Of a stretch of 64,000 nt of DNA, positions 1 to 64,000 are shown piece after piece. Position 1 is the stretch's first letter, and each line of letters begins with the position of its first letter. The position numbers were made by a program, and so were the translations under genes. Origin of the DNA: Leucobacter rhizosphaerae. GTDB lineage: Bacteria; Actinomycetota; Actinomycetes; Actinomycetales; Microbacteriaceae. The stretch lies in assembly GCF_022919175.1 (NCBI RefSeq), contig NZ_CP095043.1, forward strand, positions 62,001-126,000. Reading direction: 5' to 3'. Under the pieces are notes generated by a model, which saw nothing but the letters and a program-made list of their open reading frames with translations, ran no database searches and was not told where the DNA came from.

Positions 1-105
1 CGGTGCACTCCCGGAGGCGATCAGGCGGCCGTCCTCGCGGGCGCGCAGCTCGACTTTGCAGGCTTGGGTCGAGGAATCGACCCCCGCGACCACCGGTATC
101 GTCAC
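1..105 (-). CDS. FGGY-family sugar kinase, N-terminal fragment (runs off left edge)
   Basis: Only the first 35 codons lie in the window. The N-terminus reads VAGVDSSTQACKVE, the phosphate-binding opening strand and turn of FGGY sugar kinases, closest in pattern to xylulokinase. Such enzymes use ATP to phosphorylate a keto-sugar or polyol in the cytosol. The GTG start shares the four bases GTGA with the stop of the aldolase gene upstream, so the two are probably translationally coupled and work in one pathway. Family assignment is fairly safe; the substrate cannot be set from this fragment. Confidence 0.75.
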   Translation of the reverse strand, partial: MTIPVVAGVDSSTQACKVELRAREDGRLIASGSAP

Positions 106-929
106 CGCGCTGCTCCGATAACCGTCGTCAGCAGGCGCTCGACTTCCGCAGCGACGGCATCGCGCGCGGGAGCGAGGTAGCGGCGAGGATCGACGACTGC
201 GGGGTCGTCGAGCACACCCCGGATCGCCGAGGTGAAGGCGACACCGAGCGCGGTGCCGACGTTCACCTTCACGATGCCCGCGGCGATGGCGCTCCGAATC
301 CCGTCATCGGAGACCCCGGAGGAGCCGTGCAGCACCAGCGGTACCGGAACGGCTGAGGCGAGGCGGGAGATCAGGTCGAGGTCGAGCATCGCGTCTCGCG
401 TGGTCATCGCGTGCTGCGATCCGACCGCAACTGCGAGCGCATCAACTCCCGTGTCGGCCACGAACGCTGCCGCCTCCTCGGGATCGGTGCGTACCCCCGG
501 CGCATGGGCGCCGAGCTTGCCGCCGATCTCCCCGAGCTCGGCCTCGACGCGCACCCCGGCTGCGTGCAGGGCCTCGGTCACGGCTCGGGTCCGTGCGACG
601 TTCTCCGCGAACGGCAGGGCCGCGGCATCGAACATCACCGATCCGAAGCCGAGCTCCGGGGCCCGCAGGGCGAGGGACTCATCGGTGATGTGATCGAGGT
701 GCAGCGCAACCGGGACACGCGCGGCGATCGCGGCGGCGCGCGCGGCCGCGGCGACAGGCTCCGGCGCGCCGTGGTAGGCGATGGCGTTCTCGCTGAGCTG
801 CAGGATCAGCGGTCGCTCCGCGCGCTCCGCTCCGGCGACGGCCCCGGTGATGTGCTCGATGGTCACGATGTTGACGGCCAGTACGCCGGTCCGGCGCGAG
901 TCGGCGACCAGTGCTGCCGATGCGATCAT
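102..929 (-). CDS. Class II fructose/tagatose-bisphosphate aldolase family protein
   Basis: A 275-residue cytosolic zinc aldolase of the FbaA/GatY/KbaY type, which cleaves a ketohexose bisphosphate (fructose- or tagatose-1,6-bisphosphate) into two triose phosphates. Visible family marks are the metal-binding HLDH near residue 79, an acidic segment EAELGEIGG near 130, VGSQHAM near 168, and the phosphate-binding HGSSGVSD near 200 with KVNVGT near 221. The ATG start has a strong AGGAGG ribosome site. It overlaps the kinase fragment by GTGA and is divergent from a PfkB sugar kinase, which suggests a kinase, kinase, aldolase route for one sugar. Which bisphosphate it prefers is inference. Confidence 0.85.
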   Translation of the reverse strand: MIASAALVADSRRTGVLAVNIVTIEHITGAVAGAERAERPLILQLSENAIAYHGAPEPVAAAARAAAIAARVPVALHLDHITDESLALRAPELGFGSVMFDAAALPFAENVARTRAVTEALHAAGVRVEAELGEIGGKLGAHAPGVRTDPEEAAAFVADTGVDALAVAVGSQHAMTTRDAMLDLDLISRLASAVPVPLVLHGSSGVSDDGIRSAIAAGIVKVNVGTALGVAFTSAIRGVLDDPAVVDPRRYLAPARDAVAAEVERLLTTVIGAAR

Positions 930-1030
930 GGGGTTCCTCCTGGGAGTGCGGGGTGGTGACGGGTGCTGGAGCGCGAGGATCGGACGATGCGGCGTGCTCG
1001 GGTGCTCTCACGAACGATACGGGGTCGGGA

Positions 1031-1036
1031 TACGAT
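1031..1036 (+). promoter_or_regulatory. -10 box of a leaderless promoter (PfkB gene)
   Basis: TACGAT ends six bases before the GTG at 1043, so the expected transcription start is the first base of the start codon. Confidence 0.6.
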
Positions 1037-1042
1037 AGAACC

Positions 1043-1984
1043 GTGCTCATCACGGTGACCCCGGCCCCCGCCATCGACTGGACGCTCGAGGTCGATCACT
1101 TCGACTTCGGTCTGGTGCACCGCGCGCGTTCGGAGCGGCGCGAGCCGAGCGGCAAGGGCGTGAACGTGTCGGTCGCCCTGCATCGCGCCGGGCAAGGGAC
1201 GCACGCCGTGATCGCGGCGACGGGGGAGGGCACCGACTTCCTCAGCCGGGAGCTCGAGGCACTCGGCGTCTCCCACTCGTTCACCCCGGGTGGACCGGTG
1301 CGCACCAACGTCACGCTGCTCGTACCCGGCAGACCCGATACCAAGATCAATACCGGCGGCAGCGCGCTCGACACGGCATCGTGCGACGCGCTGGTGCGGA
1401 GCCTCGACGCGCATCCAGCGGCGACGGCTGTGCTCACCGCCGGCAGCGTTCCCCAGGGGACCGACGTGGCACTGCACGCCCGTGTCGTGTCCGCTGCTCG
1501 GCGACTCGGTCGCTACACCGCGGTCGACACCTCCGGCGAGGCCCTCGCCGCCGCTGTTGCGGAGGGGCCCGATCTCGTGAAGCCCAACGTGCACGAGCTG
1601 GCCGAACTGACCGGGTCGCAGCCCGCCACGCTCGGTGACGTACGCCAGGCGGCGCGAGCCCTGCGCGCGGATCACGGCGTCGGTGCGGTGCTCGTGAGTC
1701 TCGGTGCCGACGGCGCGCTCCTCGTGGACGATACCGGGGAGATCTGGGCGGGGGCCACCCCCGATGCGGTGGTCAACGCCGTGGGTGCGGGGGACGCGAT
1801 GCTCGCAGGCTATCTCGCAGCGCGAGGCGACCGGATGAGCGCCGTTCGCACGGCGGTGCGGTGGGGTGCATCGGCTGTCGCCCACGAGTCGACGCTGTTC
1901 GAGGTCCTGCCCAGCGACCGTCTTTCGGAGTGGAGCACCACCGAGATCGATGCGACGCGCCGGGTCGGGGACGACACCGACTGA
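1043..1984 (+). CDS. PfkB-family sugar kinase (1-phosphofructokinase / tagatose-6-phosphate kinase type)
   Basis: A 313-residue ribokinase-fold enzyme. The GKGVNVS motif near residue 39 and the signature NAVGAGDAMLAGY near 250 (catalytic Asp in GAGD) identify the FruK/LacC branch, which phosphorylates ketohexose monophosphates to bisphosphates with ATP. That product fits the divergent bisphosphate aldolase. The GTG start at 1043 was chosen because the protein then begins exactly at the first strand (LITVTPAPAIDWT) and because the -10 box TACGAT lies six bases upstream, predicting a leaderless mRNA. It converges with the long catabolic operon, with 14 bp between the stops. The exact sugar phosphate is unknown. 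Confidence 0.85.
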   Translation: MLITVTPAPAIDWTLEVDHFDFGLVHRARSERREPSGKGVNVSVALHRAGQGTHAVIAATGEGTDFLSRELEALGVSHSFTPGGPVRTNVTLLVPGRPDTKINTGGSALDTASCDALVRSLDAHPAATAVLTAGSVPQGTDVALHARVVSAARRLGRYTAVDTSGEALAAAVAEGPDLVKPNVHELAELTGSQPATLGDVRQAARALRADHGVGAVLVSLGADGALLVDDTGEIWAGATPDAVVNAVGAGDAMLAGYLAARGDRMSAVRTAVRWGASAVAHESTLFEVLPSDRLSEWSTTEIDATRRVGDDTD

Positions 1985-1998
1985 CCGCGCGGACCGGC

Positions 1999-3336
1999 TC
2001 ACCATGCCGAGCTCGTCACACTCCGCCAAAGTCCCGCCGCCACTCCGGCGAACAGCGCCGCCCCGCGCGAGCCCGCCTCCGCGAGCTCGGGCACCTCGAC
2101 GGTGCCGAGGCGGCGCCGCTTCGCGTCGATGAGCGCCGTGCTCGCCGTCCACCCTCCCACCGCGATGACGCGACGACTCGGGCCGGAGCTCGCCGACATG
2201 CAGGCATCGAGCCGTTGCGCCTCAGCGGTCACACCCTCGACGGCGCCGCGCCAGATCATTTCGGGCGCCAGGCCATCCCCGACGAGTGCGGCGATGCGGT
2301 TCGCCGGGGTCGCCGAGTCGATGCGCACCGACGGTGGGGGGAGGGCGCGAGCAGCCGCGTCCAGTCCGAGCGAAACGTCGCGCACTCCGATCGCCTCGAG
2401 CGTGCGGCCGAGCGCACGACCGCCCTCCGTCGCGCCGAGCAGACACCAGTGCCCTGGCAGGGCATGCCAGCCCACGGTGATCCCCGCGCCGGTCAGCGCG
2501 GTGATCGTGCTCGGCGCAAGGCCGGGGTTCGCGGTGCGCACGAGCGCTTCCGCGGTCCCGCACGAGTCGAGGACGTCACCCGAACTCCAGGCCCCGGCGC
2601 CCACCGCGGCCACCTGGTGATCGTGTCCGGCGACCGCGATGCGCGCCCCGGTCAATCGCGAGTGGACCGCAGCGGTGACCGCGCCGAGATCGGTTCCGGC
2701 GTCGGTGAGGTCGGGCAACCAGCTGCGCCGGACACGTGAGAACTGCAGCGCCGCGTCCCACCACTCGCGGCGAGCCAGGTCGAGCCAGCCGGTGCGAGAC
2801 GCGAGGGACGGTTCGCTGGCCGCCCGCCCGCCGAGCGCGTAGGCGATCCACTCGGCCACGCTCAGGCGACGGCGCGCTCGGCTCAGATCGAGGTCATGGG
2901 AGAGCCATCGGCTCTTCGTGAGCGACCACTGCTGCGCGCGGGGCAGGCCCGTGACCGCGGAGAATCCCTCGGCTCCCAGTTCCTCGTCGAGGGCCTCGAG
3001 TTCCCGCGCATCGCGTGTGTCGTACCACGCGATCACCGGAGCGATCGAGCGGTCTTCGGCGTCCAGGAGCACTCCCGACTCGGCGAGGCTCGCCACGCCG
3101 ACACCGATGACACGCCCCTCCGGCGCCGCATCCAGCGCCGCGGCGAGGGCCGCGAATGCGGCGTCGCGGAGGGATGCGGCCGTCGTCTCGGTGCCCGTGG
3201 CGGTCGTGCGCCAGTGCGTCGCGGCGCGGCCCGTTGCGAGCGGACGACCGTCGGAAGCGAACACAACGGCCTTCGCGCTGGTCGTCCCGATATCGAGACC
3301 CACGAGCAGCGCCGCCGTCATGCCGGAGGCCGTCAT
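1999..3336 (-). CDS. FGGY-family carbohydrate kinase (operon-distal)
   Basis: A 445-residue sugar kinase. It opens with LLVGLDIGTTSAKAVVF (phosphate loop) and carries AGHDHQVAAVGAG near residue 240, the conserved GHD catalytic segment, and a C-terminal IAVGGWT adenosine motif. The ATG at 3336 overlaps the isomerase stop as ATGA; a second Met five codons on (3321) is possible. It is the last gene of the right-to-left operon and the second FGGY kinase in it, so the operon either handles two substrates or uses the two at different steps. Substrate not deducible by eye. Confidence 0.85.
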   Translation of the reverse strand: MTASGMTAALLVGLDIGTTSAKAVVFASDGRPLATGRAATHWRTTATGTETTAASLRDAAFAALAAALDAAPEGRVIGVGVASLAESGVLLDAEDRSIAPVIAWYDTRDARELEALDEELGAEGFSAVTGLPRAQQWSLTKSRWLSHDLDLSRARRRLSVAEWIAYALGGRAASEPSLASRTGWLDLARREWWDAALQFSRVRRSWLPDLTDAGTDLGAVTAAVHSRLTGARIAVAGHDHQVAAVGAGAWSSGDVLDSCGTAEALVRTANPGLAPSTITALTGAGITVGWHALPGHWCLLGATEGGRALGRTLEAIGVRDVSLGLDAAARALPPPSVRIDSATPANRIAALVGDGLAPEMIWRGAVEGVTAEAQRLDACMSASSGPSRRVIAVGGWTASTALIDAKRRRLGTVEVPELAEAGSRGAALFAGVAAGLWRSVTSSAW

Positions 3337-4394
3337 GCCGCTCTCAGCGGCGGTGCGGGACTGCAGAGCACGACATCGAGCGTCGCATCGATGCGCAGCG
3401 GACCGGCGTCGTGGCGCACGAGCAGGACCGAACCTCGACCGACCGTGCACGAGTCGGCGGCGGTCGACAGGCGCCCGGTGCCGCCGAGGACCACGGCGAT
3501 CGAGAACGCTGCGGGCACCTCGGTGGAGCCGGCACCGGCGTCGGGCCTGAAGCGCAATGCGGTGTAGAAGTTGTCGGCCGCGTCGGGAAAGAGCTGCTGC
3601 GCGCGGCCCCTGGAGGAACGTGTAGCCCGCAGTTCGTCGAGTTCTTCGCTCTCGAGGGTCTCGCGACGAAACACGGAGAGCGCGGTGTCTCGCGAGATCC
3701 CGAGGAGGGCCGATGAACGGTCGATGCCGGGATAGCCCTCGTACTCGAGAAGTATCGAGAGATCGGTGGGCTGTTGCAGCTCCAGCAGGGTGATTCCTGG
3801 GCCGATGCCGTGCGGCAGACCGGCGGGGACGTGGAATGTGTCACCAGGAGCAACTGGAATGCGGTGCATCGCCTCCGTCATCGCGGCGACGTCTTGCTCC
3901 TCGAACCACTGCGCGAGTTCGTCCCGGTCGACGTCTCGACGAAAGCCGAGCAGCACCTCGGCCGGGTGCGCCGGATCGATGTCCAGGATCAGCCAGGATT
4001 CGGTCTTGCCGCACACCCCCAGGCCGTGCCGCGTGGCGAAGGCGTCGTCGGGGTGGGCGTGGATGAACAAGCGGCCATCGGTGCTGAGGAGCTTCGTGAG
4101 CACGCCGCACTGTCCGACGGGGAGTGTCTCGGCGAGATCGGCACCCAGAAACCCGACCGGATCCTCGGCGAGCGCCTCGCGCAGGGGCCGCCCATCGGGC
4201 AGCACCGTCAGACCGACGCCCCCTCCGGCGAACACCTCCGTCGCCGAGCCGAGGAAGTCTTCCGGCACATGGGAATCCGGTTGTTCGATGCCGCGGAATC
4301 GGGCGATGCCGCTGCCACCGAGATAGGGGCGAGCGGCGGGCTGGTTCGCCGACAGCTCGATGATGCCGGGAAGTGCGGGGATGGGGGAGTGCAT
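3333..4394 (-). CDS. manA: Class I mannose-6-phosphate isomerase-like protein
   Basis: A 353-residue cupin isomerase of the ManA type, which interconverts mannose-6-phosphate and fructose-6-phosphate using a zinc ion. The zinc-site segment IHAHPDDAFA near residue 108, the following PAHPAEVLLG and the VPAGLPHGIGPGI loop near 195 are typical. The start at 4392-4394 has GGAGA upstream and removes a long proline/serine-rich extension that would run back into the binding-protein gene. Placed between an ABC importer and a kinase it may act on a sugar phosphate other than mannose-6-phosphate; family confident, substrate inferred. Confidence 0.85.
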   Translation of the reverse strand: MHSPIPALPGIIELSANQPAARPYLGGSGIARFRGIEQPDSHVPEDFLGSATEVFAGGGVGLTVLPDGRPLREALAEDPVGFLGADLAETLPVGQCGVLTKLLSTDGRLFIHAHPDDAFATRHGLGVCGKTESWLILDIDPAHPAEVLLGFRRDVDRDELAQWFEEQDVAAMTEAMHRIPVAPGDTFHVPAGLPHGIGPGITLLELQQPTDLSILLEYEGYPGIDRSSALLGISRDTALSVFRRETLESEELDELRATRSSRGRAQQLFPDAADNFYTALRFRPDAGAGSTEVPAAFSIAVVLGGTGRLSTAADSCTVGRGSVLLVRHDAGPLRIDATLDVVLCSPAPPLRAA

Positions 4395-4434
4395 GGGGTC
4401 TCCTGCATGCGGGGGACGGGGACGGTGCCCGGAA

Positions 4435-4460
4435 GGGGCGGCCGGGGAACCGGCCGCCCC
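4435..4460 (-). terminator. Strong intercistronic hairpin after the sugar-binding protein gene
   Basis: An 11-bp perfect stem (GGGGCGGCCGG with its complement) and a 4-nt loop start eight bases after the binding-protein stop. There is no U-run, so partial termination or protection of the upstream message is likelier than full termination. That would give the usual excess of binding protein over downstream gene products. Confidence 0.6.
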
Positions 4461-4467
4461 GGGGTGA

Positions 4468-5478
4468 CTAGCCGCAGGATTCCTTGTAGATGGCGTCCTG
4501 CATGCTGTCGAGGTTGTCCGCGGTGAGGACCACGGTCTCCGTGCCGATCTCGGCGACCACGTCGCCGCCGGTGAGGTAGGCGACGGCCTGCTCGACGGCC
4601 TGCGTGCCGATGTCGCTCGGCTTCTGAGCGACGAGGGCCTGCACATCGCCGCGTTCGAGCTGCTCGACCTGGGTCGCGCCGGCATCGAAGCCGACGATCT
4701 TCACGGTGCCCTGCGCGTTCGCATTACGGAGGCCGGTCGCGGCTCCCTGCGCGGCGAACAGGTTGGTCGCGAAGATGCCGGTGAGATCGGGGTTCGCCGC
4801 GAGCGCCGCCTGCACGATCGAGGCCGCCTTCGCGGGATCGTTGTCGTTGATCTGCGCGCCGAGGTACTCGATGCCCTCGTGCGTGGCGATCTGATCCTCG
4901 AAGCCCTTCTGGCGGGCATCGGAGGTCGACGCGCCGGCCTTAAACGCGATCACGAGCACCTTGCCTTCGTTGCCGACGAGCTCGGCGAGCGCGTCGGCCG
5001 CGGCCGCGCCACCCTGCTCATTGTCCGTCGCGACCGAGGTGAACGCGAGCGACGGGTCGTCGAGCGTGGTGTCGACCAGGCCGACGGGAATCCCCGCTTC
5101 GACCGCCTGGGTCAGCGGCGGCTCGAGGGCCTTGCCGTCCGTGGGAGCGATGAGCAGGGCGGCGGGCTTCGTGGCGACCATCGAGTTGACGATCGGCGTC
5201 TGCACCGCGGCCTCGAACTGGCCGGGGATCTGGGCGGCGACCTCCATGTCGTACTCGGCCGCAGCGTCTTCGATGGCGCACTGCATGGAGATGTAGAACG
5301 GGTCGTTGACGCCGGGGATGAATCCGATGGTCTTGCCGGCGAGATCCGCGGTGCTCAAGGCTCCGCTCGACTCCTCGTTTGCCGCCTCGGACTGCTGGCT
5401 TCCGGTGGTGCAGGCGGCGAGCGAGACGGCCAGAGCCGAGACCGCGAGAAGCGCCGCGCTGCGCTTGACGATATTCAT
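4468..5478 (-). CDS. Sugar ABC transporter substrate-binding lipoprotein (CUT2 family)
   Basis: A 336-residue lipoprotein anchored on the outer face of the membrane. The signal peptide is short and basic (MNIVKRS), hydrophobic to residue 21, and ends in the lipobox SLAAC. The mature part has the two-lobed periplasmic-binding-protein type 1 pattern of RbsB/FrcB: TIGFIPGVNDPFY, then PTDGKALEPPLTQA and a second-lobe IVGFDAG. It binds a monosaccharide or polyol and delivers it to the permease and ATPase encoded upstream. It lies 48 bp after the permease and is followed by a strong hairpin. The ligand is unknown. Confidence 0.9.
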   Translation of the reverse strand: MNIVKRSAALLAVSALAVSLAACTTGSQQSEAANEESSGALSTADLAGKTIGFIPGVNDPFYISMQCAIEDAAAEYDMEVAAQIPGQFEAAVQTPIVNSMVATKPAALLIAPTDGKALEPPLTQAVEAGIPVGLVDTTLDDPSLAFTSVATDNEQGGAAAADALAELVGNEGKVLVIAFKAGASTSDARQKGFEDQIATHEGIEYLGAQINDNDPAKAASIVQAALAANPDLTGIFATNLFAAQGAATGLRNANAQGTVKIVGFDAGATQVEQLERGDVQALVAQKPSDIGTQAVEQAVAYLTGGDVVAEIGTETVVLTADNLDSMQDAIYKESCG

Positions 5479-5526
5479 GGATGAGTGCCTTTCGTGGGTG
5501 ATGGGTGGTGAATCGGAGAGTGGAGG

Positions 5527-6561
5527 TTAGCGGTTGTTCTTGCGTCTGCGCATCTGATCGAGGTACACGGCGCCGAGCAGAACGGCCCCGACGGCGATCT
5601 GCTGCCAGTACGGGCTGACGTTCAGGATCACGAAGCCGTTCTGCAGGATGACCGGGATGAACACGCCGATGACCGTGCCGATCATCAGCCCGCGCCCGCC
5701 GAAGAGGCTCGCGCCACCGATGACCACCGCAGTGATCACGGAGAGATTGTCGGTCGAGTGCCCGCCCAGGGTGGTGGTCGCGAAACGCGCAACGGAGAGG
5801 TAGCCCGCGAGACCGGCGAGAAGGCCCGCGATCATGTAGACCTTGACCAGGTGTCGGTCGACGTTGACGCCCGTGCGCCGGAGCGCCTCGGCGTTCGACC
5901 CGACCGCGTAGGTGTAACGGCCGAAGCGCGTCTGCGCCAGAATGATCCCGAAGACGATCGCGACGACGAGTGCGATCACGGCGAGGATCGGAACACCGAG
6001 GATCCGGCCGGAGCCGATCGTGTCGACCAGCTCGAACGGGACGTTGCGGACATCGACGCCGCCCGTGAGCAGCAGGGCGGCGCCCAGCGACGCTCCCATT
6101 GTGGCCAGGGTGACGATGAGCGCCGGAATCTTGGCCTTCGCGACGAGCAGCCCGTTCACCACGCCCCACGCGGCCCCCGACACGAGGGCGACCGCGAGTC
6201 CGATCAGCAGGGTCAGCGGCGAGCCGTCACCGATCGCAGACATCGTCATGGCGGCGGTCACGCTGGAGAAGACCAGCACGCCGCCGACCGAGAGATCGAT
6301 GCCCGCGGTGATGATGACGTAGGTGGCCCCGGCCGCCATCACGAGCAGGATCGCCGCGTCGGTGAGCAGGTTGATGAAGTTGTTGACGGTGAAGAAGGCT
6401 CCAGGACGCAGCACACCGAACACGATCACCAGCGACACCATGGCGAGGAAGAGGCGGAAGGTGTCGCTCGTCACGACTCGTCGCCAGAACGGCGGACGCT
6501 GGTACAGATCTGCGGAGCCGATCACGGCGGTGGACATGGTCTCCTCATTGGGGGCGATCAT
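5527..6561 (-). CDS. Sugar ABC transporter permease (RbsC/FrcC-like)
   Basis: A 344-residue integral membrane protein with about eight to ten hydrophobic segments. The block GATYVIITAGIDLSVGGVLV near residues 100-120 is the hallmark of CUT2 permeases. It forms the channel for the binding protein and ATPase next to it. The first ATG (6561) lies two bases after the ATPase stop and has a GGAAG-type site; a second ATG at 6537 has GAGGAG only three bases away, so the start could be eight residues shorter. Central position in the importer operon supports the call. Confidence 0.9.
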   Translation of the reverse strand: MIAPNEETMSTAVIGSADLYQRPPFWRRVVTSDTFRLFLAMVSLVIVFGVLRPGAFFTVNNFINLLTDAAILLVMAAGATYVIITAGIDLSVGGVLVFSSVTAAMTMSAIGDGSPLTLLIGLAVALVSGAAWGVVNGLLVAKAKIPALIVTLATMGASLGAALLLTGGVDVRNVPFELVDTIGSGRILGVPILAVIALVVAIVFGIILAQTRFGRYTYAVGSNAEALRRTGVNVDRHLVKVYMIAGLLAGLAGYLSVARFATTTLGGHSTDNLSVITAVVIGGASLFGGRGLMIGTVIGVFIPVILQNGFVILNVSPYWQQIAVGAVLLGAVYLDQMRRRKNNR

Positions 6562-6563
6562 GG

Positions 6564-7337
6564 TTACTTCCCTTCCTTCTCGCCGCTCGTCATCGCCGCG
6601 ACGAGATCATCGACGGAGGTGGTGGCCGCGTCGAACGTCGCGACGCGCTGACCGAGCCGGAGCACCTCGACTCGGTCGCTGACCTCGAGCACCTGAGGCA
6701 TGTTGTGGCTGATGAGGACGACGGCGATGCCGGCGTCGCGCACTCGGCGGATGAGCTCGAGCACCTGCTTCGTCTGGACCACGCCGAGAGCCGCGGTGGG
6801 TTCATCCATGAAGATGATCCGCTTCGCCCACATGGCCGCGCGGGCAACGGCGACCGACTGCTTCTGTCCGCCGGACAGCTCGGCGACCGGAGCGGTGATG
6901 TCTTTGAGCTTGACCCCGAGATCCGACATCTCGCGCTCGGCGGTGTCGAGCATGCGCTTGCGGTCGAGGAACCCGAGTGCACCGAGCACGCCGCTGCGCA
7001 TCAGCTCACGGCCCAGATAGAGATTCGCCGCGGGATCCAGATCCTGCGCGAGCGCCAGGTCCTGATAGACGGTCTCGATGCCGTAGCGGCGGGCGTCGTG
7101 CGGGTTCTCGAAGGCGACCGGCTTGCCGTCGAAGCGGATCTCTCCCGAGTCCGGACGGATGGCGCCGGCGAGCATCTTGACGAGCGTACTCTTGCCGGCA
7201 CCGTTGTCGCCGATGAGCGAGACGATCTCGCCGGGGTAGACGGTGAAGTCGGCGCCGCGCACCGCGCGGACGTGACCGAAGGACTTCACGATGCCGCTCG
7301 CCTGGAGCAGCGGCTCGCGCTGGGCTGTGGATGTCAT
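6564..7337 (-). CDS. Sugar ABC transporter ATP-binding protein (single-domain, FrcA-like)
   Basis: A 257-residue cytosolic ATPase with Walker A GDNGAGKST near residue 42, signature LSGGQKQSVAVARA near 153, Walker B IIFMDEPTAAL and the switch His in LISHN. Most ribose-type importers use a double-length ATPase (RbsA); a single nucleotide-binding domain as here is typical of the fructose FrcBCA subgroup and presumably works as a homodimer. It lies two bases before the permease and three bases after the dehydrogenase stop, firmly inside the operon. Confidence 0.9.
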   Translation of the reverse strand: MTSTAQREPLLQASGIVKSFGHVRAVRGADFTVYPGEIVSLIGDNGAGKSTLVKMLAGAIRPDSGEIRFDGKPVAFENPHDARRYGIETVYQDLALAQDLDPAANLYLGRELMRSGVLGALGFLDRKRMLDTAEREMSDLGVKLKDITAPVAELSGGQKQSVAVARAAMWAKRIIFMDEPTAALGVVQTKQVLELIRRVRDAGIAVVLISHNMPQVLEVSDRVEVLRLGQRVATFDAATTSVDDLVAAMTSGEKEGK

Positions 7338-7340
7338 GTC

Positions 7341-8072
7341 TCAAATCTCCTGTGAGGTGGGGAGGATCACCAGGTCGCGGATGTTGACGTGGCGAGGACG
7401 GGTCAGCATGAAAAGGACTGCTTCGGCGACATCCGTCGAGTCGATGCCCCTGGCGGCGGCGATCTCGGCAGCAATCTCCGTGGCCGCGTCCTCACCGATG
7501 CCCCAGAGCTCGTTGAGGACGACGCCCGGGGCGATCGCACCCATGCGAACCCCGGTCCCGACGAGTTGGCGTCGCACGCCGTGGGTGAACGACTGCATGG
7601 CGTGCTTCGATGCCGAGTAGACGGGCTCCCAGTGAATTGCCTGATGCCCCGACACCGAACTCGTGACGATGATGTCGCCGGAGCCGGCGGCGATCATGGC
7701 GGGCAGCGCTTCGCGGACCAGCGCCATGGCGCCGAAGACGTTGACATCGAGCAGGGCGCGCACCTCCGCGAGGTCGGCCTCGGCGAAATCGCCCGGAAGA
7801 TAGAGGCCGGCGTTGGCGAGGAGCACGTCGATGCTGCCGAAGCGGTCCGTCGCGGCACCGATGATCTCCGATGCGCCGCCGTCGGCGGACACGTCCACCG
7901 GCACGGCCAAGTGCTCCCCGGGCAGCGACTGCGCGACCTGGCGCAGCCGCTCCGCGTTCCGACCCACGAGAACGACGCTCGCCCCCGCGTCGGCCAGTGC
8001 CCGCGCGTAGGCGCGGCCGATCCCGGAGCTCGCCCCCGTGACCACTGCGGTTGTTCCAGCAAGCTGTTCCAT
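7341..8072 (-). CDS. Short-chain dehydrogenase/reductase
   Basis: A 243-residue NAD(P)-dependent oxidoreductase. The cofactor motif TGASSGIG sits at residues 11-18, NAG near 89, the catalytic Ser in VTSSVSGH near 140, and the YSASK active site near 155. In an operon with an importer, kinases and aldolase it probably oxidises an imported polyol to a ketose or an aldolase product further. The ATG at 8072 was chosen because the motif spacing is then normal; the open frame continues upstream through the aldolase gene as an artefact. Exact substrate unknown. Confidence 0.85.
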   Translation of the reverse strand: MEQLAGTTAVVTGASSGIGRAYARALADAGASVVLVGRNAERLRQVAQSLPGEHLAVPVDVSADGGASEIIGAATDRFGSIDVLLANAGLYLPGDFAEADLAEVRALLDVNVFGAMALVREALPAMIAAGSGDIIVTSSVSGHQAIHWEPVYSASKHAMQSFTHGVRRQLVGTGVRMGAIAPGVVLNELWGIGEDAATEIAAEIAAARGIDSTDVAEAVLFMLTRPRHVNIRDLVILPTSQEI

Positions 8073-8125
8073 TGCTCGCCCCTTCCCTGTGCGCCGTTCT
8101 GGATCCGGCGTCGTTCGATGTGTGA

Positions 8126-8899
8126 TCATCCGATTTCGCCCGCCAGCATCGTGCGCCGTAGCAGCTCGTCGGGGCGGGTGTCGATCCGCGAGGCGTGTGC
8201 GTCCGAGAGGAACACCGGGCCTCCGATCGACAGTGCCGCGCCGAGGACCTCCGCGCACTTGACGGTCATCTGGGTGATCGAGAGCGCCTCTTCGGCGGAT
8301 CCCGCGAGCGCGAACACTCCGTGGTTGCGCAGGTAGATCACGCGCGGGCGCTCGCCGTGCCGATCGATGTGCTCGCGCAGGGCGTTGGATACCGCGCGGG
8401 CAAGGGGCAGGCCGGGATCGATATAGGGGACCATCAGCGGGTGGCGCCCCATCACGACGATCTGGTCGGGGAACAGCGAGCCCTCGATGAGCAGATCGGC
8501 GCGATCCGAGCACAGCAGCGCGTTCACCGGCACGGGGTGGGTGTGCAAGACGGCATCGACGCCGTCCAGACGTTGGCAGACGGCGTGCAGCACGGACTCC
8601 ACGGAAGGTCGCCCGCGGCCCCACGTGGTGGCTCGACTGAAGAGCTCGCGCACGAACTCGTCGTCACCCTCGGGTCCCTCGTCGATCGCCGCCCAATAGC
8701 TCGGGAGGTCGACCTCGACGAAACTCTCGGGCCCGGCTTCGCTCATCGAGGTGCCCGTGGCCTTCACGAGCATGCGATCATCGGCCGTGCGGAGCGAGGT
8801 GTTGCCCTCTGCGAGGATGGCGAACTCGCGTTCGGGATCCCCGGCGCGTCGGGTGAGGTCCACGATCTCTGCGATACGAGAGTGGGCAGTGTCGGTCAT
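8126..8899 (-). CDS. Class II aldolase/adducin family protein (sugar-1-phosphate aldolase type)
   Basis: A 257-residue cytosolic zinc enzyme. The EGNTS loop near residue 31, KATGTSM near 46, the paired metal histidines in VLHTHPVPVNALL near 118, and a third in LRNHGVFA near 190 place it with rhamnulose/fuculose-1-phosphate aldolases, which release glycerone phosphate and an aldehyde. Start ATGA is shared with the kinase stop upstream. Together with the rhamnulokinase-type protein it implies phosphorylation then cleavage of a ketose-1-phosphate. Epimerase or decarboxylase activity, also found in this superfamily, cannot be excluded. Confidence 0.8.
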   Translation of the reverse strand: MTDTAHSRIAEIVDLTRRAGDPEREFAILAEGNTSLRTADDRMLVKATGTSMSEAGPESFVEVDLPSYWAAIDEGPEGDDEFVRELFSRATTWGRGRPSVESVLHAVCQRLDGVDAVLHTHPVPVNALLCSDRADLLIEGSLFPDQIVVMGRHPLMVPYIDPGLPLARAVSNALREHIDRHGERPRVIYLRNHGVFALAGSAEEALSITQMTVKCAEVLGAALSIGGPVFLSDAHASRIDTRPDELLRRTMLAGEIG

Positions 8900-10365
8900 G
8901 CGGGGGTCTCCTTGACGAGTGCGGTGTCGGTCGTCGGGTAGTGGCGGACGTGGGCGTCATCGAGAGCGTCGAACACCTCGGCGGGATGCGAGACTGCGCC
9001 GTCTGCGGCCGCCTGGATGGCGACGGTGCCGATCGCGGTCGCCTCGGCCGGCCCGGCGATGACGGGGAGGCCAGTTAATTCCGCGGTGAGACGGCACAGT
9101 CGATCGTTGCGGGATCCTCCGCCGACGATGCGGATGCGTGCGGGCTGCACCCCGGTGAGCGCGACAGTGTCGCGGACACCGGACGCGTAGGCCGCGGCGA
9201 GACTGTCGATGATCGCGTGCACGACGCTGACGCGGCCGTTCGGCAGCGCGCGACCGGCCGCGATGCAGAGCGCGCGCACGCGCGTCTCCATCGGCCCGGT
9301 TCCGAACAGTTCGGGCGCAGAGGTGGTGAAGGTTCGGGGATCGAACGGCAGACGCTGTACGGATTCGAGCAGCGAAGCGAGATCGGGGGATCCCCACTCT
9401 CGCAGGCACTCCTGCAGGATCCACAATCCGGTCTGATTCTGCAGCAGCAGTGTGCCGGTGGCGCCGTGTTCGTTCGAGAACCCCCGCAGCCGCGCTTCCT
9501 CGGTGGTGAGTGGAGCGGCGAGCGCGGCCCCGACGAGTGACCAGGTGCCGCTGGAGATGAGGACCTCTGCGACGCCGTCGCGAGACGGATCGGCGAAGGC
9601 GAACGCCGCGGCCGTGTCGTGCCCCGCGCAGCGGAATACCGTCACCTCGGCGCCGAGGCCGGTCGCGCTGCGCGCCTCGGAGGTGAGCGGGCCGACGACC
9701 GACCCCACGGCGTGCACGCGGGGGAGCGCGTCATTCGAGACCCCGACCGCCGAGGACAGTTCCGGAGTGAATGCCGGGGTATCCGCCCGCAGCAGCTGGC
9801 TCGTCGACGCGATGGTGGGGTCCGTGCCGGTCTTCCCCGTGAGCCAGTAGACCCAGAGGTCCGGCACGAAGAGGAGCGTCCGTCCGTCCGCCGTTCCGAG
9901 CGTCGACTCCGCGCTCAAACGAAGCGCCGTGTTGATCGCGTGGTCGGGGATCCCGGAGAGAGCGTATACCGATTCGACCGAGAGCGGCCGCCCGGCGACG
10001 ACCGGCGCGGGATCGGGCGCGCCGCGGTAGCTGCGAACGGGCAGCTCCGCTCGCCCGTCCGCGTCGACCAGGGTCCAATCGACGCCCCAGGAGTCCACTC
10101 CGATCCCGGCCAGGCGATATCCCTCGGACTCGCACGTCGCTCCGGCGCGGCGCAGACCGACGAGCGTCTCGGCGTACAGATGCTCGACGTCCCAGACGTC
10201 GACGCCCTCCATCTCGGACACCTCGTTCGCGAAGCGGTGCACCTCCGTGAAGCGCCAGCCCGCATCGCCGTCCGGGACGCCGAGCACCACGCGTCCACTC
10301 GACGCCCCGAGGTCGACGGCGGCGTAGGCGCGTCGCTCTGGAAGGGCTGCGGAGGGGGCTTGCAT
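8896..10365 (-). CDS. Rhamnulokinase-type FGGY kinase (first gene of catabolic operon)
   Basis: A 489-residue kinase. AVDLGASSGRVVLG at the N-terminus is the pattern of RhaB rhamnulokinases, followed by GIDSWGVDWTLVD near residue 75, AGHDTAAAFA in the hinge, and IRIVGGGSRN in the C-terminal ATP domain. It should phosphorylate a ketose at O1 in the cytosol. The ATG at 10365 was preferred over 10395 because AAGGA lies upstream and 10395 has no ribosome site. It is one of two rhamnulokinase-like genes in the window (the other begins at 15215), so the pair likely serve different sugars. Confidence 0.85.
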   Translation of the reverse strand: MQAPSAALPERRAYAAVDLGASSGRVVLGVPDGDAGWRFTEVHRFANEVSEMEGVDVWDVEHLYAETLVGLRRAGATCESEGYRLAGIGVDSWGVDWTLVDADGRAELPVRSYRGAPDPAPVVAGRPLSVESVYALSGIPDHAINTALRLSAESTLGTADGRTLLFVPDLWVYWLTGKTGTDPTIASTSQLLRADTPAFTPELSSAVGVSNDALPRVHAVGSVVGPLTSEARSATGLGAEVTVFRCAGHDTAAAFAFADPSRDGVAEVLISSGTWSLVGAALAAPLTTEEARLRGFSNEHGATGTLLLQNQTGLWILQECLREWGSPDLASLLESVQRLPFDPRTFTTSAPELFGTGPMETRVRALCIAAGRALPNGRVSVVHAIIDSLAAAYASGVRDTVALTGVQPARIRIVGGGSRNDRLCRLTAELTGLPVIAGPAEATAIGTVAIQAAADGAVSHPAEVFDALDDAHVRHYPTTDTALVKETPA

Positions 10366-10403
10366 GTGCGGATCACGTCCTTGTGAGGTTTCCATCGTGT
10401 GTC

Positions 10404-10429
10404 GAAGCAATGTTATATCCTGTTGCTTC
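10404..10429. promoter_or_regulatory. Palindromic operator GAAGCAA-N12-TTGCTTC over the operon promoter
   Basis: A perfect 7-bp inverted repeat encloses the leftward -10 box TATAAC (10417 to 10412) of the catabolic operon, with a plausible -35 (TTTGGT) further out. It lies between the operon and the divergent DeoR gene, the classic position for the binding site of that repressor. Binding is inferred from position and symmetry only. Confidence 0.6.
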
Positions 10430-10460
10430 TCACACCAAATGTAATTTTTACGCGAGCATC

Positions 10461-10466
10461 TAGAAT
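10461..10466 (+). promoter_or_regulatory. -10 box of the first DeoR-family gene
   Basis: TAGAAT in an AT-rich spacer, about 60 bases before the ATG at 10526; the only good -10 match on this strand there. Confidence 0.45.
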
Positions 10467-10525
10467 GAGCGCAGAGCGGTGCGGCCCGGAGCGGTCGGCG
10501 CCGAAGGCAAAGGAGTGCAGCGCCG

Positions 10526-11287
10526 ATGGTGGTAAACAGTACGTTCGATACCGAGCGACGCCGCGATTCGATGACGGAGCGGCTGACCCGGGATGGGTCG
10601 CTGCTCGTCAACGACGCCGCCGGCGAGTGGGGCGTGCACCCGATGACCGTGCGCCGGGATTTCGAGTACTTCGTCGATCAGGGCATCGCGAAGCGGGTGC
10701 GAGGGGGGATCATCGCACTCCGCGGAGACAGCTTTCGGCATCGCCGCCACCTCAATGCCACGGCAAAAGACGCCATCGCGATGAAGATGCTCGATCTCGT
10801 CGAGTCGGACTCCGTCATCGCGCTGGACTCATCGACGACCATCAGCGTGTTCGCGGAGCGGCTGACCAAACTGCGCGGGGTGACGGTGATCACCAACGGG
10901 CTTCCCGCGTTCGAAGCGTTGCGGGGCCGCGACGGCATCCAGGTCTTCCTCACGGGTGGCGAGCAGGAGGTGCAGAACGACTCGCTGGTCGGCCCGCTCG
11001 CGGAAGCTGCGCTGTCGCACTTCCTGATCGGCACCGCCTTCGTCTCGACGATGAGCCTCGATCCGGGAGTCGGCGCGGGCGAGAACACCCTCGCGCAGGT
11101 GTCCTACAAGCGTGCGCTCGCCGCCCGATCCGGCAGGCTCGTCCTCGCGATCGACGCATCGAAGCTCGGCACCCAGGCGCGGTTCCGATCATTCGATTTC
11201 AGTGAGATCGATGTGCTCGTCACGGACCTGGGACCGAGCGATCCGCGGCTCGACCCGTATCGCGACCTCGTCGGGGAGATCCGATAG
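10526..11287 (+). CDS. DeoR-family transcriptional repressor (adjacent to the eight-gene catabolic operon)
   Basis: A 253-residue sugar-phosphate-sensing regulator. An N-terminal winged helix covers roughly residues 14-65 (recognition helix in VHPMTVRRDFEYF, wing KRVRGGI), followed by the DeoRC sensor domain with ALDSSTTISVF near 95, ITNGLPAFEAL near 120 and the late AIDASKLG. It is divergent from the operon starting at 10365, and the shared spacer holds the palindrome at 10404-10429. The expected effector is a phosphorylated intermediate of that operon. AAGGAG lies nine bases before the ATG. Confidence 0.85.
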   Translation: MVVNSTFDTERRRDSMTERLTRDGSLLVNDAAGEWGVHPMTVRRDFEYFVDQGIAKRVRGGIIALRGDSFRHRRHLNATAKDAIAMKMLDLVESDSVIALDSSTTISVFAERLTKLRGVTVITNGLPAFEALRGRDGIQVFLTGGEQEVQNDSLVGPLAEAALSHFLIGTAFVSTMSLDPGVGAGENTLAQVSYKRALAARSGRLVLAIDASKLGTQARFRSFDFSEIDVLVTDLGPSDPRLDPYRDLVGEIR

Positions 11288-11305
11288 CTCGTCGGCCGGA
11301 GGGCC

Positions 11306-12076
11306 CTAGATGGCGGTGTACCCGCCGTCGATGATGAGGTCCTGACCCGTGATGTAGGTCGAAGCCGCAGAGGCCAGGAAGAGCACCAGGCCGTGCAGAT
11401 CGGCCGGTTCGCCCATGCGTCCGGCCGGGATCCGTGCGATCCAGTCCCGGGCGAGCTCAGGATTCGCCTCGGTGAACTGTCGGGTCATATCCGAGAGGAA
11501 GTACCCCGGGGAGATGGAGTTGACGCGGATCCCTGAGGGGGCCCACTCGACGGCGAGCGACTTGGCAAGGTGCGCCACTGCGGCCTTTGACGCGTTATAG
11601 GAGGCCTGGAACTGCGGGACGTTGACGATCGATCCGGACATCGACGCCACGAGCACCGCGCTGCCGGTGAGGCCATCGCGCAGGAGGCTGCGAGCGAACG
11701 CTTGGCTGGCGAAGAACGTCCCATCGAGATTCACCGACATGACGCGACGCCACTCCTCTGCTGAAACGTCGACCGAATCATTCCACGCGGTGATGCCGGC
11801 CGCGGTGATGAGGGTGCGCGGAGTGCCGAGCTGATCCGCGGCCTCCGCGAAGGCTGCGGCTACCGCGGCCTGATCCGTGACGTCGACGCGGAGGCCGACG
11901 GCGGAGACTCCGTGCTCGTCGGCCAGCCTCGTCGCCGAGTCCGAGACCTCCGGCAGCACGTCCAGGAGGGCGACCGATGTTCCTGTCGCGGCGAGCGCAC
12001 TGGCGAGCGAGTAGCCGAGACCGCGTGCACCCCCCGTGATCACGGCCGGACTGGTCGCGGTTGCGTGCTGCTCCAT
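11306..12076 (-). CDS. Short-chain dehydrogenase/reductase
   Basis: A 256-residue NAD(P)-dependent oxidoreductase with cofactor motif TGGARGLG near residue 15, the catalytic Ser in VASMSGSIVN near 147, YNASK near 159, and the C-terminal GQDLIIDGGYTAI typical of classical dehydrogenases acting on sugars and polyols. It is transcribed leftward, downstream of the second DeoR gene but separated from it by 159 bp, so it probably has its own promoter. A TTCGAAA element at 12102-12108, just upstream of its start, resembles the half-site of the operator at 13090-13131. Substrate unknown. Confidence 0.8.
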   Translation of the reverse strand: MEQHATATSPAVITGGARGLGYSLASALAATGTSVALLDVLPEVSDSATRLADEHGVSAVGLRVDVTDQAAVAAAFAEAADQLGTPRTLITAAGITAWNDSVDVSAEEWRRVMSVNLDGTFFASQAFARSLLRDGLTGSAVLVASMSGSIVNVPQFQASYNASKAAVAHLAKSLAVEWAPSGIRVNSISPGYFLSDMTRQFTEANPELARDWIARIPAGRMGEPADLHGLVLFLASAASTYITGQDLIIDGGYTAI

Positions 12077-12235
12077 GCTGATCTCCTCTGATCTGGCTAT
12101 GTTCGAAACTGTTACTTATTCAGTGATAGCACAACCAAGACCGCATTGCACGGTGCACTCGGGCGCGCGGGTCTGGAGCCATGCGGGCGAGGCGCGCCGC
12201 GGGGCCCGGACTCGCGTTCTCCGAGGCGAGGGCGA

Positions 12236-13024
12236 CTACGGGGCCGTCGACCCCGCCGGCACGTGAACGCGGTCCACGGCCACACCGTGGGCGCGCCACG
12301 CCTCAGCGGTCGACTCGGAGAACCCGTCGTCGGTCACGAGATGCGCGACCGCCGACGCGGGTACGACGCTGTGCTGCCCGAAACCCTCGGACTTCGACGA
12401 GTCGAAGAGCCCCACCACCCGGTGCGCCGTCGCGGCGATCGCGCGTTTCGTCTCGGCCTCCGAGAACGAGCGCTCGAGGAGACCGTGCTCAATCGACAGC
12501 GCGGCGGCTCCGAAGAATGCGGTGTCGATCCTGCCGTAGCCGCGAAGCAGCTCGGGTGGGAACCCCACCGTCGAGTACGCCGTTCGCCGCACGCTGCCCC
12601 CGAGTAGGACCACGGAGAGCTCGCTGCGTTCTGCGAGCTGGGTCGCCACGCGCAGGGAGTTCGTCACGACCGTAATGTCGGCCCGGTCGACGAGTTCGAG
12701 CGCGAGGTAGTAGCCCGTCGATGATGAATCGAGTGAGATGACGGCGTTCGGGCCGATGAGCTCCGCAGCTCGCCGCGCGATCGCGCGCTTCGCGGCAACG
12801 CGGTGCCCGAGTCGGACCGCCCACGGCCCCTCCTCGGACGAGCGCAGGCGCGCGCCACCGCGCAGGCGTTCCACCAGTGCGCTGTCCACCAGGTGGTCGA
12901 GGTCCTTGCGGATGGTGACGGCGGAGACCCCGAGGGCCTCGGCGAGGGCCCCCACGGGCACCTGTTCCTGGCCCTCGAGCAACCCCAGGATGCGCTCGCG
13001 TCGCTCTGGTGCAGTTCGGATCAT
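12236..13024 (-). CDS. DeoR-family transcriptional regulator (divergent from rhamnose genes)
   Basis: A 262-residue regulator with an N-terminal DeoR helix-turn-helix (VGALAEALGVSAVTIRKDL, residues about 23-41; wing VERLRGGARL) and a C-terminal DeoRC domain (SLDSSSTGYYLA near 98, VVTNSLRVATQL near 120, GLFDSSKSEGFG near 203). It is divergent from the rhamnulose-phosphate aldolase gene and the spacer contains an 11-bp perfect inverted repeat, so it is the likely repressor of those genes. A -10-like TAGAGT lies eight bases before its ATG, so its own leader would be very short. Confidence 0.85.
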   Translation of the reverse strand: MIRTAPERRERILGLLEGQEQVPVGALAEALGVSAVTIRKDLDHLVDSALVERLRGGARLRSSEEGPWAVRLGHRVAAKRAIARRAAELIGPNAVISLDSSSTGYYLALELVDRADITVVTNSLRVATQLAERSELSVVLLGGSVRRTAYSTVGFPPELLRGYGRIDTAFFGAAALSIEHGLLERSFSEAETKRAIAATAHRVVGLFDSSKSEGFGQHSVVPASAVAHLVTDDGFSESTAEAWRAHGVAVDRVHVPAGSTAP

Positions 13025-13074
13025 GATTGCTCACTCTACCCGGGAGATCGACGTCCGACACCTGCGGACGCCTG

Positions 13075-13131
13075 CGAATGAAAACTCATTTGCTTTCGAA
13101 TGAAATGCTATGATCTTGTCTTCGAAAGCAA
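13075..13131. promoter_or_regulatory. Compound operator: direct repeats and 11-bp inverted repeat before rhamnose genes
   Basis: TTGCTTTCGAA at 13090-13100 is repeated in perfect inversion at 13121-13131 with a 20-bp spacer that contains a -10-like TATGAT (13109-13114). Overlapping this, CGAATGAAA occurs twice in direct orientation at 13075-13083 and 13097-13105, 22 bp (about two helical turns) apart. The position between a DeoR gene and its presumed target, around the promoter, makes repressor binding likely. Confidence 0.65.
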
Positions 13132-13175
13132 CTGTGTCTATCGTGGACGCATACTCCGAGCTTGAAAGGCCGCCA

Positions 13176-15218
13176 ATGACGCACACGGACCCCACCGCAC
13201 AGGCACTCATCACCCGCTCGAACCGACTCGGCGCCGACAAGAAGAACACGAACTTCGCGGGTGGCAACACCTCGGCCAAGGGCGGTGCGACGGATCCCGT
13301 CACCGGTGAGTCCGTCGAACTCATGTGGGTCAAAGGCTCGGGCGGTGACCTCGGCACGCTGACGGAGGCCGGCCTCTCGGTGCTGCGCCTCGACCGCATG
13401 CGCGCGCTCGTGGACGTGTACCCGGGGCTCGACCGCGAGGACGAGATGGTGGCCGCGTTCGACTACTGCCTGCACGGCAAGGGCGGCGCGACGCCGTCGA
13501 TCGACACCGCGATGCACGGCCTCGTGAACGTCGCGCACGTCGACCACCTGCACCCGGACTCCGGCATCGCGATCGCCACGGCCGCCGACGGCGAGGCGCT
13601 CACCGCGAAGATCTTCGGCGGCAAGGTGCTGTGGGTGCCCTGGCGCCGCCCCGGCTTCCAGCTCGGTCTCGACATCTCGGCGCTGCAGGCGGCTCACCCC
13701 GACGCGATCGGGTGCATCCTCGGCGGCCACGGCATCACCGCCTGGGGCGACACGAGCGAGGAGTGCGAGCGCAACTCGCTGTGGATCATCGACACGGCGG
13801 CGGCGTACATCGCCGAGCACGGTGCCGCCGAGCCGTTCGGCCCGGTCGTCACCGGCTTCGAGGCGCTGCCGGAGGCCGAGCGCCGCGCGCGTGCGGCGGC
13901 CCTCGCCCCGACGATCCGCGGCCTCGCCTCGCGCGACAAGCCGATGGTCGGCCACTTCACCGACGACGACGCGGTGCTCGACTTCCTGTCGCGCGAGAAG
14001 CTCGCGCAGCTGGCCGCACTGGGCACGAGCTGCCCGGATCACTTCCTGCGCACCAAGGTGCGCCCGCTCGTGCTCGACCTACCCGCCACGGCAACGGTCG
14101 ACGAGCAGATCGCCCGCCTGCAGGAGCTGCACGAGGCGTACCGCGCCGACTACCGCGCCTACTACGAGGCGCACGCCGACGCCGACAGCCCGGCAATGCG
14201 CGGCGCGGACCCGCTAATCGTGCTGATCCCGGGAGTCGGCATGTTCTCGTACGGCGCGAACAAGCAGACCGCTCGGGTCGCGGGGGAGTTCTACCTCAAC
14301 GCGATCAACGTGATGCGCGGCGCCGAGGCGCTCTCGACGTACGCCCCGATCAGCGACGCGGAGAAGTTCCGCATCGAGTACTGGGCGCTCGAGGAGGCGA
14401 AGCTGCAGCGGCTGCCGAAGCCGAAGTCGCACCAGGGCCGGATCGCGTTCGTGACCGGTGCCGCCTCCGGCATCGGCAAGGCCATCGCGACGCGGCTCGC
14501 GGCCGAGGGCGCGTGCGTCGTGGTCGCGGACCTCGATCTGGAGAAGGCGCGGGCCGCGGCGGCCGAACTCGGCTCCACCGACGTGGCGGTGGGCGTGGCG
14601 GCGAACGTCGCCGACGCCGATGCCGTGCAGGCCGCGATGGACGCCGCGATCCTCGCCTTCGGCGGCGTCGATCTCGTCGTGAACAACGCCGGACTCTCGC
14701 TCTCGAAGCCCCTGCTCGAGACGACGGAGCAGGACTGGGATCTGCAGCACGACGTCATGGCGAAGGGCTCGTTCCTCGTGTCGAAGGCGGCGGCTCAGGC
14801 GCTCATCTCCCAGGGCCTCGGCGGCGACATCATCTACATCTCCTCCAAGAACAGCGTGTTCGCCGGCCCCAACAACATCGCCTACTCGGCGACGAAGGCG
14901 GATCAGGCCCACCAGGTCCGACTGCTCGCGGTCGAGCTCGGCGAGCACGGCGTGCGCGTCAACGGCATCAACCCCGACGGTGTGGTGCGCGGATCCGGCA
15001 TCTTCGCCTCGGGCTGGGGCGCGAACCGCGCCGCGACATACGGCGTGAACGAGGAGGATCTCGGCCAGTTCTACGCGAACCGCACGATCCTGAAGCGCGA
15101 GGTCGTCCCCGAGAACGTGGCCGATGCGGTCTACGTGCTCACCGGCCCCGAGCTCACCCGCACCACCGGACTGCACATCCCCGTCGACTCGGGTGTGGCA
15201 GCAGCGTTCCTCCGATGA
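13176..15218 (+). CDS. rhaD: Bifunctional rhamnulose-1-phosphate aldolase / short-chain dehydrogenase
   Basis: A 680-residue fusion. Residues about 10-420 form a class II aldolase (FAGGNTSAKG near 29, metal histidines in VAHVDHLHPDS near 125, LGGHGITAWG near 180). Residues about 425-680 form a classical dehydrogenase (TGAASGIG near 428, YSATKADQ near 570). Known proteins of this architecture split L-rhamnulose-1-phosphate to glycerone phosphate and L-lactaldehyde and oxidise the lactaldehyde to L-lactate in the cytosol. The next two genes, a rhamnulokinase and a lactate dehydrogenase, supply the steps on either side. The ATG at 13176 follows AAAGG and a promoter inside the palindromic operator. 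Confidence 0.9.
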   Translation: MTHTDPTAQALITRSNRLGADKKNTNFAGGNTSAKGGATDPVTGESVELMWVKGSGGDLGTLTEAGLSVLRLDRMRALVDVYPGLDREDEMVAAFDYCLHGKGGATPSIDTAMHGLVNVAHVDHLHPDSGIAIATAADGEALTAKIFGGKVLWVPWRRPGFQLGLDISALQAAHPDAIGCILGGHGITAWGDTSEECERNSLWIIDTAAAYIAEHGAAEPFGPVVTGFEALPEAERRARAAALAPTIRGLASRDKPMVGHFTDDDAVLDFLSREKLAQLAALGTSCPDHFLRTKVRPLVLDLPATATVDEQIARLQELHEAYRADYRAYYEAHADADSPAMRGADPLIVLIPGVGMFSYGANKQTARVAGEFYLNAINVMRGAEALSTYAPISDAEKFRIEYWALEEAKLQRLPKPKSHQGRIAFVTGAASGIGKAIATRLAAEGACVVVADLDLEKARAAAAELGSTDVAVGVAANVADADAVQAAMDAAILAFGGVDLVVNNAGLSLSKPLLETTEQDWDLQHDVMAKGSFLVSKAAAQALISQGLGGDIIYISSKNSVFAGPNNIAYSATKADQAHQVRLLAVELGEHGVRVNGINPDGVVRGSGIFASGWGANRAATYGVNEEDLGQFYANRTILKREVVPENVADAVYVLTGPELTRTTGLHIPVDSGVAAAFLR

Positions 15219-16642
15219 CCGCCACCCCGAGCGCCGTCGCGGCGGTCGACCTCGGCGCCACCAGCGGGCGAGTGATCGTCGGCCGTCTCGAGGACGGTGT
15301 GCTACAGACCCGGCACATCGCCCGCTTCGCGAACGACCCGGTGCACACCCCCGACGGCATGCACTGGAACCTGCTCGAGCTGTACCGCCAGGTCACCCTC
15401 GGGCTCGCGGCCGCCGAGCGCGAGGCACCCGGTGAGATCGCGAGCGTCGGGATCGACTCCTGGGCCGTCGACTACGGGCTGTTCCGAGGCGACCGCCTGC
15501 TCGGCACGCCGTATCACTACCGCGATGCCCGGAACGAGGCCGGTGTCGCTGCGGTCCACCAGCTCGTGAGCGCTGAGGAGCTCTACGCCCGCAACGGCCT
15601 GCAGCACCTCACGTTCAACACCCTGTTCCAGCTCGCGACCGAGGGGGAGATGCTCGCGTTCGCCGACCGTCTCCTGCTCGTGCCCGACCTGCTGAACTTC
15701 TGGCTCACCGGCGCCCAGGTCGCCGAGCGCACCAACGCCTCGACGACCGGGCTGCTCGACGCGCGCACCGGCGAGTGGGACCTGGAGCTCGCGGCGCGGC
15801 TCGGGATCCCGGCCGGCCTGCTGCCGCGGCTCGTCGACGCCGGCACCCCGATCGGCACCCTCAGCGCCGACGTCGCGCGCACCGTCGGCCGGGCGCTCGA
15901 CGTCGTGGCCGTCGGATCGCACGACACGGCGTCGGCGGTGGTGGCGATCCCGAACTCGGGTCGCGACTTCGCCTACATCTCGTGCGGCACGTGGGGGCTC
16001 GTCGGCCTCGAGCTCGACGCCCCCGTGCTCACCGACGACGCCCGACGGGCGAACTTCACGAACGAGGGCGGCGTCGACGGCCGCACCCGGTTCCTGCACA
16101 ACGTGATGGGGCTGTGGCTGCTCTCGGAGTCGCTGCGGCACTGGGAGCCCGGTGCCACCGACGCGCAGCGCTCCAGCCTGCTCGGCGAACTGCTCGCCGA
16201 GGCCGCGCGGGTGCCCTCCGACGTGCCGGTGTTCGACGTGAACGACCCGGCGTTCCTCCCCGCGGGGGACATTCCCGAGCGGATCCGGTCCTGGTACCGC
16301 AGGCGCGGCGAGCGGGTGCCCGAGACCCGGGCCGAGGTGGTGCGCTGCATCATCGAGAGCCTTGCCGAGGCCTTCGCGGAGGCCGTGCGGGAGGCCTCGC
16401 GTCTGGCTGACCACGACGTGTCGGTCATCCATCTCGTCGGCGGCGGCTCGCAGAACACCCTGCTGTGCCAGGCAACCGCCAACCGCTCCGGCCTGCGCGT
16501 CGTCGCGGGCCCCACCGAGGCCACCGCGATGGGCAACCTGCTGATCCAGGCCCGCGCGCTCGGCCAGCTCGCCCCGGAACTCGGGGCCGTCCGCGAGGTC
16601 GTCACGCGGTCGTCGCACGTCATCGAATATCTGCCCCGATAG
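15215..16642 (+). CDS. rhaB: Rhamnulokinase
   Basis: A 475-residue FGGY kinase that phosphorylates L-rhamnulose at O1. [16 protein letters not shown] at residues 9-24, [13 protein letters not shown] near 77, [13 protein letters not shown] near 231, CGTWGL near 253 and HLVGGGSQN near 407 match RhaB. The ATG overlaps the stop of the aldolase/dehydrogenase gene (ATGA), so the two are translationally coupled. Length and motif order are normal. It is similar in plan to, but clearly distinct from, the kinase gene starting at 10365. Confidence 0.88.
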
Positions 16643-16650
16643 GTCCCACC

Positions 16651-17889
16651 ATGGTCACACGCCAATTCCCCAACCCCGCCGAGCTGCTCGATCTCATGCA
16701 GTTCAAGAAGCCGCAGTTCAACGGCAAGAAGCGCCGGCTCGACAGCGCGCTCACGATCTACGACCTGCGCGCCATCGCCAAGCGGCGCACTCCCGCGGCC
16801 GCCTTCGACTACACCGACGGATCCGCGGAGGGCGAGCTCTCCCTCTCGCGGGCACGCCAGGCCTTCGAGGACGTGGAGTTCCACCCGTCGATCCTGCGCG
16901 ACGTCTCGAACGTCGACACGAGCACGACGGTGTTCGGCGGGCCATCCGCCCTGCCGTTCGGGATCGCCCCCACGGGCTTCACCCGGCTCATGCAGACGGA
17001 GGGGGAAATCGCGGGCGCCGGCGCGGCTGCGGCCGCCGGGATCCCCTTCACGCTGTCGACGCTCGGCACGACCTCGATCGAGGACGTGAAGGCAGAGAAC
17101 CCGCACGGCCGCAACTGGTTCCAGCTCTACGTCATGCGCGAGCGCGAGATCAGCTACGGGCTCGTCGAGCGGGCCGCCGCGGCCGGCTTCGACACCCTGA
17201 TGTTCACCGTCGACACCCCGGTCGCCGGTGCGCGCCTGCGCGACAAGCGCAACGGCTTCTCGATCCCGCCGCAGCTGAGCCTCGGCACCATCGCGAACGC
17301 GATCCCGCGCCCCTGGTGGTGGTGGGACTTCCTGACGACGCCCAAGCTCGAATTCGCCTCGCTGTCGACCACGGGCGGCACGGTCGGAGAGCTGCTCGAC
17401 TCGGCGATGGATCCGTCGATCTCCTTCGAGGATCTGGAGATCATCCGCGGCATGTGGCCGGGCAAGCTCGTCGTGAAGGGCGTGCAGAACGTCGAGGACT
17501 CGAAGAAGCTCGCGGGCCTCGGGGTCGACGGCATCATCCTGTCGAACCACGGCGGGCGCCAGCTCGACCGCGCTCCGATCCCGTTCCATCTGCTTCCCGA
17601 GGTCGCCCGCGAGGTCGGCAAGGACACCGAGATCACGATCGACACGGGCATCATGAACGGGGCCGACATCGTCGCGTCGATCGCGCTCGGCGCGAAGTTC
17701 ACACTCATCGGGCGCGCGTACCTCTACGGGCTCATGGCCGGCGGCCGCGCCGGGGTGGACCGCGCGATCGCGATCCTCGCCGACCAGGTCGTGCGCACCA
17801 TGAAGCTGCTGGAGGTGTCCTCCCTCGAGGAGCTGACGCCCGCGCACGTCACGCAGCTCGAGCGTTTGGTGCCCCGCGCGCGGGGCTGA
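16651..17889 (+). CDS. lldD: FMN-dependent L-lactate dehydrogenase / alpha-hydroxy-acid oxidase
   Basis: A 412-residue TIM-barrel flavoenzyme. [13 protein letters not shown] near residue 107, [13 protein letters not shown] near 132, the FMN phosphate segment and the catalytic [12 protein letters not shown] near 298 identify the LldD/glycolate-oxidase family. It oxidises L-lactate to pyruvate, passing electrons to quinone or oxygen, probably at the membrane face. Eight bases after rhaB and followed by a strong terminator, it completes the route from rhamnulose to pyruvate. The run WWWWD near 223 falls in the variable insertion loop of the family. Confidence 0.88.
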
Positions 17890-17899
17890 GCGTTCGGAG

Positions 17900-17936
17900 T
17901 ACCACGGGGCTGGCCGGTGAGGCCGGCCCCGTGGTA
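17900..17936 (+). terminator. Terminator hairpin after lldD
   Basis: TACCACGGGGC pairs with GCCCCGTGGTA, with a further GGCC/GGCC pairing inside, giving a 16-bp stem (one G-U) and a 5-nt loop, 11 bases after the stop codon. It ends the rhamnose operon. Confidence 0.75.
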
Positions 17937-18041
17937 TTCTGGAGGGCCCGGCACAGTCGGGATTTGGTAATTCAACAGTGTGTGAAGTGAATGCCCTGCG
18001 CAGGGCGGCATCGGCGGTCACGTCGATGGGATCCTGCTCAC

Positions 18042-18411
18042 GGGGCCGATCGGTTTCGACACGTCGATTTGAGACTGTGAGAAGCGGGTCGAGGACGCGG
18101 AGTTATCTCGTAAACGCTCTCCGCAAACAATAGGTGCTAACGCTAAGCGCACCGACTTCGCTCTCGCTGCCTAAGCACGAGACCGAGTCCGTCAGGCCGG
18201 GTGTGCCTCCGCCCCGGTTTCCTGGCGTCATTTAGGGGGCTTGCTGGTGCGTTGCGTCTCTGGGCGCACCGGGACTTTCACTGAGACTGGGCCTGTCGCA
18301 CTAGGTGTTCGTGGCAAAGGGCGGGGCCGAGTAGAACGCAATCACGAACTACACTCGTAGAAGGCACGGAATCGTCGAAGTGGACCGGGGTTCGATTCCC
18401 CGCGGCTCCAC
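18042..18411 (+). ncRNA. ssrA: Transfer-messenger RNA (tmRNA)
   Basis: The 5' end GGGGCCGATCGGTTTCGAC and the 3' end with a T-loop (GGGGTTCGATTCCCC) and CGGCTCC form the tRNA-Ala-like half, seven acceptor pairs with one G-U. The 3' CCA is not encoded. The reading frame inside gives the tag ANAKRTDFALAA (codons 18136 to 18171, stop TAA at 18172), with the actinobacterial FALAA ending recognised by ClpXP-type proteases. The RNA rescues ribosomes stalled on broken messages. Repeated paired segments with tggcgtc/gcgtc motifs after the tag are the expected pseudoknots. Confidence 0.97.
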
Positions 18412-18444
18412 GACGGGCGTCACCTCACACACGGCGATCGAGCA

Positions 18445-18474
18445 CCGAAGGCCATCCGCGAGGGTGGCCTTCGG
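18445..18474 (+). terminator. Terminator hairpin after ssrA
   Basis: CCGAAGGCCA and TGGCCTTCGG form a perfect 10-bp stem 30-60 bases after the mature tmRNA end, with two further C-G pairs inside. Confidence 0.65.
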
Positions 18475-18486
18475 CGTGTCCGCCCC

Positions 18487-18516
18487 TTGTTGCGCGCCCG
18501 ACCGGGTCGCTACGCT
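18487..18516 (+). promoter_or_regulatory. Promoter of the decarboxylase gene
   Basis: TTGTTG (18487-18492), an 18-bp spacer and TACGCT (18511-18516) make a reasonable vegetative promoter directly after the ssrA terminator, giving a leader of roughly 65 bases. Confidence 0.45.
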
Positions 18517-18586
18517 GGTGCTGTCCGGTGGATGCCCGCAACGCCCGCGTCCCAGCACGATTCGCACGCGAGCACTCGAGGAAGCA

Positions 18587-20104
18587 TTGCAGTCACGTCG
18601 GTTCACCCACGAGGAGCATCTGAGCGCCCCCTACGCGGACGCGCTCGACGCGCACGCCGCGCGGTCGCCCCTCATGTTCATGGTGCCGAGCCACTCGGGC
18701 ACGCACGAGGGGCTCTCCGAGGACTTGGCCGCCTTCGCCGGGGAGCGGGCGATCGAGATGGACATCCCGCAACTCGTGGACGGGATCGACTCGGGGGTCG
18801 ACACCCCGTTCGACCGGGCCGAGGCGCTCGCCGCCGACGCCTGGGGTGCGGAGCGGTGCTGGTTCCTCGCGAACGGCTCGTCCCAGGGCAATCGCATGGC
18901 GATCGTCGCCGCGGCGGGGCTCGCGGTCGGCGACGGGATCGTGGCGCAGCGGAGCGCGCATTCGAGCCTGCTGGATGGCCTCATCGTGTCCGGTCTCACC
19001 CCGCACTTCGTCGACCCCAGCATCGATGATGCGCTCGGGATCAACCACGGGGTGACGCCCGAGCGCATCGCGGCCGCTCTCGACGCCGCGGAGGCGACCG
19101 GCTCGCGGATCGCGGCCGCGTACGTGATCTCTCCCAGCTACTTCGGCGCGGTCAGCGACATCCGCGGGCTCTCGGCGGTTGCGCACGCGCGCGGGATCCC
19201 GCTCATCGTGGATGCCGCGTGGGGGGCGCACTTCGGGTTCCACGATCGACTGCCCGCGTTCCCCACCGCCGAGGGCGCCGACATCGTGGTGACGAGCACC
19301 CACAAGATGGGCGGCAGCCTGAGCCAGTCCGCGATGCTGCACCTCGCCCCCGGGCCCTTCGCCGAGCGCCTCCGCCCCCTGCTCGAGCGCGCGCACCGGC
19401 TGACGCAGACCACCAGCGCCAGTTCGCTGCTGCTCGGTTCGCTGGACGTCGCGCGGCGCGCCCTCGTGACCCGCGCGGACCTCATCGAGCGGAGCATCGA
19501 CCTCGCGCGCGGCTTCACCGTGTGGCTCCAGAATCATCCGGTCCTCGGCGCCGCGAGCGACTCCTTCGGCGCATTCCCCGACATCGTGGAGATCGATCCG
19601 CTCCGGGTGTCGGTGGACGTGAGTGCGCTCGGGATCTCGGGGTACGACGTGCGCTCCCGGCTCGCGCAGGAGTTCGGCATCTTCGTCGAGATCGCCACGG
19701 TCCGCGCCGTCGTCGCATTTTTCGGTCCGGGCAAGGACCTCGACACCGAGCGCCTCGCCGCGGCCCTCGACACGATCGTCGCGTCCGCCGGACGCGCGAG
19801 GGATGCGCGTGTCGACGACGACAGCTCCCGCGCGGCGCTGCGGCTGCCGCGGTCGGGGGAGCGCCGCATGAGCCCGCGTGATGCGTACTTCGCGGCGAGC
19901 GAGGTCGTGCCGTATACGGAAGCGGTCGGTCGGGTGTCCTCCGACTCGCTCGCGGCGTATCCTCCCGGCATCCCGAACGTCACCCCGGGCGAGACGATCG
20001 GCCTCGACACCATCGAGTTCCTCCGGTCGGTCGCGGCCTCCCCGATCGGGTACGTGCGAGGCGCGGTCGATCCCGCCGTCGACACGTTCCGGGTGGTGCG
20101 GTGA
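18587..20104 (+). CDS. Orn/Lys/Arg decarboxylase family PLP enzyme
   Basis: About 505 residues, fold type I PLP decarboxylase. The N-terminal core reads APYADALDAHAARSPL then MVPSHSGTH, matching the start of the family's large domain; the PLP lysine is in TSTHKMGGSLSQSAML near residue 245, preceded by the PLP-binding Asp in VDAAWGAHFG near 212. It should decarboxylate ornithine, lysine or arginine to a polyamine precursor. No ATG fits; TTG at 18587 is the best in-frame start between the promoter and the conserved core, but this is uncertain. Its stop overlaps the next gene (GTGA). It lacks the N-terminal wing domain of the inducible E. coli enzymes. Confidence 0.8.
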   Translation: MQSRRFTHEEHLSAPYADALDAHAARSPLMFMVPSHSGTHEGLSEDLAAFAGERAIEMDIPQLVDGIDSGVDTPFDRAEALAADAWGAERCWFLANGSSQGNRMAIVAAAGLAVGDGIVAQRSAHSSLLDGLIVSGLTPHFVDPSIDDALGINHGVTPERIAAALDAAEATGSRIAAAYVISPSYFGAVSDIRGLSAVAHARGIPLIVDAAWGAHFGFHDRLPAFPTAEGADIVVTSTHKMGGSLSQSAMLHLAPGPFAERLRPLLERAHRLTQTTSASSLLLGSLDVARRALVTRADLIERSIDLARGFTVWLQNHPVLGAASDSFGAFPDIVEIDPLRVSVDVSALGISGYDVRSRLAQEFGIFVEIATVRAVVAFFGPGKDLDTERLAAALDTIVASAGRARDARVDDDSSRAALRLPRSGERRMSPRDAYFAASEVVPYTEAVGRVSSDSLAAYPPGIPNVTPGETIGLDTIEFLRSVAASPIGYVRGAVDPAVDTFRVVR

Positions 20105-21063
20105 CCTCGATCAGACGGGTCGCGGTGGTGGTGCGCGAGGGTGCCAAACCGCTCGACGTCGGGATCCCGGCCCAGGTCTTCGCGACCCGGGCGAGCATGC
20201 CCTACGAGGTGCGTGTCTGCGGCGTCGCGCCGGGGCTGATCCCGGGCGGCGACGGGCTGTCATACTCCGTGGACCAGGGGCTCGAGGCGCTCGAGGCGCT
20301 GCGGGCCGATGATCTCGTGTTCCTGCCCGGCACGCGGAAGCCCGATCGCGAGCGGCCGCCCGAGGTGCTGCTCGATGCCCTCATCGCCGCGCACGAGCGC
20401 GGAGTGCGGCTCGCGGCGATCTCGACCGGTGCCTTCGCCCTCGCGGCCACGGGTCTGCTCGACGGCAAGCGTGCGACGACCCACTGGCACTACGCACGCG
20501 CGTTCGCGGCGCAGTTCCCCGAGGTGCGGGTCGATGAGAGCGTGCTGTTCGTCGACGAGGGCTCGGTCCTGACGTCGGCGGGCGCCGCCTCCGGGATCGA
20601 CCTCTGCCTGCACATCCTCCGCGCCGACCTCGGCATGTCGGCCGCGAACCACGCGGCGCGCCGGCTTGTCGCCGCGCCCTACCGCAGCGGCGGGCAGGGC
20701 CAGTACGTGCGACGCAGCGTGCCGGAGGCGCAGACCGGCGAGCGGCTCGCCGGCACGAGGGAGTGGGCGCTCCACCGGCTCCACGAGCCGCTCACCATCG
20801 CTCGCCTGGCCGCCCACGCCCGGGTCTCCGAGCGCACCCTGTCGCGGCGCTTCACGGAGGAGACGGGGTACACCCCCATGCAGTGGGTGATGCGCGCCCG
20901 GCTCGACCTCGCGCGGGAGCTGCTGGAGAACAGCGAACTGGGCATCGACGCGGTCGCCACGGCCGTCGGACTCGGCACCGGCGTGAACCTCCGACTCCAC
21001 TTCCGACGGATCCTCGGCACCACCCCCTCGGAGTACCGCCGCACCTTCACCCGGGGCGAATAG
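20101..21063 (+). CDS. GlxA-family regulator (DJ-1/PfpI-like domain plus AraC helix-turn-helix)
   Basis: A 320-residue transcription factor. Residues about 5-185 have the amidotransferase-like DJ-1/PfpI fold (VVVREGAKPLDVGIPAQVF, DDLVFLPGTRK, TTHWHYA); the nucleophile position reads AISTGAFALA, so the usual Cys is replaced by Thr and the domain is likely a sensor rather than an enzyme. Residues about 215-318 carry two AraC helix-turn-helix units (IARLAAHARVSERTLSRRF; GLGTGVNLRLHFRR). The GTG start overlaps the decarboxylase stop, suggesting it reads the amine or amino-acid status handled by that enzyme. Confidence 0.85.
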   Translation: MTSIRRVAVVVREGAKPLDVGIPAQVFATRASMPYEVRVCGVAPGLIPGGDGLSYSVDQGLEALEALRADDLVFLPGTRKPDRERPPEVLLDALIAAHERGVRLAAISTGAFALAATGLLDGKRATTHWHYARAFAAQFPEVRVDESVLFVDEGSVLTSAGAASGIDLCLHILRADLGMSAANHAARRLVAAPYRSGGQGQYVRRSVPEAQTGERLAGTREWALHRLHEPLTIARLAAHARVSERTLSRRFTEETGYTPMQWVMRARLDLARELLENSELGIDAVATAVGLGTGVNLRLHFRRILGTTPSEYRRTFTRGE

Positions 21064-21087
21064 CAACTTGGCGAGATCCTTTCGATA

Positions 21088-21104
21088 GGTGGCATTGGTG
21101 CCAC
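21088..21104. repeat. Short perfect hairpin upstream of gap
   Basis: GTGGCA-TTGG-TGCCAC (21089-21104) lies 55 bases before the GAPDH start, with no U-run. A second GGTGGCA occurs at 21135-21141. It could be an operator or leader hairpin. Confidence 0.35.
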
Positions 21105-21158
21105 TGGTACGGAGGGTTCCGATCGCGGGATCCTGGTGGCACAACAGAAAGGGCGGTC

Positions 21159-22157
21159 ATGAGCGGTCGTATTGCAATCAACGGGTTCGGGCGAATCGGC
21201 AGGGGGGTGCTGCGTGCACTGCTCGAGCAGTCGAGCGACCTCGAACTCGTCGCCATCAACGACCTGACCGATGGCGCCGCACTCGCGCAGCTCTTCAACT
21301 TCGACTCGGTGTACGGTCGGGCCGCGACCCGCATGCACGTCGAGGGCGACGAGCTCGTCGTGGGCGACCGCCGCATCAAGATCCTCGCCGAGCGCGATCC
21401 GTCGCAGCTGCCCTGGGGTGAGCTCGGGATCGATGCGGTGCTCGAGTCGACCGGACGCTTCACCAAGGCGAAGGACGCCCGCCAGCATCTCGAGGCCGGC
21501 GCGCGTCGGGTGCTCGTCAGCGCGCCCTCCTCGGGCTCCGACGTCACGCTCGTGCGCGGGGTGAACGAGGACGCGTACGTGCCGAACAGTCACTTCGTGA
21601 TCTCCAACGCCTCCTGCACCACCAACGCCCTTGCGCCGCTCGCCCAGGTGCTGCACCAGCTCGCGGAGATCGAGCAGGGGTTCATGATGACGGTGCACGC
21701 GTACACGCAGGATCAGAGCCTCGTGGACGGCCCGCACTCGGATCCGCGTCGCGCCCGCGCCGCCGCGCTGAACATCGTGCCCTCGTCGACGGGCGCGGCT
21801 CGTGCGATCGGCAAGGTGCTCCCCGAGCTCGACGGCAAGCTCAGCGGCGATTCGATCCGCGTGCCGGTGCCGGTCGGCTCCATCGTCGAGCTGACCGCCG
21901 TGGTCGGCCGCGACGTGACCGTCGACGAGGTCCGCGCGGCGTACCGCGAGGCGGCCGAGGGTCGTCTGCGCGGGATCCTCGAGTACTCCGAGGATCCGCT
22001 CGTCTCCTCCGATATCGTCGGCAACCCGGCGTCGTCGGTGTTCGACTCGGAGCTCGTGCGCGTGGAGGGTCGGCTCGTCAAGGTGTCGTCCTGGTACGAC
22101 AACGAGTGGGGCTTCTCGAACCGCGTCGCCGAAACGCTCGCGAAGCTCGCGAACTAG
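21159..22157 (+). CDS. gap: Type I glyceraldehyde-3-phosphate dehydrogenase
   Basis: A 332-residue cytosolic enzyme oxidising glyceraldehyde-3-phosphate to 1,3-bisphosphoglycerate. The Rossmann motif INGFGRIGRGVLRALL is at residues 6-21, INDLTD near 33 fits NAD preference, the catalytic Cys is residue 153 in SNASCTTNALAP, and SSWYDNEWGFSNR is near the C-terminus. It stands alone, not with pgk and tpiA as glycolytic gap usually does in actinobacteria, so it may be a second isozyme. The start has AGAAAGGGCGG upstream, and a terminator follows. Confidence 0.92.
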   Translation: MSGRIAINGFGRIGRGVLRALLEQSSDLELVAINDLTDGAALAQLFNFDSVYGRAATRMHVEGDELVVGDRRIKILAERDPSQLPWGELGIDAVLESTGRFTKAKDARQHLEAGARRVLVSAPSSGSDVTLVRGVNEDAYVPNSHFVISNASCTTNALAPLAQVLHQLAEIEQGFMMTVHAYTQDQSLVDGPHSDPRRARAAALNIVPSSTGAARAIGKVLPELDGKLSGDSIRVPVPVGSIVELTAVVGRDVTVDEVRAAYREAAEGRLRGILEYSEDPLVSSDIVGNPASSVFDSELVRVEGRLVKVSSWYDNEWGFSNRVAETLAKLAN

Positions 22158-22160
22158 TCT

Positions 22161-22200
22161 CAGGTGGGGCGGGCGCTGTGCCCGGCGTGCGCCCCACCTG
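22161..22200 (+). terminator. Terminator hairpin after gap
   Basis: CAGGTGGGGCG and CGCCCCACCTG form a perfect 11-bp stem starting four bases after the gap stop codon; the loop is GC-rich and no T-run follows. Confidence 0.7.
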
Positions 22201-22256
22201 TGTGTCCCTCCGGGATCTGCGGACGCGGGCCGCATCCGAGCTGGACACTTCTCCCA

Positions 22257-22262
22257 TACGAT
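22257..22262 (+). promoter_or_regulatory. -10 box of a leaderless promoter (TetR gene)
   Basis: TACGAT with seven bases to the ATG at 22270. It overlaps the alternative ATG at 22261, which argues for the downstream start. Confidence 0.55.
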
Positions 22263-22269
22263 GGAGCGC

Positions 22270-22890
22270 ATGACCAGCCCGACGCCCCGCGCCAGGAAAC
22301 GGCCGGAGGAGCGTCGCGCGGAGATCCTGCAGGAGGCGTCGCGCATTGCGCTCGACGACGGCCTCGAGCGGATCACCCTCCGCGCCGTGGCGGACCGCCT
22401 CGCGGTGCGGCCGGGGCTCATCAGTCACTACTTTCCCGCGGCCGAGGATCTCGTCGCGGCGGCGTTCGCCCGTGCGGTCACGGGGGAGCGGGAGCGGCTG
22501 TTCTCGACCGCCGGCGGCCCCACGGAGCGGCTCGCGCGGCTCGTGCGCCGGGTGACCACGGGCGAAGCCGATGATCTGGCCCGACTGTGGCTGAACGCCC
22601 GGCATCTCGGCCGCTTCAGTGCCGTACTCGCCGGTGTGCTCGCCGAGCAGGAGGCCGTCGACCGGGAGCGCATGCAGGCGCTGATCGAGGCGGGGGTCGC
22701 CGCGGGGGAGTTCCGCACCGGGGATCCGTTCGCGGCGTGCGTCCGGATCTTCGTCGCCATCGACGGATTCTCGGTGTACGTCAACGCCTCGGATACGTTC
22801 GAGGAGCCCGCCTACACCCGGTTCGTCAGCGACGTCTGCGAGTGGACGCTCGGGCTCCCGCCCGGGTCGCTGCTGCGGGATCGCGCGTAG
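22270..22890 (+). CDS. TetR-family transcriptional regulator
   Basis: A 206-residue regulator. The N-terminal helix-turn-helix (ITLRAVADRLAVRPGLISHYF, roughly residues 36-56, preceded by RAEILQEASRIAL) is typical; the C-terminal two thirds are helical and would hold the ligand pocket. The ATG at 22270 was chosen over 22261 because the -10 box lies across the latter, predicting a leaderless message. Neighbours do not reveal a target: gap is upstream in the same direction and the DUF3054 gene converges with it 9 bp downstream. The overall pattern resembles the BetI-like subgroup. Confidence 0.82.
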   Translation: MTSPTPRARKRPEERRAEILQEASRIALDDGLERITLRAVADRLAVRPGLISHYFPAAEDLVAAAFARAVTGERERLFSTAGGPTERLARLVRRVTTGEADDLARLWLNARHLGRFSAVLAGVLAEQEAVDRERMQALIEAGVAAGEFRTGDPFAACVRIFVAIDGFSVYVNASDTFEEPAYTRFVSDVCEWTLGLPPGSLLRDRA

Positions 22891-22899
22891 CGGGGGCTC

Positions 22900-23301
22900 T
22901 CAGGCCCTCGGCGCGCGAAGCCGCAGGATCAGCGCCGCGATGAGGCGCCAGCCGACGAGGAGCAGCGCCAGCGTACCGATCGAGACGAGCACAAACGGCA
23001 GCGCGGTGCCGGCGCCCGTGATGGCGCGGAGCAGCAGCCCGATCCCGACCGTGCCGATCCAGACGGGCACACCGGAGCGCACCGGGGCGAGCGGATGCTG
23101 CGAGATGCGCGCCGACACCCACGTGATGAGGAGGCCGAGGAGGAACGGCCAGGCGGTCTCGAGGAGGCCGAGGAGCGTCGCCTCGCGCGCGTGACTGCTG
23201 CGCCCGAGCCCCGCGAACAGGAGAACGAGCGCCGCATCACCCGCGAGCGCAAAACCAGCGGCCCGCGACCAGCGGCCGGACCGCGCGGAGCCCGCGGGCA
23301 T
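22900..23301 (-). CDS. DUF3054 family membrane protein
   Basis: A 133-residue integral membrane protein with four hydrophobic segments (about residues 14-32, 45-62, 80-98 and 106-126). The motifs GDAALVLLFAGLGRSSH and TAWPFLLGLLITW are the signature of DUF3054, a family widespread in actinobacteria with no known function. The ATG overlaps the stop of the upstream phosphatase gene by one base (TGATG), so the two are translationally coupled. Confidence 0.8.
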   Translation of the reverse strand: MPAGSARSGRWSRAAGFALAGDAALVLLFAGLGRSSHAREATLLGLLETAWPFLLGLLITWVSARISQHPLAPVRSGVPVWIGTVGIGLLLRAITGAGTALPFVLVSIGTLALLLVGWRLIAALILRLRAPRA

Positions 23302-24116
23302 CAGACCACCCCGGCGCCGGGCCGGGCCGCCGCGACCACGTCGATCACGGCCGCGTGCAGCCGTCCGTTGGTCGCGAGGGAGCTCCCGTTCCACGCGGTC
23401 TCCGCGCCGTCGATATCCGTGAACCGCCCGCCGGCCTCGCGCACGATCGGCACGAGCGCGGCGAGATCGTAGGGCTTCACGTCGAATTCGGCGACCACGT
23501 CGAGGAGCCCCTCGGCGAGCAGCATGTACGACCACATGTCGCCGTACCCGCGATCCCGCCACACGGCGCGGCTGAGCGCGATGAGCGGCTCCAGATAGCC
23601 CGCGAGGTCCCACTGCTGGATGCTCTGGAAGCTGAGCGACGCGTGCTCGAGCTCGGGCACCCCGGAGACGGCGAGCCGCCGCGGGACCTCGCCCGCCTTC
23701 TGCCCCCAGGATCCGTGCCCGATCTCGGCCCACCAGCGCTCCCCGAACGCGGGCGCCGAGACGACGCCGACGCTCGGTTCACCGGCGACCTCGAGGGCGA
23801 TGAGGGTCGCCCAGTTGGGGACGCCGCGCAGGAAGTTGGACGTGCCGTCGATGGGGTCGAGGATCCAGCGGCGCTCGCCGCGCTCCTCGCGGCCCGACTC
23901 CTCGCCGAAGAAGCTGTCGCCGGGGCGCTCCGCCGCGATGCGCTCGCGGAGCGCGTCCTCGACGGCGCGGTCCGCATCGGTGACGAACGTGCGGTCGGGT
24001 TTCGTGTCGATCGTGAGATCCGCGGCCCGGAACCGGGGGAGCGAGATGCGGTCCGCGAGGTCCGCGAGTTCGAGCGCGAATGCCAGATCGGCAGAGGGGG
24101 CGGTGGGCTGCTGCAT
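23301..24116 (-). CDS. hisN: Inositol-monophosphatase family phosphatase, histidinol-phosphatase type
   Basis: A 271-residue magnesium-dependent phosphatase. The family motifs are in order: GEESG near residue 67 (metal ligands), WILDPIDGTSNFLRG near 80 (catalytic), and YDLAALVPIVREAGG near 217. In actinobacteria this subtype (HisN) removes phosphate from L-histidinol phosphate, the penultimate step of histidine synthesis. The ATG has GGAGG seven bases upstream. It lies downstream of tRNA-Lys on the same strand but beyond a hairpin. An inositol-phosphatase role is the main alternative. Confidence 0.8.
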   Translation of the reverse strand: MQQPTAPSADLAFALELADLADRISLPRFRAADLTIDTKPDRTFVTDADRAVEDALRERIAAERPGDSFFGEESGREERGERRWILDPIDGTSNFLRGVPNWATLIALEVAGEPSVGVVSAPAFGERWWAEIGHGSWGQKAGEVPRRLAVSGVPELEHASLSFQSIQQWDLAGYLEPLIALSRAVWRDRGYGDMWSYMLLAEGLLDVVAEFDVKPYDLAALVPIVREAGGRFTDIDGAETAWNGSSLATNGRLHAAVIDVVAAARPGAGVV

Positions 24117-24142
24117 GGGACCTCCGGTCGCGTGGGACACGA

Positions 24143-24173
24143 AAGGCCCGGGATCGTAACGACCACGGGCCTT
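24143..24173 (-). terminator. Terminator hairpin after tRNA-Lys
   Basis: On the minus strand AAGGCCCG pairs with CGGGCCTT, followed by TTC, beginning six bases beyond the tRNA discriminator base. It separates tRNA transcription from hisN. Confidence 0.6.
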
Positions 24174-24178
24174 GCCGG

Positions 24179-24251
24179 TGCGCCCCCTGGGACTTGAACC
24201 CAGAACCCATTGATTAAGAGTCAATTGCTCTGCCAATTGAGCTAGAGGCGC
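24179..24251 (-). tRNA. tRNA-Lys (anticodon CTT)
   Basis: The 73-nt cloverleaf reads GCGCCTC at the acceptor, a D-arm with GCTC/GAGC, anticodon loop CTCTTAA flanked by ATTGA/TCAAT, and T-arm CTGGG-TTCAAGT-CCCAG. The 3' CCA is not encoded. All stems pair. Confidence 0.97.
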
Positions 24252-24381
24252 CTGCTGCTCGCTGAGCAACATAGCAACGTTAGCATGGGGCGCGAGCCGC
24301 TTCAAATTCGGGCGGGAACTTCCGCGTCTCCCGCGCGTGTCGCGCATCAGGGGGCGCCGCGCGGGCCGCCCGATCTACCCT

Positions 24382-24594
24382 CTAACGGCGGGACTTGAGC
24401 TCGCTCTCGTACTCGGTATCGGTCTCCTGCATGGCCACGCTCGCGATCGCGAGGGCGAGACCCGCGAGCCAGACGCCCCACACAAGCAGGCGGCGCCAGT
24501 CATTGCGCATGCCCTGCGTCTTGCGGGCGGTGCCGAGGGCGCCCGCTGCGGCCCCGATGACCCCGGGGTTGGTCACGTACTTGCCGATCGACAC
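24382..24594 (-). CDS. Small single-pass membrane protein, unknown function
   Basis: A 70-residue protein with GTG start and AAGGAG six bases upstream. Residues about 36-55 (LLVWGVWLAGLALAIASVAM) form one membrane span, preceded by a basic stretch and followed by an acidic, glutamate-rich tail. The N-terminal half is Gly/Ala-rich. I do not recognise the family. It is divergent from another tiny membrane protein (24760). Coding potential is supported by the ribosome site and by codon use matching its neighbours. Confidence 0.65.
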   Translation of the reverse strand: MSIGKYVTNPGVIGAAAGALGTARKTQGMRNDWRRLLVWGVWLAGLALAIASVAMQETDTEYESELKSRR

Positions 24595-24647
24595 GAGGAC
24601 TCCTTCGCTGAGACGGTGTGACCCCAGCCTAACGCCCCGCCATGCGA

Positions 24648-24653
24648 TACGCT
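24648..24653 (+). promoter_or_regulatory. -10 box upstream of the 79-residue membrane protein
   Basis: TACGCT preceded by GA, in the divergent spacer, about 105 bases before the ATG at 24760. Confidence 0.35.
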
Positions 24654-24759
24654 GGGTCCGTCACCCGGGCGGCCGGATGCATCGTGCGCGCACGGTGGCC
24701 CAGGCCGAGGACCGGGGCTCACGACGTACCGGACACGAACCACACGAGGAGAGGCCAGG

Positions 24760-24999
24760 ATGGCGAAGCAGAATACCCAGGGGCTGTTCGAAGAGAGCTC
24801 GCAGGGCGCGGTGAGCGCCGTGACCGCGGTGGTGTTCGTGCTCTCGATGGTGCTCGTGGTGGGCGGCTTCATCCTCATGAGCTACGGGATCCAGCCGAGC
24901 CTCGGTGCGGCGGAGCTCTGGGTGTTCGCCGGCGGTCTCGCCGCCACCATCATCGGCTTCGTGGTGCCGTTCACGCTGCTGCCCGCCATCGGGAAGTAA
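24760..24999 (+). CDS. Small two-span membrane protein, unknown function
   Basis: A 79-residue protein with a polar start (MAKQNTQGLFEESS), a membrane span at about 18-42 (VTAVVFVLSMVLVVGGFIL) and a second at about 50-75 (LWVFAGGLAATIIGFVVPF). GAGGAGAGG precedes the ATG. Composition and ribosome site say it is real; the family is not one I can name. It lies between tRNA-Lys and ilvD with its own promoter. Confidence 0.65.
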   Translation: MAKQNTQGLFEESSQGAVSAVTAVVFVLSMVLVVGGFILMSYGIQPSLGAAELWVFAGGLAATIIGFVVPFTLLPAIGK

Positions 25000-25108
25000 G
25001 CGACGGATCCGAGCGGCGCCGCGGGGCGATAGCCCGGCGGCGCCGCTTCGTCGTTCCCGCCCCGGCCGCGCCGGTCCATCGTGACCGCTCGAGCATGTGG
25101 CGTGGGCA

Positions 25109-25114
25109 TAGAAT
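25109..25114 (+). promoter_or_regulatory. -10 box of a leaderless promoter (ilvD)
   Basis: TAGAAT with six bases before the ATG at 25121, so the message would start at the A of the start codon. Confidence 0.6.
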
Positions 25115-25120
25115 GGGACA

Positions 25121-26815
25121 ATGGCAGAGATCGACATCAAGCCGCGTAGTCGCGACGTCACCGACGGGATCGAGAAGGCCGCTGCGCGCGGCATGCTCCG
25201 TGCAGTGGGCATGGGAGATGAGGACTGGGACAAGCCCCAGATCGGCATCGCCAGCTCCTGGAACGAGATCACCCCCTGCAACCTGAGCCTGGACCGGCTC
25301 GCGCAGGGCGCGAAAGAGGGCGTGCACTCGGGCGGCGGGTACCCGCTCCAGTTCGGCACCGTCTCCGTCTCCGACGGCATCTCGATGGGTCACGAGGGCA
25401 TGCACTTCTCGCTCGTCTCCCGCGAGGTCATCGCCGACTCCGTCGAGACGGTCATGATGGCCGAGCGGCTCGACGGCTCCGTGCTGCTCGCCGGCTGCGA
25501 CAAGTCGCTCCCCGGCATGCTCATGGCCGCGGCCCGACTCGATCTCGCGTCCGTCTTCCTGTACGCCGGATCGATCGCACCCGGCTGGGTGAAGCTCACC
25601 GATGGCACCGAGAAGCAGGTCACCATCATCGACGCCTTCGAGGCGGTCGGCGCGTGCAAGGCCGGCACCATGAGCGAGGAGGATCTGAAGCGCATCGAGT
25701 GCGCGATCGCTCCCGGTGAGGGCGCCTGCGGCGGCATGTACACCGCGAACACCATGGCGTCGATCGCCGAGGCGCTCGGCATGAGCCTGCCCGGCTCGGC
25801 CGCACCGCCCAGCGCCGACCGCCGTCGCGACTACTTCGCCCATCGCTCCGGCGAGGCCGTCGTCAACATGCTCCGCCTCGGCATCACCGCCCGCGACATC
25901 ATGACCCGCAAGGCGTTCGAGAACGCGATCGCGCTGCTCATGGCCTACGGCGGATCGACGAACGCCGTGCTGCACCTGCTCGCGATCGCTCGCGAGGCCG
26001 AGGTCGACCTCACGCTCGAGGACTTCAACCGCATCGGCGCGAAGGTGCCCCATCTCGCCGACATGAAGCCGTTCGGCAAGTACGTGATGGCCGACATCGA
26101 CCGCCACGGCGGTGTGCCCGTCGTGCTGAAGGCGCTGCTCGACGCAGGCCTCCTGCACGGCGACGTCATGACCGTCACCGGCAAGACCATGGCCGAGAAC
26201 CTGGCCGAGCTGAACCCCGACCCGCTCGACGGCGACGTGGTGCACACGCTCGATGATCCGATCCACGCCACGGGCGGCCTGACGATCCTCCACGGCACGC
26301 TGGCGCCCGAGGGCGCCGTCGTGAAGACCGCGGGCTTCGACGCCGAGCTCTTTGAAGGCCCTGCGCGGGTGTTCGAGCGCGAGCGGGCGGCGATGGACGC
26401 GCTGACCGAGGGCAAGATCGGCAAGGGCGACATCGTCGTGATCCGGTACGAGGGTCCGAAGGGAGGACCGGGAATGCGCGAGATGCTCGCGATCACCGCC
26501 GCCATCAAGGGCGCAGGGCTCGGAAAAGATGTACTACTATTGACGGACGGACGATTCTCAGGCGGCACAACCGGCCTGTGCATCGGCCACATTGCCCCCG
26601 AGGCCACCGATGGCGGTCCGGTGGCTCTGGTGCGCGACGGTGACCTGATTCGGGTTGATATCGCCTCCCAAACGCTCGATCTGCTGGTAGACCCCGCCGA
26701 GCTCGCGGCCCGTCGAGAATCCTGGGCCCCGCTTCCCCCGCGCTACACGCGCGGCGTGTTGGCAAAGTACGCCAAGCTCGTCCGCTCCGCCTCCGAGGGC
26801 GCGATCACGGGCTAG
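25121..26815 (+). CDS. ilvD: Dihydroxy-acid dehydratase
   Basis: A 564-residue iron-sulfur enzyme dehydrating 2,3-dihydroxy-isovalerate and -methylvalerate in valine, isoleucine and leucine synthesis. The cluster-binding cysteines are in [10 protein letters not shown] near residue 127 and [13 protein letters not shown] near 200; the C-terminal [16 protein letters not shown] near 475 is the catalytic segment. It starts the branched-chain cluster, 82 bp before ilvB. Codons 26522-26560 are strikingly unlike the rest (AAA, GTA, CTA, CTA, TTG, CGA, TCA), discussed under findings. Confidence 0.95.
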
Positions 26816-26816
26816 T

Positions 26817-26838
26817 CCTGTTGCGCCTGCGCAGCAGG
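26817..26838 (+). terminator. Hairpin between ilvD and ilvB
   Basis: CCTGTTGCGC and GCGCAGCAGG pair (10 bp with one G-U, 2-nt turn) two bases after the ilvD stop. Without a U-run it is more likely an intercistronic stabiliser or partial terminator. Confidence 0.4.
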
Positions 26839-26897
26839 CCCCTGGTGTTGCCACGCCGCGGCGTGAACCGCCCCATCCTCAACTGAGAAAGCCAGAC

Positions 26898-28700
26898 ATG
26901 ACCTCGGAATCGAGTGCAGTGCCAGTTCAATCAACAGCCGCCGAACCGCGTGGGGAGCGGATGACCGGTGCCCAGGCGGTCGTCCGCAGCCTTGAGGCGC
27001 TCGGTGTCACCGACGTCTTCGGGCTTCCCGGCGGCGCCGTGCTGCCGCTCTACGACGCGCTCATGGACGCGTCGGATCTTCACCACGTCCTGGTCCGCCA
27101 CGAGCAGGGCGGCGGGCACGCCGCCGAAGGCTTCGCGGCGGCCGGGGGCAAGGTCGGCGTCTGCATCGCCACCTCCGGCCCCGGAGCGACGAACCTCGTG
27201 ACGGCGATCGCCGACGCCTACATGGACTCGGTGCCGCTGCTCGCGATCACCGGCCAGGTGTTCTCGCACCTCATGGGTTCGGACGCGTTCCAGGAGGCCG
27301 ACATCGTGGGGATCACGATGCCGATCACGAAGCACTCCTTCCTGGTGACCCGCCCTGAGGAGGTGCCGGGCGCGATCGCCGCGGCCTACCACCTCGCCTC
27401 GACGGGGCGGCCGGGACCGGTGCTCGTCGATATCACGAAGGACGCCCAGGAGGGCCTCGTCGACTTCGTGTGGGATCCGCGGGTCGATCTCGCGGGGTAC
27501 CGCCCGATCACCAAGGCGAACAGCAAGCAGATCCAGGCGGCCGCCGACCTCATCTCGCAGGCGCAGCGACCGGTGTTCTACGTCGGCGGCGGTGTGGGCC
27601 GCGCCGGTGCCTCCGAGGAGCTGCTCCAGCTCGTCGAGCTCGTCGGCGCTCCCGTCGTGACCACCCTCATGGCGCGCGGTGTCTTCCCCGACTCGCACCC
27701 GCAGCACCTCGGTATGCCCGGCATGCACGGCACGGTGCCCGCGGTGCTCGCGCTGCAGGAGTCGGACCTGCTCATCACGCTCGGCGCGCGCTTCGACGAC
27801 CGCGTCACCGGCAAGGCGGCGCTGTTCGCCCCCGACGCCAAGGTGATCCACGCCGACATCGATCCGGCCGAGATCGGCAAGATCCGCGCGGCCGATGTGC
27901 CGATCGTGGGCGACGCCGCCGAGGTGATCGCGGACCTCATCGCCGCGGTCTCGACCGCGAAGGTGAGCCGCGAGTGCGCGATCATCTCGCCGTGGTGGGA
28001 GCGCCTGCACCTGCTGCAGGAGAAGTTCCCGCTCGGCTACCAGCCGACGAGCGACGGTCTCCTCTCCCCGCAGCACGTGATCCAGCGCATCGGTGAGCTC
28101 ACCGGCCCCGAGGGTGTCTACGCCGCGGGCGTCGGCCAGCACCAGATGTGGGCCGCCCAGTTCATCAAGTACGAGCGTCCGAACGCGTGGCTCAACTCGG
28201 GCGGTGCGGGCACCATGGGCTACGCGGTCCCCGCCGCGATGGGCGCCAAGGTCGCAGAACCGGACCGCGTCGTGTGGGCGATCGACGGCGACGGCTGCTT
28301 CCAGATGACGAACCAGGAGCTCGCCACCTGCGTGGTGAACAACATCCCGATCAAGGTCGCGATCATCAACAACTCGTCCCTCGGCATGGTGCGGCAGTGG
28401 CAGACCCTCATCTACGACGGTCGCTACTCGAATACCGAGCTGAACACGGGCCACGGGAGTGCGCGCATCCCCGACTTCGTGAAGCTCGGCGACGCCTACG
28501 GCTGCCTCGCGATCCGCGTCGAGCGCGAGGATCAGATCGATGACGCGATCCGCCTCGCCCTCGAGACGAACGACCGGCCCGTGGTCATCGACTTCGTCGT
28601 GAGCTCGGATGCGATGGTGTGGCCGATGGTCCGCCAGGGCACCTCGAACAGCGACATCCAGTACGCCCTTGAGCACGCCCCCGAGTGGGAGGAAGAGTAG
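26898..28700 (+). CDS. ilvB: Acetolactate synthase large subunit
   Basis: A 600-residue thiamine-diphosphate enzyme that condenses pyruvate with pyruvate or 2-oxobutyrate, the first common step of branched-chain amino-acid synthesis. [15 protein letters not shown] near residue 40, the catalytic Glu in [15 protein letters not shown] near 73, [10 protein letters not shown] near 133, and the ThDP motif [14 protein letters not shown] near 463 are present. Two bases separate it from ilvN, the regulatory subunit. An alternative start at MTGAQ (residue 22) would remove a poorly conserved N-terminus. Confidence 0.95.
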
Positions 28701-28702
28701 AG

Positions 28703-29212
28703 ATGAGCCGTCACGTACTCAGCCTCCTCGTGGAGGACAAGCCGGGTCTGCTGACCCGCGTGGCCGGGCTGTTCGCCCGTCGTGGATTCAACATCGAGTC
28801 CCTCGCCGTCGGCCCGACCGAGATGCGCGGTCTGTCGCGGATCACGGTGGTCGTGGACGAGGACGAGACACTGCTCGAGCAGGTGACGAAGCAGCTCAAC
28901 AAGCTCGTCAACGTCATCAAGATCGTCGAGCTGGAGGAGTCCAGCTCGGTGCAGCGCGAGCACGTGCTCATCAAGGTCCGCGCCGACAACCAGACGCGCT
29001 CGCACGTGCTCGAGGCGGTCAACCTGTTCCGAGCCCGCGTCGTCGACGTGGTGCCCGACGCGCTCACCATCGAGGTGACGGGCGACACCGGCAAGATCGA
29101 CGCCTTCCTGAAGGTCCTCGAACCCTACGGGATCAAGGAGATCGCCCAGTCCGGGCTCATCGCGATGGGCCGCGGATCGAAGTCCATCACGGAGCGCGTC
29201 TTCAAGAACTAG
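28703..29212 (+). CDS. ilvN: Acetolactate synthase small (regulatory) subunit
   Basis: A 169-residue protein that activates the large subunit and confers valine feedback inhibition. An ACT domain covers roughly residues 4-75 (LSLLVEDKPGLLTRVAGLFARR, NIESLAVGPTE), followed by the C-terminal ALS_ss_C domain ending in SGLIAMGRGSK. The ribosome site GGGAGGAAGAG lies inside the end of ilvB. A short perfect hairpin follows the stop. Confidence 0.95.
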   Translation: MSRHVLSLLVEDKPGLLTRVAGLFARRGFNIESLAVGPTEMRGLSRITVVVDEDETLLEQVTKQLNKLVNVIKIVELEESSSVQREHVLIKVRADNQTRSHVLEAVNLFRARVVDVVPDALTIEVTGDTGKIDAFLKVLEPYGIKEIAQSGLIAMGRGSKSITERVFKN

Positions 29213-30334
<1,122 letters not shown>

Positions 30335-30350
30335 TCGGTTCGAACGCACG

Positions 30351-30380
30351 AAGGGCCCGGGGATCACTCCCCGGGCCCTT
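30351..30380. terminator. Terminator after ilvC
   Basis: AAGGGCCCGGGGA and TCCCCGGGCCCTT form a perfect 13-bp stem with a 4-nt loop, 17 bases after the ilvC stop. It is symmetrical enough to serve both converging genes. Confidence 0.75.
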
Positions 30381-30390
30381 CTGCGTGTTG

Positions 30391-30442
30391 GGTGTGCAGT
30401 TGCGCACGCGATTGCCCGGAAACGGGTGCGCAACTGCACACC
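30391..30442. repeat. 17-bp perfect inverted repeat in the ilvC/membrane-protein spacer
   Basis: GGTGTGCAGTTGCGCAC (30391-30407) recurs in exact inversion at 30426-30442, separated by 18 bp. It starts 11 bases after the ilvC terminator and ends 40 bases before the stop of the converging gene, so it is a second, larger dyad in the same spacer. No function is assigned. Confidence 0.8.
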
Positions 30443-30481
30443 GAATGCCGGGGTGCGGCTCAGTCGCGGCCGGGGGAGCCC

Positions 30482-31411
30482 TTACTCCGTGGTGACGTCG
30501 GTCGTGTCGTCGGTCGAACCTGTATCGGTCGAGTCGGTGTCGGTCGAGTCCGTCTCGGTCGTGCCGGCCGGAGCATCGTCCGCGGGGGCGTCCACGGTCT
30601 CGGCGACTGCCGCCACCTCCGCCTCGGTGTAGCCGCAGTAGTTCACCGCTTCGCTCTCCCAGCGCTTCGTGAGCCGGTCCTTGCCCGCCTCGTGCGCCGC
30701 GGCGACGGTGCCGCTATAGATCGTGCCGTCCTGCGACTCCTTGTTGACGTCCGGCACCGCCTCGCAGACGTGGAAGACGCCGCCGCTCTTCGTCCAGAAG
30801 ACGAGGTCCTCTCCGGTGAGCTGCTGCACGATGTTCGTCTCCTCGGCGTACTGCTCCTGCGAGGGTGACTGATACGAGATGCCGAACGCGGTGGCGATGA
30901 GCAGCACGACGATCCCGATCCCGCCGGCCACCGCCTTCTGCTTGCCATCCATGTTCTTGTTGAGGAAGATCAGGATGATGAGCGGCAGGAACGACACGAT
31001 CGCCATGATCGCGCCGAGCTGATTCTGCACGAAGAACCGCACCGTGTCGGCCTTCGACGCCGGATCGAGGCGATTCGCCTGCTTCCAGCAGAGCGATCCT
31101 GTGACCGACAGCGCACCGGTGACGACGATGGCGCCGATGAGCAGCCACATGTTGACCGGCACTTGCTTGAGGATCCAGAAGATCGCGAACGCCTGCACGC
31201 CGATGGCGAGCACCCACACGATCCAGGAGATCACGCGAAGGCGGGTGGCCTTGGCTTTCGCCTCCGGTTCCGGGGTCCAGACCGGGCCCGCGTCCTCCCC
31301 GGTGCTCCCGGCGGACCCTGCAGCGGATCCCGAGCGGGACGTCTGCTTCGTCGCCTTCGCGGGCTTCGGAGACTCGACGCGAACGACCTTCTTCTTCGGA
31401 GCTTCTGACAC
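30482..31411 (-). CDS. Four-span membrane protein with extracytoplasmic acidic tail, unknown function
   Basis: A 309-residue protein. A basic, Lys/Pro/Ala-rich cytosolic N-terminus (residues 1-55) is followed by spans near 58-82, 87-110, 130-150 and 158-178, then an outside domain with two Cys (FHVCEAV, NYCGYTEAE) that could form a disulphide, and a low-complexity tail of DST/TDT repeats ending in DVTTE. GTG start at 31411 with AAGG upstream; earlier in-frame ATGs would run through the divergent promoter. I do not recognise a family. The tail looks like a surface-exposed Ser/Thr/Asp linker. Confidence 0.7.
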   Translation of the reverse strand: MSEAPKKKVVRVESPKPAKATKQTSRSGSAAGSAGSTGEDAGPVWTPEPEAKAKATRLRVISWIVWVLAIGVQAFAIFWILKQVPVNMWLLIGAIVVTGALSVTGSLCWKQANRLDPASKADTVRFFVQNQLGAIMAIVSFLPLIILIFLNKNMDGKQKAVAGGIGIVVLLIATAFGISYQSPSQEQYAEETNIVQQLTGEDLVFWTKSGGVFHVCEAVPDVNKESQDGTIYSGTVAAAHEAGKDRLTKRWESEAVNYCGYTEAEVAAVAETVDAPADDAPAGTTETDSTDTDSTDTGSTDDTTDVTTE

Positions 31412-31539
31412 GCGCGGCTGCCTTCCCTTGGAGTGTCCCCGGAGCGTGGACGATGGCAACAGCTTAGTGGGGCCGGTCGGACGGGGTCCACGCACCGGCC
31501 GGCGGTCCCTCTCTCGGCTGCTCCGGAGGACGGCGTCGG

Positions 31540-31545
31540 TAGGCT
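31540..31545 (+). promoter_or_regulatory. -10 box of a leaderless promoter (31552 gene)
   Basis: TAGGCT with six bases to the ATG at 31552. Confidence 0.55.
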
Positions 31546-31551
31546 GGATCC

Positions 31552-32058
31552 ATGCGAAAGAAGACGGCGCGGGAGGCGCGCGACAGTGCCCTCGCCAGCG
31601 GGTGGCGGGTCGAAGCGGGGGAGGATCCGATCGCGGACGCACCGCATCAGCCGGTGGGCGCGGGCGCGGCGAAGCGCGAGGATCCGGCGTCGCCCGAGGG
31701 CTCGGACGGGGTCGAAACCGCAGCGGTCGAGCCGACTGAGGGATCCCCGGCGATCAGCAACGGCGCGCTCGTGGCGCTCGGCGTCTTCGGGGGGCTGTAC
31801 CTTCTCTATACCTGGGGTTGGTTCATCGTGGCCCAGGCCTACTCCGAGGTCAATGCCTACGCCGCTGCGGGAAGCGGATCACTCGGCGGGGCGCTCCAGC
31901 AGATCGTGTTCTGGGCGGCACCGCTGGCTCCGGCGCTCTGGTTCTTCGTCGCGCTGGTCGTGAGTCGCGGCGGTCGCACGAAGCGTCTCGCGCTGGTGCT
32001 GTTCATCGGAGCGATCGTGCTGATCCCGCTCCCCATGCTGATCGCCCGGGGAGGCTGA
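31552..32058 (+). CDS. Three-span membrane protein, unknown function
   Basis: A 168-residue protein with a charged 65-residue cytosolic N-terminus and spans at about 70-92 (GALVALGVFGGLYLLYTWGWF), 112-134 and 142-162. No family recognised. It is divergent from the membrane protein ending at 30482 and is followed two bases later by another small membrane protein in the same operon, so the two probably form a unit. Confidence 0.7.
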   Translation: MRKKTAREARDSALASGWRVEAGEDPIADAPHQPVGAGAAKREDPASPEGSDGVETAAVEPTEGSPAISNGALVALGVFGGLYLLYTWGWFIVAQAYSEVNAYAAAGSGSLGGALQQIVFWAAPLAPALWFFVALVVSRGGRTKRLALVLFIGAIVLIPLPMLIARGG

Positions 32059-32060
32059 CC

Positions 32061-32381
32061 GTGGTGAGAATCGTGAGCGCCTGGATCGCAGGCGTGCTGC
32101 TCGGCGCGCTGTACCTGTACGCGGCCGTCGCGGCCGTCGGCAACGTGCTCGGCATGATCGGACTGGCGGGAGCTCTCGGCACCGGGCTGAGCGCCACCGG
32201 ATGGCTGTGGCTCGTGCTCGGCGTGCTGATCCCGCTGGTCGTCTTCGGCCTCGCGCTGTGGCTCGGTCGTCGCCGCACGGCCTGGACCCGGATCCTGCTG
32301 CTCGCAGCCGGGATTGCCGTCGTCGCAGCGTTGCAGATCGACGTGATGCACGTGATCCCCGAATCGTCATATTTCGCGTAG
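32061..32381 (+). CDS. Small three-span membrane protein, unknown function
   Basis: A 106-residue hydrophobic protein with spans at about 4-28, 38-62 and 70-90 and little outside them. GTG at 32061 has GGGGAGG six bases upstream; the next codon is also GTG. It directly follows the 168-residue membrane protein. The two could form a complex; no family is recognised and no enzyme motif is visible. Confidence 0.65.
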   Translation: MVRIVSAWIAGVLLGALYLYAAVAAVGNVLGMIGLAGALGTGLSATGWLWLVLGVLIPLVVFGLALWLGRRRTAWTRILLLAAGIAVVAALQIDVMHVIPESSYFA

Positions 32382-32407
32382 CGCGCGAGGCGTCGCTCGA
32401 GCGGCGA

Positions 32408-32413
32408 TAGACT
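32408..32413 (+). promoter_or_regulatory. -10 box of the serA promoter
   Basis: TAGACT preceded by GA, about 62 bases before the ATG at 32476, giving a leadered mRNA with GAAGGA ribosome site. Confidence 0.45.
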
Positions 32414-32475
32414 GGTGACCTGCGTGCCTACGGCGCGTGAATGTTTCTGTCGCTGAGCCCCGAAGGAACCGTCTG

Positions 32476-34068
32476 ATGCCTGCGCCGGTCGTGCTGATCG
32501 CCGAACAACTGTCTCCCGCAACGATCGCCGCTCTCGGCCCCGACTTCGAGGTGGTGAACGTCGACGGCACCGACCGCGACGCACTGCGCTCGGCGTTGCA
32601 GGGTGCCGATGCGGTGCTCGTGCGATCCGCCACCCAGATCGACGCGGAGGCGCTCAGCTGGGCCCCGCGTCTCAAGATCGTCGCGCGTGCCGGCGTCGGC
32701 CTCGACAACGTCGACATCAAGGCGGCCACGCAGGCCGGCGTCATGGTCGTGAACGCGCCGACCTCGAACATCATCAGTGCCGCCGAACTGACGGTCGCGC
32801 ACATCCTCGGGCTCGCCCGGCACCTGCCGCGCGCGCACGCCTCGCTGTCGGCGGGGGACTGGAAGCGCTCCTCCTTCACCGGCATCGAGCTGTACGAGAA
32901 GACCGTCGGCATCATCGGGCTCGGCCGCATCGGCGCACTGGTCGCCGAGCGCCTCCGCGGCTTCGGGGTCGAGCTCATCGCATTCGACCCCTACGTCACG
33001 GCTGCTCGCGCGCAGCAGCTCGGCGTGCAGCTGGTCTCGCTCGAGGAGCTCGTCGCGCAGGCCGACTTCCTCACGATCCACATGCCACGCACGCCGGAGA
33101 CCCTCGGCATGATCGGCGCGGAGCAGCTCCGCGCGATGAAGTCGACCGCCTACGTGGTGAACGTCGCGCGCGGCGGCCTGATCGATGAGGCCGCGCTCGC
33201 CGAGGCGCTGGCCGCCGGTGAGATCGCCGGGGCGGCGCTCGACGTCTTCGTGCAGGAGCCGCCGGCCGATACGTCGCTCACGGGCCTGCCCACCGTCAAC
33301 GTCACGCCGCACCTCGGCGCCTCGACGGAGGAGGCCCAGGAGAAGGCGGGAGTGTCGGTCGCGAAGTCCGTCCGCCTCGCACTCGCGGGCGATCTCGTGC
33401 CCGACGCCGTCAACGTCGCGGGCGGTGTCATCGACGAGTACGTGCGTCCGGGGCTGCCGCTCACCGAGAAGCTCGGCCAGGTCTTCGCGGGCCTGTCGAA
33501 CGGCGCGATCGCCTCGCTCGACATCGAGGTGCACGGCGAGCTCGCCGAGCGCAACGTCGAGGCCCTCCGTCTCGCCGCGCTCAAGGGCGTGTTCTCGAAG
33601 GTCGTGAGCGATCCCGTCTCCTACGTCAACGCTCCGCTCCTCGCCGAGCAGCGCAACGTCGAGGTGCGCTTCACCACCGACACCGTGGCGGAGAGCTACC
33701 GCAACGTCATCACACTGCGCGGCGCACTGACCGACGGCACCCAGGTCTCCGTCTCGGGCACCCTCACCGGACCGAAGCAGATCGAGAAGATCGTGGAGGT
33801 CAACGGCTACGAGGTCGAGCTGCCGATCCCGGAGCACCTCATCGTCTTCAGCTACACGGACCGGCCCGGGATTGTCGCGAGCTACGGCAAGCTGCTCGGT
33901 GACGCGGGCGTGAACATCGCCGGTCTGCAGATCGCGCGCGACGAGAAGAAGGGCACCGCGCTCTCGGTGCTCTCGGTCGACGGCCCGGTCGCCGACGACA
34001 TCATCAACGCGCTCGGCGAGGCCATCGGGGCCGAGGGACTGAGCCGGATCGAGATCGACGCGCTGTAA
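32476..34068 (+). CDS. serA: D-3-phosphoglycerate dehydrogenase (long, ACT-containing type)
   Basis: A 530-residue enzyme catalysing the first step of serine synthesis from 3-phosphoglycerate. The substrate domain is followed by the NAD motif GIIGLGRIG near residue 147, the catalytic Arg/Glu segments and NVARGGLIDE near 234, the intervening regulatory domain (about 315-450), and a C-terminal ACT domain (IVFSYTDRPGIVASYGKLL near 455). This long form, as in mycobacteria, is serine-inhibited. ATG at 32476 follows GAAGGA; a strong terminator lies 12 bases past the stop. Confidence 0.95.
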   Translation: MPAPVVLIAEQLSPATIAALGPDFEVVNVDGTDRDALRSALQGADAVLVRSATQIDAEALSWAPRLKIVARAGVGLDNVDIKAATQAGVMVVNAPTSNIISAAELTVAHILGLARHLPRAHASLSAGDWKRSSFTGIELYEKTVGIIGLGRIGALVAERLRGFGVELIAFDPYVTAARAQQLGVQLVSLEELVAQADFLTIHMPRTPETLGMIGAEQLRAMKSTAYVVNVARGGLIDEAALAEALAAGEIAGAALDVFVQEPPADTSLTGLPTVNVTPHLGASTEEAQEKAGVSVAKSVRLALAGDLVPDAVNVAGGVIDEYVRPGLPLTEKLGQVFAGLSNGAIASLDIEVHGELAERNVEALRLAALKGVFSKVVSDPVSYVNAPLLAEQRNVEVRFTTDTVAESYRNVITLRGALTDGTQVSVSGTLTGPKQIEKIVEVNGYEVELPIPEHLIVFSYTDRPGIVASYGKLLGDAGVNIAGLQIARDEKKGTALSVLSVDGPVADDIINALGEAIGAEGLSRIEIDAL

Positions 34069-34080
34069 CCCGCTCGACCG

Positions 34081-34120
34081 CCGCAGCGGCCTCGCACCGG
34101 ATCGGTGGGGGCCGCTGCGG
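34081..34120 (+). terminator. Terminator after serA
   Basis: CCGCAGCGGCC and GGCCGCTGCGG form a perfect 11-bp stem with an 18-nt loop that itself contains ACCGGATCGGT. Confidence 0.7.
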
Positions 34121-34169
34121 CGTATCGGGGGTGTGGTCTGCCGGGGTGTTGTGTGTGGGCGGCAGCGGG

Positions 34170-34175
34170 TAGCCT
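34170..34175 (+). promoter_or_regulatory. -10 box of a leaderless promoter (SRPBCC gene)
   Basis: TAGCCT with seven bases to the ATG at 34183. Confidence 0.55.
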
Positions 34176-34182
34176 GGGCGCC

Positions 34183-34665
34183 ATGAGTCGCACCGAAGCC
34201 CTCTCCGAACTGCAGTTCACGGTGTCCGGGTTCATCGCCCGCCCGCCCGCCGAGGTGTTCGAGGCCGTCGCGGATCCCGCGCAGCTGAGCCGGTACTTCA
34301 CCACCGGTGGCGCCGAGGGGCGTCTCGAGGCCGGTGCGGACGTCCAGTGGGACTTCGCCGACTTCCCGGGGGCGTTTCCGGTTGAGGTCGTCGCCGTCAC
34401 GGCTCCGGCGCGCATCGTGATCCGCTGGGACGGGGACACCTCGACAATTCTCAACGGCGCCGAGCGCACGGAGGTGGAGTTCGTGTTCCGCGCCGTCGAC
34501 GGCGGTGCGCGGACCGAGGTGAAGATCTCCGAGCGATCCTGGCGCCCGACGGTGGGCGGAGCGGAGGCCGCCTTCGGCAACTGCATGGGCTGGACCGGGA
34601 TGCTGGCCGCTATGAAGGCCTGGCTCGAGCACGGGATCGTGCTGCGCGACGGGTTCTACGCCTAG
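34183..34665 (+). CDS. SRPBCC / AHSA1-like domain protein
   Basis: A 160-residue helix-grip protein of the Bet v1/START superfamily. FIARPPAEVFEAVADPAQLSRYF near residues 17-40 and the C-terminal GWTGMLAAMKAWLEHG are typical of the AHSA1 (DUF1801-unrelated) subgroup. These small cytosolic proteins bind hydrophobic ligands or act as stress-linked accessory proteins; the specific role is unknown. It is a lone gene between serA and pnp with a predicted leaderless start. Confidence 0.75.
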   Translation: MSRTEALSELQFTVSGFIARPPAEVFEAVADPAQLSRYFTTGGAEGRLEAGADVQWDFADFPGAFPVEVVAVTAPARIVIRWDGDTSTILNGAERTEVEFVFRAVDGGARTEVKISERSWRPTVGGAEAAFGNCMGWTGMLAAMKAWLEHGIVLRDGFYA

Positions 34666-34701
34666 CCCCGTGCGCTCCTGGGCTGTCAGGGGCCGCGGTG
34701 C

Positions 34702-34729
34702 TATCCTGATCGGGTGGGCGACTGCCCAC
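34702..34729 (+). promoter_or_regulatory. pnp promoter with hairpin at the mRNA 5' end
   Basis: TATCCT (34702-34707) puts transcription start near 34714, exactly where a perfect hairpin GTGGGC-GACT-GCCCAC (34714-34729) begins. The remaining leader to 34907 is about 180 bases and holds another short stem (CTGCGG/CCGCAG). A long structured leader fits the known RNase-dependent autocontrol of pnp in other bacteria; here it is inference. Confidence 0.5.
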
Positions 34730-34907
34730 ACCCCAAGAGGAACCGAGCACGTCGACTGGCGGGCTGGTCTTCGGTGGTGGATCCCTCTCCCGATCATGCG
34801 CACTCGAGCCGTGATCTGCAGGGTGGCCTTCTACTGTTGATCAGCGCCTGCGGTCGCCGCAGCGTCCTAGGCTGCCGGTCGCGCGCTCACGTATGTGAGG
34901 AGAACCC

Positions 34908-37181
34908 GTGGAGGGTCCTGAAATCAAGTTCGCCGAGGCCGTGCTCGACAACGGCAAGTTCGGCAAACGCACCATCCGATTCGAAACCGGGCGTCTCGCC
35001 CAGCAGGCACAGGGCGCGGTCGCCGCGTACCTCGACGAGGAGACCATGCTCCTCTCGGCCACCAGTGCCTCGAAACACCCGAAGGAGCACTTCGACTTCT
35101 TCCCCCTGACCGTCGACGTTGAGGAGCGCTCGTACGCTGCGGGCAAGATCCCCGGCTCGTTCTTCCGTCGCGAGGGCCGCCCCTCGACCGAGGCGATCCT
35201 CGTCTGCCGACTCATCGACCGCCCCCTGCGCCCGTCCTTCGTGAACGGCCTCCGCAACGAGGTGCAGATCGTCGTGACCGTGCTCTCCATCGCGCCGGGC
35301 GAGTTCTACGACGCCCTCGCGATCAACGCCGCGAGCGCGTCGACCCAGATCTCGGGTCTGCCCTTCTCCGGCCCGATCGCGGGTGTGCGCCTCGCGCTCA
35401 TCGGCGACCAGTGGGTCGCGTTCCCGAACGAGGAGCAGCTCAAGGACGCCGTCTTCGATCTGATGGTCGCGGGCCGCGTGGTCGTCGACAAGAACGGCGC
35501 GGAAGACGTCGCCATCATGATGGTCGAGGCCGAGGCCACCGAGGGATCCTGGAACCTCATCAAGGCCGGCGCGACCAAGCCCGACGAGGCCGTGGTCGCA
35601 CAGGGGCTGGAAGCGGCGAAGCCGTTCCTCTCCCAGCTCGTCAAGGCGCAGGAGCAGCTCGCCGCTCAGTCGGCGAAGGAGATCCAGGAGTACCCGGTCT
35701 TCCTGCCCTACACCGACGAGGTCTACGCGGCCGTCGCCGAGCTGGCCGAGGCCGAGCTCGCGGGGATCTACCAGATCGCCGACAAGCAGGAGCGCCAGGA
35801 CGCCGATGACGCGCTGAAGGCGCGTGTCAAGGACGCCATCGCGGCGAAGATCGCGGACGGTGCGCTCGACGCGTCGGCCGAGGGGCAGGTCTCCGGTGCC
35901 TACAAGTCGGTCACGAAGAAGGTCGTCCGCGGCCGGATCCTCACCGACGGTGCGCGCATCGACGGCCGTGGTCTGCGCGACATCCGTGCGCTCGACGCCG
36001 AGGTGCAGGTCATCCCGCGCGTGCACGGTTCGGCGATCTTCCAGCGCGGCGAGACCCAGATCATGGGTGTCACCACGCTGAACATGCTGAAGATGGAGCA
36101 GCAGATCGACTCGCTGTCGCCCACGACCAGCAAGCGCTACATGCACCACTACAACTTCCCGCCGTACTCGACCGGTGAGACCGGCCGCGTGGGCAGCCCC
36201 AAGCGTCGCGAGATCGGGCACGGCTTCCTGGCCGAGCGCGCGCTCGTGCCGGTGCTCCCCGCCCGCGAGGAGTTCCCGTACGCCATCCGTCAGGTCTCCG
36301 AGGCGCTGAGCTCCAACGGCTCGACCTCGATGGGCTCCGTGTGCGCGTCGACCCTGTCGCTGCTGAACGCCGGTGTGCCGCTCCGCGCGGCCGTCGCGGG
36401 CATCGCGATGGGTCTCGTCAGCGACGAGGTCGATGGTGAGACGCGTTACGCGACGCTCACCGACATCCTCGGCGCCGAGGATGCGCTCGGCGACATGGAC
36501 TTCAAGGTCGCCGGTACCTCGGAGTTCGTGACCGCGCTGCAGCTCGACACCAAGCTCGACGGCATCCCCTCGGATGTCCTCGTCGGCGCGCTGTCGCAGG
36601 CCAAGGAGGCGCGCACGACGATCCTCGACGTGCTCGGCCAGGCGATCGACGCGCCCGACGAGATGGCGCCGACCGCGCCTCGCGTCATCAGCGTCCAGAT
36701 CCCGGTCGACAAGATCGGCGAGCTCATCGGGCCCAAGGGCAAGACGATCAACGGGATCCAGGACACCACCGGTGCCGACATCTCGATCGACGACGACGGC
36801 ACCGTCTACATCGGTGCGGTCGACGGCCCGTCGGCGGAGGCCGCGCGTGCGCAGGTCAACGCGATCGCGAACCCGCAGAACCCCGAGGTCGGCGAGCAGT
36901 ACCTCGGTACCGTCGTGAAGAACGCCGCGTTCGGCGCGTTCGTCTCGCTGCTCCCGGGCAAGGACGGCCTGCTGCACATCTCCGAGGTGCGCAAGCTCGC
37001 CGGCGGCAAGCGCATCGACAGCGTCGATGACGTGCTCTCGATCGGGCAGAAGATCCTCGTGAAGATCACGAAGGTCGATGATCGTGGCAAGCTGTCGCTC
37101 GAGCCCGTGATCGAGGAGTCCGCTGCGGACACCGCCGAGGCGGAGGCTGCTCCGGCGGCTGCCGAGGCACCCGCGGAGTAA
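34908..37181 (+). CDS. pnp: Polyribonucleotide nucleotidyltransferase (PNPase)
   Basis: A 757-residue trimeric 3'-5' phosphorolytic exoribonuclease and degradosome-type factor. Two RNase PH domains (about 10-260 and 345-580) flank a helical domain; the KH domain lies near 600-660 ([15 protein letters not shown]) and S1 near 665-735 ([18 protein letters not shown]). The C-terminus is an Ala/Glu tail. GTG start with GTGAGGAGA upstream. The usual partner rpsO is not upstream in this window. RNase J, another RNA decay enzyme, is encoded 7 kb downstream. Confidence 0.97.
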
Positions 37182-37195
37182 CCGCTCCCGATCCG

Positions 37196-37236
37196 CACCG
37201 CGCCCGTCATCTCCTCGTGAGGTGGCGGGCGCGGTG
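37196..37236 (+). terminator. Terminator after pnp
   Basis: CACCGCGCCCG and CGGGCGCGGTG make a perfect 11-bp stem with further CATCTC/GAGGTG pairing toward the loop. Confidence 0.65.
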
Positions 37237-37285
37237 CTGTGTGCGACGGGTGGTGCGGGTGTGTGTTCGGGGTCAGCCGAGGGCC

Positions 37286-37291
37286 TAGGCT
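37286..37291 (+). promoter_or_regulatory. -10 box of a leaderless promoter (M16 peptidase)
   Basis: TAGGCT with six bases (GGAGGG) to the ATG at 37298. Confidence 0.5.
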
Positions 37292-37297
37292 GGAGGG

Positions 37298-38698
37298 ATG
37301 CGCGAACCCATTGCACTGCCCCTCGATCTCCCCGAACTCGCCGTGGACCTGAGCGGGGGACTGGTCCGCCGCTCCGTGCACCCGAGCGGTCTGCGGGTGC
37401 TCACCGAGCACATGCCCGGCGCACGCAGCGCCGCGATCGGGTTCTGGGTCGGCGTGGGATCCCGCGACGAGCAGGCGGAGCGCGGCGACGCCCCGGGCAG
37501 CCTCGGCTCCACCCACTTCCTCGAGCACCTGCTCTTCAAGGGCACCCCCGAACGCGACGCCTACTCGATCGCGACCAGCTTCGACCGCATCGGCGCCGAG
37601 CACAACGCGCTCACGGCGAAGGAGTACACCTGCTACTACGCGAAGGTGCGCGACGCCGATCTCGACGGAGCGGTGACGGTGCTCGCCGACATGGTGGCGA
37701 ACTCGGTGCTGGATCCCGAGGAGTTCGAGACCGAGCGCGGCGTGATCCTGGAAGAGATCGCCATGGCCGCCGACGACCTCACCGACGTCGCCAACGAGCG
37801 GTTCTTCGAGGAGGTGCTGGGGACGCACCCCCTCGGTCGTCCCATCGGCGGCAGCCCCGAGACGATCCGAGCCGCGCGCCGCGACGACGTCGACCGGCAC
37901 TACCGTGATCGCTACGACCCCAGCACCCTCGTGGTCACGGCAGCCGGGGCGGTCGACCACGACCGACTGCTCGATCAGGTGCTCGCCGCGCTCAACCTGT
38001 CGCCGGAGGCGCGCTGGCACACGGAACGATCGGTGCTGCCGGTCCGACGGGACCAGGATCGCACGGAGACCCCGATCCCGAACCGCGCGAGCACGACCGA
38101 GCCCACCCGCATCTCCGCTGCCCCGCGCGTGGCTCTGTTCCCGCGCCAGAGCGAGCAGATCAACCTCATGATCGGCACCCCCGGCCTCCGCGCCTCCGAT
38201 CCGCGCCGCTTCGCCTTCGGGCTCATGAACGCGGTGCTCGGCGGGGGCATGTCGAGCCGCCTGTTCCAGGAGATCCGCGAGAAGCGCGGCCTGGCCTACA
38301 CCGCATACTCCTTCGGTGCGAGCTACTCCGACGCGGGCCTCTTCGGCATCTACGCGGGCACGGCCCCCGAGAAGAGCGGCGAGGTCGTCGAACTCGCGCT
38401 CGCCGAGTTGCAGCGGATCGCCGACGGCGGCATCACGGAGGAGGAGCGCGAGCGCGCCCTCGGTCAGATCGCCGGCTCGACCGCGCTGGCGCTGGAGGAC
38501 TCGGACACACGCATGGGTCGCCTCGCGCGCGCCGAGCTCGGCAGCGGCGAACTCTACGACCTCGATACCTCCCTCGAGCGCTTCCACAGTGTCTCGGCCG
38601 AGGAGATCCGCGCCATCGCCGCGGCGCTCGCGGACGCGCCGCTCACGGTCGTGGCCGTCGGCGACACCGCGCGGTCGAGCCTCGTCGCGACGGCTTAG
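37298..38698 (+). CDS. M16-family zinc metallopeptidase
   Basis: A 466-residue pitrilysin/insulinase-type peptidase. The inverted zinc motif HFLEHLLFKGT (HxxEH) is near residue 72, with the distal zinc Glu in EIAMAADD about 75 residues later; the second M16 domain has GGGMSSRLFQEIREKRGLAY near 315. Such proteins (M. tuberculosis Rv2782c-like) form a closed peptide-degrading chamber. It lies between pnp and dapB in the conserved actinobacterial order. Its physiological substrate is unknown. Confidence 0.9.
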   Translation: MREPIALPLDLPELAVDLSGGLVRRSVHPSGLRVLTEHMPGARSAAIGFWVGVGSRDEQAERGDAPGSLGSTHFLEHLLFKGTPERDAYSIATSFDRIGAEHNALTAKEYTCYYAKVRDADLDGAVTVLADMVANSVLDPEEFETERGVILEEIAMAADDLTDVANERFFEEVLGTHPLGRPIGGSPETIRAARRDDVDRHYRDRYDPSTLVVTAAGAVDHDRLLDQVLAALNLSPEARWHTERSVLPVRRDQDRTETPIPNRASTTEPTRISAAPRVALFPRQSEQINLMIGTPGLRASDPRRFAFGLMNAVLGGGMSSRLFQEIREKRGLAYTAYSFGASYSDAGLFGIYAGTAPEKSGEVVELALAELQRIADGGITEEERERALGQIAGSTALALEDSDTRMGRLARAELGSGELYDLDTSLERFHSVSAEEIRAIAAALADAPLTVVAVGDTARSSLVATA

Positions 38699-38701
38699 TC
38701 T
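38696..38701 (+). promoter_or_regulatory. -10 box of a leaderless promoter (dapB)
   Basis: TAGTCT overlaps the peptidase stop codon TAG and stands six bases before the dapB ATG at 38708, so dapB may be read independently of the peptidase. Confidence 0.55.
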
Positions 38702-38707
38702 AGAGTC

Positions 38708-39514
38708 ATGAACACTCGTGTTGCCGTCGCCGGAGCGACGGGCCGCCTCGGAACTCTCATCTGCGACATCGTCGACGCCGATCCCGCGCTGGATCTCGTC
38801 GCCCGCATCACGAGCGCGTCCGCACCCGAGACCGGAGCGGAGGCTGACATCCTCGTCGACGTGAGCCACCCGGACGCGTCTCCCGACATCGTGTCGCGCG
38901 CACTGGATCGCGGCCAGCGGGTGCTGATCGGCACGAGCGGCTGGTCCGAGAGCCGCCTCGAAACGCTGCGCGCGCGGTTGGAGTCCGAACCCGACGCGGC
39001 CGTGATCGTAGTGCCGAACTTCTCCCTGGGGTCCGTGCTGGGCACGACGCTCGCGCGGGTGGCGGCGCCGTTCTTCGACGCCATCGAGATCATCGAGGCG
39101 CATCACCCCGGCAAGGTCGACTCGCCCTCGGGCACCGCCGTGCGCACCGCGGAGCTCGTGGCCGCAGCGCGGCAGGGACGCCCGGTGGACGCGCCGTTCG
39201 CGGATCAGCCCGCCCGCGGCGAACTCGTCGCGGGGATCCCCGTGCACAGCCTGCGCCTCGCCGGTGTGGTGGCGAAGCAGGAGGTGCGGTTCGGGGGAGC
39301 GGGCGAGGTGCTCACGATCACCCACGACACGCACTCCAGTGAGGCGTACCGGGCCGGTATCCGCGCGGCCCTGGCCGCGCTCCCCGCCGCTCGCGGGCTC
39401 ACCGTCGGCCTCGACGGCGTACTCGGCCTCGACCGGGTGCTGGCCGATCCCGCGTCGCCTGAGGCCGCGTCGCCTGAGGCCGCGACCGCCGACGACCCGG
39501 GATCCCGCGCGTGA
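38708..39514 (+). CDS. dapB: 4-Hydroxy-tetrahydrodipicolinate reductase
   Basis: A 268-residue NAD(P)H-dependent enzyme of lysine/diaminopimelate synthesis. The cofactor loop VAVAGATGRLG is at residues 5-15 and the catalytic segment EAHHPGKVDSPSGTA near 132. The C-terminus is extended by about 20 residues, ASPEAASPEAATADDPGSRA, containing a 15-bp tandem duplication and probably disordered. Predicted leaderless start. The stop overlaps the next gene's GTG. Confidence 0.94.
   Translation: MNTRVAVAGATGRLGTLICDIVDADPALDLVARITSASAPETGAEADILVDVSHPDASPDIVSRALDRGQRVLIGTSGWSESRLETLRARLESEPDAAVIVVPNFSLGSVLGTTLARVAAPFFDAIEIIEAHHPGKVDSPSGTAVRTAELVAAARQGRPVDAPFADQPARGELVAGIPVHSLRLAGVVAKQEVRFGGAGEVLTITHDTHSSEAYRAGIRAALAALPAARGLTVGLDGVLGLDRVLADPASPEAASPEAATADDPGSRA
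39454..39483 (+). repeat. 15-bp tandem duplication in the dapB C-terminal tail
   Basis: GCGTCGCCTGAGGCC occurs twice in tandem, in frame, encoding the repeated ASPEA in the dispensable-looking tail. Confidence 0.85.
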
Positions 39515-39978
39515 GATTCAGCGCCCGCACTCGCGCGATCGCCGGTGTTGTGCTCATCAGCGCGCTGCTGGTGCTCTACTTCGTCTTCGCCGGGATCCGC
39601 GCCGTCGCGCTGCTCTCGTCGGGATCGGTGATCCCGGTGCTCATGGGCGTTGCGATGCTCGTGCTCCCGCTCCTCGGCGCCTGGGCGCTGCTGCGCGAGC
39701 TCTGGTTCGGCAAGGAGGCAACGCGGCTCGCGGATCGCCTGGACGATGCCGGGCGGATGCCCGAGGAGGAAGTGGACGTCTCGCCGACCGGTCGACCGGA
39801 TCGCGAGCAGGCCGAAGCGGCGTTCCCGAAGTACCGCGCCGAGGCCGAGGCCGAACCGGAATCGTGGCAGGCCTGGATGCGCCTCGGGATCGTCTACGAC
39901 GCATGCGGTGACCGAAAGCGCGCTCGAGGGGCGATCCGACAAGCGATTCGCCTCGAACGCAACGAAATCCGTCGTTGA
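39511..39978 (+). CDS. Two-span membrane protein with TPR-like tail, unknown function
   Basis: A 155-residue protein with spans at about 10-32 and 41-62, then a cytosolic part in which FPKYRAEAEAEPESWQAWMRLGIVYDACGDRKRARGAI-type spacing (residues about 108-145) resembles one tetratricopeptide repeat (W..LG..Y...GD...A). GTG start overlaps the dapB stop (GTGA), so production is coupled to dapB. Conserved next to dapB in related genomes as far as I recall; function unknown. Confidence 0.7.
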   Translation: MRFSARTRAIAGVVLISALLVLYFVFAGIRAVALLSSGSVIPVLMGVAMLVLPLLGAWALLRELWFGKEATRLADRLDDAGRMPEEEVDVSPTGRPDREQAEAAFPKYRAEAEAEPESWQAWMRLGIVYDACGDRKRARGAIRQAIRLERNEIRR

Positions 39979-40013
39979 TCCCTGAGAAATTAGGGAAAAC
40001 CTGAACGGGTGCA

Positions 40014-40019
40014 TAGAAT
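40014..40019 (+). promoter_or_regulatory. -10 box of the APC transporter gene
   Basis: TAGAAT, 102 bases before the ATG at 40122, with TTAGGG about 18 bp upstream as a weak -35. Confidence 0.4.
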
Positions 40020-40121
40020 CGGGGCCGAGCGACAGCGTGCGGGGCCCCATGACCCCGTGATCTTCGAGCGCTGCCGCAAGAGCACCGAGCGCTGCGGCGC
40101 GCAAGAAAGCACGGATCTCAC

Positions 40122-41720
40122 ATGGCGAAATACGATCTCAACGCCCCGGAACCCGCGACCCGCACCCTGGATTCGGTGTCGGGGATCAGCAAGAAGGGTC
40201 TGCCCGCCGGGTCCGTCGGGGTGCTGGGCGCCCTCGTCATCGGCCTCTCCGTCTGCGCACCGGCCTACACGCTGACGGCCGCCGTCGGCCCCGCCGCGGC
40301 CGAGGCCGGGTATCAGACCCCCGCCATCTTCCTCATGGGCTTCATCCCGATGCTCCTCGTCGCGCTCGGCTACCGTGCGCTCAACTCGGCGATGCCCGAT
40401 TCCGGCACCTCGTTCACCTGGGCGACACGGGCGTTCGGCCCGTGGATCGGCTGGATGGCCGGCTGGGGCCTCATCGCCGCAACCGTGCTCGTGCTCTCGA
40501 ACCTCGCGGGCATCGCGGTCGAGTTCCTCTTCCAGTCGCTGAGCATCCTGATGAACGACCCGTCGATCGCGGACATCGCGGACAACAAGTTCGTCAACAT
40601 CCTCGTCTGCCTCGGGTTCATGGCGCTCGCCACGCTCATCTCGTACCGGGGCATGACCTCGACGAAGATCTTCCAGTACGTCACGGTCATCTTCCAGATG
40701 GCGGTCATGATCTGGTTCGTCGTCGCGATGTTCGTCGGCGCGGGCAACCCCGCGAACCCCGAGGGACGCACGCCCGAGCTGTCGTGGTTCAACCCGTTCG
40801 AGGTCTCGAGCTTCAGCGCGTTCGCCGCCGGGATCGCGGTCTCCATCTTCGTCTACTGGGGCTGGGACACCGTGCTCACGATGGGCGAGGAGACCAAGCC
40901 GTCGAAGGGTCGACTCTCGACGGAGAGCAAGGCCGCCCTGATCCTGATCGCGATCCTGCTCGTGCTGTACGTGGGCACCGCGACCGCGACCGTCGCCTAC
41001 GCGGGCCTCGGGGACGGCGAGACCGGCCTCGGCAACGAGGCGATCATCGAGAACGTCTTCGCCGCGCTGGCGCACCCCGTCATGGGGTCCGCCGCGATCC
41101 TGCTCTCGCTCGCGATCCTCGTGAGCGCGATGGCCTCGATCAACTCGACCGCGATCTCCCCGGCCCGAACGCTGCTGGCGATGTCGCACTACCGCGCGCT
41201 GCCGGCTGCCATCAAGCGCATCCACCCGAAGTACAAGTCGCCTTACGTGGCGCTGCTGCTGTCGTCCATCGTCGCGTCGGTGTTCTACGCGGTCATGCGA
41301 TTCATCTCCGAGGACGTGCTCTGGGACACCATCACCGCACTCGGCATGATGGTGTGCTTCTACTACGGGATCACCGCGCTCGCGAGCCCCTGGTATTTCC
41401 GCAAGCTCGCTCCGCGCGAGGGGTTCGGCTCGGTGCTCTCGAAGATCGTACTCCCCGGCGTCGGCGGCATCCTGCTGCTCATCGTGTTCGTGAAGACCAC
41501 CGTCGACGCCATGGACCCGGAGGCCGGGTCGGGCAGCAACATCGCCGGCGTCGGCCTGGTCGGCATCATCGGTGTGGTGGTGCTCGGGATCGGCGTCGTG
41601 CTGATGCTGCTGCAGTCGCGGGCCGAGCCGGCGTTCTTCCGCGGCCAGGTGCTGTCGCGTGCGGACGCGACCGACGACACCTCCGCGATCGAGCTCTTCG
41701 ACGACGGGCTGGGGAGCTAG
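40122..41720 (+). CDS. APC-superfamily amino-acid permease
   Basis: A 532-residue transporter with about 12 membrane spans. The N-terminal GLPAGSVGVLGALVIGLSVC and the first-span region match the amino acid/polyamine/organocation family; the loop ETKPSKGRLSTESKAAL near residue 262 and the YRALP...HPKYKSP segment near 360 are also typical. It imports an amino acid or amine, substrate unknown. It has its own promoter and sits between dapB and thyA without being part of either function. Confidence 0.88.
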   Translation: MAKYDLNAPEPATRTLDSVSGISKKGLPAGSVGVLGALVIGLSVCAPAYTLTAAVGPAAAEAGYQTPAIFLMGFIPMLLVALGYRALNSAMPDSGTSFTWATRAFGPWIGWMAGWGLIAATVLVLSNLAGIAVEFLFQSLSILMNDPSIADIADNKFVNILVCLGFMALATLISYRGMTSTKIFQYVTVIFQMAVMIWFVVAMFVGAGNPANPEGRTPELSWFNPFEVSSFSAFAAGIAVSIFVYWGWDTVLTMGEETKPSKGRLSTESKAALILIAILLVLYVGTATATVAYAGLGDGETGLGNEAIIENVFAALAHPVMGSAAILLSLAILVSAMASINSTAISPARTLLAMSHYRALPAAIKRIHPKYKSPYVALLLSSIVASVFYAVMRFISEDVLWDTITALGMMVCFYYGITALASPWYFRKLAPREGFGSVLSKIVLPGVGGILLLIVFVKTTVDAMDPEAGSGSNIAGVGLVGIIGVVVLGIGVVLMLLQSRAEPAFFRGQVLSRADATDDTSAIELFDDGLGS

Positions 41721-41764
41721 CGGGCGGCTGGGTGTTGATCGCGTCAATGTCCGAGGTCGGCGAG

Positions 41765-41770
41765 TAGACT
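41765..41770 (+). promoter_or_regulatory. -10 box of a leaderless promoter (thyA)
   Basis: TAGACT with seven bases to the GTG at 41778. Confidence 0.55.
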
Positions 41771-41777
41771 CTGAGCC

Positions 41778-42587
<810 letters not shown>

Positions 42588-42589
42588 CG

Positions 42590-43198
42590 GTGCGCATCGG
42601 CATGATCTGGGCGCAAGCCTCCGACGGCGCGATCGGCCGCGACGGGCAGATGCCCTGGCACCTGCCCGAGGACCTGGCGCACTTCAAGCGGACGACGCTC
42701 GGTGCGCCCGTGCTCATGGGGCGACGCACCTGGGAATCGCTGCCCGAGCGGTTCCGCCCGCTTCCCGGCCGGGAGAACCTGGTGATCACCCGCGATGCCG
42801 CCTACGACGCGCCGGGCGCGACAGTGCATGCGTCTCTCGATGCCGCAGTGCGGTCCGTGGGTCAGTCAGCGGTGTCGGCCCGGTCGGTTGCCGGGTCCGG
42901 ATCCGGGCCGGCAACTGGGCCGACCTCTGAATCCAGTGCGGCCCCTGACGCGTGGATCATGGGCGGGGGCGAGCTGTATCGCGCCGCCATGCCGCTGGCC
43001 GCTGAGCTCGTCGTCACCCGCATCGATCTCGAGGTGCCGGACGCCGACACCTTCGCGCCCGAGATCGGGCCGGAGTGGCGTCTCGCCGATCCCGGCGCGC
43101 CGCTCGTCGCGGCCTCCGGCCTCGGCTACCGCTTCGAGCGCTGGGTGCACCTCCCGGAGGACGCCGGGCAGCAGTCGCAGCAATCTCCGGTAGCCTAG
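42590..43198 (+). CDS. folA: Dihydrofolate reductase with an internal insertion
   Basis: A 202-residue NADPH enzyme regenerating tetrahydrofolate. IGMIWAQASDGAIGRDGQMPWHLPEDL at the N-terminus (Asp of the active site in LPEDL), LMGRRTWESLP near 43, NLVITRD near 62 and WIMGGGELYRAA near 122 are standard. Between the helix ending VRSVGQ and WIMGGG there are about 30 extra Ser/Ala/Gly-rich residues, making it longer than the usual 160-170. GTG start two bases after thyA. Confidence 0.93.
   Translation: MRIGMIWAQASDGAIGRDGQMPWHLPEDLAHFKRTTLGAPVLMGRRTWESLPERFRPLPGRENLVITRDAAYDAPGATVHASLDAAVRSVGQSAVSARSVAGSGSGPATGPTSESSAAPDAWIMGGGELYRAAMPLAAELVVTRIDLEVPDADTFAPEIGPEWRLADPGAPLVAASGLGYRFERWVHLPEDAGQQSQQSPVA
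43191..43196 (+). promoter_or_regulatory. -10 box of a leaderless promoter (dapA)
   Basis: TAGCCT overlaps the folA stop and stands six bases before the dapA GTG at 43203. Confidence 0.55.
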
Positions 43199-43202
43199 TC
43201 AG

Positions 43203-44180
43203 GTGGCACACCCAGAGAATCCCTTCGGACAGGTCCTCGTCGCTCTCGTCACCCCGTTCCAGGCGGATGGTGAGGTCGACTGGCCCGCAGTCGAACAGCA
43301 CATCGAATCCTGCATCGCGAGCGGCGCGGACGGCATCGTCGTCACCGGCACGACCGGTGAGACCTCGACGCTCACCGACCCCGAGAAGATCAAGCTCGTG
43401 GAGGTCGCGAAGGCCGTCTCGAGCGGCCGCGCGAAGGTGATCACGGGCGGCGGATCCAACGAGACCGCGCACGCGATCGAGCTCTACCAGGCCAGCGAGA
43501 AGGCCGGCGCCGACGGCGTGATGATCGTCACCCCGTACTACAACAAGCCGACCCAGGCGGGTCTGCTCACGCACTTCCGGATGGTCGCGGACGCGACCGA
43601 TCTCCCCGTGATCCTCTACGACATCCCCGGGCGCACCGGCGTGCCGATCAAGTACGAGACCATCCTGCGGCTCGCGAAGCACCCGAACATCCTCGCGGTC
43701 AAGGACGCCAAGGGCGACTTCAGCGAGGTCAGCCGCGTGCTGAACCAGACCGACCTCATGTACTTCTCCGGCGACGACGCGAACGTGCTGCCGCACCTGT
43801 CGATCGGGGCCACCGGCCTCATCGGCGTCACGGCGAACATCGCCGCGGCCCCGTACCGGGTGATCGTCGACGCGGTCAATGCCGGCGATCTGCACACCGC
43901 TCGTGCCGCGCACCAGAGCCTCGAACCGCTCGTGCGCGCCGTCATGACCCACGTGCCCGGCACGGTCGCGGCCAAGTACATCCTGCACGGCCTCGGCCGT
44001 ATCGGCAGCCCGCGCGTTCGGCTGCCGCTCGTCGGACCGGAGGAGTGGGAGGCCGCGCTCATCGAGGACGAACTCGCCCTCATCTCCGACGTCCCCGGCG
44101 TCGATCTTTCCAACTTCAGGCCGGACCGCAACGCGGCTGCCGGCGGTGCCCTGCCCCAGATCGCAGGCACCACCCGCTAA
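43203..44180 (+). CDS. dapA: 4-Hydroxy-tetrahydrodipicolinate synthase
   Basis: A 325-residue TIM-barrel lyase condensing pyruvate with aspartate semialdehyde, the first committed lysine step. GTTGETSTLT near residue 50, VTPYYNKPTQAG near 108, YDIPGRTGVP near 139 and the Schiff-base Lys in LAVKDAKGDF near 166 are all present. GTG start with leaderless -10 spacing, although a terminator does not separate it from folA. RNase J follows after 14 bases. Confidence 0.96.
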   Translation: MAHPENPFGQVLVALVTPFQADGEVDWPAVEQHIESCIASGADGIVVTGTTGETSTLTDPEKIKLVEVAKAVSSGRAKVITGGGSNETAHAIELYQASEKAGADGVMIVTPYYNKPTQAGLLTHFRMVADATDLPVILYDIPGRTGVPIKYETILRLAKHPNILAVKDAKGDFSEVSRVLNQTDLMYFSGDDANVLPHLSIGATGLIGVTANIAAAPYRVIVDAVNAGDLHTARAAHQSLEPLVRAVMTHVPGTVAAKYILHGLGRIGSPRVRLPLVGPEEWEAALIEDELALISDVPGVDLSNFRPDRNAAAGGALPQIAGTTR

Positions 44181-44194
44181 TAACAGGAGGCCCC

Positions 44195-45871
44195 GTGCCC
44201 AACCCCCCTTACGCCCCGCCCGCACTCGAGAAGGGCACCCTGCGGATCACTCCGCTCGGTGGTCTCGGTGAGGTCGGCCGAAACATGACCGTCTACGAAA
44301 TCGACGGCAAACTGCTCATCGTGGATTGCGGTGTGCTCTTCCCGGAGGTCCAGCACCCCGGCATCGACCTCATCCTGCCCGATATCTCGAAGATCGAGGA
44401 TCGTCTCGGCGACGTGGTCGCCATCGTGCTGACGCACGGTCACGAGGACCACATCGGCGGTGTGCCCTACCTGCTGAAGCGCCGCGAGGACATCCCGATC
44501 ATCGGGTCGAAGCTCACCTTGGCCTTCATCTCGGCCAAGCTCAAGGAGCACCGCATCAAGCCGGTGACCCGCGAGGTCGCCGAGGGCGATCGTGTGCAGT
44601 ACGGCCCGTTCGACCTCGAGTTCATCGCGGTCAACCACTCGATCCCGGACGCCCTCGCGGTCGCGATCCGCACGGAGGCCGGGCTCGTCATCGGCACCGG
44701 CGATTTCAAGATGGACCAGCTGCCCCTCGACGGCCGCATCACCGATCTGCGCGCCTTCGCGCGGCTCGGCGAAGAGGGCGTCGACCTTTTCATGACCGAC
44801 TCGACGAATGCCGACGTCCCGGGCTTCACCCAGTCCGAGAAGAACATCGGACCGGTCATCGAGCAGGTCATCGCGAAGACCCAGGGCAAGGTCGTCGTCG
44901 CGAGCTTCTCGAGCCACGTGCACCGCGTGCAGCAGGTGCTCGACGCGGCGCACGCCAACGGTCGCCGGGTCGTGCTGCTCGGCCGCTCCATGGTGCGCAA
45001 CATGAAGATCGCCGCCGACCTCGGGTACCTCAACGTGCCCGACGGTGTGATCGTCGATCTCAAGAAGAGCGGGGATATTCCGGATCACCGCATCGTCTAC
45101 ATGTCCACCGGCTCCCAGGGTGAGCCCATGGCGGTCCTCAGCCGCATGGTCAACCGCGAGCACCAGGTCGAGGTCGGCGACGGCGACACGGTGATCCTCG
45201 CCTCGAGCCTGATCCCGGGCAACGAGACCTCCGTCTACCGCATCATCGACGGCCTCATGAAGCTCGGCGCGAATGTCGTCCACAAGGGCAACGCGAAGGT
45301 GCACGTCTCGGGCCACGCCTCCGCCGGCGAGCTGCTCTACTGCTACAACATCGTGCGTCCGAAGAATGTGATGCCGATCCACGGCGAGTACCGCATGCTC
45401 GTCGCGAACGCGGCGCTCGCGATCGAGACCGGTGTGCCGCAGAACCGCACGGTGATCGCCGAGAACGGCACGGTCGTCGACCTCGCCGACGGCGTCGCTC
45501 GTGCGGTCGGGCAGATCGACATCGACTTCATCTACGTCGACGGCAAGAGCGTCGGCCGCGTGACGGACGATGACCTGCGGGATCGTCGTACGCTCGCGGA
45601 GGAGGGCTTCATCTCGATCATCACGGTCGTCGAGACGAGCCTGCCGCAGATCGTCTCGGGCCCCGAGATCCACGCCAAGGGTGTGGCCGAGGACCAGAAA
45701 GTCTTCGACTCGATCAAACCGCAGATCGCGGACGCGCTCGAGAAGGCCATGCAGGACGGCATGACCGATCACCACCAGCTCCAGCAGATCGTGCGCCGCA
45801 CGGTCGGTCGCTGGGTCGGGACGAAGCTGCGCCGCAAGGCGATGATCGTCCCCGTCGTGGTGGTGGTGTAG
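44195..45871 (+). CDS. rnj: Ribonuclease J
   Basis: A 558-residue metallo-beta-lactamase/beta-CASP nuclease with endo- and 5'-3' exonuclease activity in RNA maturation and decay. The zinc motif THGHEDHIGG is near residue 79, GTGDFKMD near 165, the beta-CASP motifs FMTDSTNAD, SFSSHVHRVQQ and HVSGHAS near 195, 230 and 370, and a C-terminal helical domain. GTG start with ACAGGAGG upstream. It lies 14 bp after dapA, an order common in actinobacteria. Confidence 0.96.
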   Translation: MPNPPYAPPALEKGTLRITPLGGLGEVGRNMTVYEIDGKLLIVDCGVLFPEVQHPGIDLILPDISKIEDRLGDVVAIVLTHGHEDHIGGVPYLLKRREDIPIIGSKLTLAFISAKLKEHRIKPVTREVAEGDRVQYGPFDLEFIAVNHSIPDALAVAIRTEAGLVIGTGDFKMDQLPLDGRITDLRAFARLGEEGVDLFMTDSTNADVPGFTQSEKNIGPVIEQVIAKTQGKVVVASFSSHVHRVQQVLDAAHANGRRVVLLGRSMVRNMKIAADLGYLNVPDGVIVDLKKSGDIPDHRIVYMSTGSQGEPMAVLSRMVNREHQVEVGDGDTVILASSLIPGNETSVYRIIDGLMKLGANVVHKGNAKVHVSGHASAGELLYCYNIVRPKNVMPIHGEYRMLVANAALAIETGVPQNRTVIAENGTVVDLADGVARAVGQIDIDFIYVDGKSVGRVTDDDLRDRRTLAEEGFISIITVVETSLPQIVSGPEIHAKGVAEDQKVFDSIKPQIADALEKAMQDGMTDHHQLQQIVRRTVGRWVGTKLRRKAMIVPVVVVV

Positions 45872-45874
45872 GTC

Positions 45875-46999
45875 GTGTCGAGCGCCGTCGCGCGTCTCGC
45901 GAGCGGCGCCGGCGTGACGGTGCGCCCCGCGAGCGAGTCGGAACACCGCAACTGGGACGCCCTGGTCGCGGCGAACCCGGGCTCGGGTGAGGTCTGGTCG
46001 GGTGCGTCGTACCTCGACGTCAAGGAGCGCGAGGGCGGCTACCGGCAGTACCGGCTGATCGTCGAGCGCCCCGGGATCGACGGGGCTCCGGCGCGCTCGG
46101 ACATCGCCGTGGCGGTGCTCGCGAAGCGGGTTCCGCTCCTCGGGGAGTGGTGGCACCTGCCGGCCGGCCCCGCGGGCGAGGATTCCGACGCGGTGCTCGA
46201 GGTGGCGACCGCGGTCGCGGCGTTCGCGCGGGATCGCGGCGCCTTTCTGCTCAAGATCGAGCCCCGGGTCGGGATCGACGCGGGGCCCGCGCTCCGCGCG
46301 GCGGGCTTCCGGGATACGGTCCGGATCATTCCGAACCCGTCCACGATCCTCGTCGATGTCTCGGGGGCCGAGGACGAGGTGTTCGCGCGGCTCGGCAAGA
46401 AGGCTCGGAACGCGATCAATCGCGCCCGGCGCGATGGGATCGTGGTGACGCGCGTCGACGCGACCGATGCCCACTGCGCCGAGCTCTACCGCCTGCTGCA
46501 GGAGACCGCCGAGGGGCGGTTCGTGCTCCGCAGCGAGCGCTACTACCGCGAGTTCTGGCAGACCTTCGCGCGTGCCGGCGTCGGGCAGCTCTTCCTCGCC
46601 CACCGGGCCGACGAGGCGGGGGAGCCGCAGCTCGTGGCCGGTGCGTTCGCGATGGCGCTCGGTACGAAGACGACCTACAAGGACGGGGCTTCCGTGCGCG
46701 CGAAGACCGCGTACGGCGCCTCACATGCGCTGCAGTGGGAAGTGCTCCGCTGGGCCTCCGAGCGCGGGGCACTCGTCCACGACCTGTGCGGCGCTCCGCC
46801 GGCCGATCGCGCCGACGACACGACCCACCCGCTCCACGGCGTCGGGCAGTTCAAGCGCTCGTTCGCGCCCGAGATCATCGATTACGTCGGTGCCCTCGAG
46901 CTCCCGCTCCGACCGCGGACGTACGCGATCTGGCAGCGCGTCGGCGACCGCGTGATGCGGCGCTGGTCGCTCGCGGTGCGGAAGGATCCCTACTACTGA
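45875..46999 (+). CDS. FemAB-family aminoacyl transferase, upstream copy
   Basis: A 374-residue protein with two GNAT-like domains. The domain-linking basic helix LGKKARNAINRARRDGI near residue 170 and the C-terminal CGAPPADRADDTTHPLHGVGQFKRSF match the FemX/FemAB peptidoglycan bridge enzymes, which attach amino acids from aminoacyl-tRNA to lipid II on the inner membrane face. GTG start three bases after RNase J. Its stop overlaps murJ by one base. A second family member follows murJ. The amino acid added is unknown. Confidence 0.85.
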   Translation: MSSAVARLASGAGVTVRPASESEHRNWDALVAANPGSGEVWSGASYLDVKEREGGYRQYRLIVERPGIDGAPARSDIAVAVLAKRVPLLGEWWHLPAGPAGEDSDAVLEVATAVAAFARDRGAFLLKIEPRVGIDAGPALRAAGFRDTVRIIPNPSTILVDVSGAEDEVFARLGKKARNAINRARRDGIVVTRVDATDAHCAELYRLLQETAEGRFVLRSERYYREFWQTFARAGVGQLFLAHRADEAGEPQLVAGAFAMALGTKTTYKDGASVRAKTAYGASHALQWEVLRWASERGALVHDLCGAPPADRADDTTHPLHGVGQFKRSFAPEIIDYVGALELPLRPRTYAIWQRVGDRVMRRWSLAVRKDPYY

Positions 47000-48615
47000 T
47001 GGCCAGTCTGATGCGCTCCAGCGCGGTCATGGCGTCGGGCACGATGGTCTCGCGGGTGCTCGGCCTCGTGAAGGCCGTGCTGCTCGCCTACGCGATCGGG
47101 TCGGTCGGCTCGGTGTCCGCCGACGCGTTCGCGAACGGCAACCTGCTGCCGAACACCCTCTACATCATTCTGCTCGGCGGCATGCTCAATGCGGTGCTCG
47201 TGCCGCAGATCGTGCGCGCCGCGAAGAACGCCGACGGTGGCAGCGGATACATCAACAAGATCCTCACGCTCATCTCGGTCGCGCTGTTCGGGGTCACCGT
47301 GCTCGCGATGCTGCTGGCTCCGTGGATCGTCTTCCTGACGGCGGTCGACTGGCCGCCGGAGCAGCTCGCCCTCGCGACGGGATTCGCCTACTGGTGCCTG
47401 CCGCAGATCGTGTTCTACGGGCTCTACACCGTGCTCGGGGAGGTGCTGAACGCGCGCAGCGTGTTCGGGCCGTTCACCTGGGCTCCGGTGCTCAACAACG
47501 TGATCGGGATCGCCGGCATCGTCGTCTTCATCCTCATGTTCGGCGCCGATCCGACGGGCCAGCGCACCGTCTTCGAGTGGGACGCCTTCTCGATCGGCGT
47601 GCTGGGCGGCAGCGCCACGCTGGGCGTGATCTCGCAGGCGCTGATCCTCTTCGTGTCGTGGCGTCGCGCCGGGATCCGGTACCGCCCCGACTTCAAGTGG
47701 AAGGGGATGGGACTCGGCACCACCGCACGGATCGCCGGCTGGAGCCTCGCGACCATCGTCGTCATGCAGCTCGGCGGGTTCATCACGAACAACGTCGTCG
47801 CGACAGGATCGGGCGTCGGCCCCTCCACGAGCGCCATGGGCAATGTCTGGCTGATCTTCATGATGCCGCACTCGGTGATCGCGGTCTCGCTCGCGACCGT
47901 GTACTTCACGCGGCTGGCGGAGTGGGGGCATCAGGGCCGGGTGGCCGAGTTCCGCGCCGACTTCTCCGCCTCGGCCCGCCAGATCTCCCTCGTCATGGTG
48001 CTCGCCGCGAGCGTCCTGTTCGCCGCGGCGCCGTTCGTGAGCCGGATCATGAACTTCGACGCGACCCCCCTGCAGGTCGACCAGTTCGCCCAGGCGCTGC
48101 AGGCGTACGTGATCAGCCTCGCCGCCTACAGCTTCCTGTTCGTCGTGCAGCGCGCGTTCTACGCGCTGTCCGACACGCGCACGCCGTTCGTGTTCACCTC
48201 GGTGCAGATGGGCATCGTGATCCTGCTGTCGCTCACGCTGCTCTTCGCGCCGCGCCCCCTCATCGGTGTGCTCTTCGCGCTCGTGTGGTCGTTCGCGACG
48301 ATCCTGCAGGCGCTCCTCGCGACCTGGTTGCTCCGGCGCCGCCTCGGCCGGATCGACGGCCGCCGCATTGCGCAGAGCCTCGCGAAATTCGTGCTGGCCG
48401 CGATCCCGGCGCTGGTGCTCGGCACGCTCGTGACCTGGGGCGCCCGGGCGCTGCAGCCGGAGTTCGGCGCGGGGTTCTCGATCCTCGCGAGCTGCGCGGT
48501 GGGCGCTGTCGTGGCCGTGGTCTACCTGGTGGGGCTCCGCCTCCTCCGGTCTTCGGAACTCGGTGAGCTCACCGGTTTCATCAGCAGCAAACTCGGAAGG
48601 AACCGTTCTCGATGA
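46999..48615 (+). CDS. murJ: Lipid II flippase MurJ
   Basis: A 538-residue polytopic membrane protein of the MurJ/MviN family with about 14 spans, moving lipid-linked peptidoglycan precursor across the membrane. MRSSAVMASGTMVSRVLGLVKAV at the N-terminus, the NGNLLPNTLYIILLGGMLNAVLVP segment near 45 and NARSVFGPFTWAPVLNNVIGI near 155 are characteristic. There is no large C-terminal pseudokinase domain such as in mycobacteria. It is overlapped at both ends (TGATG and ATGA) by the two FemAB-type genes, implying coupled synthesis. Confidence 0.93.
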   Translation: MASLMRSSAVMASGTMVSRVLGLVKAVLLAYAIGSVGSVSADAFANGNLLPNTLYIILLGGMLNAVLVPQIVRAAKNADGGSGYINKILTLISVALFGVTVLAMLLAPWIVFLTAVDWPPEQLALATGFAYWCLPQIVFYGLYTVLGEVLNARSVFGPFTWAPVLNNVIGIAGIVVFILMFGADPTGQRTVFEWDAFSIGVLGGSATLGVISQALILFVSWRRAGIRYRPDFKWKGMGLGTTARIAGWSLATIVVMQLGGFITNNVVATGSGVGPSTSAMGNVWLIFMMPHSVIAVSLATVYFTRLAEWGHQGRVAEFRADFSASARQISLVMVLAASVLFAAAPFVSRIMNFDATPLQVDQFAQALQAYVISLAAYSFLFVVQRAFYALSDTRTPFVFTSVQMGIVILLSLTLLFAPRPLIGVLFALVWSFATILQALLATWLLRRRLGRIDGRRIAQSLAKFVLAAIPALVLGTLVTWGARALQPEFGAGFSILASCAVGAVVAVVYLVGLRLLRSSELGELTGFISSKLGRNRSR

Positions 48616-49649
48616 GCCCAGAAGCCTCGCGCGCGCCGCTCACCGTCGTCCCGTGCACCGATCGTGCGCAGTGGGACGACACGGTCAACGCACTCGGCGG
48701 GCACCCGCTCCAGCTCTGGGGCTGGGGAGACCTGAAGTCGGCGCACCGCTGGAGCGCGGAGCGCGTGCTCGTGCACGCGGGCGACGCGATGGTGGGTGCA
48801 TGCCAGCTGCTCACCCGGTCGCTCCCGGGCCCGCTCGGCGGCTTCGTGTACGCCCCGCGCGGCCCGGTCCTCGCCCGTGCCTCGGACTCGGACGGTCCCG
48901 CTCCCGAGCCCGCCCCGGGTGCCGTGGCGGACGCGGTCGCCGACTACGTGCGCGGCTCGCGGCGTGCGGTTGCCGTCTCCATCGAGCCCGATGAGGACGC
49001 GGGCGACGTCCCGCTGGGTCCGGACTGGCGGGCCGCCCAGACGCCGGTGCTCCCGGCGCGGACGCTGATCCTCGACCTGCGGCAATCGGAGGACGCACTG
49101 CTCGCCGACATGAGCAAGAAGCATCGTCAGTACGTGCGCAAGTCGGCACGGGAGGAATCCCTCGAGATCCGCGCCGTCGAGACCGCGGAGCAGCTCGACG
49201 CCTGCCTCGAGGTCTACCGCGAGACGAGCGAGCGCGCCGATTTCGGGCTGCACGAGGACTCGTACTACCACGACGCCTTCACGATGCTCGGCGACGACGC
49301 CCCGGTGTGGGCGAGCTACGTCGACGGCAAGCCCGTCGCGTTCCTCTTCCTCGCCAAGTCGGCGCGCACCTCGTTCGAGCTCTACGGCGGCATGAACGAC
49401 ACCGGGCAGCGCCTCCGCGCGAACTACGCGCTCAAGTGGCACGCGATCCGCGCCATGCGCGAGCTCGGGATCGAGCGCTACGACTTCGGTGGACTGATCA
49501 ATGACGGGGTCACCACGTTCAAGACCGGCTTCGCGTCGCACGAGAATCTCCTCGCGGGATCGTGGGATCGCCCGGGGCCGGGGTACCGGATCTGGACCGA
49601 GGGGCTCCCGCTCGCGAAGCGAGTGGTGCGCGCGCTCCGACGTCGCTGA
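48612..49649 (+). CDS. FemAB-family aminoacyl transferase, downstream copy
   Basis: A 345-residue relative of the protein encoded upstream of murJ, but diverged in sequence. The N-terminal LQLWGWGDLKSAHRWSAERV, the basic helix MSKKHRQYVRKSAREESLEI near residue 165 (split here at MSKKHRQYVRKS) and the C-terminal YDFGGLINDGVTTFKTGF identify the family. ATG shares ATGA with the murJ stop. Two non-identical copies suggest a two-step cross-bridge or two amino acids. Confidence 0.85.
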   Translation: MSPEASRAPLTVVPCTDRAQWDDTVNALGGHPLQLWGWGDLKSAHRWSAERVLVHAGDAMVGACQLLTRSLPGPLGGFVYAPRGPVLARASDSDGPAPEPAPGAVADAVADYVRGSRRAVAVSIEPDEDAGDVPLGPDWRAAQTPVLPARTLILDLRQSEDALLADMSKKHRQYVRKSAREESLEIRAVETAEQLDACLEVYRETSERADFGLHEDSYYHDAFTMLGDDAPVWASYVDGKPVAFLFLAKSARTSFELYGGMNDTGQRLRANYALKWHAIRAMRELGIERYDFGGLINDGVTTFKTGFASHENLLAGSWDRPGPGYRIWTEGLPLAKRVVRALRRR

Positions 49650-49769
49650 CGCGCGTCGGAACGGCGAACGGCCGACGGCGGCCACGTGCTGACCTGTCGC
49701 CGGGCGGCCGCGCGGCGACCGATTCTCCCCGACGCGGTGCGTCACCGAGCCATTGTCAGTGGGAGAACG

Positions 49770-49775
49770 TACCCT
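49770..49775 (+). promoter_or_regulatory. -10 box of a leaderless promoter (ftsK)
   Basis: TACCCT with six bases to the ATG at 49782. Confidence 0.5.
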
Positions 49776-49781
49776 CGTCTC

Positions 49782-52670
49782 ATGGCCACCAAAGCTTCGT
49801 CGCGCGGAAAATCTGGGAAGCCCGCAGCCCGGGGTTCCCGGAGCACCGGTACGCAGACGAGCGCTCGCACGCGGGTGCTCGCGGAGGCGGAACCGACCGA
49901 GGGCGTGCTCGTGCGCGCCTGGAACGGTCTCGCGCACGCCGTCGGGGGTGCCGCACGGGCATTCCGGCTGGAGCCGCTCGCGAGTGAGGATCGCCGCGAC
50001 GGGATCCCGATGCTGCTCGTCCTGCTCGCCGTGATCGGCGCCGTCGTCGAGTGGTTCCTCATCGGGCAGCCGGTCGCCCTGCAGCTCGACGCGTGGACCT
50101 TCGGCGGGCTCTTCGGGCGCGTGGCCTTCGGCCTGCCCATCATCATGGTCGGGTTCGCGCTGTGGCTCTTCAACCACCCGTCGAGCGTCAACGACAATCG
50201 GCGCATCGCCATCGGGCTCTTCCTCGCCATCACGAGCATCGCGGGCCTCACGCACGTCTACGGCGGGCGTCCCACGCCGAGCGAGGGCATGCTCGCGCTG
50301 GCGGAGGCCGGCGGGCTCCTCGGATGGATGGTCGGGGCCCCGCTGCTCGCGCTCACGGTGTGGGTGGCGACGCCCGTGCTGTCGCTCCTGCTGGCCTTCT
50401 CCATCCTCATCATCACCAAGACGCCTCCCGGGCGCATCGTGCGCCGACTGGGGGAGGCCTACGCGTTCCTGTTCGGCGTGGGAGACGCGTCGGCCGAGGA
50501 CGCCGAGGCGAGCCCGCAGCCGACGGCGCGCGAGCGCCGCAGCGCGCGGAAGGACAACACCCTCTTCGATCTCGACGAGCAGGAGGGCGACGTCGGCTCG
50601 GTGCCGTGGTGGCGTCGCAACAGCTCGGGCCGCGAGGAAGACCCGGAGTACGCGGGCGATCAGGACGCGCTCGAGAGTGCGCTCGACGGATCGGCGGTCG
50701 ACGCGAGCCACGCCTTCGACTCCGCGCTCGCCCCGGAACCGGCGACCGGCGTTTTCCCCACGGATCTCTTTGACGAGCTGGATCAGGCCGAGGCCGCGGT
50801 GCAGGCTGCCGGGATCACCCCGGCCTCCGGGCTGAACGACGACTCCTGGGGCGTCGACGAATCGACCACGACGGCGCTGCCCGCCTCCGAGGACCCCGCG
50901 ACGACCACCCCCTTCGTCGTCGCGCCGCCGCACGAGCCGACCCAGGTCGAGTACCACCTCCCGGATCAGGCGACGCTGTCCGCCGGAGACGCGCCCAAGG
51001 CGCGCACCGAGGCGAACGACGTCATCATGGCCGCCATCGCCCGCGTCTTCGAGGAGTTCAAGGTCGACGCGAATGTGACCGGGTTCTCCCGAGGCCCGAC
51101 CGTGACGCAGTACGAGGTCGAGCTCGGCCCCGGCGTCAAGGTCGAAAAGGTGACGGCGCTGTCGCGCAACCTGTCGTACGCGGTCGCCTCGAACGAGGTG
51201 CGGATCCTCTCGCCGATCCCGGGCAAGAGCGCCATCGGCATCGAGATCCCGAACAAGGATCGCGAGAATGTCGCGCTCGGCGACGTGCTGCGCTCCGCGA
51301 AGGCCCAGCGCAGCCCGCACCCGCTCACGATCGGCGTCGGCAAGGACGTCTCCGGCGGATTCGTCGTGGCCAACCTCGCGAAGATGCCGCACCTGCTCGT
51401 CGCGGGATCGACCGGTTCGGGCAAGTCGAGCTTCGTGAACTCGATGATCACGAGCCTGCTCATGCGCGCGACCCCGGCGGAGGTCCGTATGGTGCTCGTC
51501 GACCCGAAGCGCGTCGAGCTCACCGTCTACCAGGGCGTGCCGCACCTCATCACCCCCATCATCACGAACCCGAAGAAGGCGGCCGAGGCGCTGCAGTGGG
51601 TCGTCAAAGAGATGGACATGCGCTACGACGACCTCGAGAGCTTCGGGTTCAAGCACATCGACGAGTTCAACAAGGCCGTGCGCTCCGGCGGCATCGTGCT
51701 GCCGGAGGGCAGCCAGCGGGTGCTCAAGCCGTACCCCTACCTGCTGGTCGTCGTGGACGAACTCGCGGACCTCATGATGGTCGCACCGCGCGACGTCGAG
51801 GACTCGATCGTCCGCATCACCCAGCTGGCCCGCGCCTCGGGTATTCACCTCGTGCTCGCGACGCAGCGGCCCTCGGTCGACGTGGTGACCGGCCTCATCA
51901 AGGCAAACGTGCCGAGCCGCCTGGCGTTCGCGGTCGCGTCGGTCACCGACTCCCGCGTCATCCTCGACCAGCCCGGCGCGGACCGCCTCATCGGCCAGGG
52001 TGACGGGCTTTTCCTGCCCATGGGAACCTCCTCCGCGCTCCGGGTGCAGGGCGCGTGGGTCGAGGAGTCCGAGATCAACCGCGTGGTCGCACACGTGAAG
52101 GCGCAGGCGCGCCCCGAGTACCGGGCGGATGTCGCGCAGGCCGCCGAGAAGAAGGAGATCGACGCGGATATCGGCGACGATCTCGACGTGCTGCTCGCCG
52201 CCGTCGAATTGGTCGTCACCTCGCAGTTCGGCTCGACCTCGATGCTGCAGCGGAAGCTCCGTGTCGGGTTCGCGAAAGCCGGTCGCCTCATGGACCTCAT
52301 GGAGTCCCGCGACATCGTCGGACCCTCGGAGGGCTCCAAAGCCCGCGATGTGCTCGTGACACCGGATCAGCTCGCAGAGGTGCTCGGTCGGATCAAGGGG
52401 TCGCCCGCTCCCGCACCGGCCGCGCCTGCTGCGCCGGCGTCCGCTCCTGCCGCGCCGACCCAGGCACTGGCACCCGCGGTCGCGCCGAGCGCGCCGGCCG
52501 ATGCGGAGGGGGCCACCGACGTGATCGATCCGCTCACGGAGTCTGGCGCGTCCGACGACACCATCGATGACCGCTACGACGATCCCGTGGCCAAGTATCA
52601 AGCGACACTCGATGAGGTCGAGGGTGAGCCCGATGAGGACGCCTGGCAGCTGACGGGACGCGACTCGTGA
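49782..52670 (+). CDS. ftsK: DNA translocase FtsK/SpoIIIE
   Basis: A 962-residue septal DNA pump that clears chromosomes and activates XerCD at dif. After a basic N-terminus there are four or five spans (about residues 68-210), a charged Ala/Asp-rich linker to about 390, the motor with Walker [15 protein letters not shown] near 545 and Walker [12 protein letters not shown] near 655, and the DNA-reading gamma domain [20 protein letters not shown] near 815. The last 70 residues are a Pro/Ala tail. Its stop overlaps the pgsA GTG. Confidence 0.95.
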
Positions 52671-53254
52671 CGGCCGCGGCTCCCGTGAGCAACTGGAACG
52701 CCCCGAACATCATCACGACCGCGCGGATCATCGCCACCCCCTTCTTCTTGTGGATGCTGCTGGCCGACAACGGCGAGCTCGGGCCGTGGCGCTGGGCCGC
52801 GGCCGCCTTTTTCGTCGTGGCCATCGCGACGGACGCCTGGGACGGGCACATCGCGCGATCCCGCGGGCTCATCACAAACCTCGGCAAGCTGCTCGACCCC
52901 ATCGCGGATAAGTTCCTCACCGGTGCCGCGCTCGTGGGCCTGTCGATCCTCCACGAGCTGCCCTGGTGGGTCACGATCGTCGTCCTCGTTCGAGAGATCG
53001 GCATCACCGTGCACCGGTTGATGGTGGCTCGCGACGTCGTGATGGCGGCGGCCTGGATGGGAAAGCTGAAGACGGTCGCGCAGTCGGTGGCGATCACCCT
53101 GGCGCTGTTGCCCCTCGCGAGTGTCCTCGGAGCGGCCGCGCCCGTGGCCATCTGGCTCAATATCATCACGATGACGATCGCCGTGGTGCTGACGATCGCG
53201 AGCGGCATCGACTACATCATCGGCTTCGTCCGCGGAGGGAAGCGGGCCTCATGA
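52667..53254 (+). CDS. pgsA: CDP-diacylglycerol-glycerol-3-phosphate 3-phosphatidyltransferase
   Basis: A 195-residue membrane enzyme making phosphatidylglycerol phosphate. The CDP-alcohol phosphotransferase motif is [18 protein letters not shown] followed by KLLDPIADK (residues about 57-85), with all four Asp residues present, and about six spans. GTG start overlaps ftsK (GTGA) and the stop overlaps cinA (ATGA). A related CDP-alcohol transferase such as a phosphatidylinositol-phosphate synthase is the alternative, but N-terminus and order (ftsK-pgsA-cinA-clgR) favour PgsA. Confidence 0.92.
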
Positions 53255-53772
53255 CCGGGCCGGACGCGCGGACGACCTCGGGTCAGCGCGTGCTGGCGCT
53301 CGCCGAGGCGCGGGGTGTCCGGGTCGCAGTCGCGGAGTCCCTCACCGGAGGACTTTTGGCCGACGCGTTCGTCTCGGTCCCGGGCGCCTCCCGGGTCTTC
53401 GCGGGTGGCATCGTGGCCTACGACACGGCGCTCAAGCACACCCTGGTGGGTGTCGACGCGGACCTGCTGCGGCTGCGCGGTCCCGTAGATGCGCAGGTGG
53501 CAGAGCAGATGGCGGCGGGTGTACGGGTCGCCTGCGCGCGCCCCGATGCTCCCGTGGAGCTCGGCATTGCGACGACCGGGGTGGCCGGGCCGGATCCCGA
53601 CCCCCAGTCCGGGCAGCCCGCCGGTGTGGTGTGGGTCGGCTTGAGCCTGCGGGATCGCACCGGGGCCGTGTCGGTCCGGTGCAACGGGGACCGGCCGGCG
53701 ATCCGCCGCGCGGCGGTCGAAGCGGCCCTGGGTCTCGCCGCCGAGTGGCTCGCGGCGATCCCTTCGCGGTGA
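53251..53772 (+). CDS. cinA: CinA C-terminal-domain nicotinamide-nucleotide amidohydrolase
   Basis: A 173-residue stand-alone CinA C-terminal (PncC) domain, lacking the N-terminal MoaB-like part. VAVAESLTGGLLADAFVSVPG near residue 25, GGIVAYDTALK near 51, GIATTGVAGPDPDPQSGQPAG near 110 and the following VWVGL are diagnostic. PncC-type enzymes deamidate nicotinamide mononucleotide in pyridine-nucleotide salvage. ATG coupled to pgsA; unusual palindromes follow its stop. Confidence 0.92.
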   Translation: MTGPDARTTSGQRVLALAEARGVRVAVAESLTGGLLADAFVSVPGASRVFAGGIVAYDTALKHTLVGVDADLLRLRGPVDAQVAEQMAAGVRVACARPDAPVELGIATTGVAGPDPDPQSGQPAGVVWVGLSLRDRTGAVSVRCNGDRPAIRRAAVEAALGLAAEWLAAIPSR

Positions 53773-53844
53773 TTCCTGAATGTGACCCCCGAGTTCCATG
53801 CAACTTGAGTCGATCCGGCTCAAGTTCAGCAAAGTTTCAGGAAT
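53772..53844. repeat. Nested inverted repeats between cinA and clgR
   Basis: The outer arms ATTCCTGAA (53772-53780) and TTCAGGAAT (53836-53844) are perfectly complementary, as are the inner arms AACTTGAG (53802-53809) and CTCAAGTT (53819-53826). The first arm begins on the last base of the cinA stop. There is no T-run. The structure could be a terminator, a leader RNA or a double operator for clgR. Confidence 0.7.
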
Positions 53845-53900
53845 ACGCGGGATAGTCTCTGAGTTACTCCCAGTGACGCCACCGAGCAGAGATGGCGTTC

Positions 53901-53911
53901 CGCCGGAAGCG
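53901..53911. promoter_or_regulatory. Candidate ClgR box
   Basis: CGC-CGGAA-GCG matches the CGC-N5-GCG core of the ClgR operator known from Corynebacterium and Streptomyces, about 19 bases upstream of the clgR -10 box TAGGGT (53930-53935). ClgR autoactivation in those genera supports a real site; the flanking AT positions fit only partly. Confidence 0.45.
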
Positions 53912-53940
53912 ATCTCGCGGCCGAGCGGGTAGGGTTGAAG

Positions 53941-53958
53941 CACGATCGTCAGATCGTG
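53941..53958 (+). promoter_or_regulatory. Perfect hairpin at the 5' end of the clgR leader
   Basis: CACGATC-GTCA-GATCGTG begins six bases after the -10 box, at or next to the expected transcription start, and ends just before the ribosome site GAAGGAGG. It could cap the mRNA or be an operator. Confidence 0.5.
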
Positions 53959-53977
53959 CGAGCGAAGGAGGGTACAC

Positions 53978-54298
53978 ATGGTGCTGATGCGTCAAGAGAT
54001 CGGCGACGTACTCCGTGACTTCCGCTTGCAGAAGGGGCGCACGCTTCGACAGGTCGCCGGTGAAGCGAGTGTGGCACTCGGGTACCTGAGTGAGGTCGAG
54101 CGCGGCCAGAAGGAAGCGTCGAGCGAGATTCTCGCGGCGGTGGCGGATGCGCTCGATACGCCCTTGTCCGTGATCATGGGCGAGGTGAGCGAACGGCTCG
54201 CAGTGGTTGAGGGTCTGTCGATCCCGCTCCCCGGCCGGGTCCCCGACACGGTGCCGGCGGAGCTCATGTCCGGCTACGCCGCCCAGCTGGTGTCGTAG
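53978..54298 (+). CDS. clgR: ClgR-type helix-turn-helix regulator of the Clp protease genes
   Basis: A 106-residue Xre-family protein. The helix-turn-helix is at about residues 22-60 ([23 protein letters not shown], read as two helices), followed by [18 protein letters not shown], the pattern of ClgR, which activates clpP, clpC and stress genes in actinobacteria and sits downstream of pgsA-cinA there too. A start at Met4 or Met5 is possible. The last residues AAQLVS could form a Clp-recognised tail, as ClgR is itself a Clp substrate. A terminator follows. Confidence 0.88.
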
Positions 54299-54314
54299 CC
54301 CGCTGGTGTCGTAG
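54286..54314 (+). repeat. Tandem duplication across the clgR stop codon
   Basis: GCTGGTGTCGTAG at 54286-54298 (the end of clgR with its stop) is repeated at 54302-54314, a 16-bp step. It adds a copy of the stop region out of frame. Confidence 0.75.
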
Positions 54315-54353
54315 TTCGCACAGACGAATGCGCGTATTGCGCGCACATCGCAG

Positions 54354-54383
54354 GCGCCCGGTCCCAGGTGGACCGGGCGCTTT
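54354..54383 (+). terminator. Terminator after clgR
   Basis: GCGCCCGGTCC-CAGGT-GGACCGGGCGC followed by TTT is a textbook 11-bp stem; flanking ATCGCAG and TTTGCGAT extend it. Confidence 0.85.
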
Positions 54384-54424
54384 GCGATGTCGGTGGACGG
54401 GTGCAGAGGAGTAAGGGGGCCGTG

Positions 54425-54649
54425 ATGCGGTTGAGCGAGTTCCGACGGGCGTGTGCCGCCGAGTTCGGCCCGGAGTACGCGAGTGTGGTGATCCGGGATC
54501 ACTGGATCACCGCGCTGGGCGGCACGGCGCAGGACGCGCTGGACCGCGGGGTGGCGGCGCGCGAGATCTGGCAGGCGCTCTGCGTCGATCTTGAAGTGCC
54601 CGTGGAGCGCCGGCACGGGCGCGGGCTGCGGGATCCGCGCACCGACTGA
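54425..54649 (+). CDS. DUF3046 family protein
   Basis: A 74-residue soluble protein beginning MRLSEFRRACAAEFG, with VVIRDHWITALGGTAQDALDRG in the middle, the DUF3046 signature. The family is found next to recA across actinobacteria and has no known function. The start was set by this conserved N-terminus; a GTG one codon upstream is possible. GGGGGC lies upstream, after the clgR terminator. Confidence 0.85.
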   Translation: MRLSEFRRACAAEFGPEYASVVIRDHWITALGGTAQDALDRGVAAREIWQALCVDLEVPVERRHGRGLRDPRTD

Positions 54650-54686
54650 GCGCAGTCACACCGCGCGCGACACGCCGACCTGCTGT

Positions 54687-54702
54687 TCGAAGATGTGTTC
54701 GA
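54687..54702. promoter_or_regulatory. LexA (SOS) box upstream of recA
   Basis: TCGAAG-ATGT-GTTCGA matches the actinobacterial LexA palindrome TCGAAC-N4-GTTCGA at 11 of 12 defined positions. It lies just upstream of TACCTT, a likely -10, so LexA would block recA transcription until DNA damage. Confidence 0.88.
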
Positions 54703-54899
54703 ATGGTGCTACCTTCGTCCACAGGCGAACCAATCGCTGATCCATCCACGGATCCACCGCTCCGACCGTCAATGTCGGGGGTGGCTCTTAGGGTGGGAAT
54801 CGTTGGTAACCCGTGCCTTGTCTGCCCCGTCCCGCGGGGTCAAGACAGCCTCTAGGCAGCAACCCAGCGGCTCCGCCGCGCAGAGCAAAGGAACAGCAC

Positions 54900-55988
54900 A
54901 TGGCAGCAGTCAAGGATCGCGAAAAGGCACTCGAGGCCGCCCTCGCGCAGATCGATCGGAACTTCGGCAAGGGCGCGATCATGCGCATGGGCAGCCAGGA
55001 GCGGGCCCCCGTCGAGGTCATTCCCACGGGCTCCGTCGCACTGGACGTGGCGCTGGGGATCGGAGGGCTCCCGCGCGGGCGCATCATCGAGATCTACGGC
55101 CCCGAGTCCTCCGGCAAGACGACGCTCACGCTCCACGCCATCGCGAACGCGCAGCGCGCCGGCGGCATTGCGGCCTTCATCGACGCCGAGCACGCACTCG
55201 ATCCCGAGTACGCGAAGAAGCTCGGAGTCGACATCGACGCCCTGCTCGTCGCCCAGCCCGACACGGGGGAGCAGGCGCTGGAGATCGCGGACATGCTCAT
55301 CCGCTCCGGGTCGGTCGACCTCGTGGTCGTCGACTCCGTCGCGGCGCTCGTGCCGAAGGCGGAGATCGACGGCGAGATGGGCGACAGTCACGTCGGCCTC
55401 CAGGCTCGTCTCATGTCGCAGGCGCTCCGGAAGATCACCGGCAGCCTGAACGCCACGAAGACCACCTGCATCTTCATCAACCAGCTGCGCGAGAAGATCG
55501 GCGTCTTCTTCGGCAGCCCGGAGACGACCTCGGGCGGCAAGGCGCTGAAGTTCTACGCGTCGGTGCGACTCGACATCCGTCGCATCCAGACCCTGAAGGA
55601 TGGCAGCGACGCGGTGGGCAACCGAACGCGGGTGAAGGTCGTCAAGAACAAGATGGCGCCGCCGTTCAAGCAGGCGGAGTTCGACATCCTCTACGGCATC
55701 GGCATCTCCCGCGAGGGGTCGCTGATCGACTACGGCGTCGAGCACGGCTTCATCAAGAAGAGCGGCGCGTGGTTCACCTACGAGGGCGATCAGCTGGGCC
55801 AGGGCATGGAGAACGCCCGCCGGTTCCTCATCGAGCACACCGACGTCGCGGCGGAGATCGAGGAGAAGATCCTCACCAAGCTCGGCGTCAACGGCCGTGG
55901 TGAGACCGCTGAGGCACCCGCTGAGACGGCCGCGACCGCCCCGGCAGCGCCCGCCGCCACTCCCGCGACCAAGCGCGCGAGCGCCTAG
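54900..55988 (+). CDS. recA: Recombinase RecA
   Basis: A 362-residue ATPase that forms filaments on single-stranded DNA for recombination and SOS induction. Walker [10 protein letters not shown] is at residues 66-74, the Walker B strand [12 protein letters not shown] near 140, the DNA loop 2 and signature [17 protein letters not shown] near 193-209, and a C-terminal Ala/Pro tail. No intein is present. It is preceded by a LexA box and a 190-base leader containing AGCAAAGGAACAGC before the ATG, and followed by recX six bases downstream. Confidence 0.98.
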
Positions 55989-55994
55989 GCTCGC

Positions 55995-56921
55995 ATGGCC
56001 GTACGGTTTCTCCCACCACCCGGTGGGGATGCGTCCCCACCGGGTGGTGACCGTACCGACCTCGCGGAGGTCATCGAGCTCCGTTCGCTCCTGAGCCACG
56101 CCAAGTGGCGCGTGCCCGGGTCGACCGGGGACGAGCCAGCCGGCGAGTCAGCGGGTGGTGACGAGTCCGCGGCGAGCGGTGACGAGTCCGCGGCGAGCGG
56201 TGACCCGTCCGTGATCAGTGCCGTGGGTACCCCGAAGCGCAGTGCGGTCGACGCCTCCGAGCCGAGCAATGTCGTGCGGGCGGATTTCGGCCGTGCTGCG
56301 GAGCGCGCGGAGCCGGCTGCCACGGCTGCGGCGGAGCTCGACGAGCCGGCAGCCACGCTCCCGGCGGAGGGCGCGGAGTCGGCGGACGACTTCGACGCGT
56401 CAGAAGCGAGCGCGCTTGGCCCCGAGCGGAGCGCGAACGAAGACGGGGTGCGGCTGCTGGCGCGCAAGGCGCGCTCGAGCGGTGAGCTCCGGGAGGAGCT
56501 CCTGCGGCTGGGTCACGACGCGTACGAGGTCGAAACGGTCGTCGAGGAGTTCGAACGCAGCCTGTACCTCGACGACGTCGGCTTGGCGCGGGTACTCACG
56601 GAGAAGCTCCGCGAGGCCAAACGGGCGAGCCGCGCGCAGATCCGCACGAAGCTCCGCGCGCGCAAGCTCGCGGACGCCGCGATCGAGGCTGCCCTCGATG
56701 AGCTCGACGACGAGGACGAGATCGCGCTTCTGCGCCGAGCCGCGGCGGACCGCGCCCGCACGCTGCGCGATCTCGACCGGCCGACCGCGGAGCGCCGCCT
56801 GCTCGGCTTTCTCGCCCGGCGTGGCTGGTCGGGCGAACCCGCCATGCGAGCGGTGCGCGAGGCCCTCGATGCCGCCGCCCCGCGACCCCGCGGCGGTGGC
56901 AGCGGCGTGCGCTTCCGCTGA
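55995..56921 (+). CDS. recX: Recombination regulator RecX with long N-terminal extension
   Basis: A 308-residue protein; only residues about 150-300 form the three-helix repeats of RecX (DGVRLLARKARSSGELREEL, YLDDVGLARVLTEKLREAKR, ERRLLGFLARRGWSGE), which caps RecA filaments. The first 145 residues are acidic and low in complexity, with a duplicated DESAASG, whereas typical RecX is 150-220 residues. The ATG is six bases after recA. A very large hairpin occupies codons 3-21 and probably limits read-through or translation. Confidence 0.88.
   Translation: MAVRFLPPPGGDASPPGGDRTDLAEVIELRSLLSHAKWRVPGSTGDEPAGESAGGDESAASGDESAASGDPSVISAVGTPKRSAVDASEPSNVVRADFGRAAERAEPAATAAAELDEPAATLPAEGAESADDFDASEASALGPERSANEDGVRLLARKARSSGELREELLRLGHDAYEVETVVEEFERSLYLDDVGLARVLTEKLREAKRASRAQIRTKLRARKLADAAIEAALDELDDEDEIALLRRAAADRARTLRDLDRPTAERRLLGFLARRGWSGEPAMRAVREALDAAAPRPRGGGSGVRFR
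56001..56056 (+). terminator. Large hairpin at the recA/recX junction
   Basis: ACCACCCGGTGGGGA (56015-56029) and TCCCCACCGGGTGGT (56034-56048) form a perfect 15-bp stem with loop TGCG; GTACGGT (56001-56007) and ACCGTAC (56050-56056) add an outer 7-bp stem. It starts 12 bases after the recA stop, within the recX reading frame. A partial terminator between recA and recX is known in other bacteria, and this is its likely counterpart. Confidence 0.75.
56157..56202 (+). repeat. 21-bp tandem duplication in the recX extension
   Basis: ACGAGTCCGCGGCGAGCGGTG is repeated perfectly at 56161-56181 and 56182-56202, preceded by GGTG, encoding two DESAASG units in the disordered-looking extension. Confidence 0.85.
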
Positions 56922-56944
56922 GCTATCGCCCGCTCGCGGCGCAA

Positions 56945-56950
56945 TAGAAT
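56945..56950 (+). promoter_or_regulatory. -10 box of a leaderless promoter (miaB)
   Basis: TAGAAT with seven bases to the ATG at 56958. Confidence 0.55.
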
Positions 56951-56957
56951 CGGGTGT

Positions 56958-58514
56958 ATGAGTTCCGCAGCATCTGACCCCACCGTGATCGACCGTTCCC
57001 CGGCGGCGCTGCGACCGGACGGCAGCCCGCGGAGCTACACCGTCCGCACCCTCGGCTGCCAGATGAACGTGCACGACTCGGAGCGCCTGTCAGGGTCGCT
57101 GGAGGCCGCCGGGTACATCGCGGCGGACGACGCGGAGCAGGCGGACGTGATCGTGATCAACACCTGCGCGGTCCGCGAGAACGCGGCGAACAAGCTCTAC
57201 GGCAACCTCGGGTACCTGGCCGGGGTGAAGCGCGAGCGGGACGGCATGCAGATCGCGGTCGGCGGCTGCCTGGCGCAGAAGGATCAGGGCACGATCGTCG
57301 AGAAGGCGCCCTGGGTCGACGTGGTGTTCGGCACCCACAACATGGGATCCCTGCCGACCCTGCTCGAGCGCGCCCGGCACAACCACGAAGCGCAGGTCGA
57401 GATCCTCGAGTCGCTCGAGGTCTTCCCGTCGACGCTGCCGACGAAGCGCGACTCCGCCTCCAGCGGCTGGGTCTCGATCTCGGTCGGCTGCAACAACACG
57501 TGCACGTTCTGCATCGTTCCGGCCCTGCGCGGCAAGGAGAAGGACCGCCGCCCCGGCGACATTCTCGCCGAGGTGCAGGCGCTCGTCGATGACGGCGCGA
57601 TCGAGGTCACCCTCCTCGGGCAGAACGTCAACACCTACGGCGTCGAGTTCGGCGACCGCCAGGCCTTCGGCAAGCTGCTCCGGGCGATGGGCGGGATCGA
57701 GGGGCTCGAGCGGGTGCGCTTCACGAGCCCGCACCCCGCGGCATTCACCGAGGACGTCATCGCGGCGATGGCGGAGACGCCCAACGTGATGCCCTCGCTC
57801 CACATGCCGCTGCAGTCGGGCTCCGACGCGATCCTCAAATCCATGCGGCGCTCCTACCGCTCGGCGAAGTTCCTGCGCATCCTCGAGCAGGTCCGCGAGC
57901 GGATCCCGAATGCCGCCATCACCACCGACATCATCGTGGGGTTCCCCGGCGAGACCGAGGAGGACTTCGCCGAGACGATGCGCGTCGTCGAGGCGTCGCG
58001 TTTCGCGAGCGCGTTCACCTTCCAGTACTCGATCCGCCCCGGCACCCCGGCCGCGACCATGTCCGATCAGGTGCCTAAGGCCGTGGTGCAGGAGCGTTAC
58101 GAACGCCTGCACGCGCTCCAGGAGCGCATGTCCCTGGCGGAGAACCAGGCTCAGATCGGCGAGACGGTGCAGGTGCTCGTGTCCGTGGGTGAGGGGCGCA
58201 AGGACACGACGCGGCGGCGACTCTCCGGGCGCTCGGAGGACAACCGGCTGGTGCACTTCGCGGTTCCCGACGGCGCTGAAGAGCCCCGGCCCGGTGACGT
58301 CGTGACCGTGCAGATCACTGAGGCCGCGCCGCACTTCCTCATCGCCGACGTCGTCCCCGGCGTGTACGCCCTGCGACGGACGCGCGCGGGCGACGCCCAC
58401 GATCGCCGGCAGGCCGAGAGCTGCGGGGTCCCGGCGTCGCCTGCCGGCGGGGGAACGGCTGCGTCGTCGCCGGCGGTCGTCAGCCTCGGGCTGCCGACCC
58501 TGCGCGCGCGATGA
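56958..58514 (+). CDS. miaB: tRNA-2-methylthio-N6-dimethylallyladenosine synthase
   Basis: A 518-residue radical-SAM methylthiotransferase. The N-terminal domain has its three cluster Cys in LGCQMN, NTCAVRE and GGCLAQ (near residues 34, 70 and 103); the radical-[11 protein letters not shown] is near 178; a TRAM domain spans about 392-470. It adds the 2-methylthio group to i6A37 of tRNAs reading U-initial codons, the modification whose first step is made by MiaA encoded next (ATGA overlap). A 40-residue Gly/Ala-rich C-terminal tail is extra. Confidence 0.95.
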
Positions 58515-59425
58515 CCGGAGCGACGCCGCCACGGCTGTGGGCAATCGTCGGCGCGACCGGGACCGGCAAGTCCGCGCTCTCGCTCGACCTCGTGGAGGCG
58601 CTCGCTGCGCGCGGTCGTGCTGCGGAGATCGTGAACGCCGACGCCATGCAGTTCTACCGCGGCATGGACATCGGCACCGCCAAGCTGCCGGTCCCGGAGC
58701 GGCGGGGGATCCCGCACCATCTCTTCGACGTGCTCGACCCCACCGAGGAGGCGACGGTCGCGTGGTTCCAGCCCGCCGCGCGCGCGTGCGTCGCGGACAT
58801 CCAGGCGCGCGGCGCCGACGCGATCCTCGTCGGAGGATCCGGGCTGTACGTGTCGAGTGCGATCTTCGACTTCCGGTTCCGGCCGCGCGATCATGCCCTG
58901 CGGGCCGCGCTGGAAACCGAACTGGAGACCCTCGGTGTGGGAGCGCTCTTCACGCGGCTGCAGGAGCTCGACCCGGCGGCGGCGGCGGCCGTGGACGCGC
59001 GCAACGGCCGCCGCGTGGTGCGCGCCCTCGAGCTGCACGCCCTGGGCGAGTCGGCCACCGGTGCGCTGCCCGAGGAACCGACCGTATGGCAGCCGGGGAC
59101 CCGGATCCTCGGGGTGCGGGCGGAGCGCGCCGAGCTCGTCGAGCGGCTGGATCGCCGTGTCGAGGGCATGTGGGCCGATGGGCTGCTCGACGAGGTGCGA
59201 GGGCTGATCCCGCGCGGCATCGAACGTGGGCCGACGGCGAGCCGCGCCATCGGCTACGCCCAGGCACTCGCACAGCTGGCCGGCCGGCAGCCGCAGGCGG
59301 AGGCAATCGCCGAAACCCAGGCCCTCACGCGCCGGTACGCGCGGCGCCAGGTGAGCTGGTTCAAGCGCTACACCGACGTGGAGTGGCTCGACGCGCCGGA
59401 GCTCACCGGGGTGGAACTGCCGTGA
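58511..59425 (+). CDS. miaA: tRNA dimethylallyltransferase
   Basis: A 304-residue enzyme transferring a dimethylallyl group to A37 of tRNA. P-loop [10 protein letters not shown] is at residues 12-21, [17 protein letters not shown] near 43, [15 protein letters not shown] helix near 163, and [10 protein letters not shown] near the C-terminus. The start codon overlaps miaB, so the two successive steps of tRNA modification are co-translated. Confidence 0.95.
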
Positions 59426-59439
59426 CGTTGGCGCCGACC

Positions 59440-59489
59440 ATGCGGATCATGCACCTGATGCGGATGGCACAGACCAGTTCCATCCGCAT
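59440..59489. repeat. Three copies of ATGCGGAT before dapF
   Basis: ATGCGGAT occurs at 59440-59447 and 59458-59465 (direct, 18 bp apart) and inverted at 59482-59489. The last two extend to a 10-bp perfect inverted repeat, ATGCGGATGG with CCATCCGCAT. It lies between miaA and the dapF promoter and could be an operator or a terminator. Confidence 0.7.
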
Positions 59490-59548
59490 GACCGGTGAGA
59501 ACCGCGTGGCGGAACCTCTGGGCATGTCGGCGCCCCAGCACGGCCCCG

Positions 59549-59554
59549 TAGACT
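59549..59554 (+). promoter_or_regulatory. -10 box of a leaderless promoter (dapF)
   Basis: TAGACT with six bases to the ATG at 59561. Confidence 0.55.
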
Positions 59555-59560
59555 GAGGGC

Positions 59561-60442
59561 ATGACGGCACTCTCCTTCACCAAGGGTCACGGCACCGGCA
59601 ACGACTTCGTGCTCTTCACCGACCCGGACGGTGAGCGCGATCTCACGCCGGAGCAGATCCGCTTCCTCTGCGATCGCCGCTTCGGCGTCGGCGCCGACGG
59701 AGTGATCCGCGCGGTGCGATCCCGTGCGATCGCGGAGGGCGCCGCGAGCCTGGCCGAGGAGCCCGAGGCCGAGTGGTTCATGGACTACTGGAACGCTGAC
59801 GGCACTCCGGCCGAGATGTGCGGCAACGGCGTCCGGGTGTACGCGCACTACCTGATCTCGGAGGGCCTCGTCGCACCCGAGCGGCGCGACACCCTGCCGA
59901 TCGGCACCCGCTCGGGCGTCAAGGACGTGCTGGCCGGTGTGAGCGGGTACACCGTTGATCTCGGACGCTGGCGCCTGGATGCGGAGCGCCTCGTCGCGGC
60001 CCGCGGACTCGATGTGGCGCGACCGGGGCTCGGGATCGATCTCGGCAACCCGCACGTCGTGACCGCGCTCGCCCACGCCGGTGAGCTGGATGCCGTCGAC
60101 CTGACGCAGATCCCGGCGCTCGACCCGGTCGCCGAGCTCGGCGCGAACGTCGAGTTCGTCGTGCCCGAGGATCCGCTCATCGCCGACGGCGTCGGCCGCA
60201 TCCGCATGCGCGTGCACGAGCGCGGAGTGGGCGAGACCCTCTCCTGCGGCACCGGCACGGCGGCGGCGGCACTCGCGTTCCGGCACTGGGGTGGCGATGG
60301 CATGCCGAACCACTGGCGGGTCGACGTGCCCGGCGGCCGCCTTGCGGTGCGCATGTTCCCGACCGAGGAGGGGGAGCACGTCTCGCTCTCCGGGCCGGCC
60401 GAACTCGTCTACCGGGGCGAGATCGAGCTGCCGGAGGCCTAG
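59561..60442 (+). CDS. dapF: Diaminopimelate epimerase
   Basis: A 293-residue cofactor-independent racemase converting LL- to meso-diaminopimelate for lysine synthesis. [11 protein letters not shown] lies near residue 8, the first catalytic Cys is residue 87 (MCGNGVR), the second residue 229 (SCGTGTAA). Both half-domains are intact. Predicted leaderless start. Its stop codon overlaps, on the opposite strand, the stop of the methyltransferase gene. Confidence 0.96.
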
Positions 60443-61053
60443 GCGGCGCGATCCTGCCGCGCTGCGGCGATGACGTGGAAGCCCTTGTCGCGCGCCACAC
60501 GGGCGACGTCCAGCTCCGGGAACTCGGCGGCGATCCAGCGCTGCAGCGAGTCGGCACCGAGGTGCTTCGCGACCACGAGGTGCGCGACGCCGTCGGGAGC
60601 GAGCCGGGGGAGCCACTGCTGCAGGATCCCGTGCAGTGCGTCCTTGCCGACCCGGATCGGCGGGTTCGACCGGATCTCCGAGAACCGCAGCTCGGCCGGC
60701 ACCTCCTCGGGTGCGCTGATCCGGAGGTTCGCGAGCCCCAGGCGCTCGGCGTTGAGCCGGGTCAAGTCGCGCGACCGCTCGTTCACGTCGATCGCCCACA
60801 CCTCGCGGTCCGGCGCCTCGAGGGCCGCGCTCAGCGCGATCGGACCCCAACCGGAGCCGATGTCGAGGACCGGGCCGTCGCCCACGGCCTCCGGAAGCTC
60901 GCGGAGGAGGATCGCGGTGCCCCGGTCGAGGTGCTCGGGGCTGAAGACGCCGCCCGCGGTGACGACCGAGCGCGGGGCGCCCGCGAGCACCACCTCGATC
61001 TCGCGGGTCGTGAAGTCGCCCGCGGGGGACTCGGAGAAGTAGTGCTGGTTCAC
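60439..61053 (-). CDS. Class I SAM-dependent methyltransferase, RsmC-like
   Basis: A 204-residue methyltransferase. The SAM motif [17 protein letters not shown] is near residue 62, [17 protein letters not shown] near 86 and the catalytic [17 protein letters not shown] near 123; NPPIR is the signature of RsmC/RlmG guanine-N2 rRNA methyltransferases. Only the catalytic half of RsmC is present, as usual in actinobacteria. GTG at 61053 has GATACT six bases upstream, a leaderless arrangement, and is where conservation begins. Converges with dapF. Confidence 0.88.
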
Positions 61054-61059
61054 CCCTCC

Positions 61060-61065
61060 AGTATC
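61060..61065 (-). promoter_or_regulatory. -10 box of a leaderless promoter (RsmC-like gene)
   Basis: GATACT on the minus strand with six bases to the GTG at 61053. Confidence 0.5.
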
Positions 61066-61151
61066 CCAGGCCTCGGGTGTCGCGCCGCTGCTGCGCCCTG
61101 AGTGAACAGGCCGTGCGCGATCCCGGACCCCGCACGTACACTGGAGGCCAG

Positions 61152-62750
61152 ATGACACAACGATCTTCAGCAGACCGAGACTCCAGCACGGCACCGACGC
61201 GGGGGTCCGCAGGCGATCCCTCGACCACCTCGCAGGATCCGCTCGACCGGGTGCTCGCCCGCGCCGAGGGCGCCGGCGGCGCCACGGTGATCCGCGATCT
61301 CACGAGCGGTGCGCAGGCGCTCGGCGACGAGTCCCACGACCAGCTCGCGGAGGATCTCGACGCGATTCGCATGGAGCGCGCCGACCGCGCGTCGCTCAAG
61401 CGCGTCGCCGGGCTGTCGACCGAACTCGACGACGTCACGGAGGTCGAGTACCGGCAGCTCCGCATCGAGAACGTCGTGCTCATCGGCATCTACTCCCAGC
61501 GCTCGACGGAGGACGCGGAGAATTCGCTCCGTGAGTTGGCCGCACTCGCCGAGACGGCCGGAGCCGTGGTGCTCGACGGCCTGCTGCAGCGACGCGCGAA
61601 CCCGGATCCCGCCACCTACCTCGGCAAGGGCAAGGCCCAGGAGCTCGCGGAACTCGTCGCGGCCGTGGGCGCCGATACCGTGATCGCCGACACCGAACTC
61701 GCGCCGAGCCAGCGGCGCGCGCTGGAGGACGTGGTGAAGGTCAAGGTGATCGACCGCACCGCGGTGATCCTCGACATCTTCAGCCAGCACGCGAAGAGTC
61801 GTGAGGGGAAGGCCCAGGTCGAACTGGCGCAGCTCGAGTACCTGCTGCCGCGGCTGCGCGGCTGGGGCGAGTCGATGTCGCGGCAGGCGGGCGGCCAGGT
61901 CGGATCCGCCGGCGCGGGCATGGGCTCGCGCGGCCCCGGTGAGACGAAGATGGAGCTGGATCGCCGGAAGATCCACACCCGCATGTCGAAGTTGCGCAAG
62001 CAGATCCAGGGCTTCGCACCCGCACGCGAGGCGAAGCGGGCGAACCGCAAGCGCGGCGAGGTGCCGTCGGTCGCGATCGCCGGGTACACCAACGCCGGCA
62101 AGTCGAGCCTGCTGAATCGGCTGACGGGCACGCAGGAGCTCGTGCAGAACCAGCTCTTCGCGACCCTCGACACGGCGATCCGTCACGCCGAGACCGACGA
62201 CGGACGCCGTTTCACCTACGCCGACACCGTCGGATTCGTGCGCAACCTGCCGCACCAGCTCGTCGAGGCGTTCCGCTCGACATTCGAGGAGGTCGGCGAC
62301 GCCGATGTGATCCTGCACGTCGTCGACGGCTCCCACCCGGATCCGGTCGCGCAGCTGCGCACCGTGCGCGACGTGGTTGCGGAGGTCGATGCGCAGGACA
62401 TCCCCGAGCTCGTCGTGTTCAACAAGGCCGACCTGATCGACGAGTCGCAGCGCCTCGTGCTGCACGGGCTCGCCCCCGACGCCGTGTTCGTCTCGGCGCG
62501 CACGGGCGAGGGCGTGGAGGAGCTCCGGCGGCGGGTGGACGCCGCGATCCCGGTGCCCGACCGTGAGGTGACCGTGGTCGTCCCGTACGACCGCGGTGAG
62601 ATCGTCGCCGAACTCCACGAGCGCAACCGGGTGGTGTCGACGGAGTACGTCGAGGCCGGCACGCGGGTCCGCGCGTTCGTAACGGCGGAGATGCTGTCGA
62701 AGCTCGAACCGTACCTGGAGTTCGAGACGATCGACGTCGACCGCGGCTGA
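61152..62750 (+). CDS. hflX: GTPase HflX
   Basis: A 532-residue GTPase that splits stalled or hibernating ribosomes. The N-terminal HflX domain has the signature GSRGPGETKMELDRR near residue 257 after a glycine-rich GGQVGSAGAGM; the G domain carries G1 GYTNAGKSSLLNRL near 313, DTVGFVRNLPH near 360 and NKAD near 425. The first 70 residues are a poorly conserved extension. ATG has GGAGG upstream; a TACACT -10 (61137-61142) nine bases away would give a leader of a few bases at most. Confidence 0.95.
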   Translation: MTQRSSADRDSSTAPTRGSAGDPSTTSQDPLDRVLARAEGAGGATVIRDLTSGAQALGDESHDQLAEDLDAIRMERADRASLKRVAGLSTELDDVTEVEYRQLRIENVVLIGIYSQRSTEDAENSLRELAALAETAGAVVLDGLLQRRANPDPATYLGKGKAQELAELVAAVGADTVIADTELAPSQRRALEDVVKVKVIDRTAVILDIFSQHAKSREGKAQVELAQLEYLLPRLRGWGESMSRQAGGQVGSAGAGMGSRGPGETKMELDRRKIHTRMSKLRKQIQGFAPAREAKRANRKRGEVPSVAIAGYTNAGKSSLLNRLTGTQELVQNQLFATLDTAIRHAETDDGRRFTYADTVGFVRNLPHQLVEAFRSTFEEVGDADVILHVVDGSHPDPVAQLRTVRDVVAEVDAQDIPELVVFNKADLIDESQRLVLHGLAPDAVFVSARTGEGVEELRRRVDAAIPVPDREVTVVVPYDRGEIVAELHERNRVVSTEYVEAGTRVRAFVTAEMLSKLEPYLEFETIDVDRG

Positions 62751-62834
62751 TCCGGGAGCACGGGAGCCGCGTCGACGGCGAGCGGCGCGAGTAACACAGC
62801 GCAACCAAACGCGGGTGCGTCCGAGGTGCTTGGT

Positions 62835-62840
62835 AGCTTG
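62835..62840 (+). promoter_or_regulatory. Possible -10 box of metE
   Basis: TAGCTT in the 146-bp hflX-metE spacer, about 57 bases before the ATG. The leader contains GGCGCC repeats but no recognisable riboswitch. Confidence 0.3.
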
Positions 62841-62896
62841 TGGTGGTCGGGGCCCGTGAGGCGCCTGGCGCCACGTTCCCGAGCCGAAGGACACCG

Positions 62897-64000
62897 ATGC
62901 CCGCTACACCTCTGCCGAACGCCACGATTCTGGGGTACCCGCGTCTGGGTCGCCGCCGCGAGCTCAAGCGCGCGATCGAGTCCTACTGGAAGGGCAACAC
63001 GAGCGAGGCCGAGCTGACCGCCACGGCACGCGAGCTGCGGGCGGCGACCCGCGCGCGGCTGGTCGAACTCGGGCTCCCGGCCCAGGGCGGCGCCGTCCCC
63101 GAGAGCTTCAGCTTCTACGACCAGGTGCTCGACGCGACGATCGCGCTCGGCGCGATCCCGGGCCGCTTCAGCGCCGTCACGGGAAGCGATCTGGAGATCA
63201 CGTTCGCTCTCGCGCGCGGTGACAAGGATCACCAGCCGCTCGAGATGACGAAGTGGTTCGACACGAACTACCACTACAGCGTTCCCGAGATCGATGAGCA
63301 GACCGCCTTCGCCGCCAACCCGGCGGCACTCGTGACCCAGCTGCAGGAGGCCGCGGAGCAGGGGATCGATTCCCGCCCCGTGCTCGTCGGCCCCGTCACC
63401 TACCTTCTGCTCGCGAAGGCGGCCGACGGCGCGGCCGAGGGATTCAGCCCGATCTCGCGGCTCGACGAGGTCGTCGCCGTATACGCCGAGCTGCTGCAGT
63501 CGCTCGCGGCGGCGGGTGCGGGCTGGGTGCAGCTCGATGAGCCCGCACTCGTCTCCGACTCCCTCTCGGTGCCGCGCGCCGAGGTGCTCGCGCTCGTGGA
63601 GCGCGCCTACGCCGTGCTGGGCGCGGTCGAGCCCCGCCCCCAGATCCTCATCACCGCCCCCTACGGCAACTCCGCCGACGCCCTGACGCGTCTCGGCGCG
63701 CTGCCGGTCGAAGCCGTGCAGGCCGACCTGGTCCGCGGCACGCTGCCCGCGGACGCACTCGCATCGGGTGCGCTCGCAAGCGCGTTCGACGGCACCCAGC
63801 TCGTCGCCGGCGTGGTCGACGGCCGCAACATCTGGCGCACCGACCTGCGTGCGGCGTTCGCTCAGCTCACCGCGCTGACCGAGGCCGGGCTGCACGTGGT
63901 GGTCGGCACCTCGAACAGCCTGCAGCACGTGCCGCACGACGTGACCGACGAGTCGAAGCTCGATGCCCGCCTGCAGTCGTGGCTCGCGTTCGCGGACCAG
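62897..64000 (+). CDS. metE: Cobalamin-independent methionine synthase, N-terminal part (runs off right edge)
   Basis: The first 368 codons are present. ATILGYPRLGRRRELKRAIESYWKG at residues 9-33 and LEMTKWFDTNYHY near 115 are diagnostic of MetE, which methylates homocysteine with methyl-tetrahydropteroyl-glutamate; the visible part is the substrate-binding N-terminal barrel, with the catalytic zinc domain outside the window. ATG follows GAAGGA. The frame stays open to the last base. Confidence 0.95.
   Translation, partial: MPATPLPNATILGYPRLGRRRELKRAIESYWKGNTSEAELTATARELRAATRARLVELGLPAQGGAVPESFSFYDQVLDATIALGAIPGRFSAVTGSDLEITFALARGDKDHQPLEMTKWFDTNYHYSVPEIDEQTAFAANPAALVTQLQEAAEQGIDSRPVLVGPVTYLLLAKAADGAAEGFSPISRLDEVVAVYAELLQSLAAAGAGWVQLDEPALVSDSLSVPRAEVLALVERAYAVLGAVEPRPQILITAPYGNSADALTRLGALPVEAVQADLVRGTLPADALASGALASAFDGTQLVAGVVDGRNIWRTDLRAAFAQLTALTEAGLHVVVGTSNSLQHVPHDVTDESKLDARLQSWLAFADQ

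Follow-up and report, generated by a model that had tools for sequence, protein, structure and literature searches.

A Leucobacter operon places the sole murJ between two FemX-type transferase genes that vary across the genus

FemABX enzymes transfer an amino acid from tRNA, through its activated carboxyl, onto an amine. Microbacteriaceae are generally regarded, with a few papers in support, as having B-type peptidoglycan, in which the first bond of the cross-bridge forms between an amine and the alpha-carboxyl of D-Glu; to our knowledge, little is known about the enzymes that build this bridge. Searches of the open literature for FemAB in Microbacteriaceae and for type B peptidoglycan in Microbacterium returned no paper. 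The closest described relative of the two transferases considered here is Weissella viridescens FemX (WvFemX; UDP-MurNAc-pentapeptide-lysine alanyltransferase; PDB 1ne9, 4ii9). Unlike the Weissella gene, those encoding the two transferases are coupled to murJ, and they occur in a genus with diaminobutyrate (DAB) in its wall.

The locus lies in a 64,000-nucleotide stretch of the Leucobacter rhizosphaerae genome (contig NZ_CP095043.1), hereafter the window, and all of its genes are on the plus strand. It comprises femX1 (45875-46999; 374 aa, GTG start as listed), encoding a FemABX-type aminoacyl transferase, murJ (46999-48615; 538 aa), encoding the lipid II flippase, and femX2 (48612-49649; 345 aa), encoding a second FemABX-type transferase. 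Coordinates and codons bear out the linkage of the three genes described in an earlier, sequence-only reading: femX1 and murJ share one base, the final A of the TGA stop being the A of the murJ ATG, and murJ and femX2 share four, with ATGA common to stop and start. In the distinct loci measured, the overlap is one base at 22 of 26 femX1-murJ junctions and four bases at 27 of 29 murJ-femX2 junctions. The slot is bordered on the left by rnj (RNase J; 44195-45871, with a start codon chosen by eye and Pfam RNase_J domains spanning 44201-45868), whose stop is separated from femX1 by three bases, and on the right by ftsK (49782-52670; Pfam FtsK_SpoIIIE, FtsK_alpha and FtsK_gamma), whose ORF is listed from 49686 and whose ATG at 49782 was picked by eye. 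Both borders are also retained in other Leucobacter.

FemX1 and FemX2 score 86.4 and 93.6 bits against Pfam FemAB (cut-off 24), and theirs are the only FemAB genes in the whole genome at E <= 0.001. Their AlphaFold2 models (pLDDT 91.2 for FemX1 and 92.5 for FemX2) have the predicted double-GNAT FemX fold, and the best PDB match of both is WvFemX (TM 0.67-0.75 by query length), the likeness covering nearly the whole length although sequence identity is only 18-20%. The positions of WvFemX Lys36 and Lys305, residues to which roles are ascribed in that enzyme, are retained in both proteins: FemX1 Lys50 and Lys327 align with them, Lys327 being invariant and Lys50 nearly invariant in 15 FemX1-type rows, while FemX2 Lys42 and Lys304 stand at the same positions and are invariant in 19 FemX2. 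In most FemX2 a His occupies the place of WvFemX Arg211, a difference that counts against the explanation that we favour below. Also against it, both proteins fall far below the equivalog cut-off of NCBIfam NF047883 (lysine N6-alanyltransferase FemX; 43.7 and 36.4 bits against 500), and their substrate is thus not readable from a family. FemX1 and FemX2 probably add amino acids to cell-wall building blocks.

MurJ belongs to its family by both profiles (PF03023, 233.1 bits against a cut-off of 27.4; TIGR01695, 254.6 against 235.55), and no second copy of its gene was found: PF03023 gives a single match in the genome, and a further search adds just one 13-bit match elsewhere. Because the genome has only two FemAB genes and one MurJ, the position of the FemAB genes beside murJ is not a matter of chance. 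The place of murJ in most sampled relatives is the oriC site, and the oriC site of this genome, like those of G337 and G307, lacks it. The possibility that a foreign murJ replaced the native one was rejected, since the MurJ of the triplet nests within Microbacteriaceae MurJ (in a quick tree with only four outgroup rows); this placement, together with the gap at the oriC site, indicates that murJ moved and was not replaced. A gene pair next to parB, for an aminotransferase and a Ddl-like ATP-grasp protein, was considered as encoding B-type enzymes because it is absent along with murJ from the oriC site in three triplet or FemX-murJ genomes, and was dropped because the same order occurs in Actinomyces oris and the G079 locus (L122) lacks the pair.

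Across Leucobacter, the slot between rnj and ftsK is modular, with murJ constant and FemX genes exchanged, gained or lost between species. The slot was read in 37 of the 54 genomes searched, with murJ present in all of them and a variable FemX content. All 29 genomes with a FemX2 orthologue (at least 76% identity) have it directly adjoining murJ; in three of these (G488, G503 and G523) no FemX-like match was reported on the opposite flank of murJ, which counts against our favoured explanation.

Beyond Microbacteriaceae, the nearest kin of FemX2 in the tree are enzymes of Arthrobacter, Oerskovia, Cellulosimicrobium, Myceligenerans and Saccharibacteria. The first four genera, which are generally regarded as having A-type peptidoglycan with threonine bridges, carry single FemX2-like genes that are 50-58% identical to FemX2 and form one supported clade with it; no statement on threonine bridges in them was found in the open literature, which counts against the threonine reading. 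Saccharibacteria have both a FemX1-like and a FemX2-like gene, separated by a few kb in several loci, and a Mur ligase lies one gene away from the FemX1-like gene in locus L114. Unlike the Leucobacter genes, the Saccharibacteria pair lies on opposite strands, and no murJ was detected at these loci using the MurJ of the window as query. The plasmid collection yielded 18 records of FemX2 relatives, all below 60% identity and mostly from Azospirillum. The FemX set was limited to ORFs of 270-560 aa, which excludes some FemAB loci (for example L164-L166), and removal of identical rows reduced it from 158 to 153 and the MurJ set from 50 to 47. The trees leave out short or repeated loci (L001-L017 and L138-L144) and L062, whose contig is catalogued as Vibrio cholerae but carries an actinobacterial-type FemX2 and was taken as contamination; the FemX2 place of G298, with stops in the frame asked for, was left out of A1.

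Leucobacter walls contain DAB and often threonine (five of the six strains in Table 1 of PMC4804768), and the L. chironomi wall is likewise in the DAB/threonine record (PMC4511665). The hydrolysate of L. salsicius, as given in PMC4148977, has no threonine listed; this species (L045) carries the triplet, which counts against the threonine reading. In the two sources found that state a cross-link type for Leucobacter the type is B, an observation that counts against A-type-like chemistry. No muropeptide structure of any Leucobacter was found in the open literature.

With two FemX-type transferases translationally coupled to the sole MurJ, the most economical reading is that a precursor is extended and flipped. 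This much of the sequence-only reading, which had proposed a bridge-building and flipping module as possible B-type machinery, stands; its B-type part is not supported. From the genes, their predicted folds and overlaps, the lone murJ, the oriC site that lacks it and the distribution of FemX, all of them shown, we infer the function throughout, from the dependence on tRNA and the acceptor amine to the amino acid added and the sequence of steps. We favour, with somewhat better than even confidence, a Leucobacter-lineage operon for modifying and flipping the wall precursor, with A-type-like chemistry. FemX1 and FemX2 would be aminoacyl-tRNA-dependent transferases that add L-amino acids to a free amine of DAB in a UDP- or lipid-linked precursor, threonine being the best guess for the amino acid added by FemX2. 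MurJ, encoded between them, would flip the product, so that a wall with a B-type record would have bridges or branches of A-type-like chemistry. In favour of this explanation are the domains and folds, the retained overlaps, the adjacency of every FemX2 orthologue to murJ, the move of murJ into a slot with changing FemX content, the kinship of FemX2, the DAB and frequent threonine of Leucobacter walls, and the association of FemX with intact GatD described below.

That the triplet instead builds the B-type cross-bridge on D-Glu, coupled to flipping, would suit both the sole flippase at its centre and the B-type record of the genus as stated in PMC4804768. Machinery of this kind would have to be present across the B-type Microbacteriaceae, and the distribution largely refutes it: a FemX match (E <= 0.001) was found in 29 of 199 sampled Microbacteriaceae genomes, covering 20 of 78 genera, with 170 lacking one, and 7 of the 54 Leucobacter have murJ with no FemX in the slot. 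The closest outside kin of FemX2 are in genera regarded as A-type, and the established FemABX reaction runs opposite in direction to formation of the B-type bond. On distribution and chemistry we therefore reject the B-type role, which we regard as most improbable. The triplet was not found to be equally common in A-type actinobacteria: when 40 FemAB regions were picked by hand from elsewhere in the order, outside Microbacteriaceae, four held murJ and none held the femX1-murJ-femX2 operon. FemAB lies within a few kb of murJ in L156, L158 and L159 (family code f3) and L188 (f17), and on both sides of it in L158 as in Leucobacter, but in these loci, unlike the Leucobacter triplet, FemAB and murJ do not form one operon.

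A slot that also takes up an M23 peptidase and reversed femX genes in some Leucobacter might simply be a hotspot of gene exchange, with FemX and murJ brought into one operon by accident and FemX acting independently of flipping, and no murJ was found in the regions read around the FemX2 kin outside the family; in the four genera with single genes, where up to 10 kb was read on each side, a FemX1-like gene was likewise not found. We consider this unlikely given the exact overlaps retained across the genus, the constant adjacency of the FemX2 orthologue to murJ, and the further murJ-femX neighbours in G407, G451 and G372 and in the other-family regions. The folds of FemX1 and FemX2 also match streptothrisamine-binding aminoacyl-tRNA-dependent peptide synthases and MprF, as might be expected if their target were not peptidoglycan but, for example, a lipid or secondary metabolite; with FemX/FemA the best matches by sequence and by fold, and with the genes linked to murJ, such a target seems very unlikely.

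For the B-type bridge ligase itself, MurT with a GatD that lacks its catalytic cysteine is a better candidate than FemX-MurJ-FemX. In a hand-picked sample of 55 Microbacteriaceae genomes, from which L273 was left out as no GatD was found in it, cysteine-less GatD is the only form in 40, and FemX goes with intact GatD (10 of 15 with intact GatD vs 3 of 40 with the cysteine-less form). No paper on MurT or GatD in Microbacteriaceae genera or in connection with peptidoglycan types was found in the open literature. As a tentative and rather doubtful extension, wall type in the family might be set by two loci, the state of MurT-GatD and the FemX genes around the relocated murJ. In ordinary B-type members MurT would still activate the alpha-carboxyl of D-Glu and, because a GatD without its glutaminase cysteine would make no ammonia, MurT and GatD would ligate a diamino acid there instead, supplying the missing bridge ligase. 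Leucobacter and some relatives would have retained or recovered an intact MurT-GatD, by which D-Glu is amidated, and their bridges would start from the third-position diamino acid through swappable FemX genes around the relocated murJ; in that case the B-type on record for them may be mistaken or mixed.

These results remove FemX-MurJ-FemX as a general answer to the question of how the B-type bridge is made and offer in its place a sharper candidate, MurT with cysteine-less GatD, that is open to assay with purified proteins and lipid II. Within Leucobacter, where the flippase gene is the fixed point and the transferases are exchanged between species, the locus offers a natural experiment on whether flipping and wall chemistry are matched.

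The sequence-only reading had described murJ, which encodes the lipid II flippase, as coupled on both sides to genes for FemAB-type aminoacyl transferases. This arrangement was borne out at 45875-49649 on the forward strand, where femX1 (45875-46999) shares one base with murJ (46999-48615) and murJ shares four with femX2 (48612-49649). Adjacent genes encode thymidylate synthase, dihydrofolate reductase, DapA and RNase J (rnj), and those downstream of the triplet encode FtsK, CinA and a CDP-alcohol phosphatidyltransferase (pgsA). Within the genome's single 3.34-Mb contig, no further FemAB match was found at E ≤ 0.001 and no second MurJ, TIGR01695 at E ≤ 10 adding just one 13-bit match. PDB searches with a profile of each FemX protein recovered Weissella FemX, S. 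aureus FemA and lipid II:glycine glycyltransferase, and Weissella FemX was also the top match to the predicted AlphaFold2 structures of FemX1 (pLDDT 91.2) and FemX2 (92.5). In alignment, both proteins retain the equivalents of Lys36 and Lys305 of Weissella viridescens FemX (the wording ‘K36M mutant’ occurs in a PDB title), and at the Arg211 position FemX1 has Arg and most FemX2 have His; all three are presumably residues with a role in the Weissella enzyme.

Among named genomes, the top FemX2 matches were Leucobacter (76-84% identity, identical gene order; strain OH1287, 60%). All three genes lie between rnj and ftsK, where the stretch extends that far, in 13 of 16 Leucobacter-titled loci; the other three comprise two incomplete stretches and OH1287, with no femX1 in the slot. 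The triplet is also complete in the MAG Microbacteriaceae YM.44 (locus L053). The femX2 of Leucobacter coleopterorum (L051, L227) carries a frameshift, real or a sequencing error.

Across 54 genomes of the genus, taken to be Leucobacter in the family Microbacteriaceae, the FemX2 query matched in 45 and MurJ in 53, with neither match in G524 (76% complete). Classed from match coordinates and loci, 29 genomes have a femX2 orthologue adjoining murJ (class A), nine have femX1 and murJ (B), four have femX and murJ plus a reversed femX (C), four have femX1 plus a reversed murJ-femX-femX group (D; in G526 dispersed along some 20 kb, of which 2 kb was unread) and seven have murJ without FemX (E). Among class A genomes, femX1 was present in 13 of 13 slots read, coordinates place a FemX-like match on murJ’s other side in 13 more, and none was reported there in G488, G503 and G523. 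All 37 slots read, which were selected for holding a FemX or MurJ match and some of which are on short contigs, contain murJ (A 13, B 9, C 4, D 4, E 7). The one-base femX1/murJ overlap recurs in 22 of 26 distinct loci, but not in L019, L053, L221 or the decayed copy L225; the four-base murJ/femX2 overlap recurs in 27 of 29, but not in L051, with its frameshift, or in L052. By Pfam, an M23 peptidase is encoded between murJ and ftsK in three slots that lack femX2 (class B, L200:11289-12716; class D, L204:3945-5447; class E, L213:6599-7978). A distant second MurJ (36-40% identity) lies elsewhere in six genus genomes (G486, G491, G499, G500, G509, G510), and G492 bears a decayed extra femX-murJ-femX copy (L225, G492:C1:2812000-2823343) besides an intact one elsewhere.

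Comparison with relatives indicates that murJ has moved from an oriC-side site. In 19 of 20 hand-picked relatives’ MurJ loci (L118-L137), murJ sits on the oriC side beside trxB and parB, and in 18 of 20 an aminotransferase and a Ddl-like ATP-grasp protein lie between trxB and parB (for example, L120:12211-14542); the sole exception, L128, has murJ between rnj and ftsK and lacks FemX. At the oriC site of the L. rhizosphaerae genome, DUF6049, trxB and parB follow in order, and no match to murJ, the aminotransferase or the Ddl-like gene was found there or at that site in G337 and G307. The triplet MurJ nests within family MurJ in a quick tree (midpoint root, four outgroup rows). In Actinomyces oris, the order is NUDIX, DUF6049, MurJ, trxB, trxA, thrC, aminotransferase, ATP-grasp.

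That FemX-MurJ-FemX acts as a module is likely. The accompanying proposal, that the triplet builds the B-type cross-bridge on D-Glu, is not likely, because a 12-sequence FemX profile matched only 29 of 199 family genomes (20 of 78 genera; five of the 29 weakly). MurJ was found in 199 of 199, and the FemX2 query matched 27, eight of them at at least 47% identity. FemAB was matched in 133 of the 297 genomes searched across the order, and murJ lies within four (L156, L158, L159, L188) of 40 FemAB regions of other families hand-picked among the matches listed; L158 has FemAB flanking murJ on both sides, on the opposite strand. In a quick tree with some long branches, FemX2 groups with support with genes of Arthrobacter, Oerskovia, Cellulosimicrobium, Myceligenerans, Flexivirga and Saccharibacteria, and FemX1 adjoins Saccharibacteria genes; no murJ was found within the stretches read around non-family FemX2 genes. 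The FemX2 search covered the best 80 of 246 matches, so a genus missing from these proves little. Several Saccharibacteria loci (L059, L065, L071, L089, L093, L114 and others) hold FemX1-like and FemX2-like genes a few kb apart, and the stretch covered in TM7i (L113) has a FemX2-like gene. A FemX2 of actinobacterial type (57% identity) is also present on a contig filed as Vibrio cholerae 35D (L062), where contamination of the assembly is the probable cause.

FemX2’s A-type hosts probably have threonine bridges, and our guess is that threonine is the FemX2-linked residue, with one clear exception: L. salsicius carries the triplet (L045) despite a wall description in which Thr is not listed (PMC4148977). 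In Table 1 of PMC4804768, five Leucobacter strains are listed with Ala, Gly, Glu, Thr, diaminobutyrate and cross-link B, and L. komagatae with GABA, no Thr and likewise cross-link B. Published descriptions record Thr and GABA in B-type L. chironomi (PMC4511665), no Thr in B-type Rhodoluna lacicola (PMC4156110), and threonine bridges in some Arthrobacter-group species and not others (PMC4786123, PMC8369764).

A bolder reading would assign the B-type bridge to MurT paired with a cysteine-less GatD, with Leucobacter and some relatives, whose GatD is intact, using FemX bridges. PMC6085368 describes murTgatD as universal in Actinobacteria and reports that S. aureus GatD Cys94Gly abolished lipid II amidation; ‘microbacteri’ is absent from its main text. 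We read 59 MurT loci in 56 of the 88 family genomes (among 120) with a MurT_C match, namely all 15 with a best match below 1e-19 plus 41 hand-chosen, and found GatD at 58 of these loci, in 55 genomes. An equivalent of Cys94 was present in 15 loci, belonging to exactly the 15 genomes with the strongest MurT; in the other 43 the position is G (25), A (7), H (7), S (2), N (1) or Q (1), and 26 of these GatD proteins are entirely free of cysteine. His occupies the position of His189 in all 15 Cys-bearing loci and in 20 of 43 Cys-less ones. Only cysteine-less GatD accompanies MurT in 40 of these 55 hand-picked genomes (L240:6421-8432 and 42 loci among L241-L297), and G353 and G403 each have one intact and one cysteine-less pair.

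FemX occurs in 10 of 15 intact-GatD genomes versus 3 of 40 with cysteine-less GatD only (Fisher p 2e-5), taking genomes outside the 29 profile matches, and the five weak ones, as lacking FemX; with weak matches included the latter count is 6 of 40 (p 4e-4). These p-values overstate the association because the genomes are related, and the pattern needs just two state changes on the tree. Against the bolder reading, Leucobacter has intact GatD though recorded as B-type, five of the genomes with an intact GatD gave no match to FemX, and 32 of 120 genomes lack any MurT_C match. Some cysteine-less pairs may also be degenerate instead of re-purposed, since MurT positions change too: the P-loop GK[S/T/G] is conserved in 59 of 59 loci, but beside Cys-less GatD the SWxxD Asp is missing from 14 of 43 and the KNP motif has an altered KN in about half. 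MurT with cysteine-less GatD is a candidate for the B-type bridge ligase of Microbacteriaceae, and the cysteine-less GatD is the most useful lead of this analysis.
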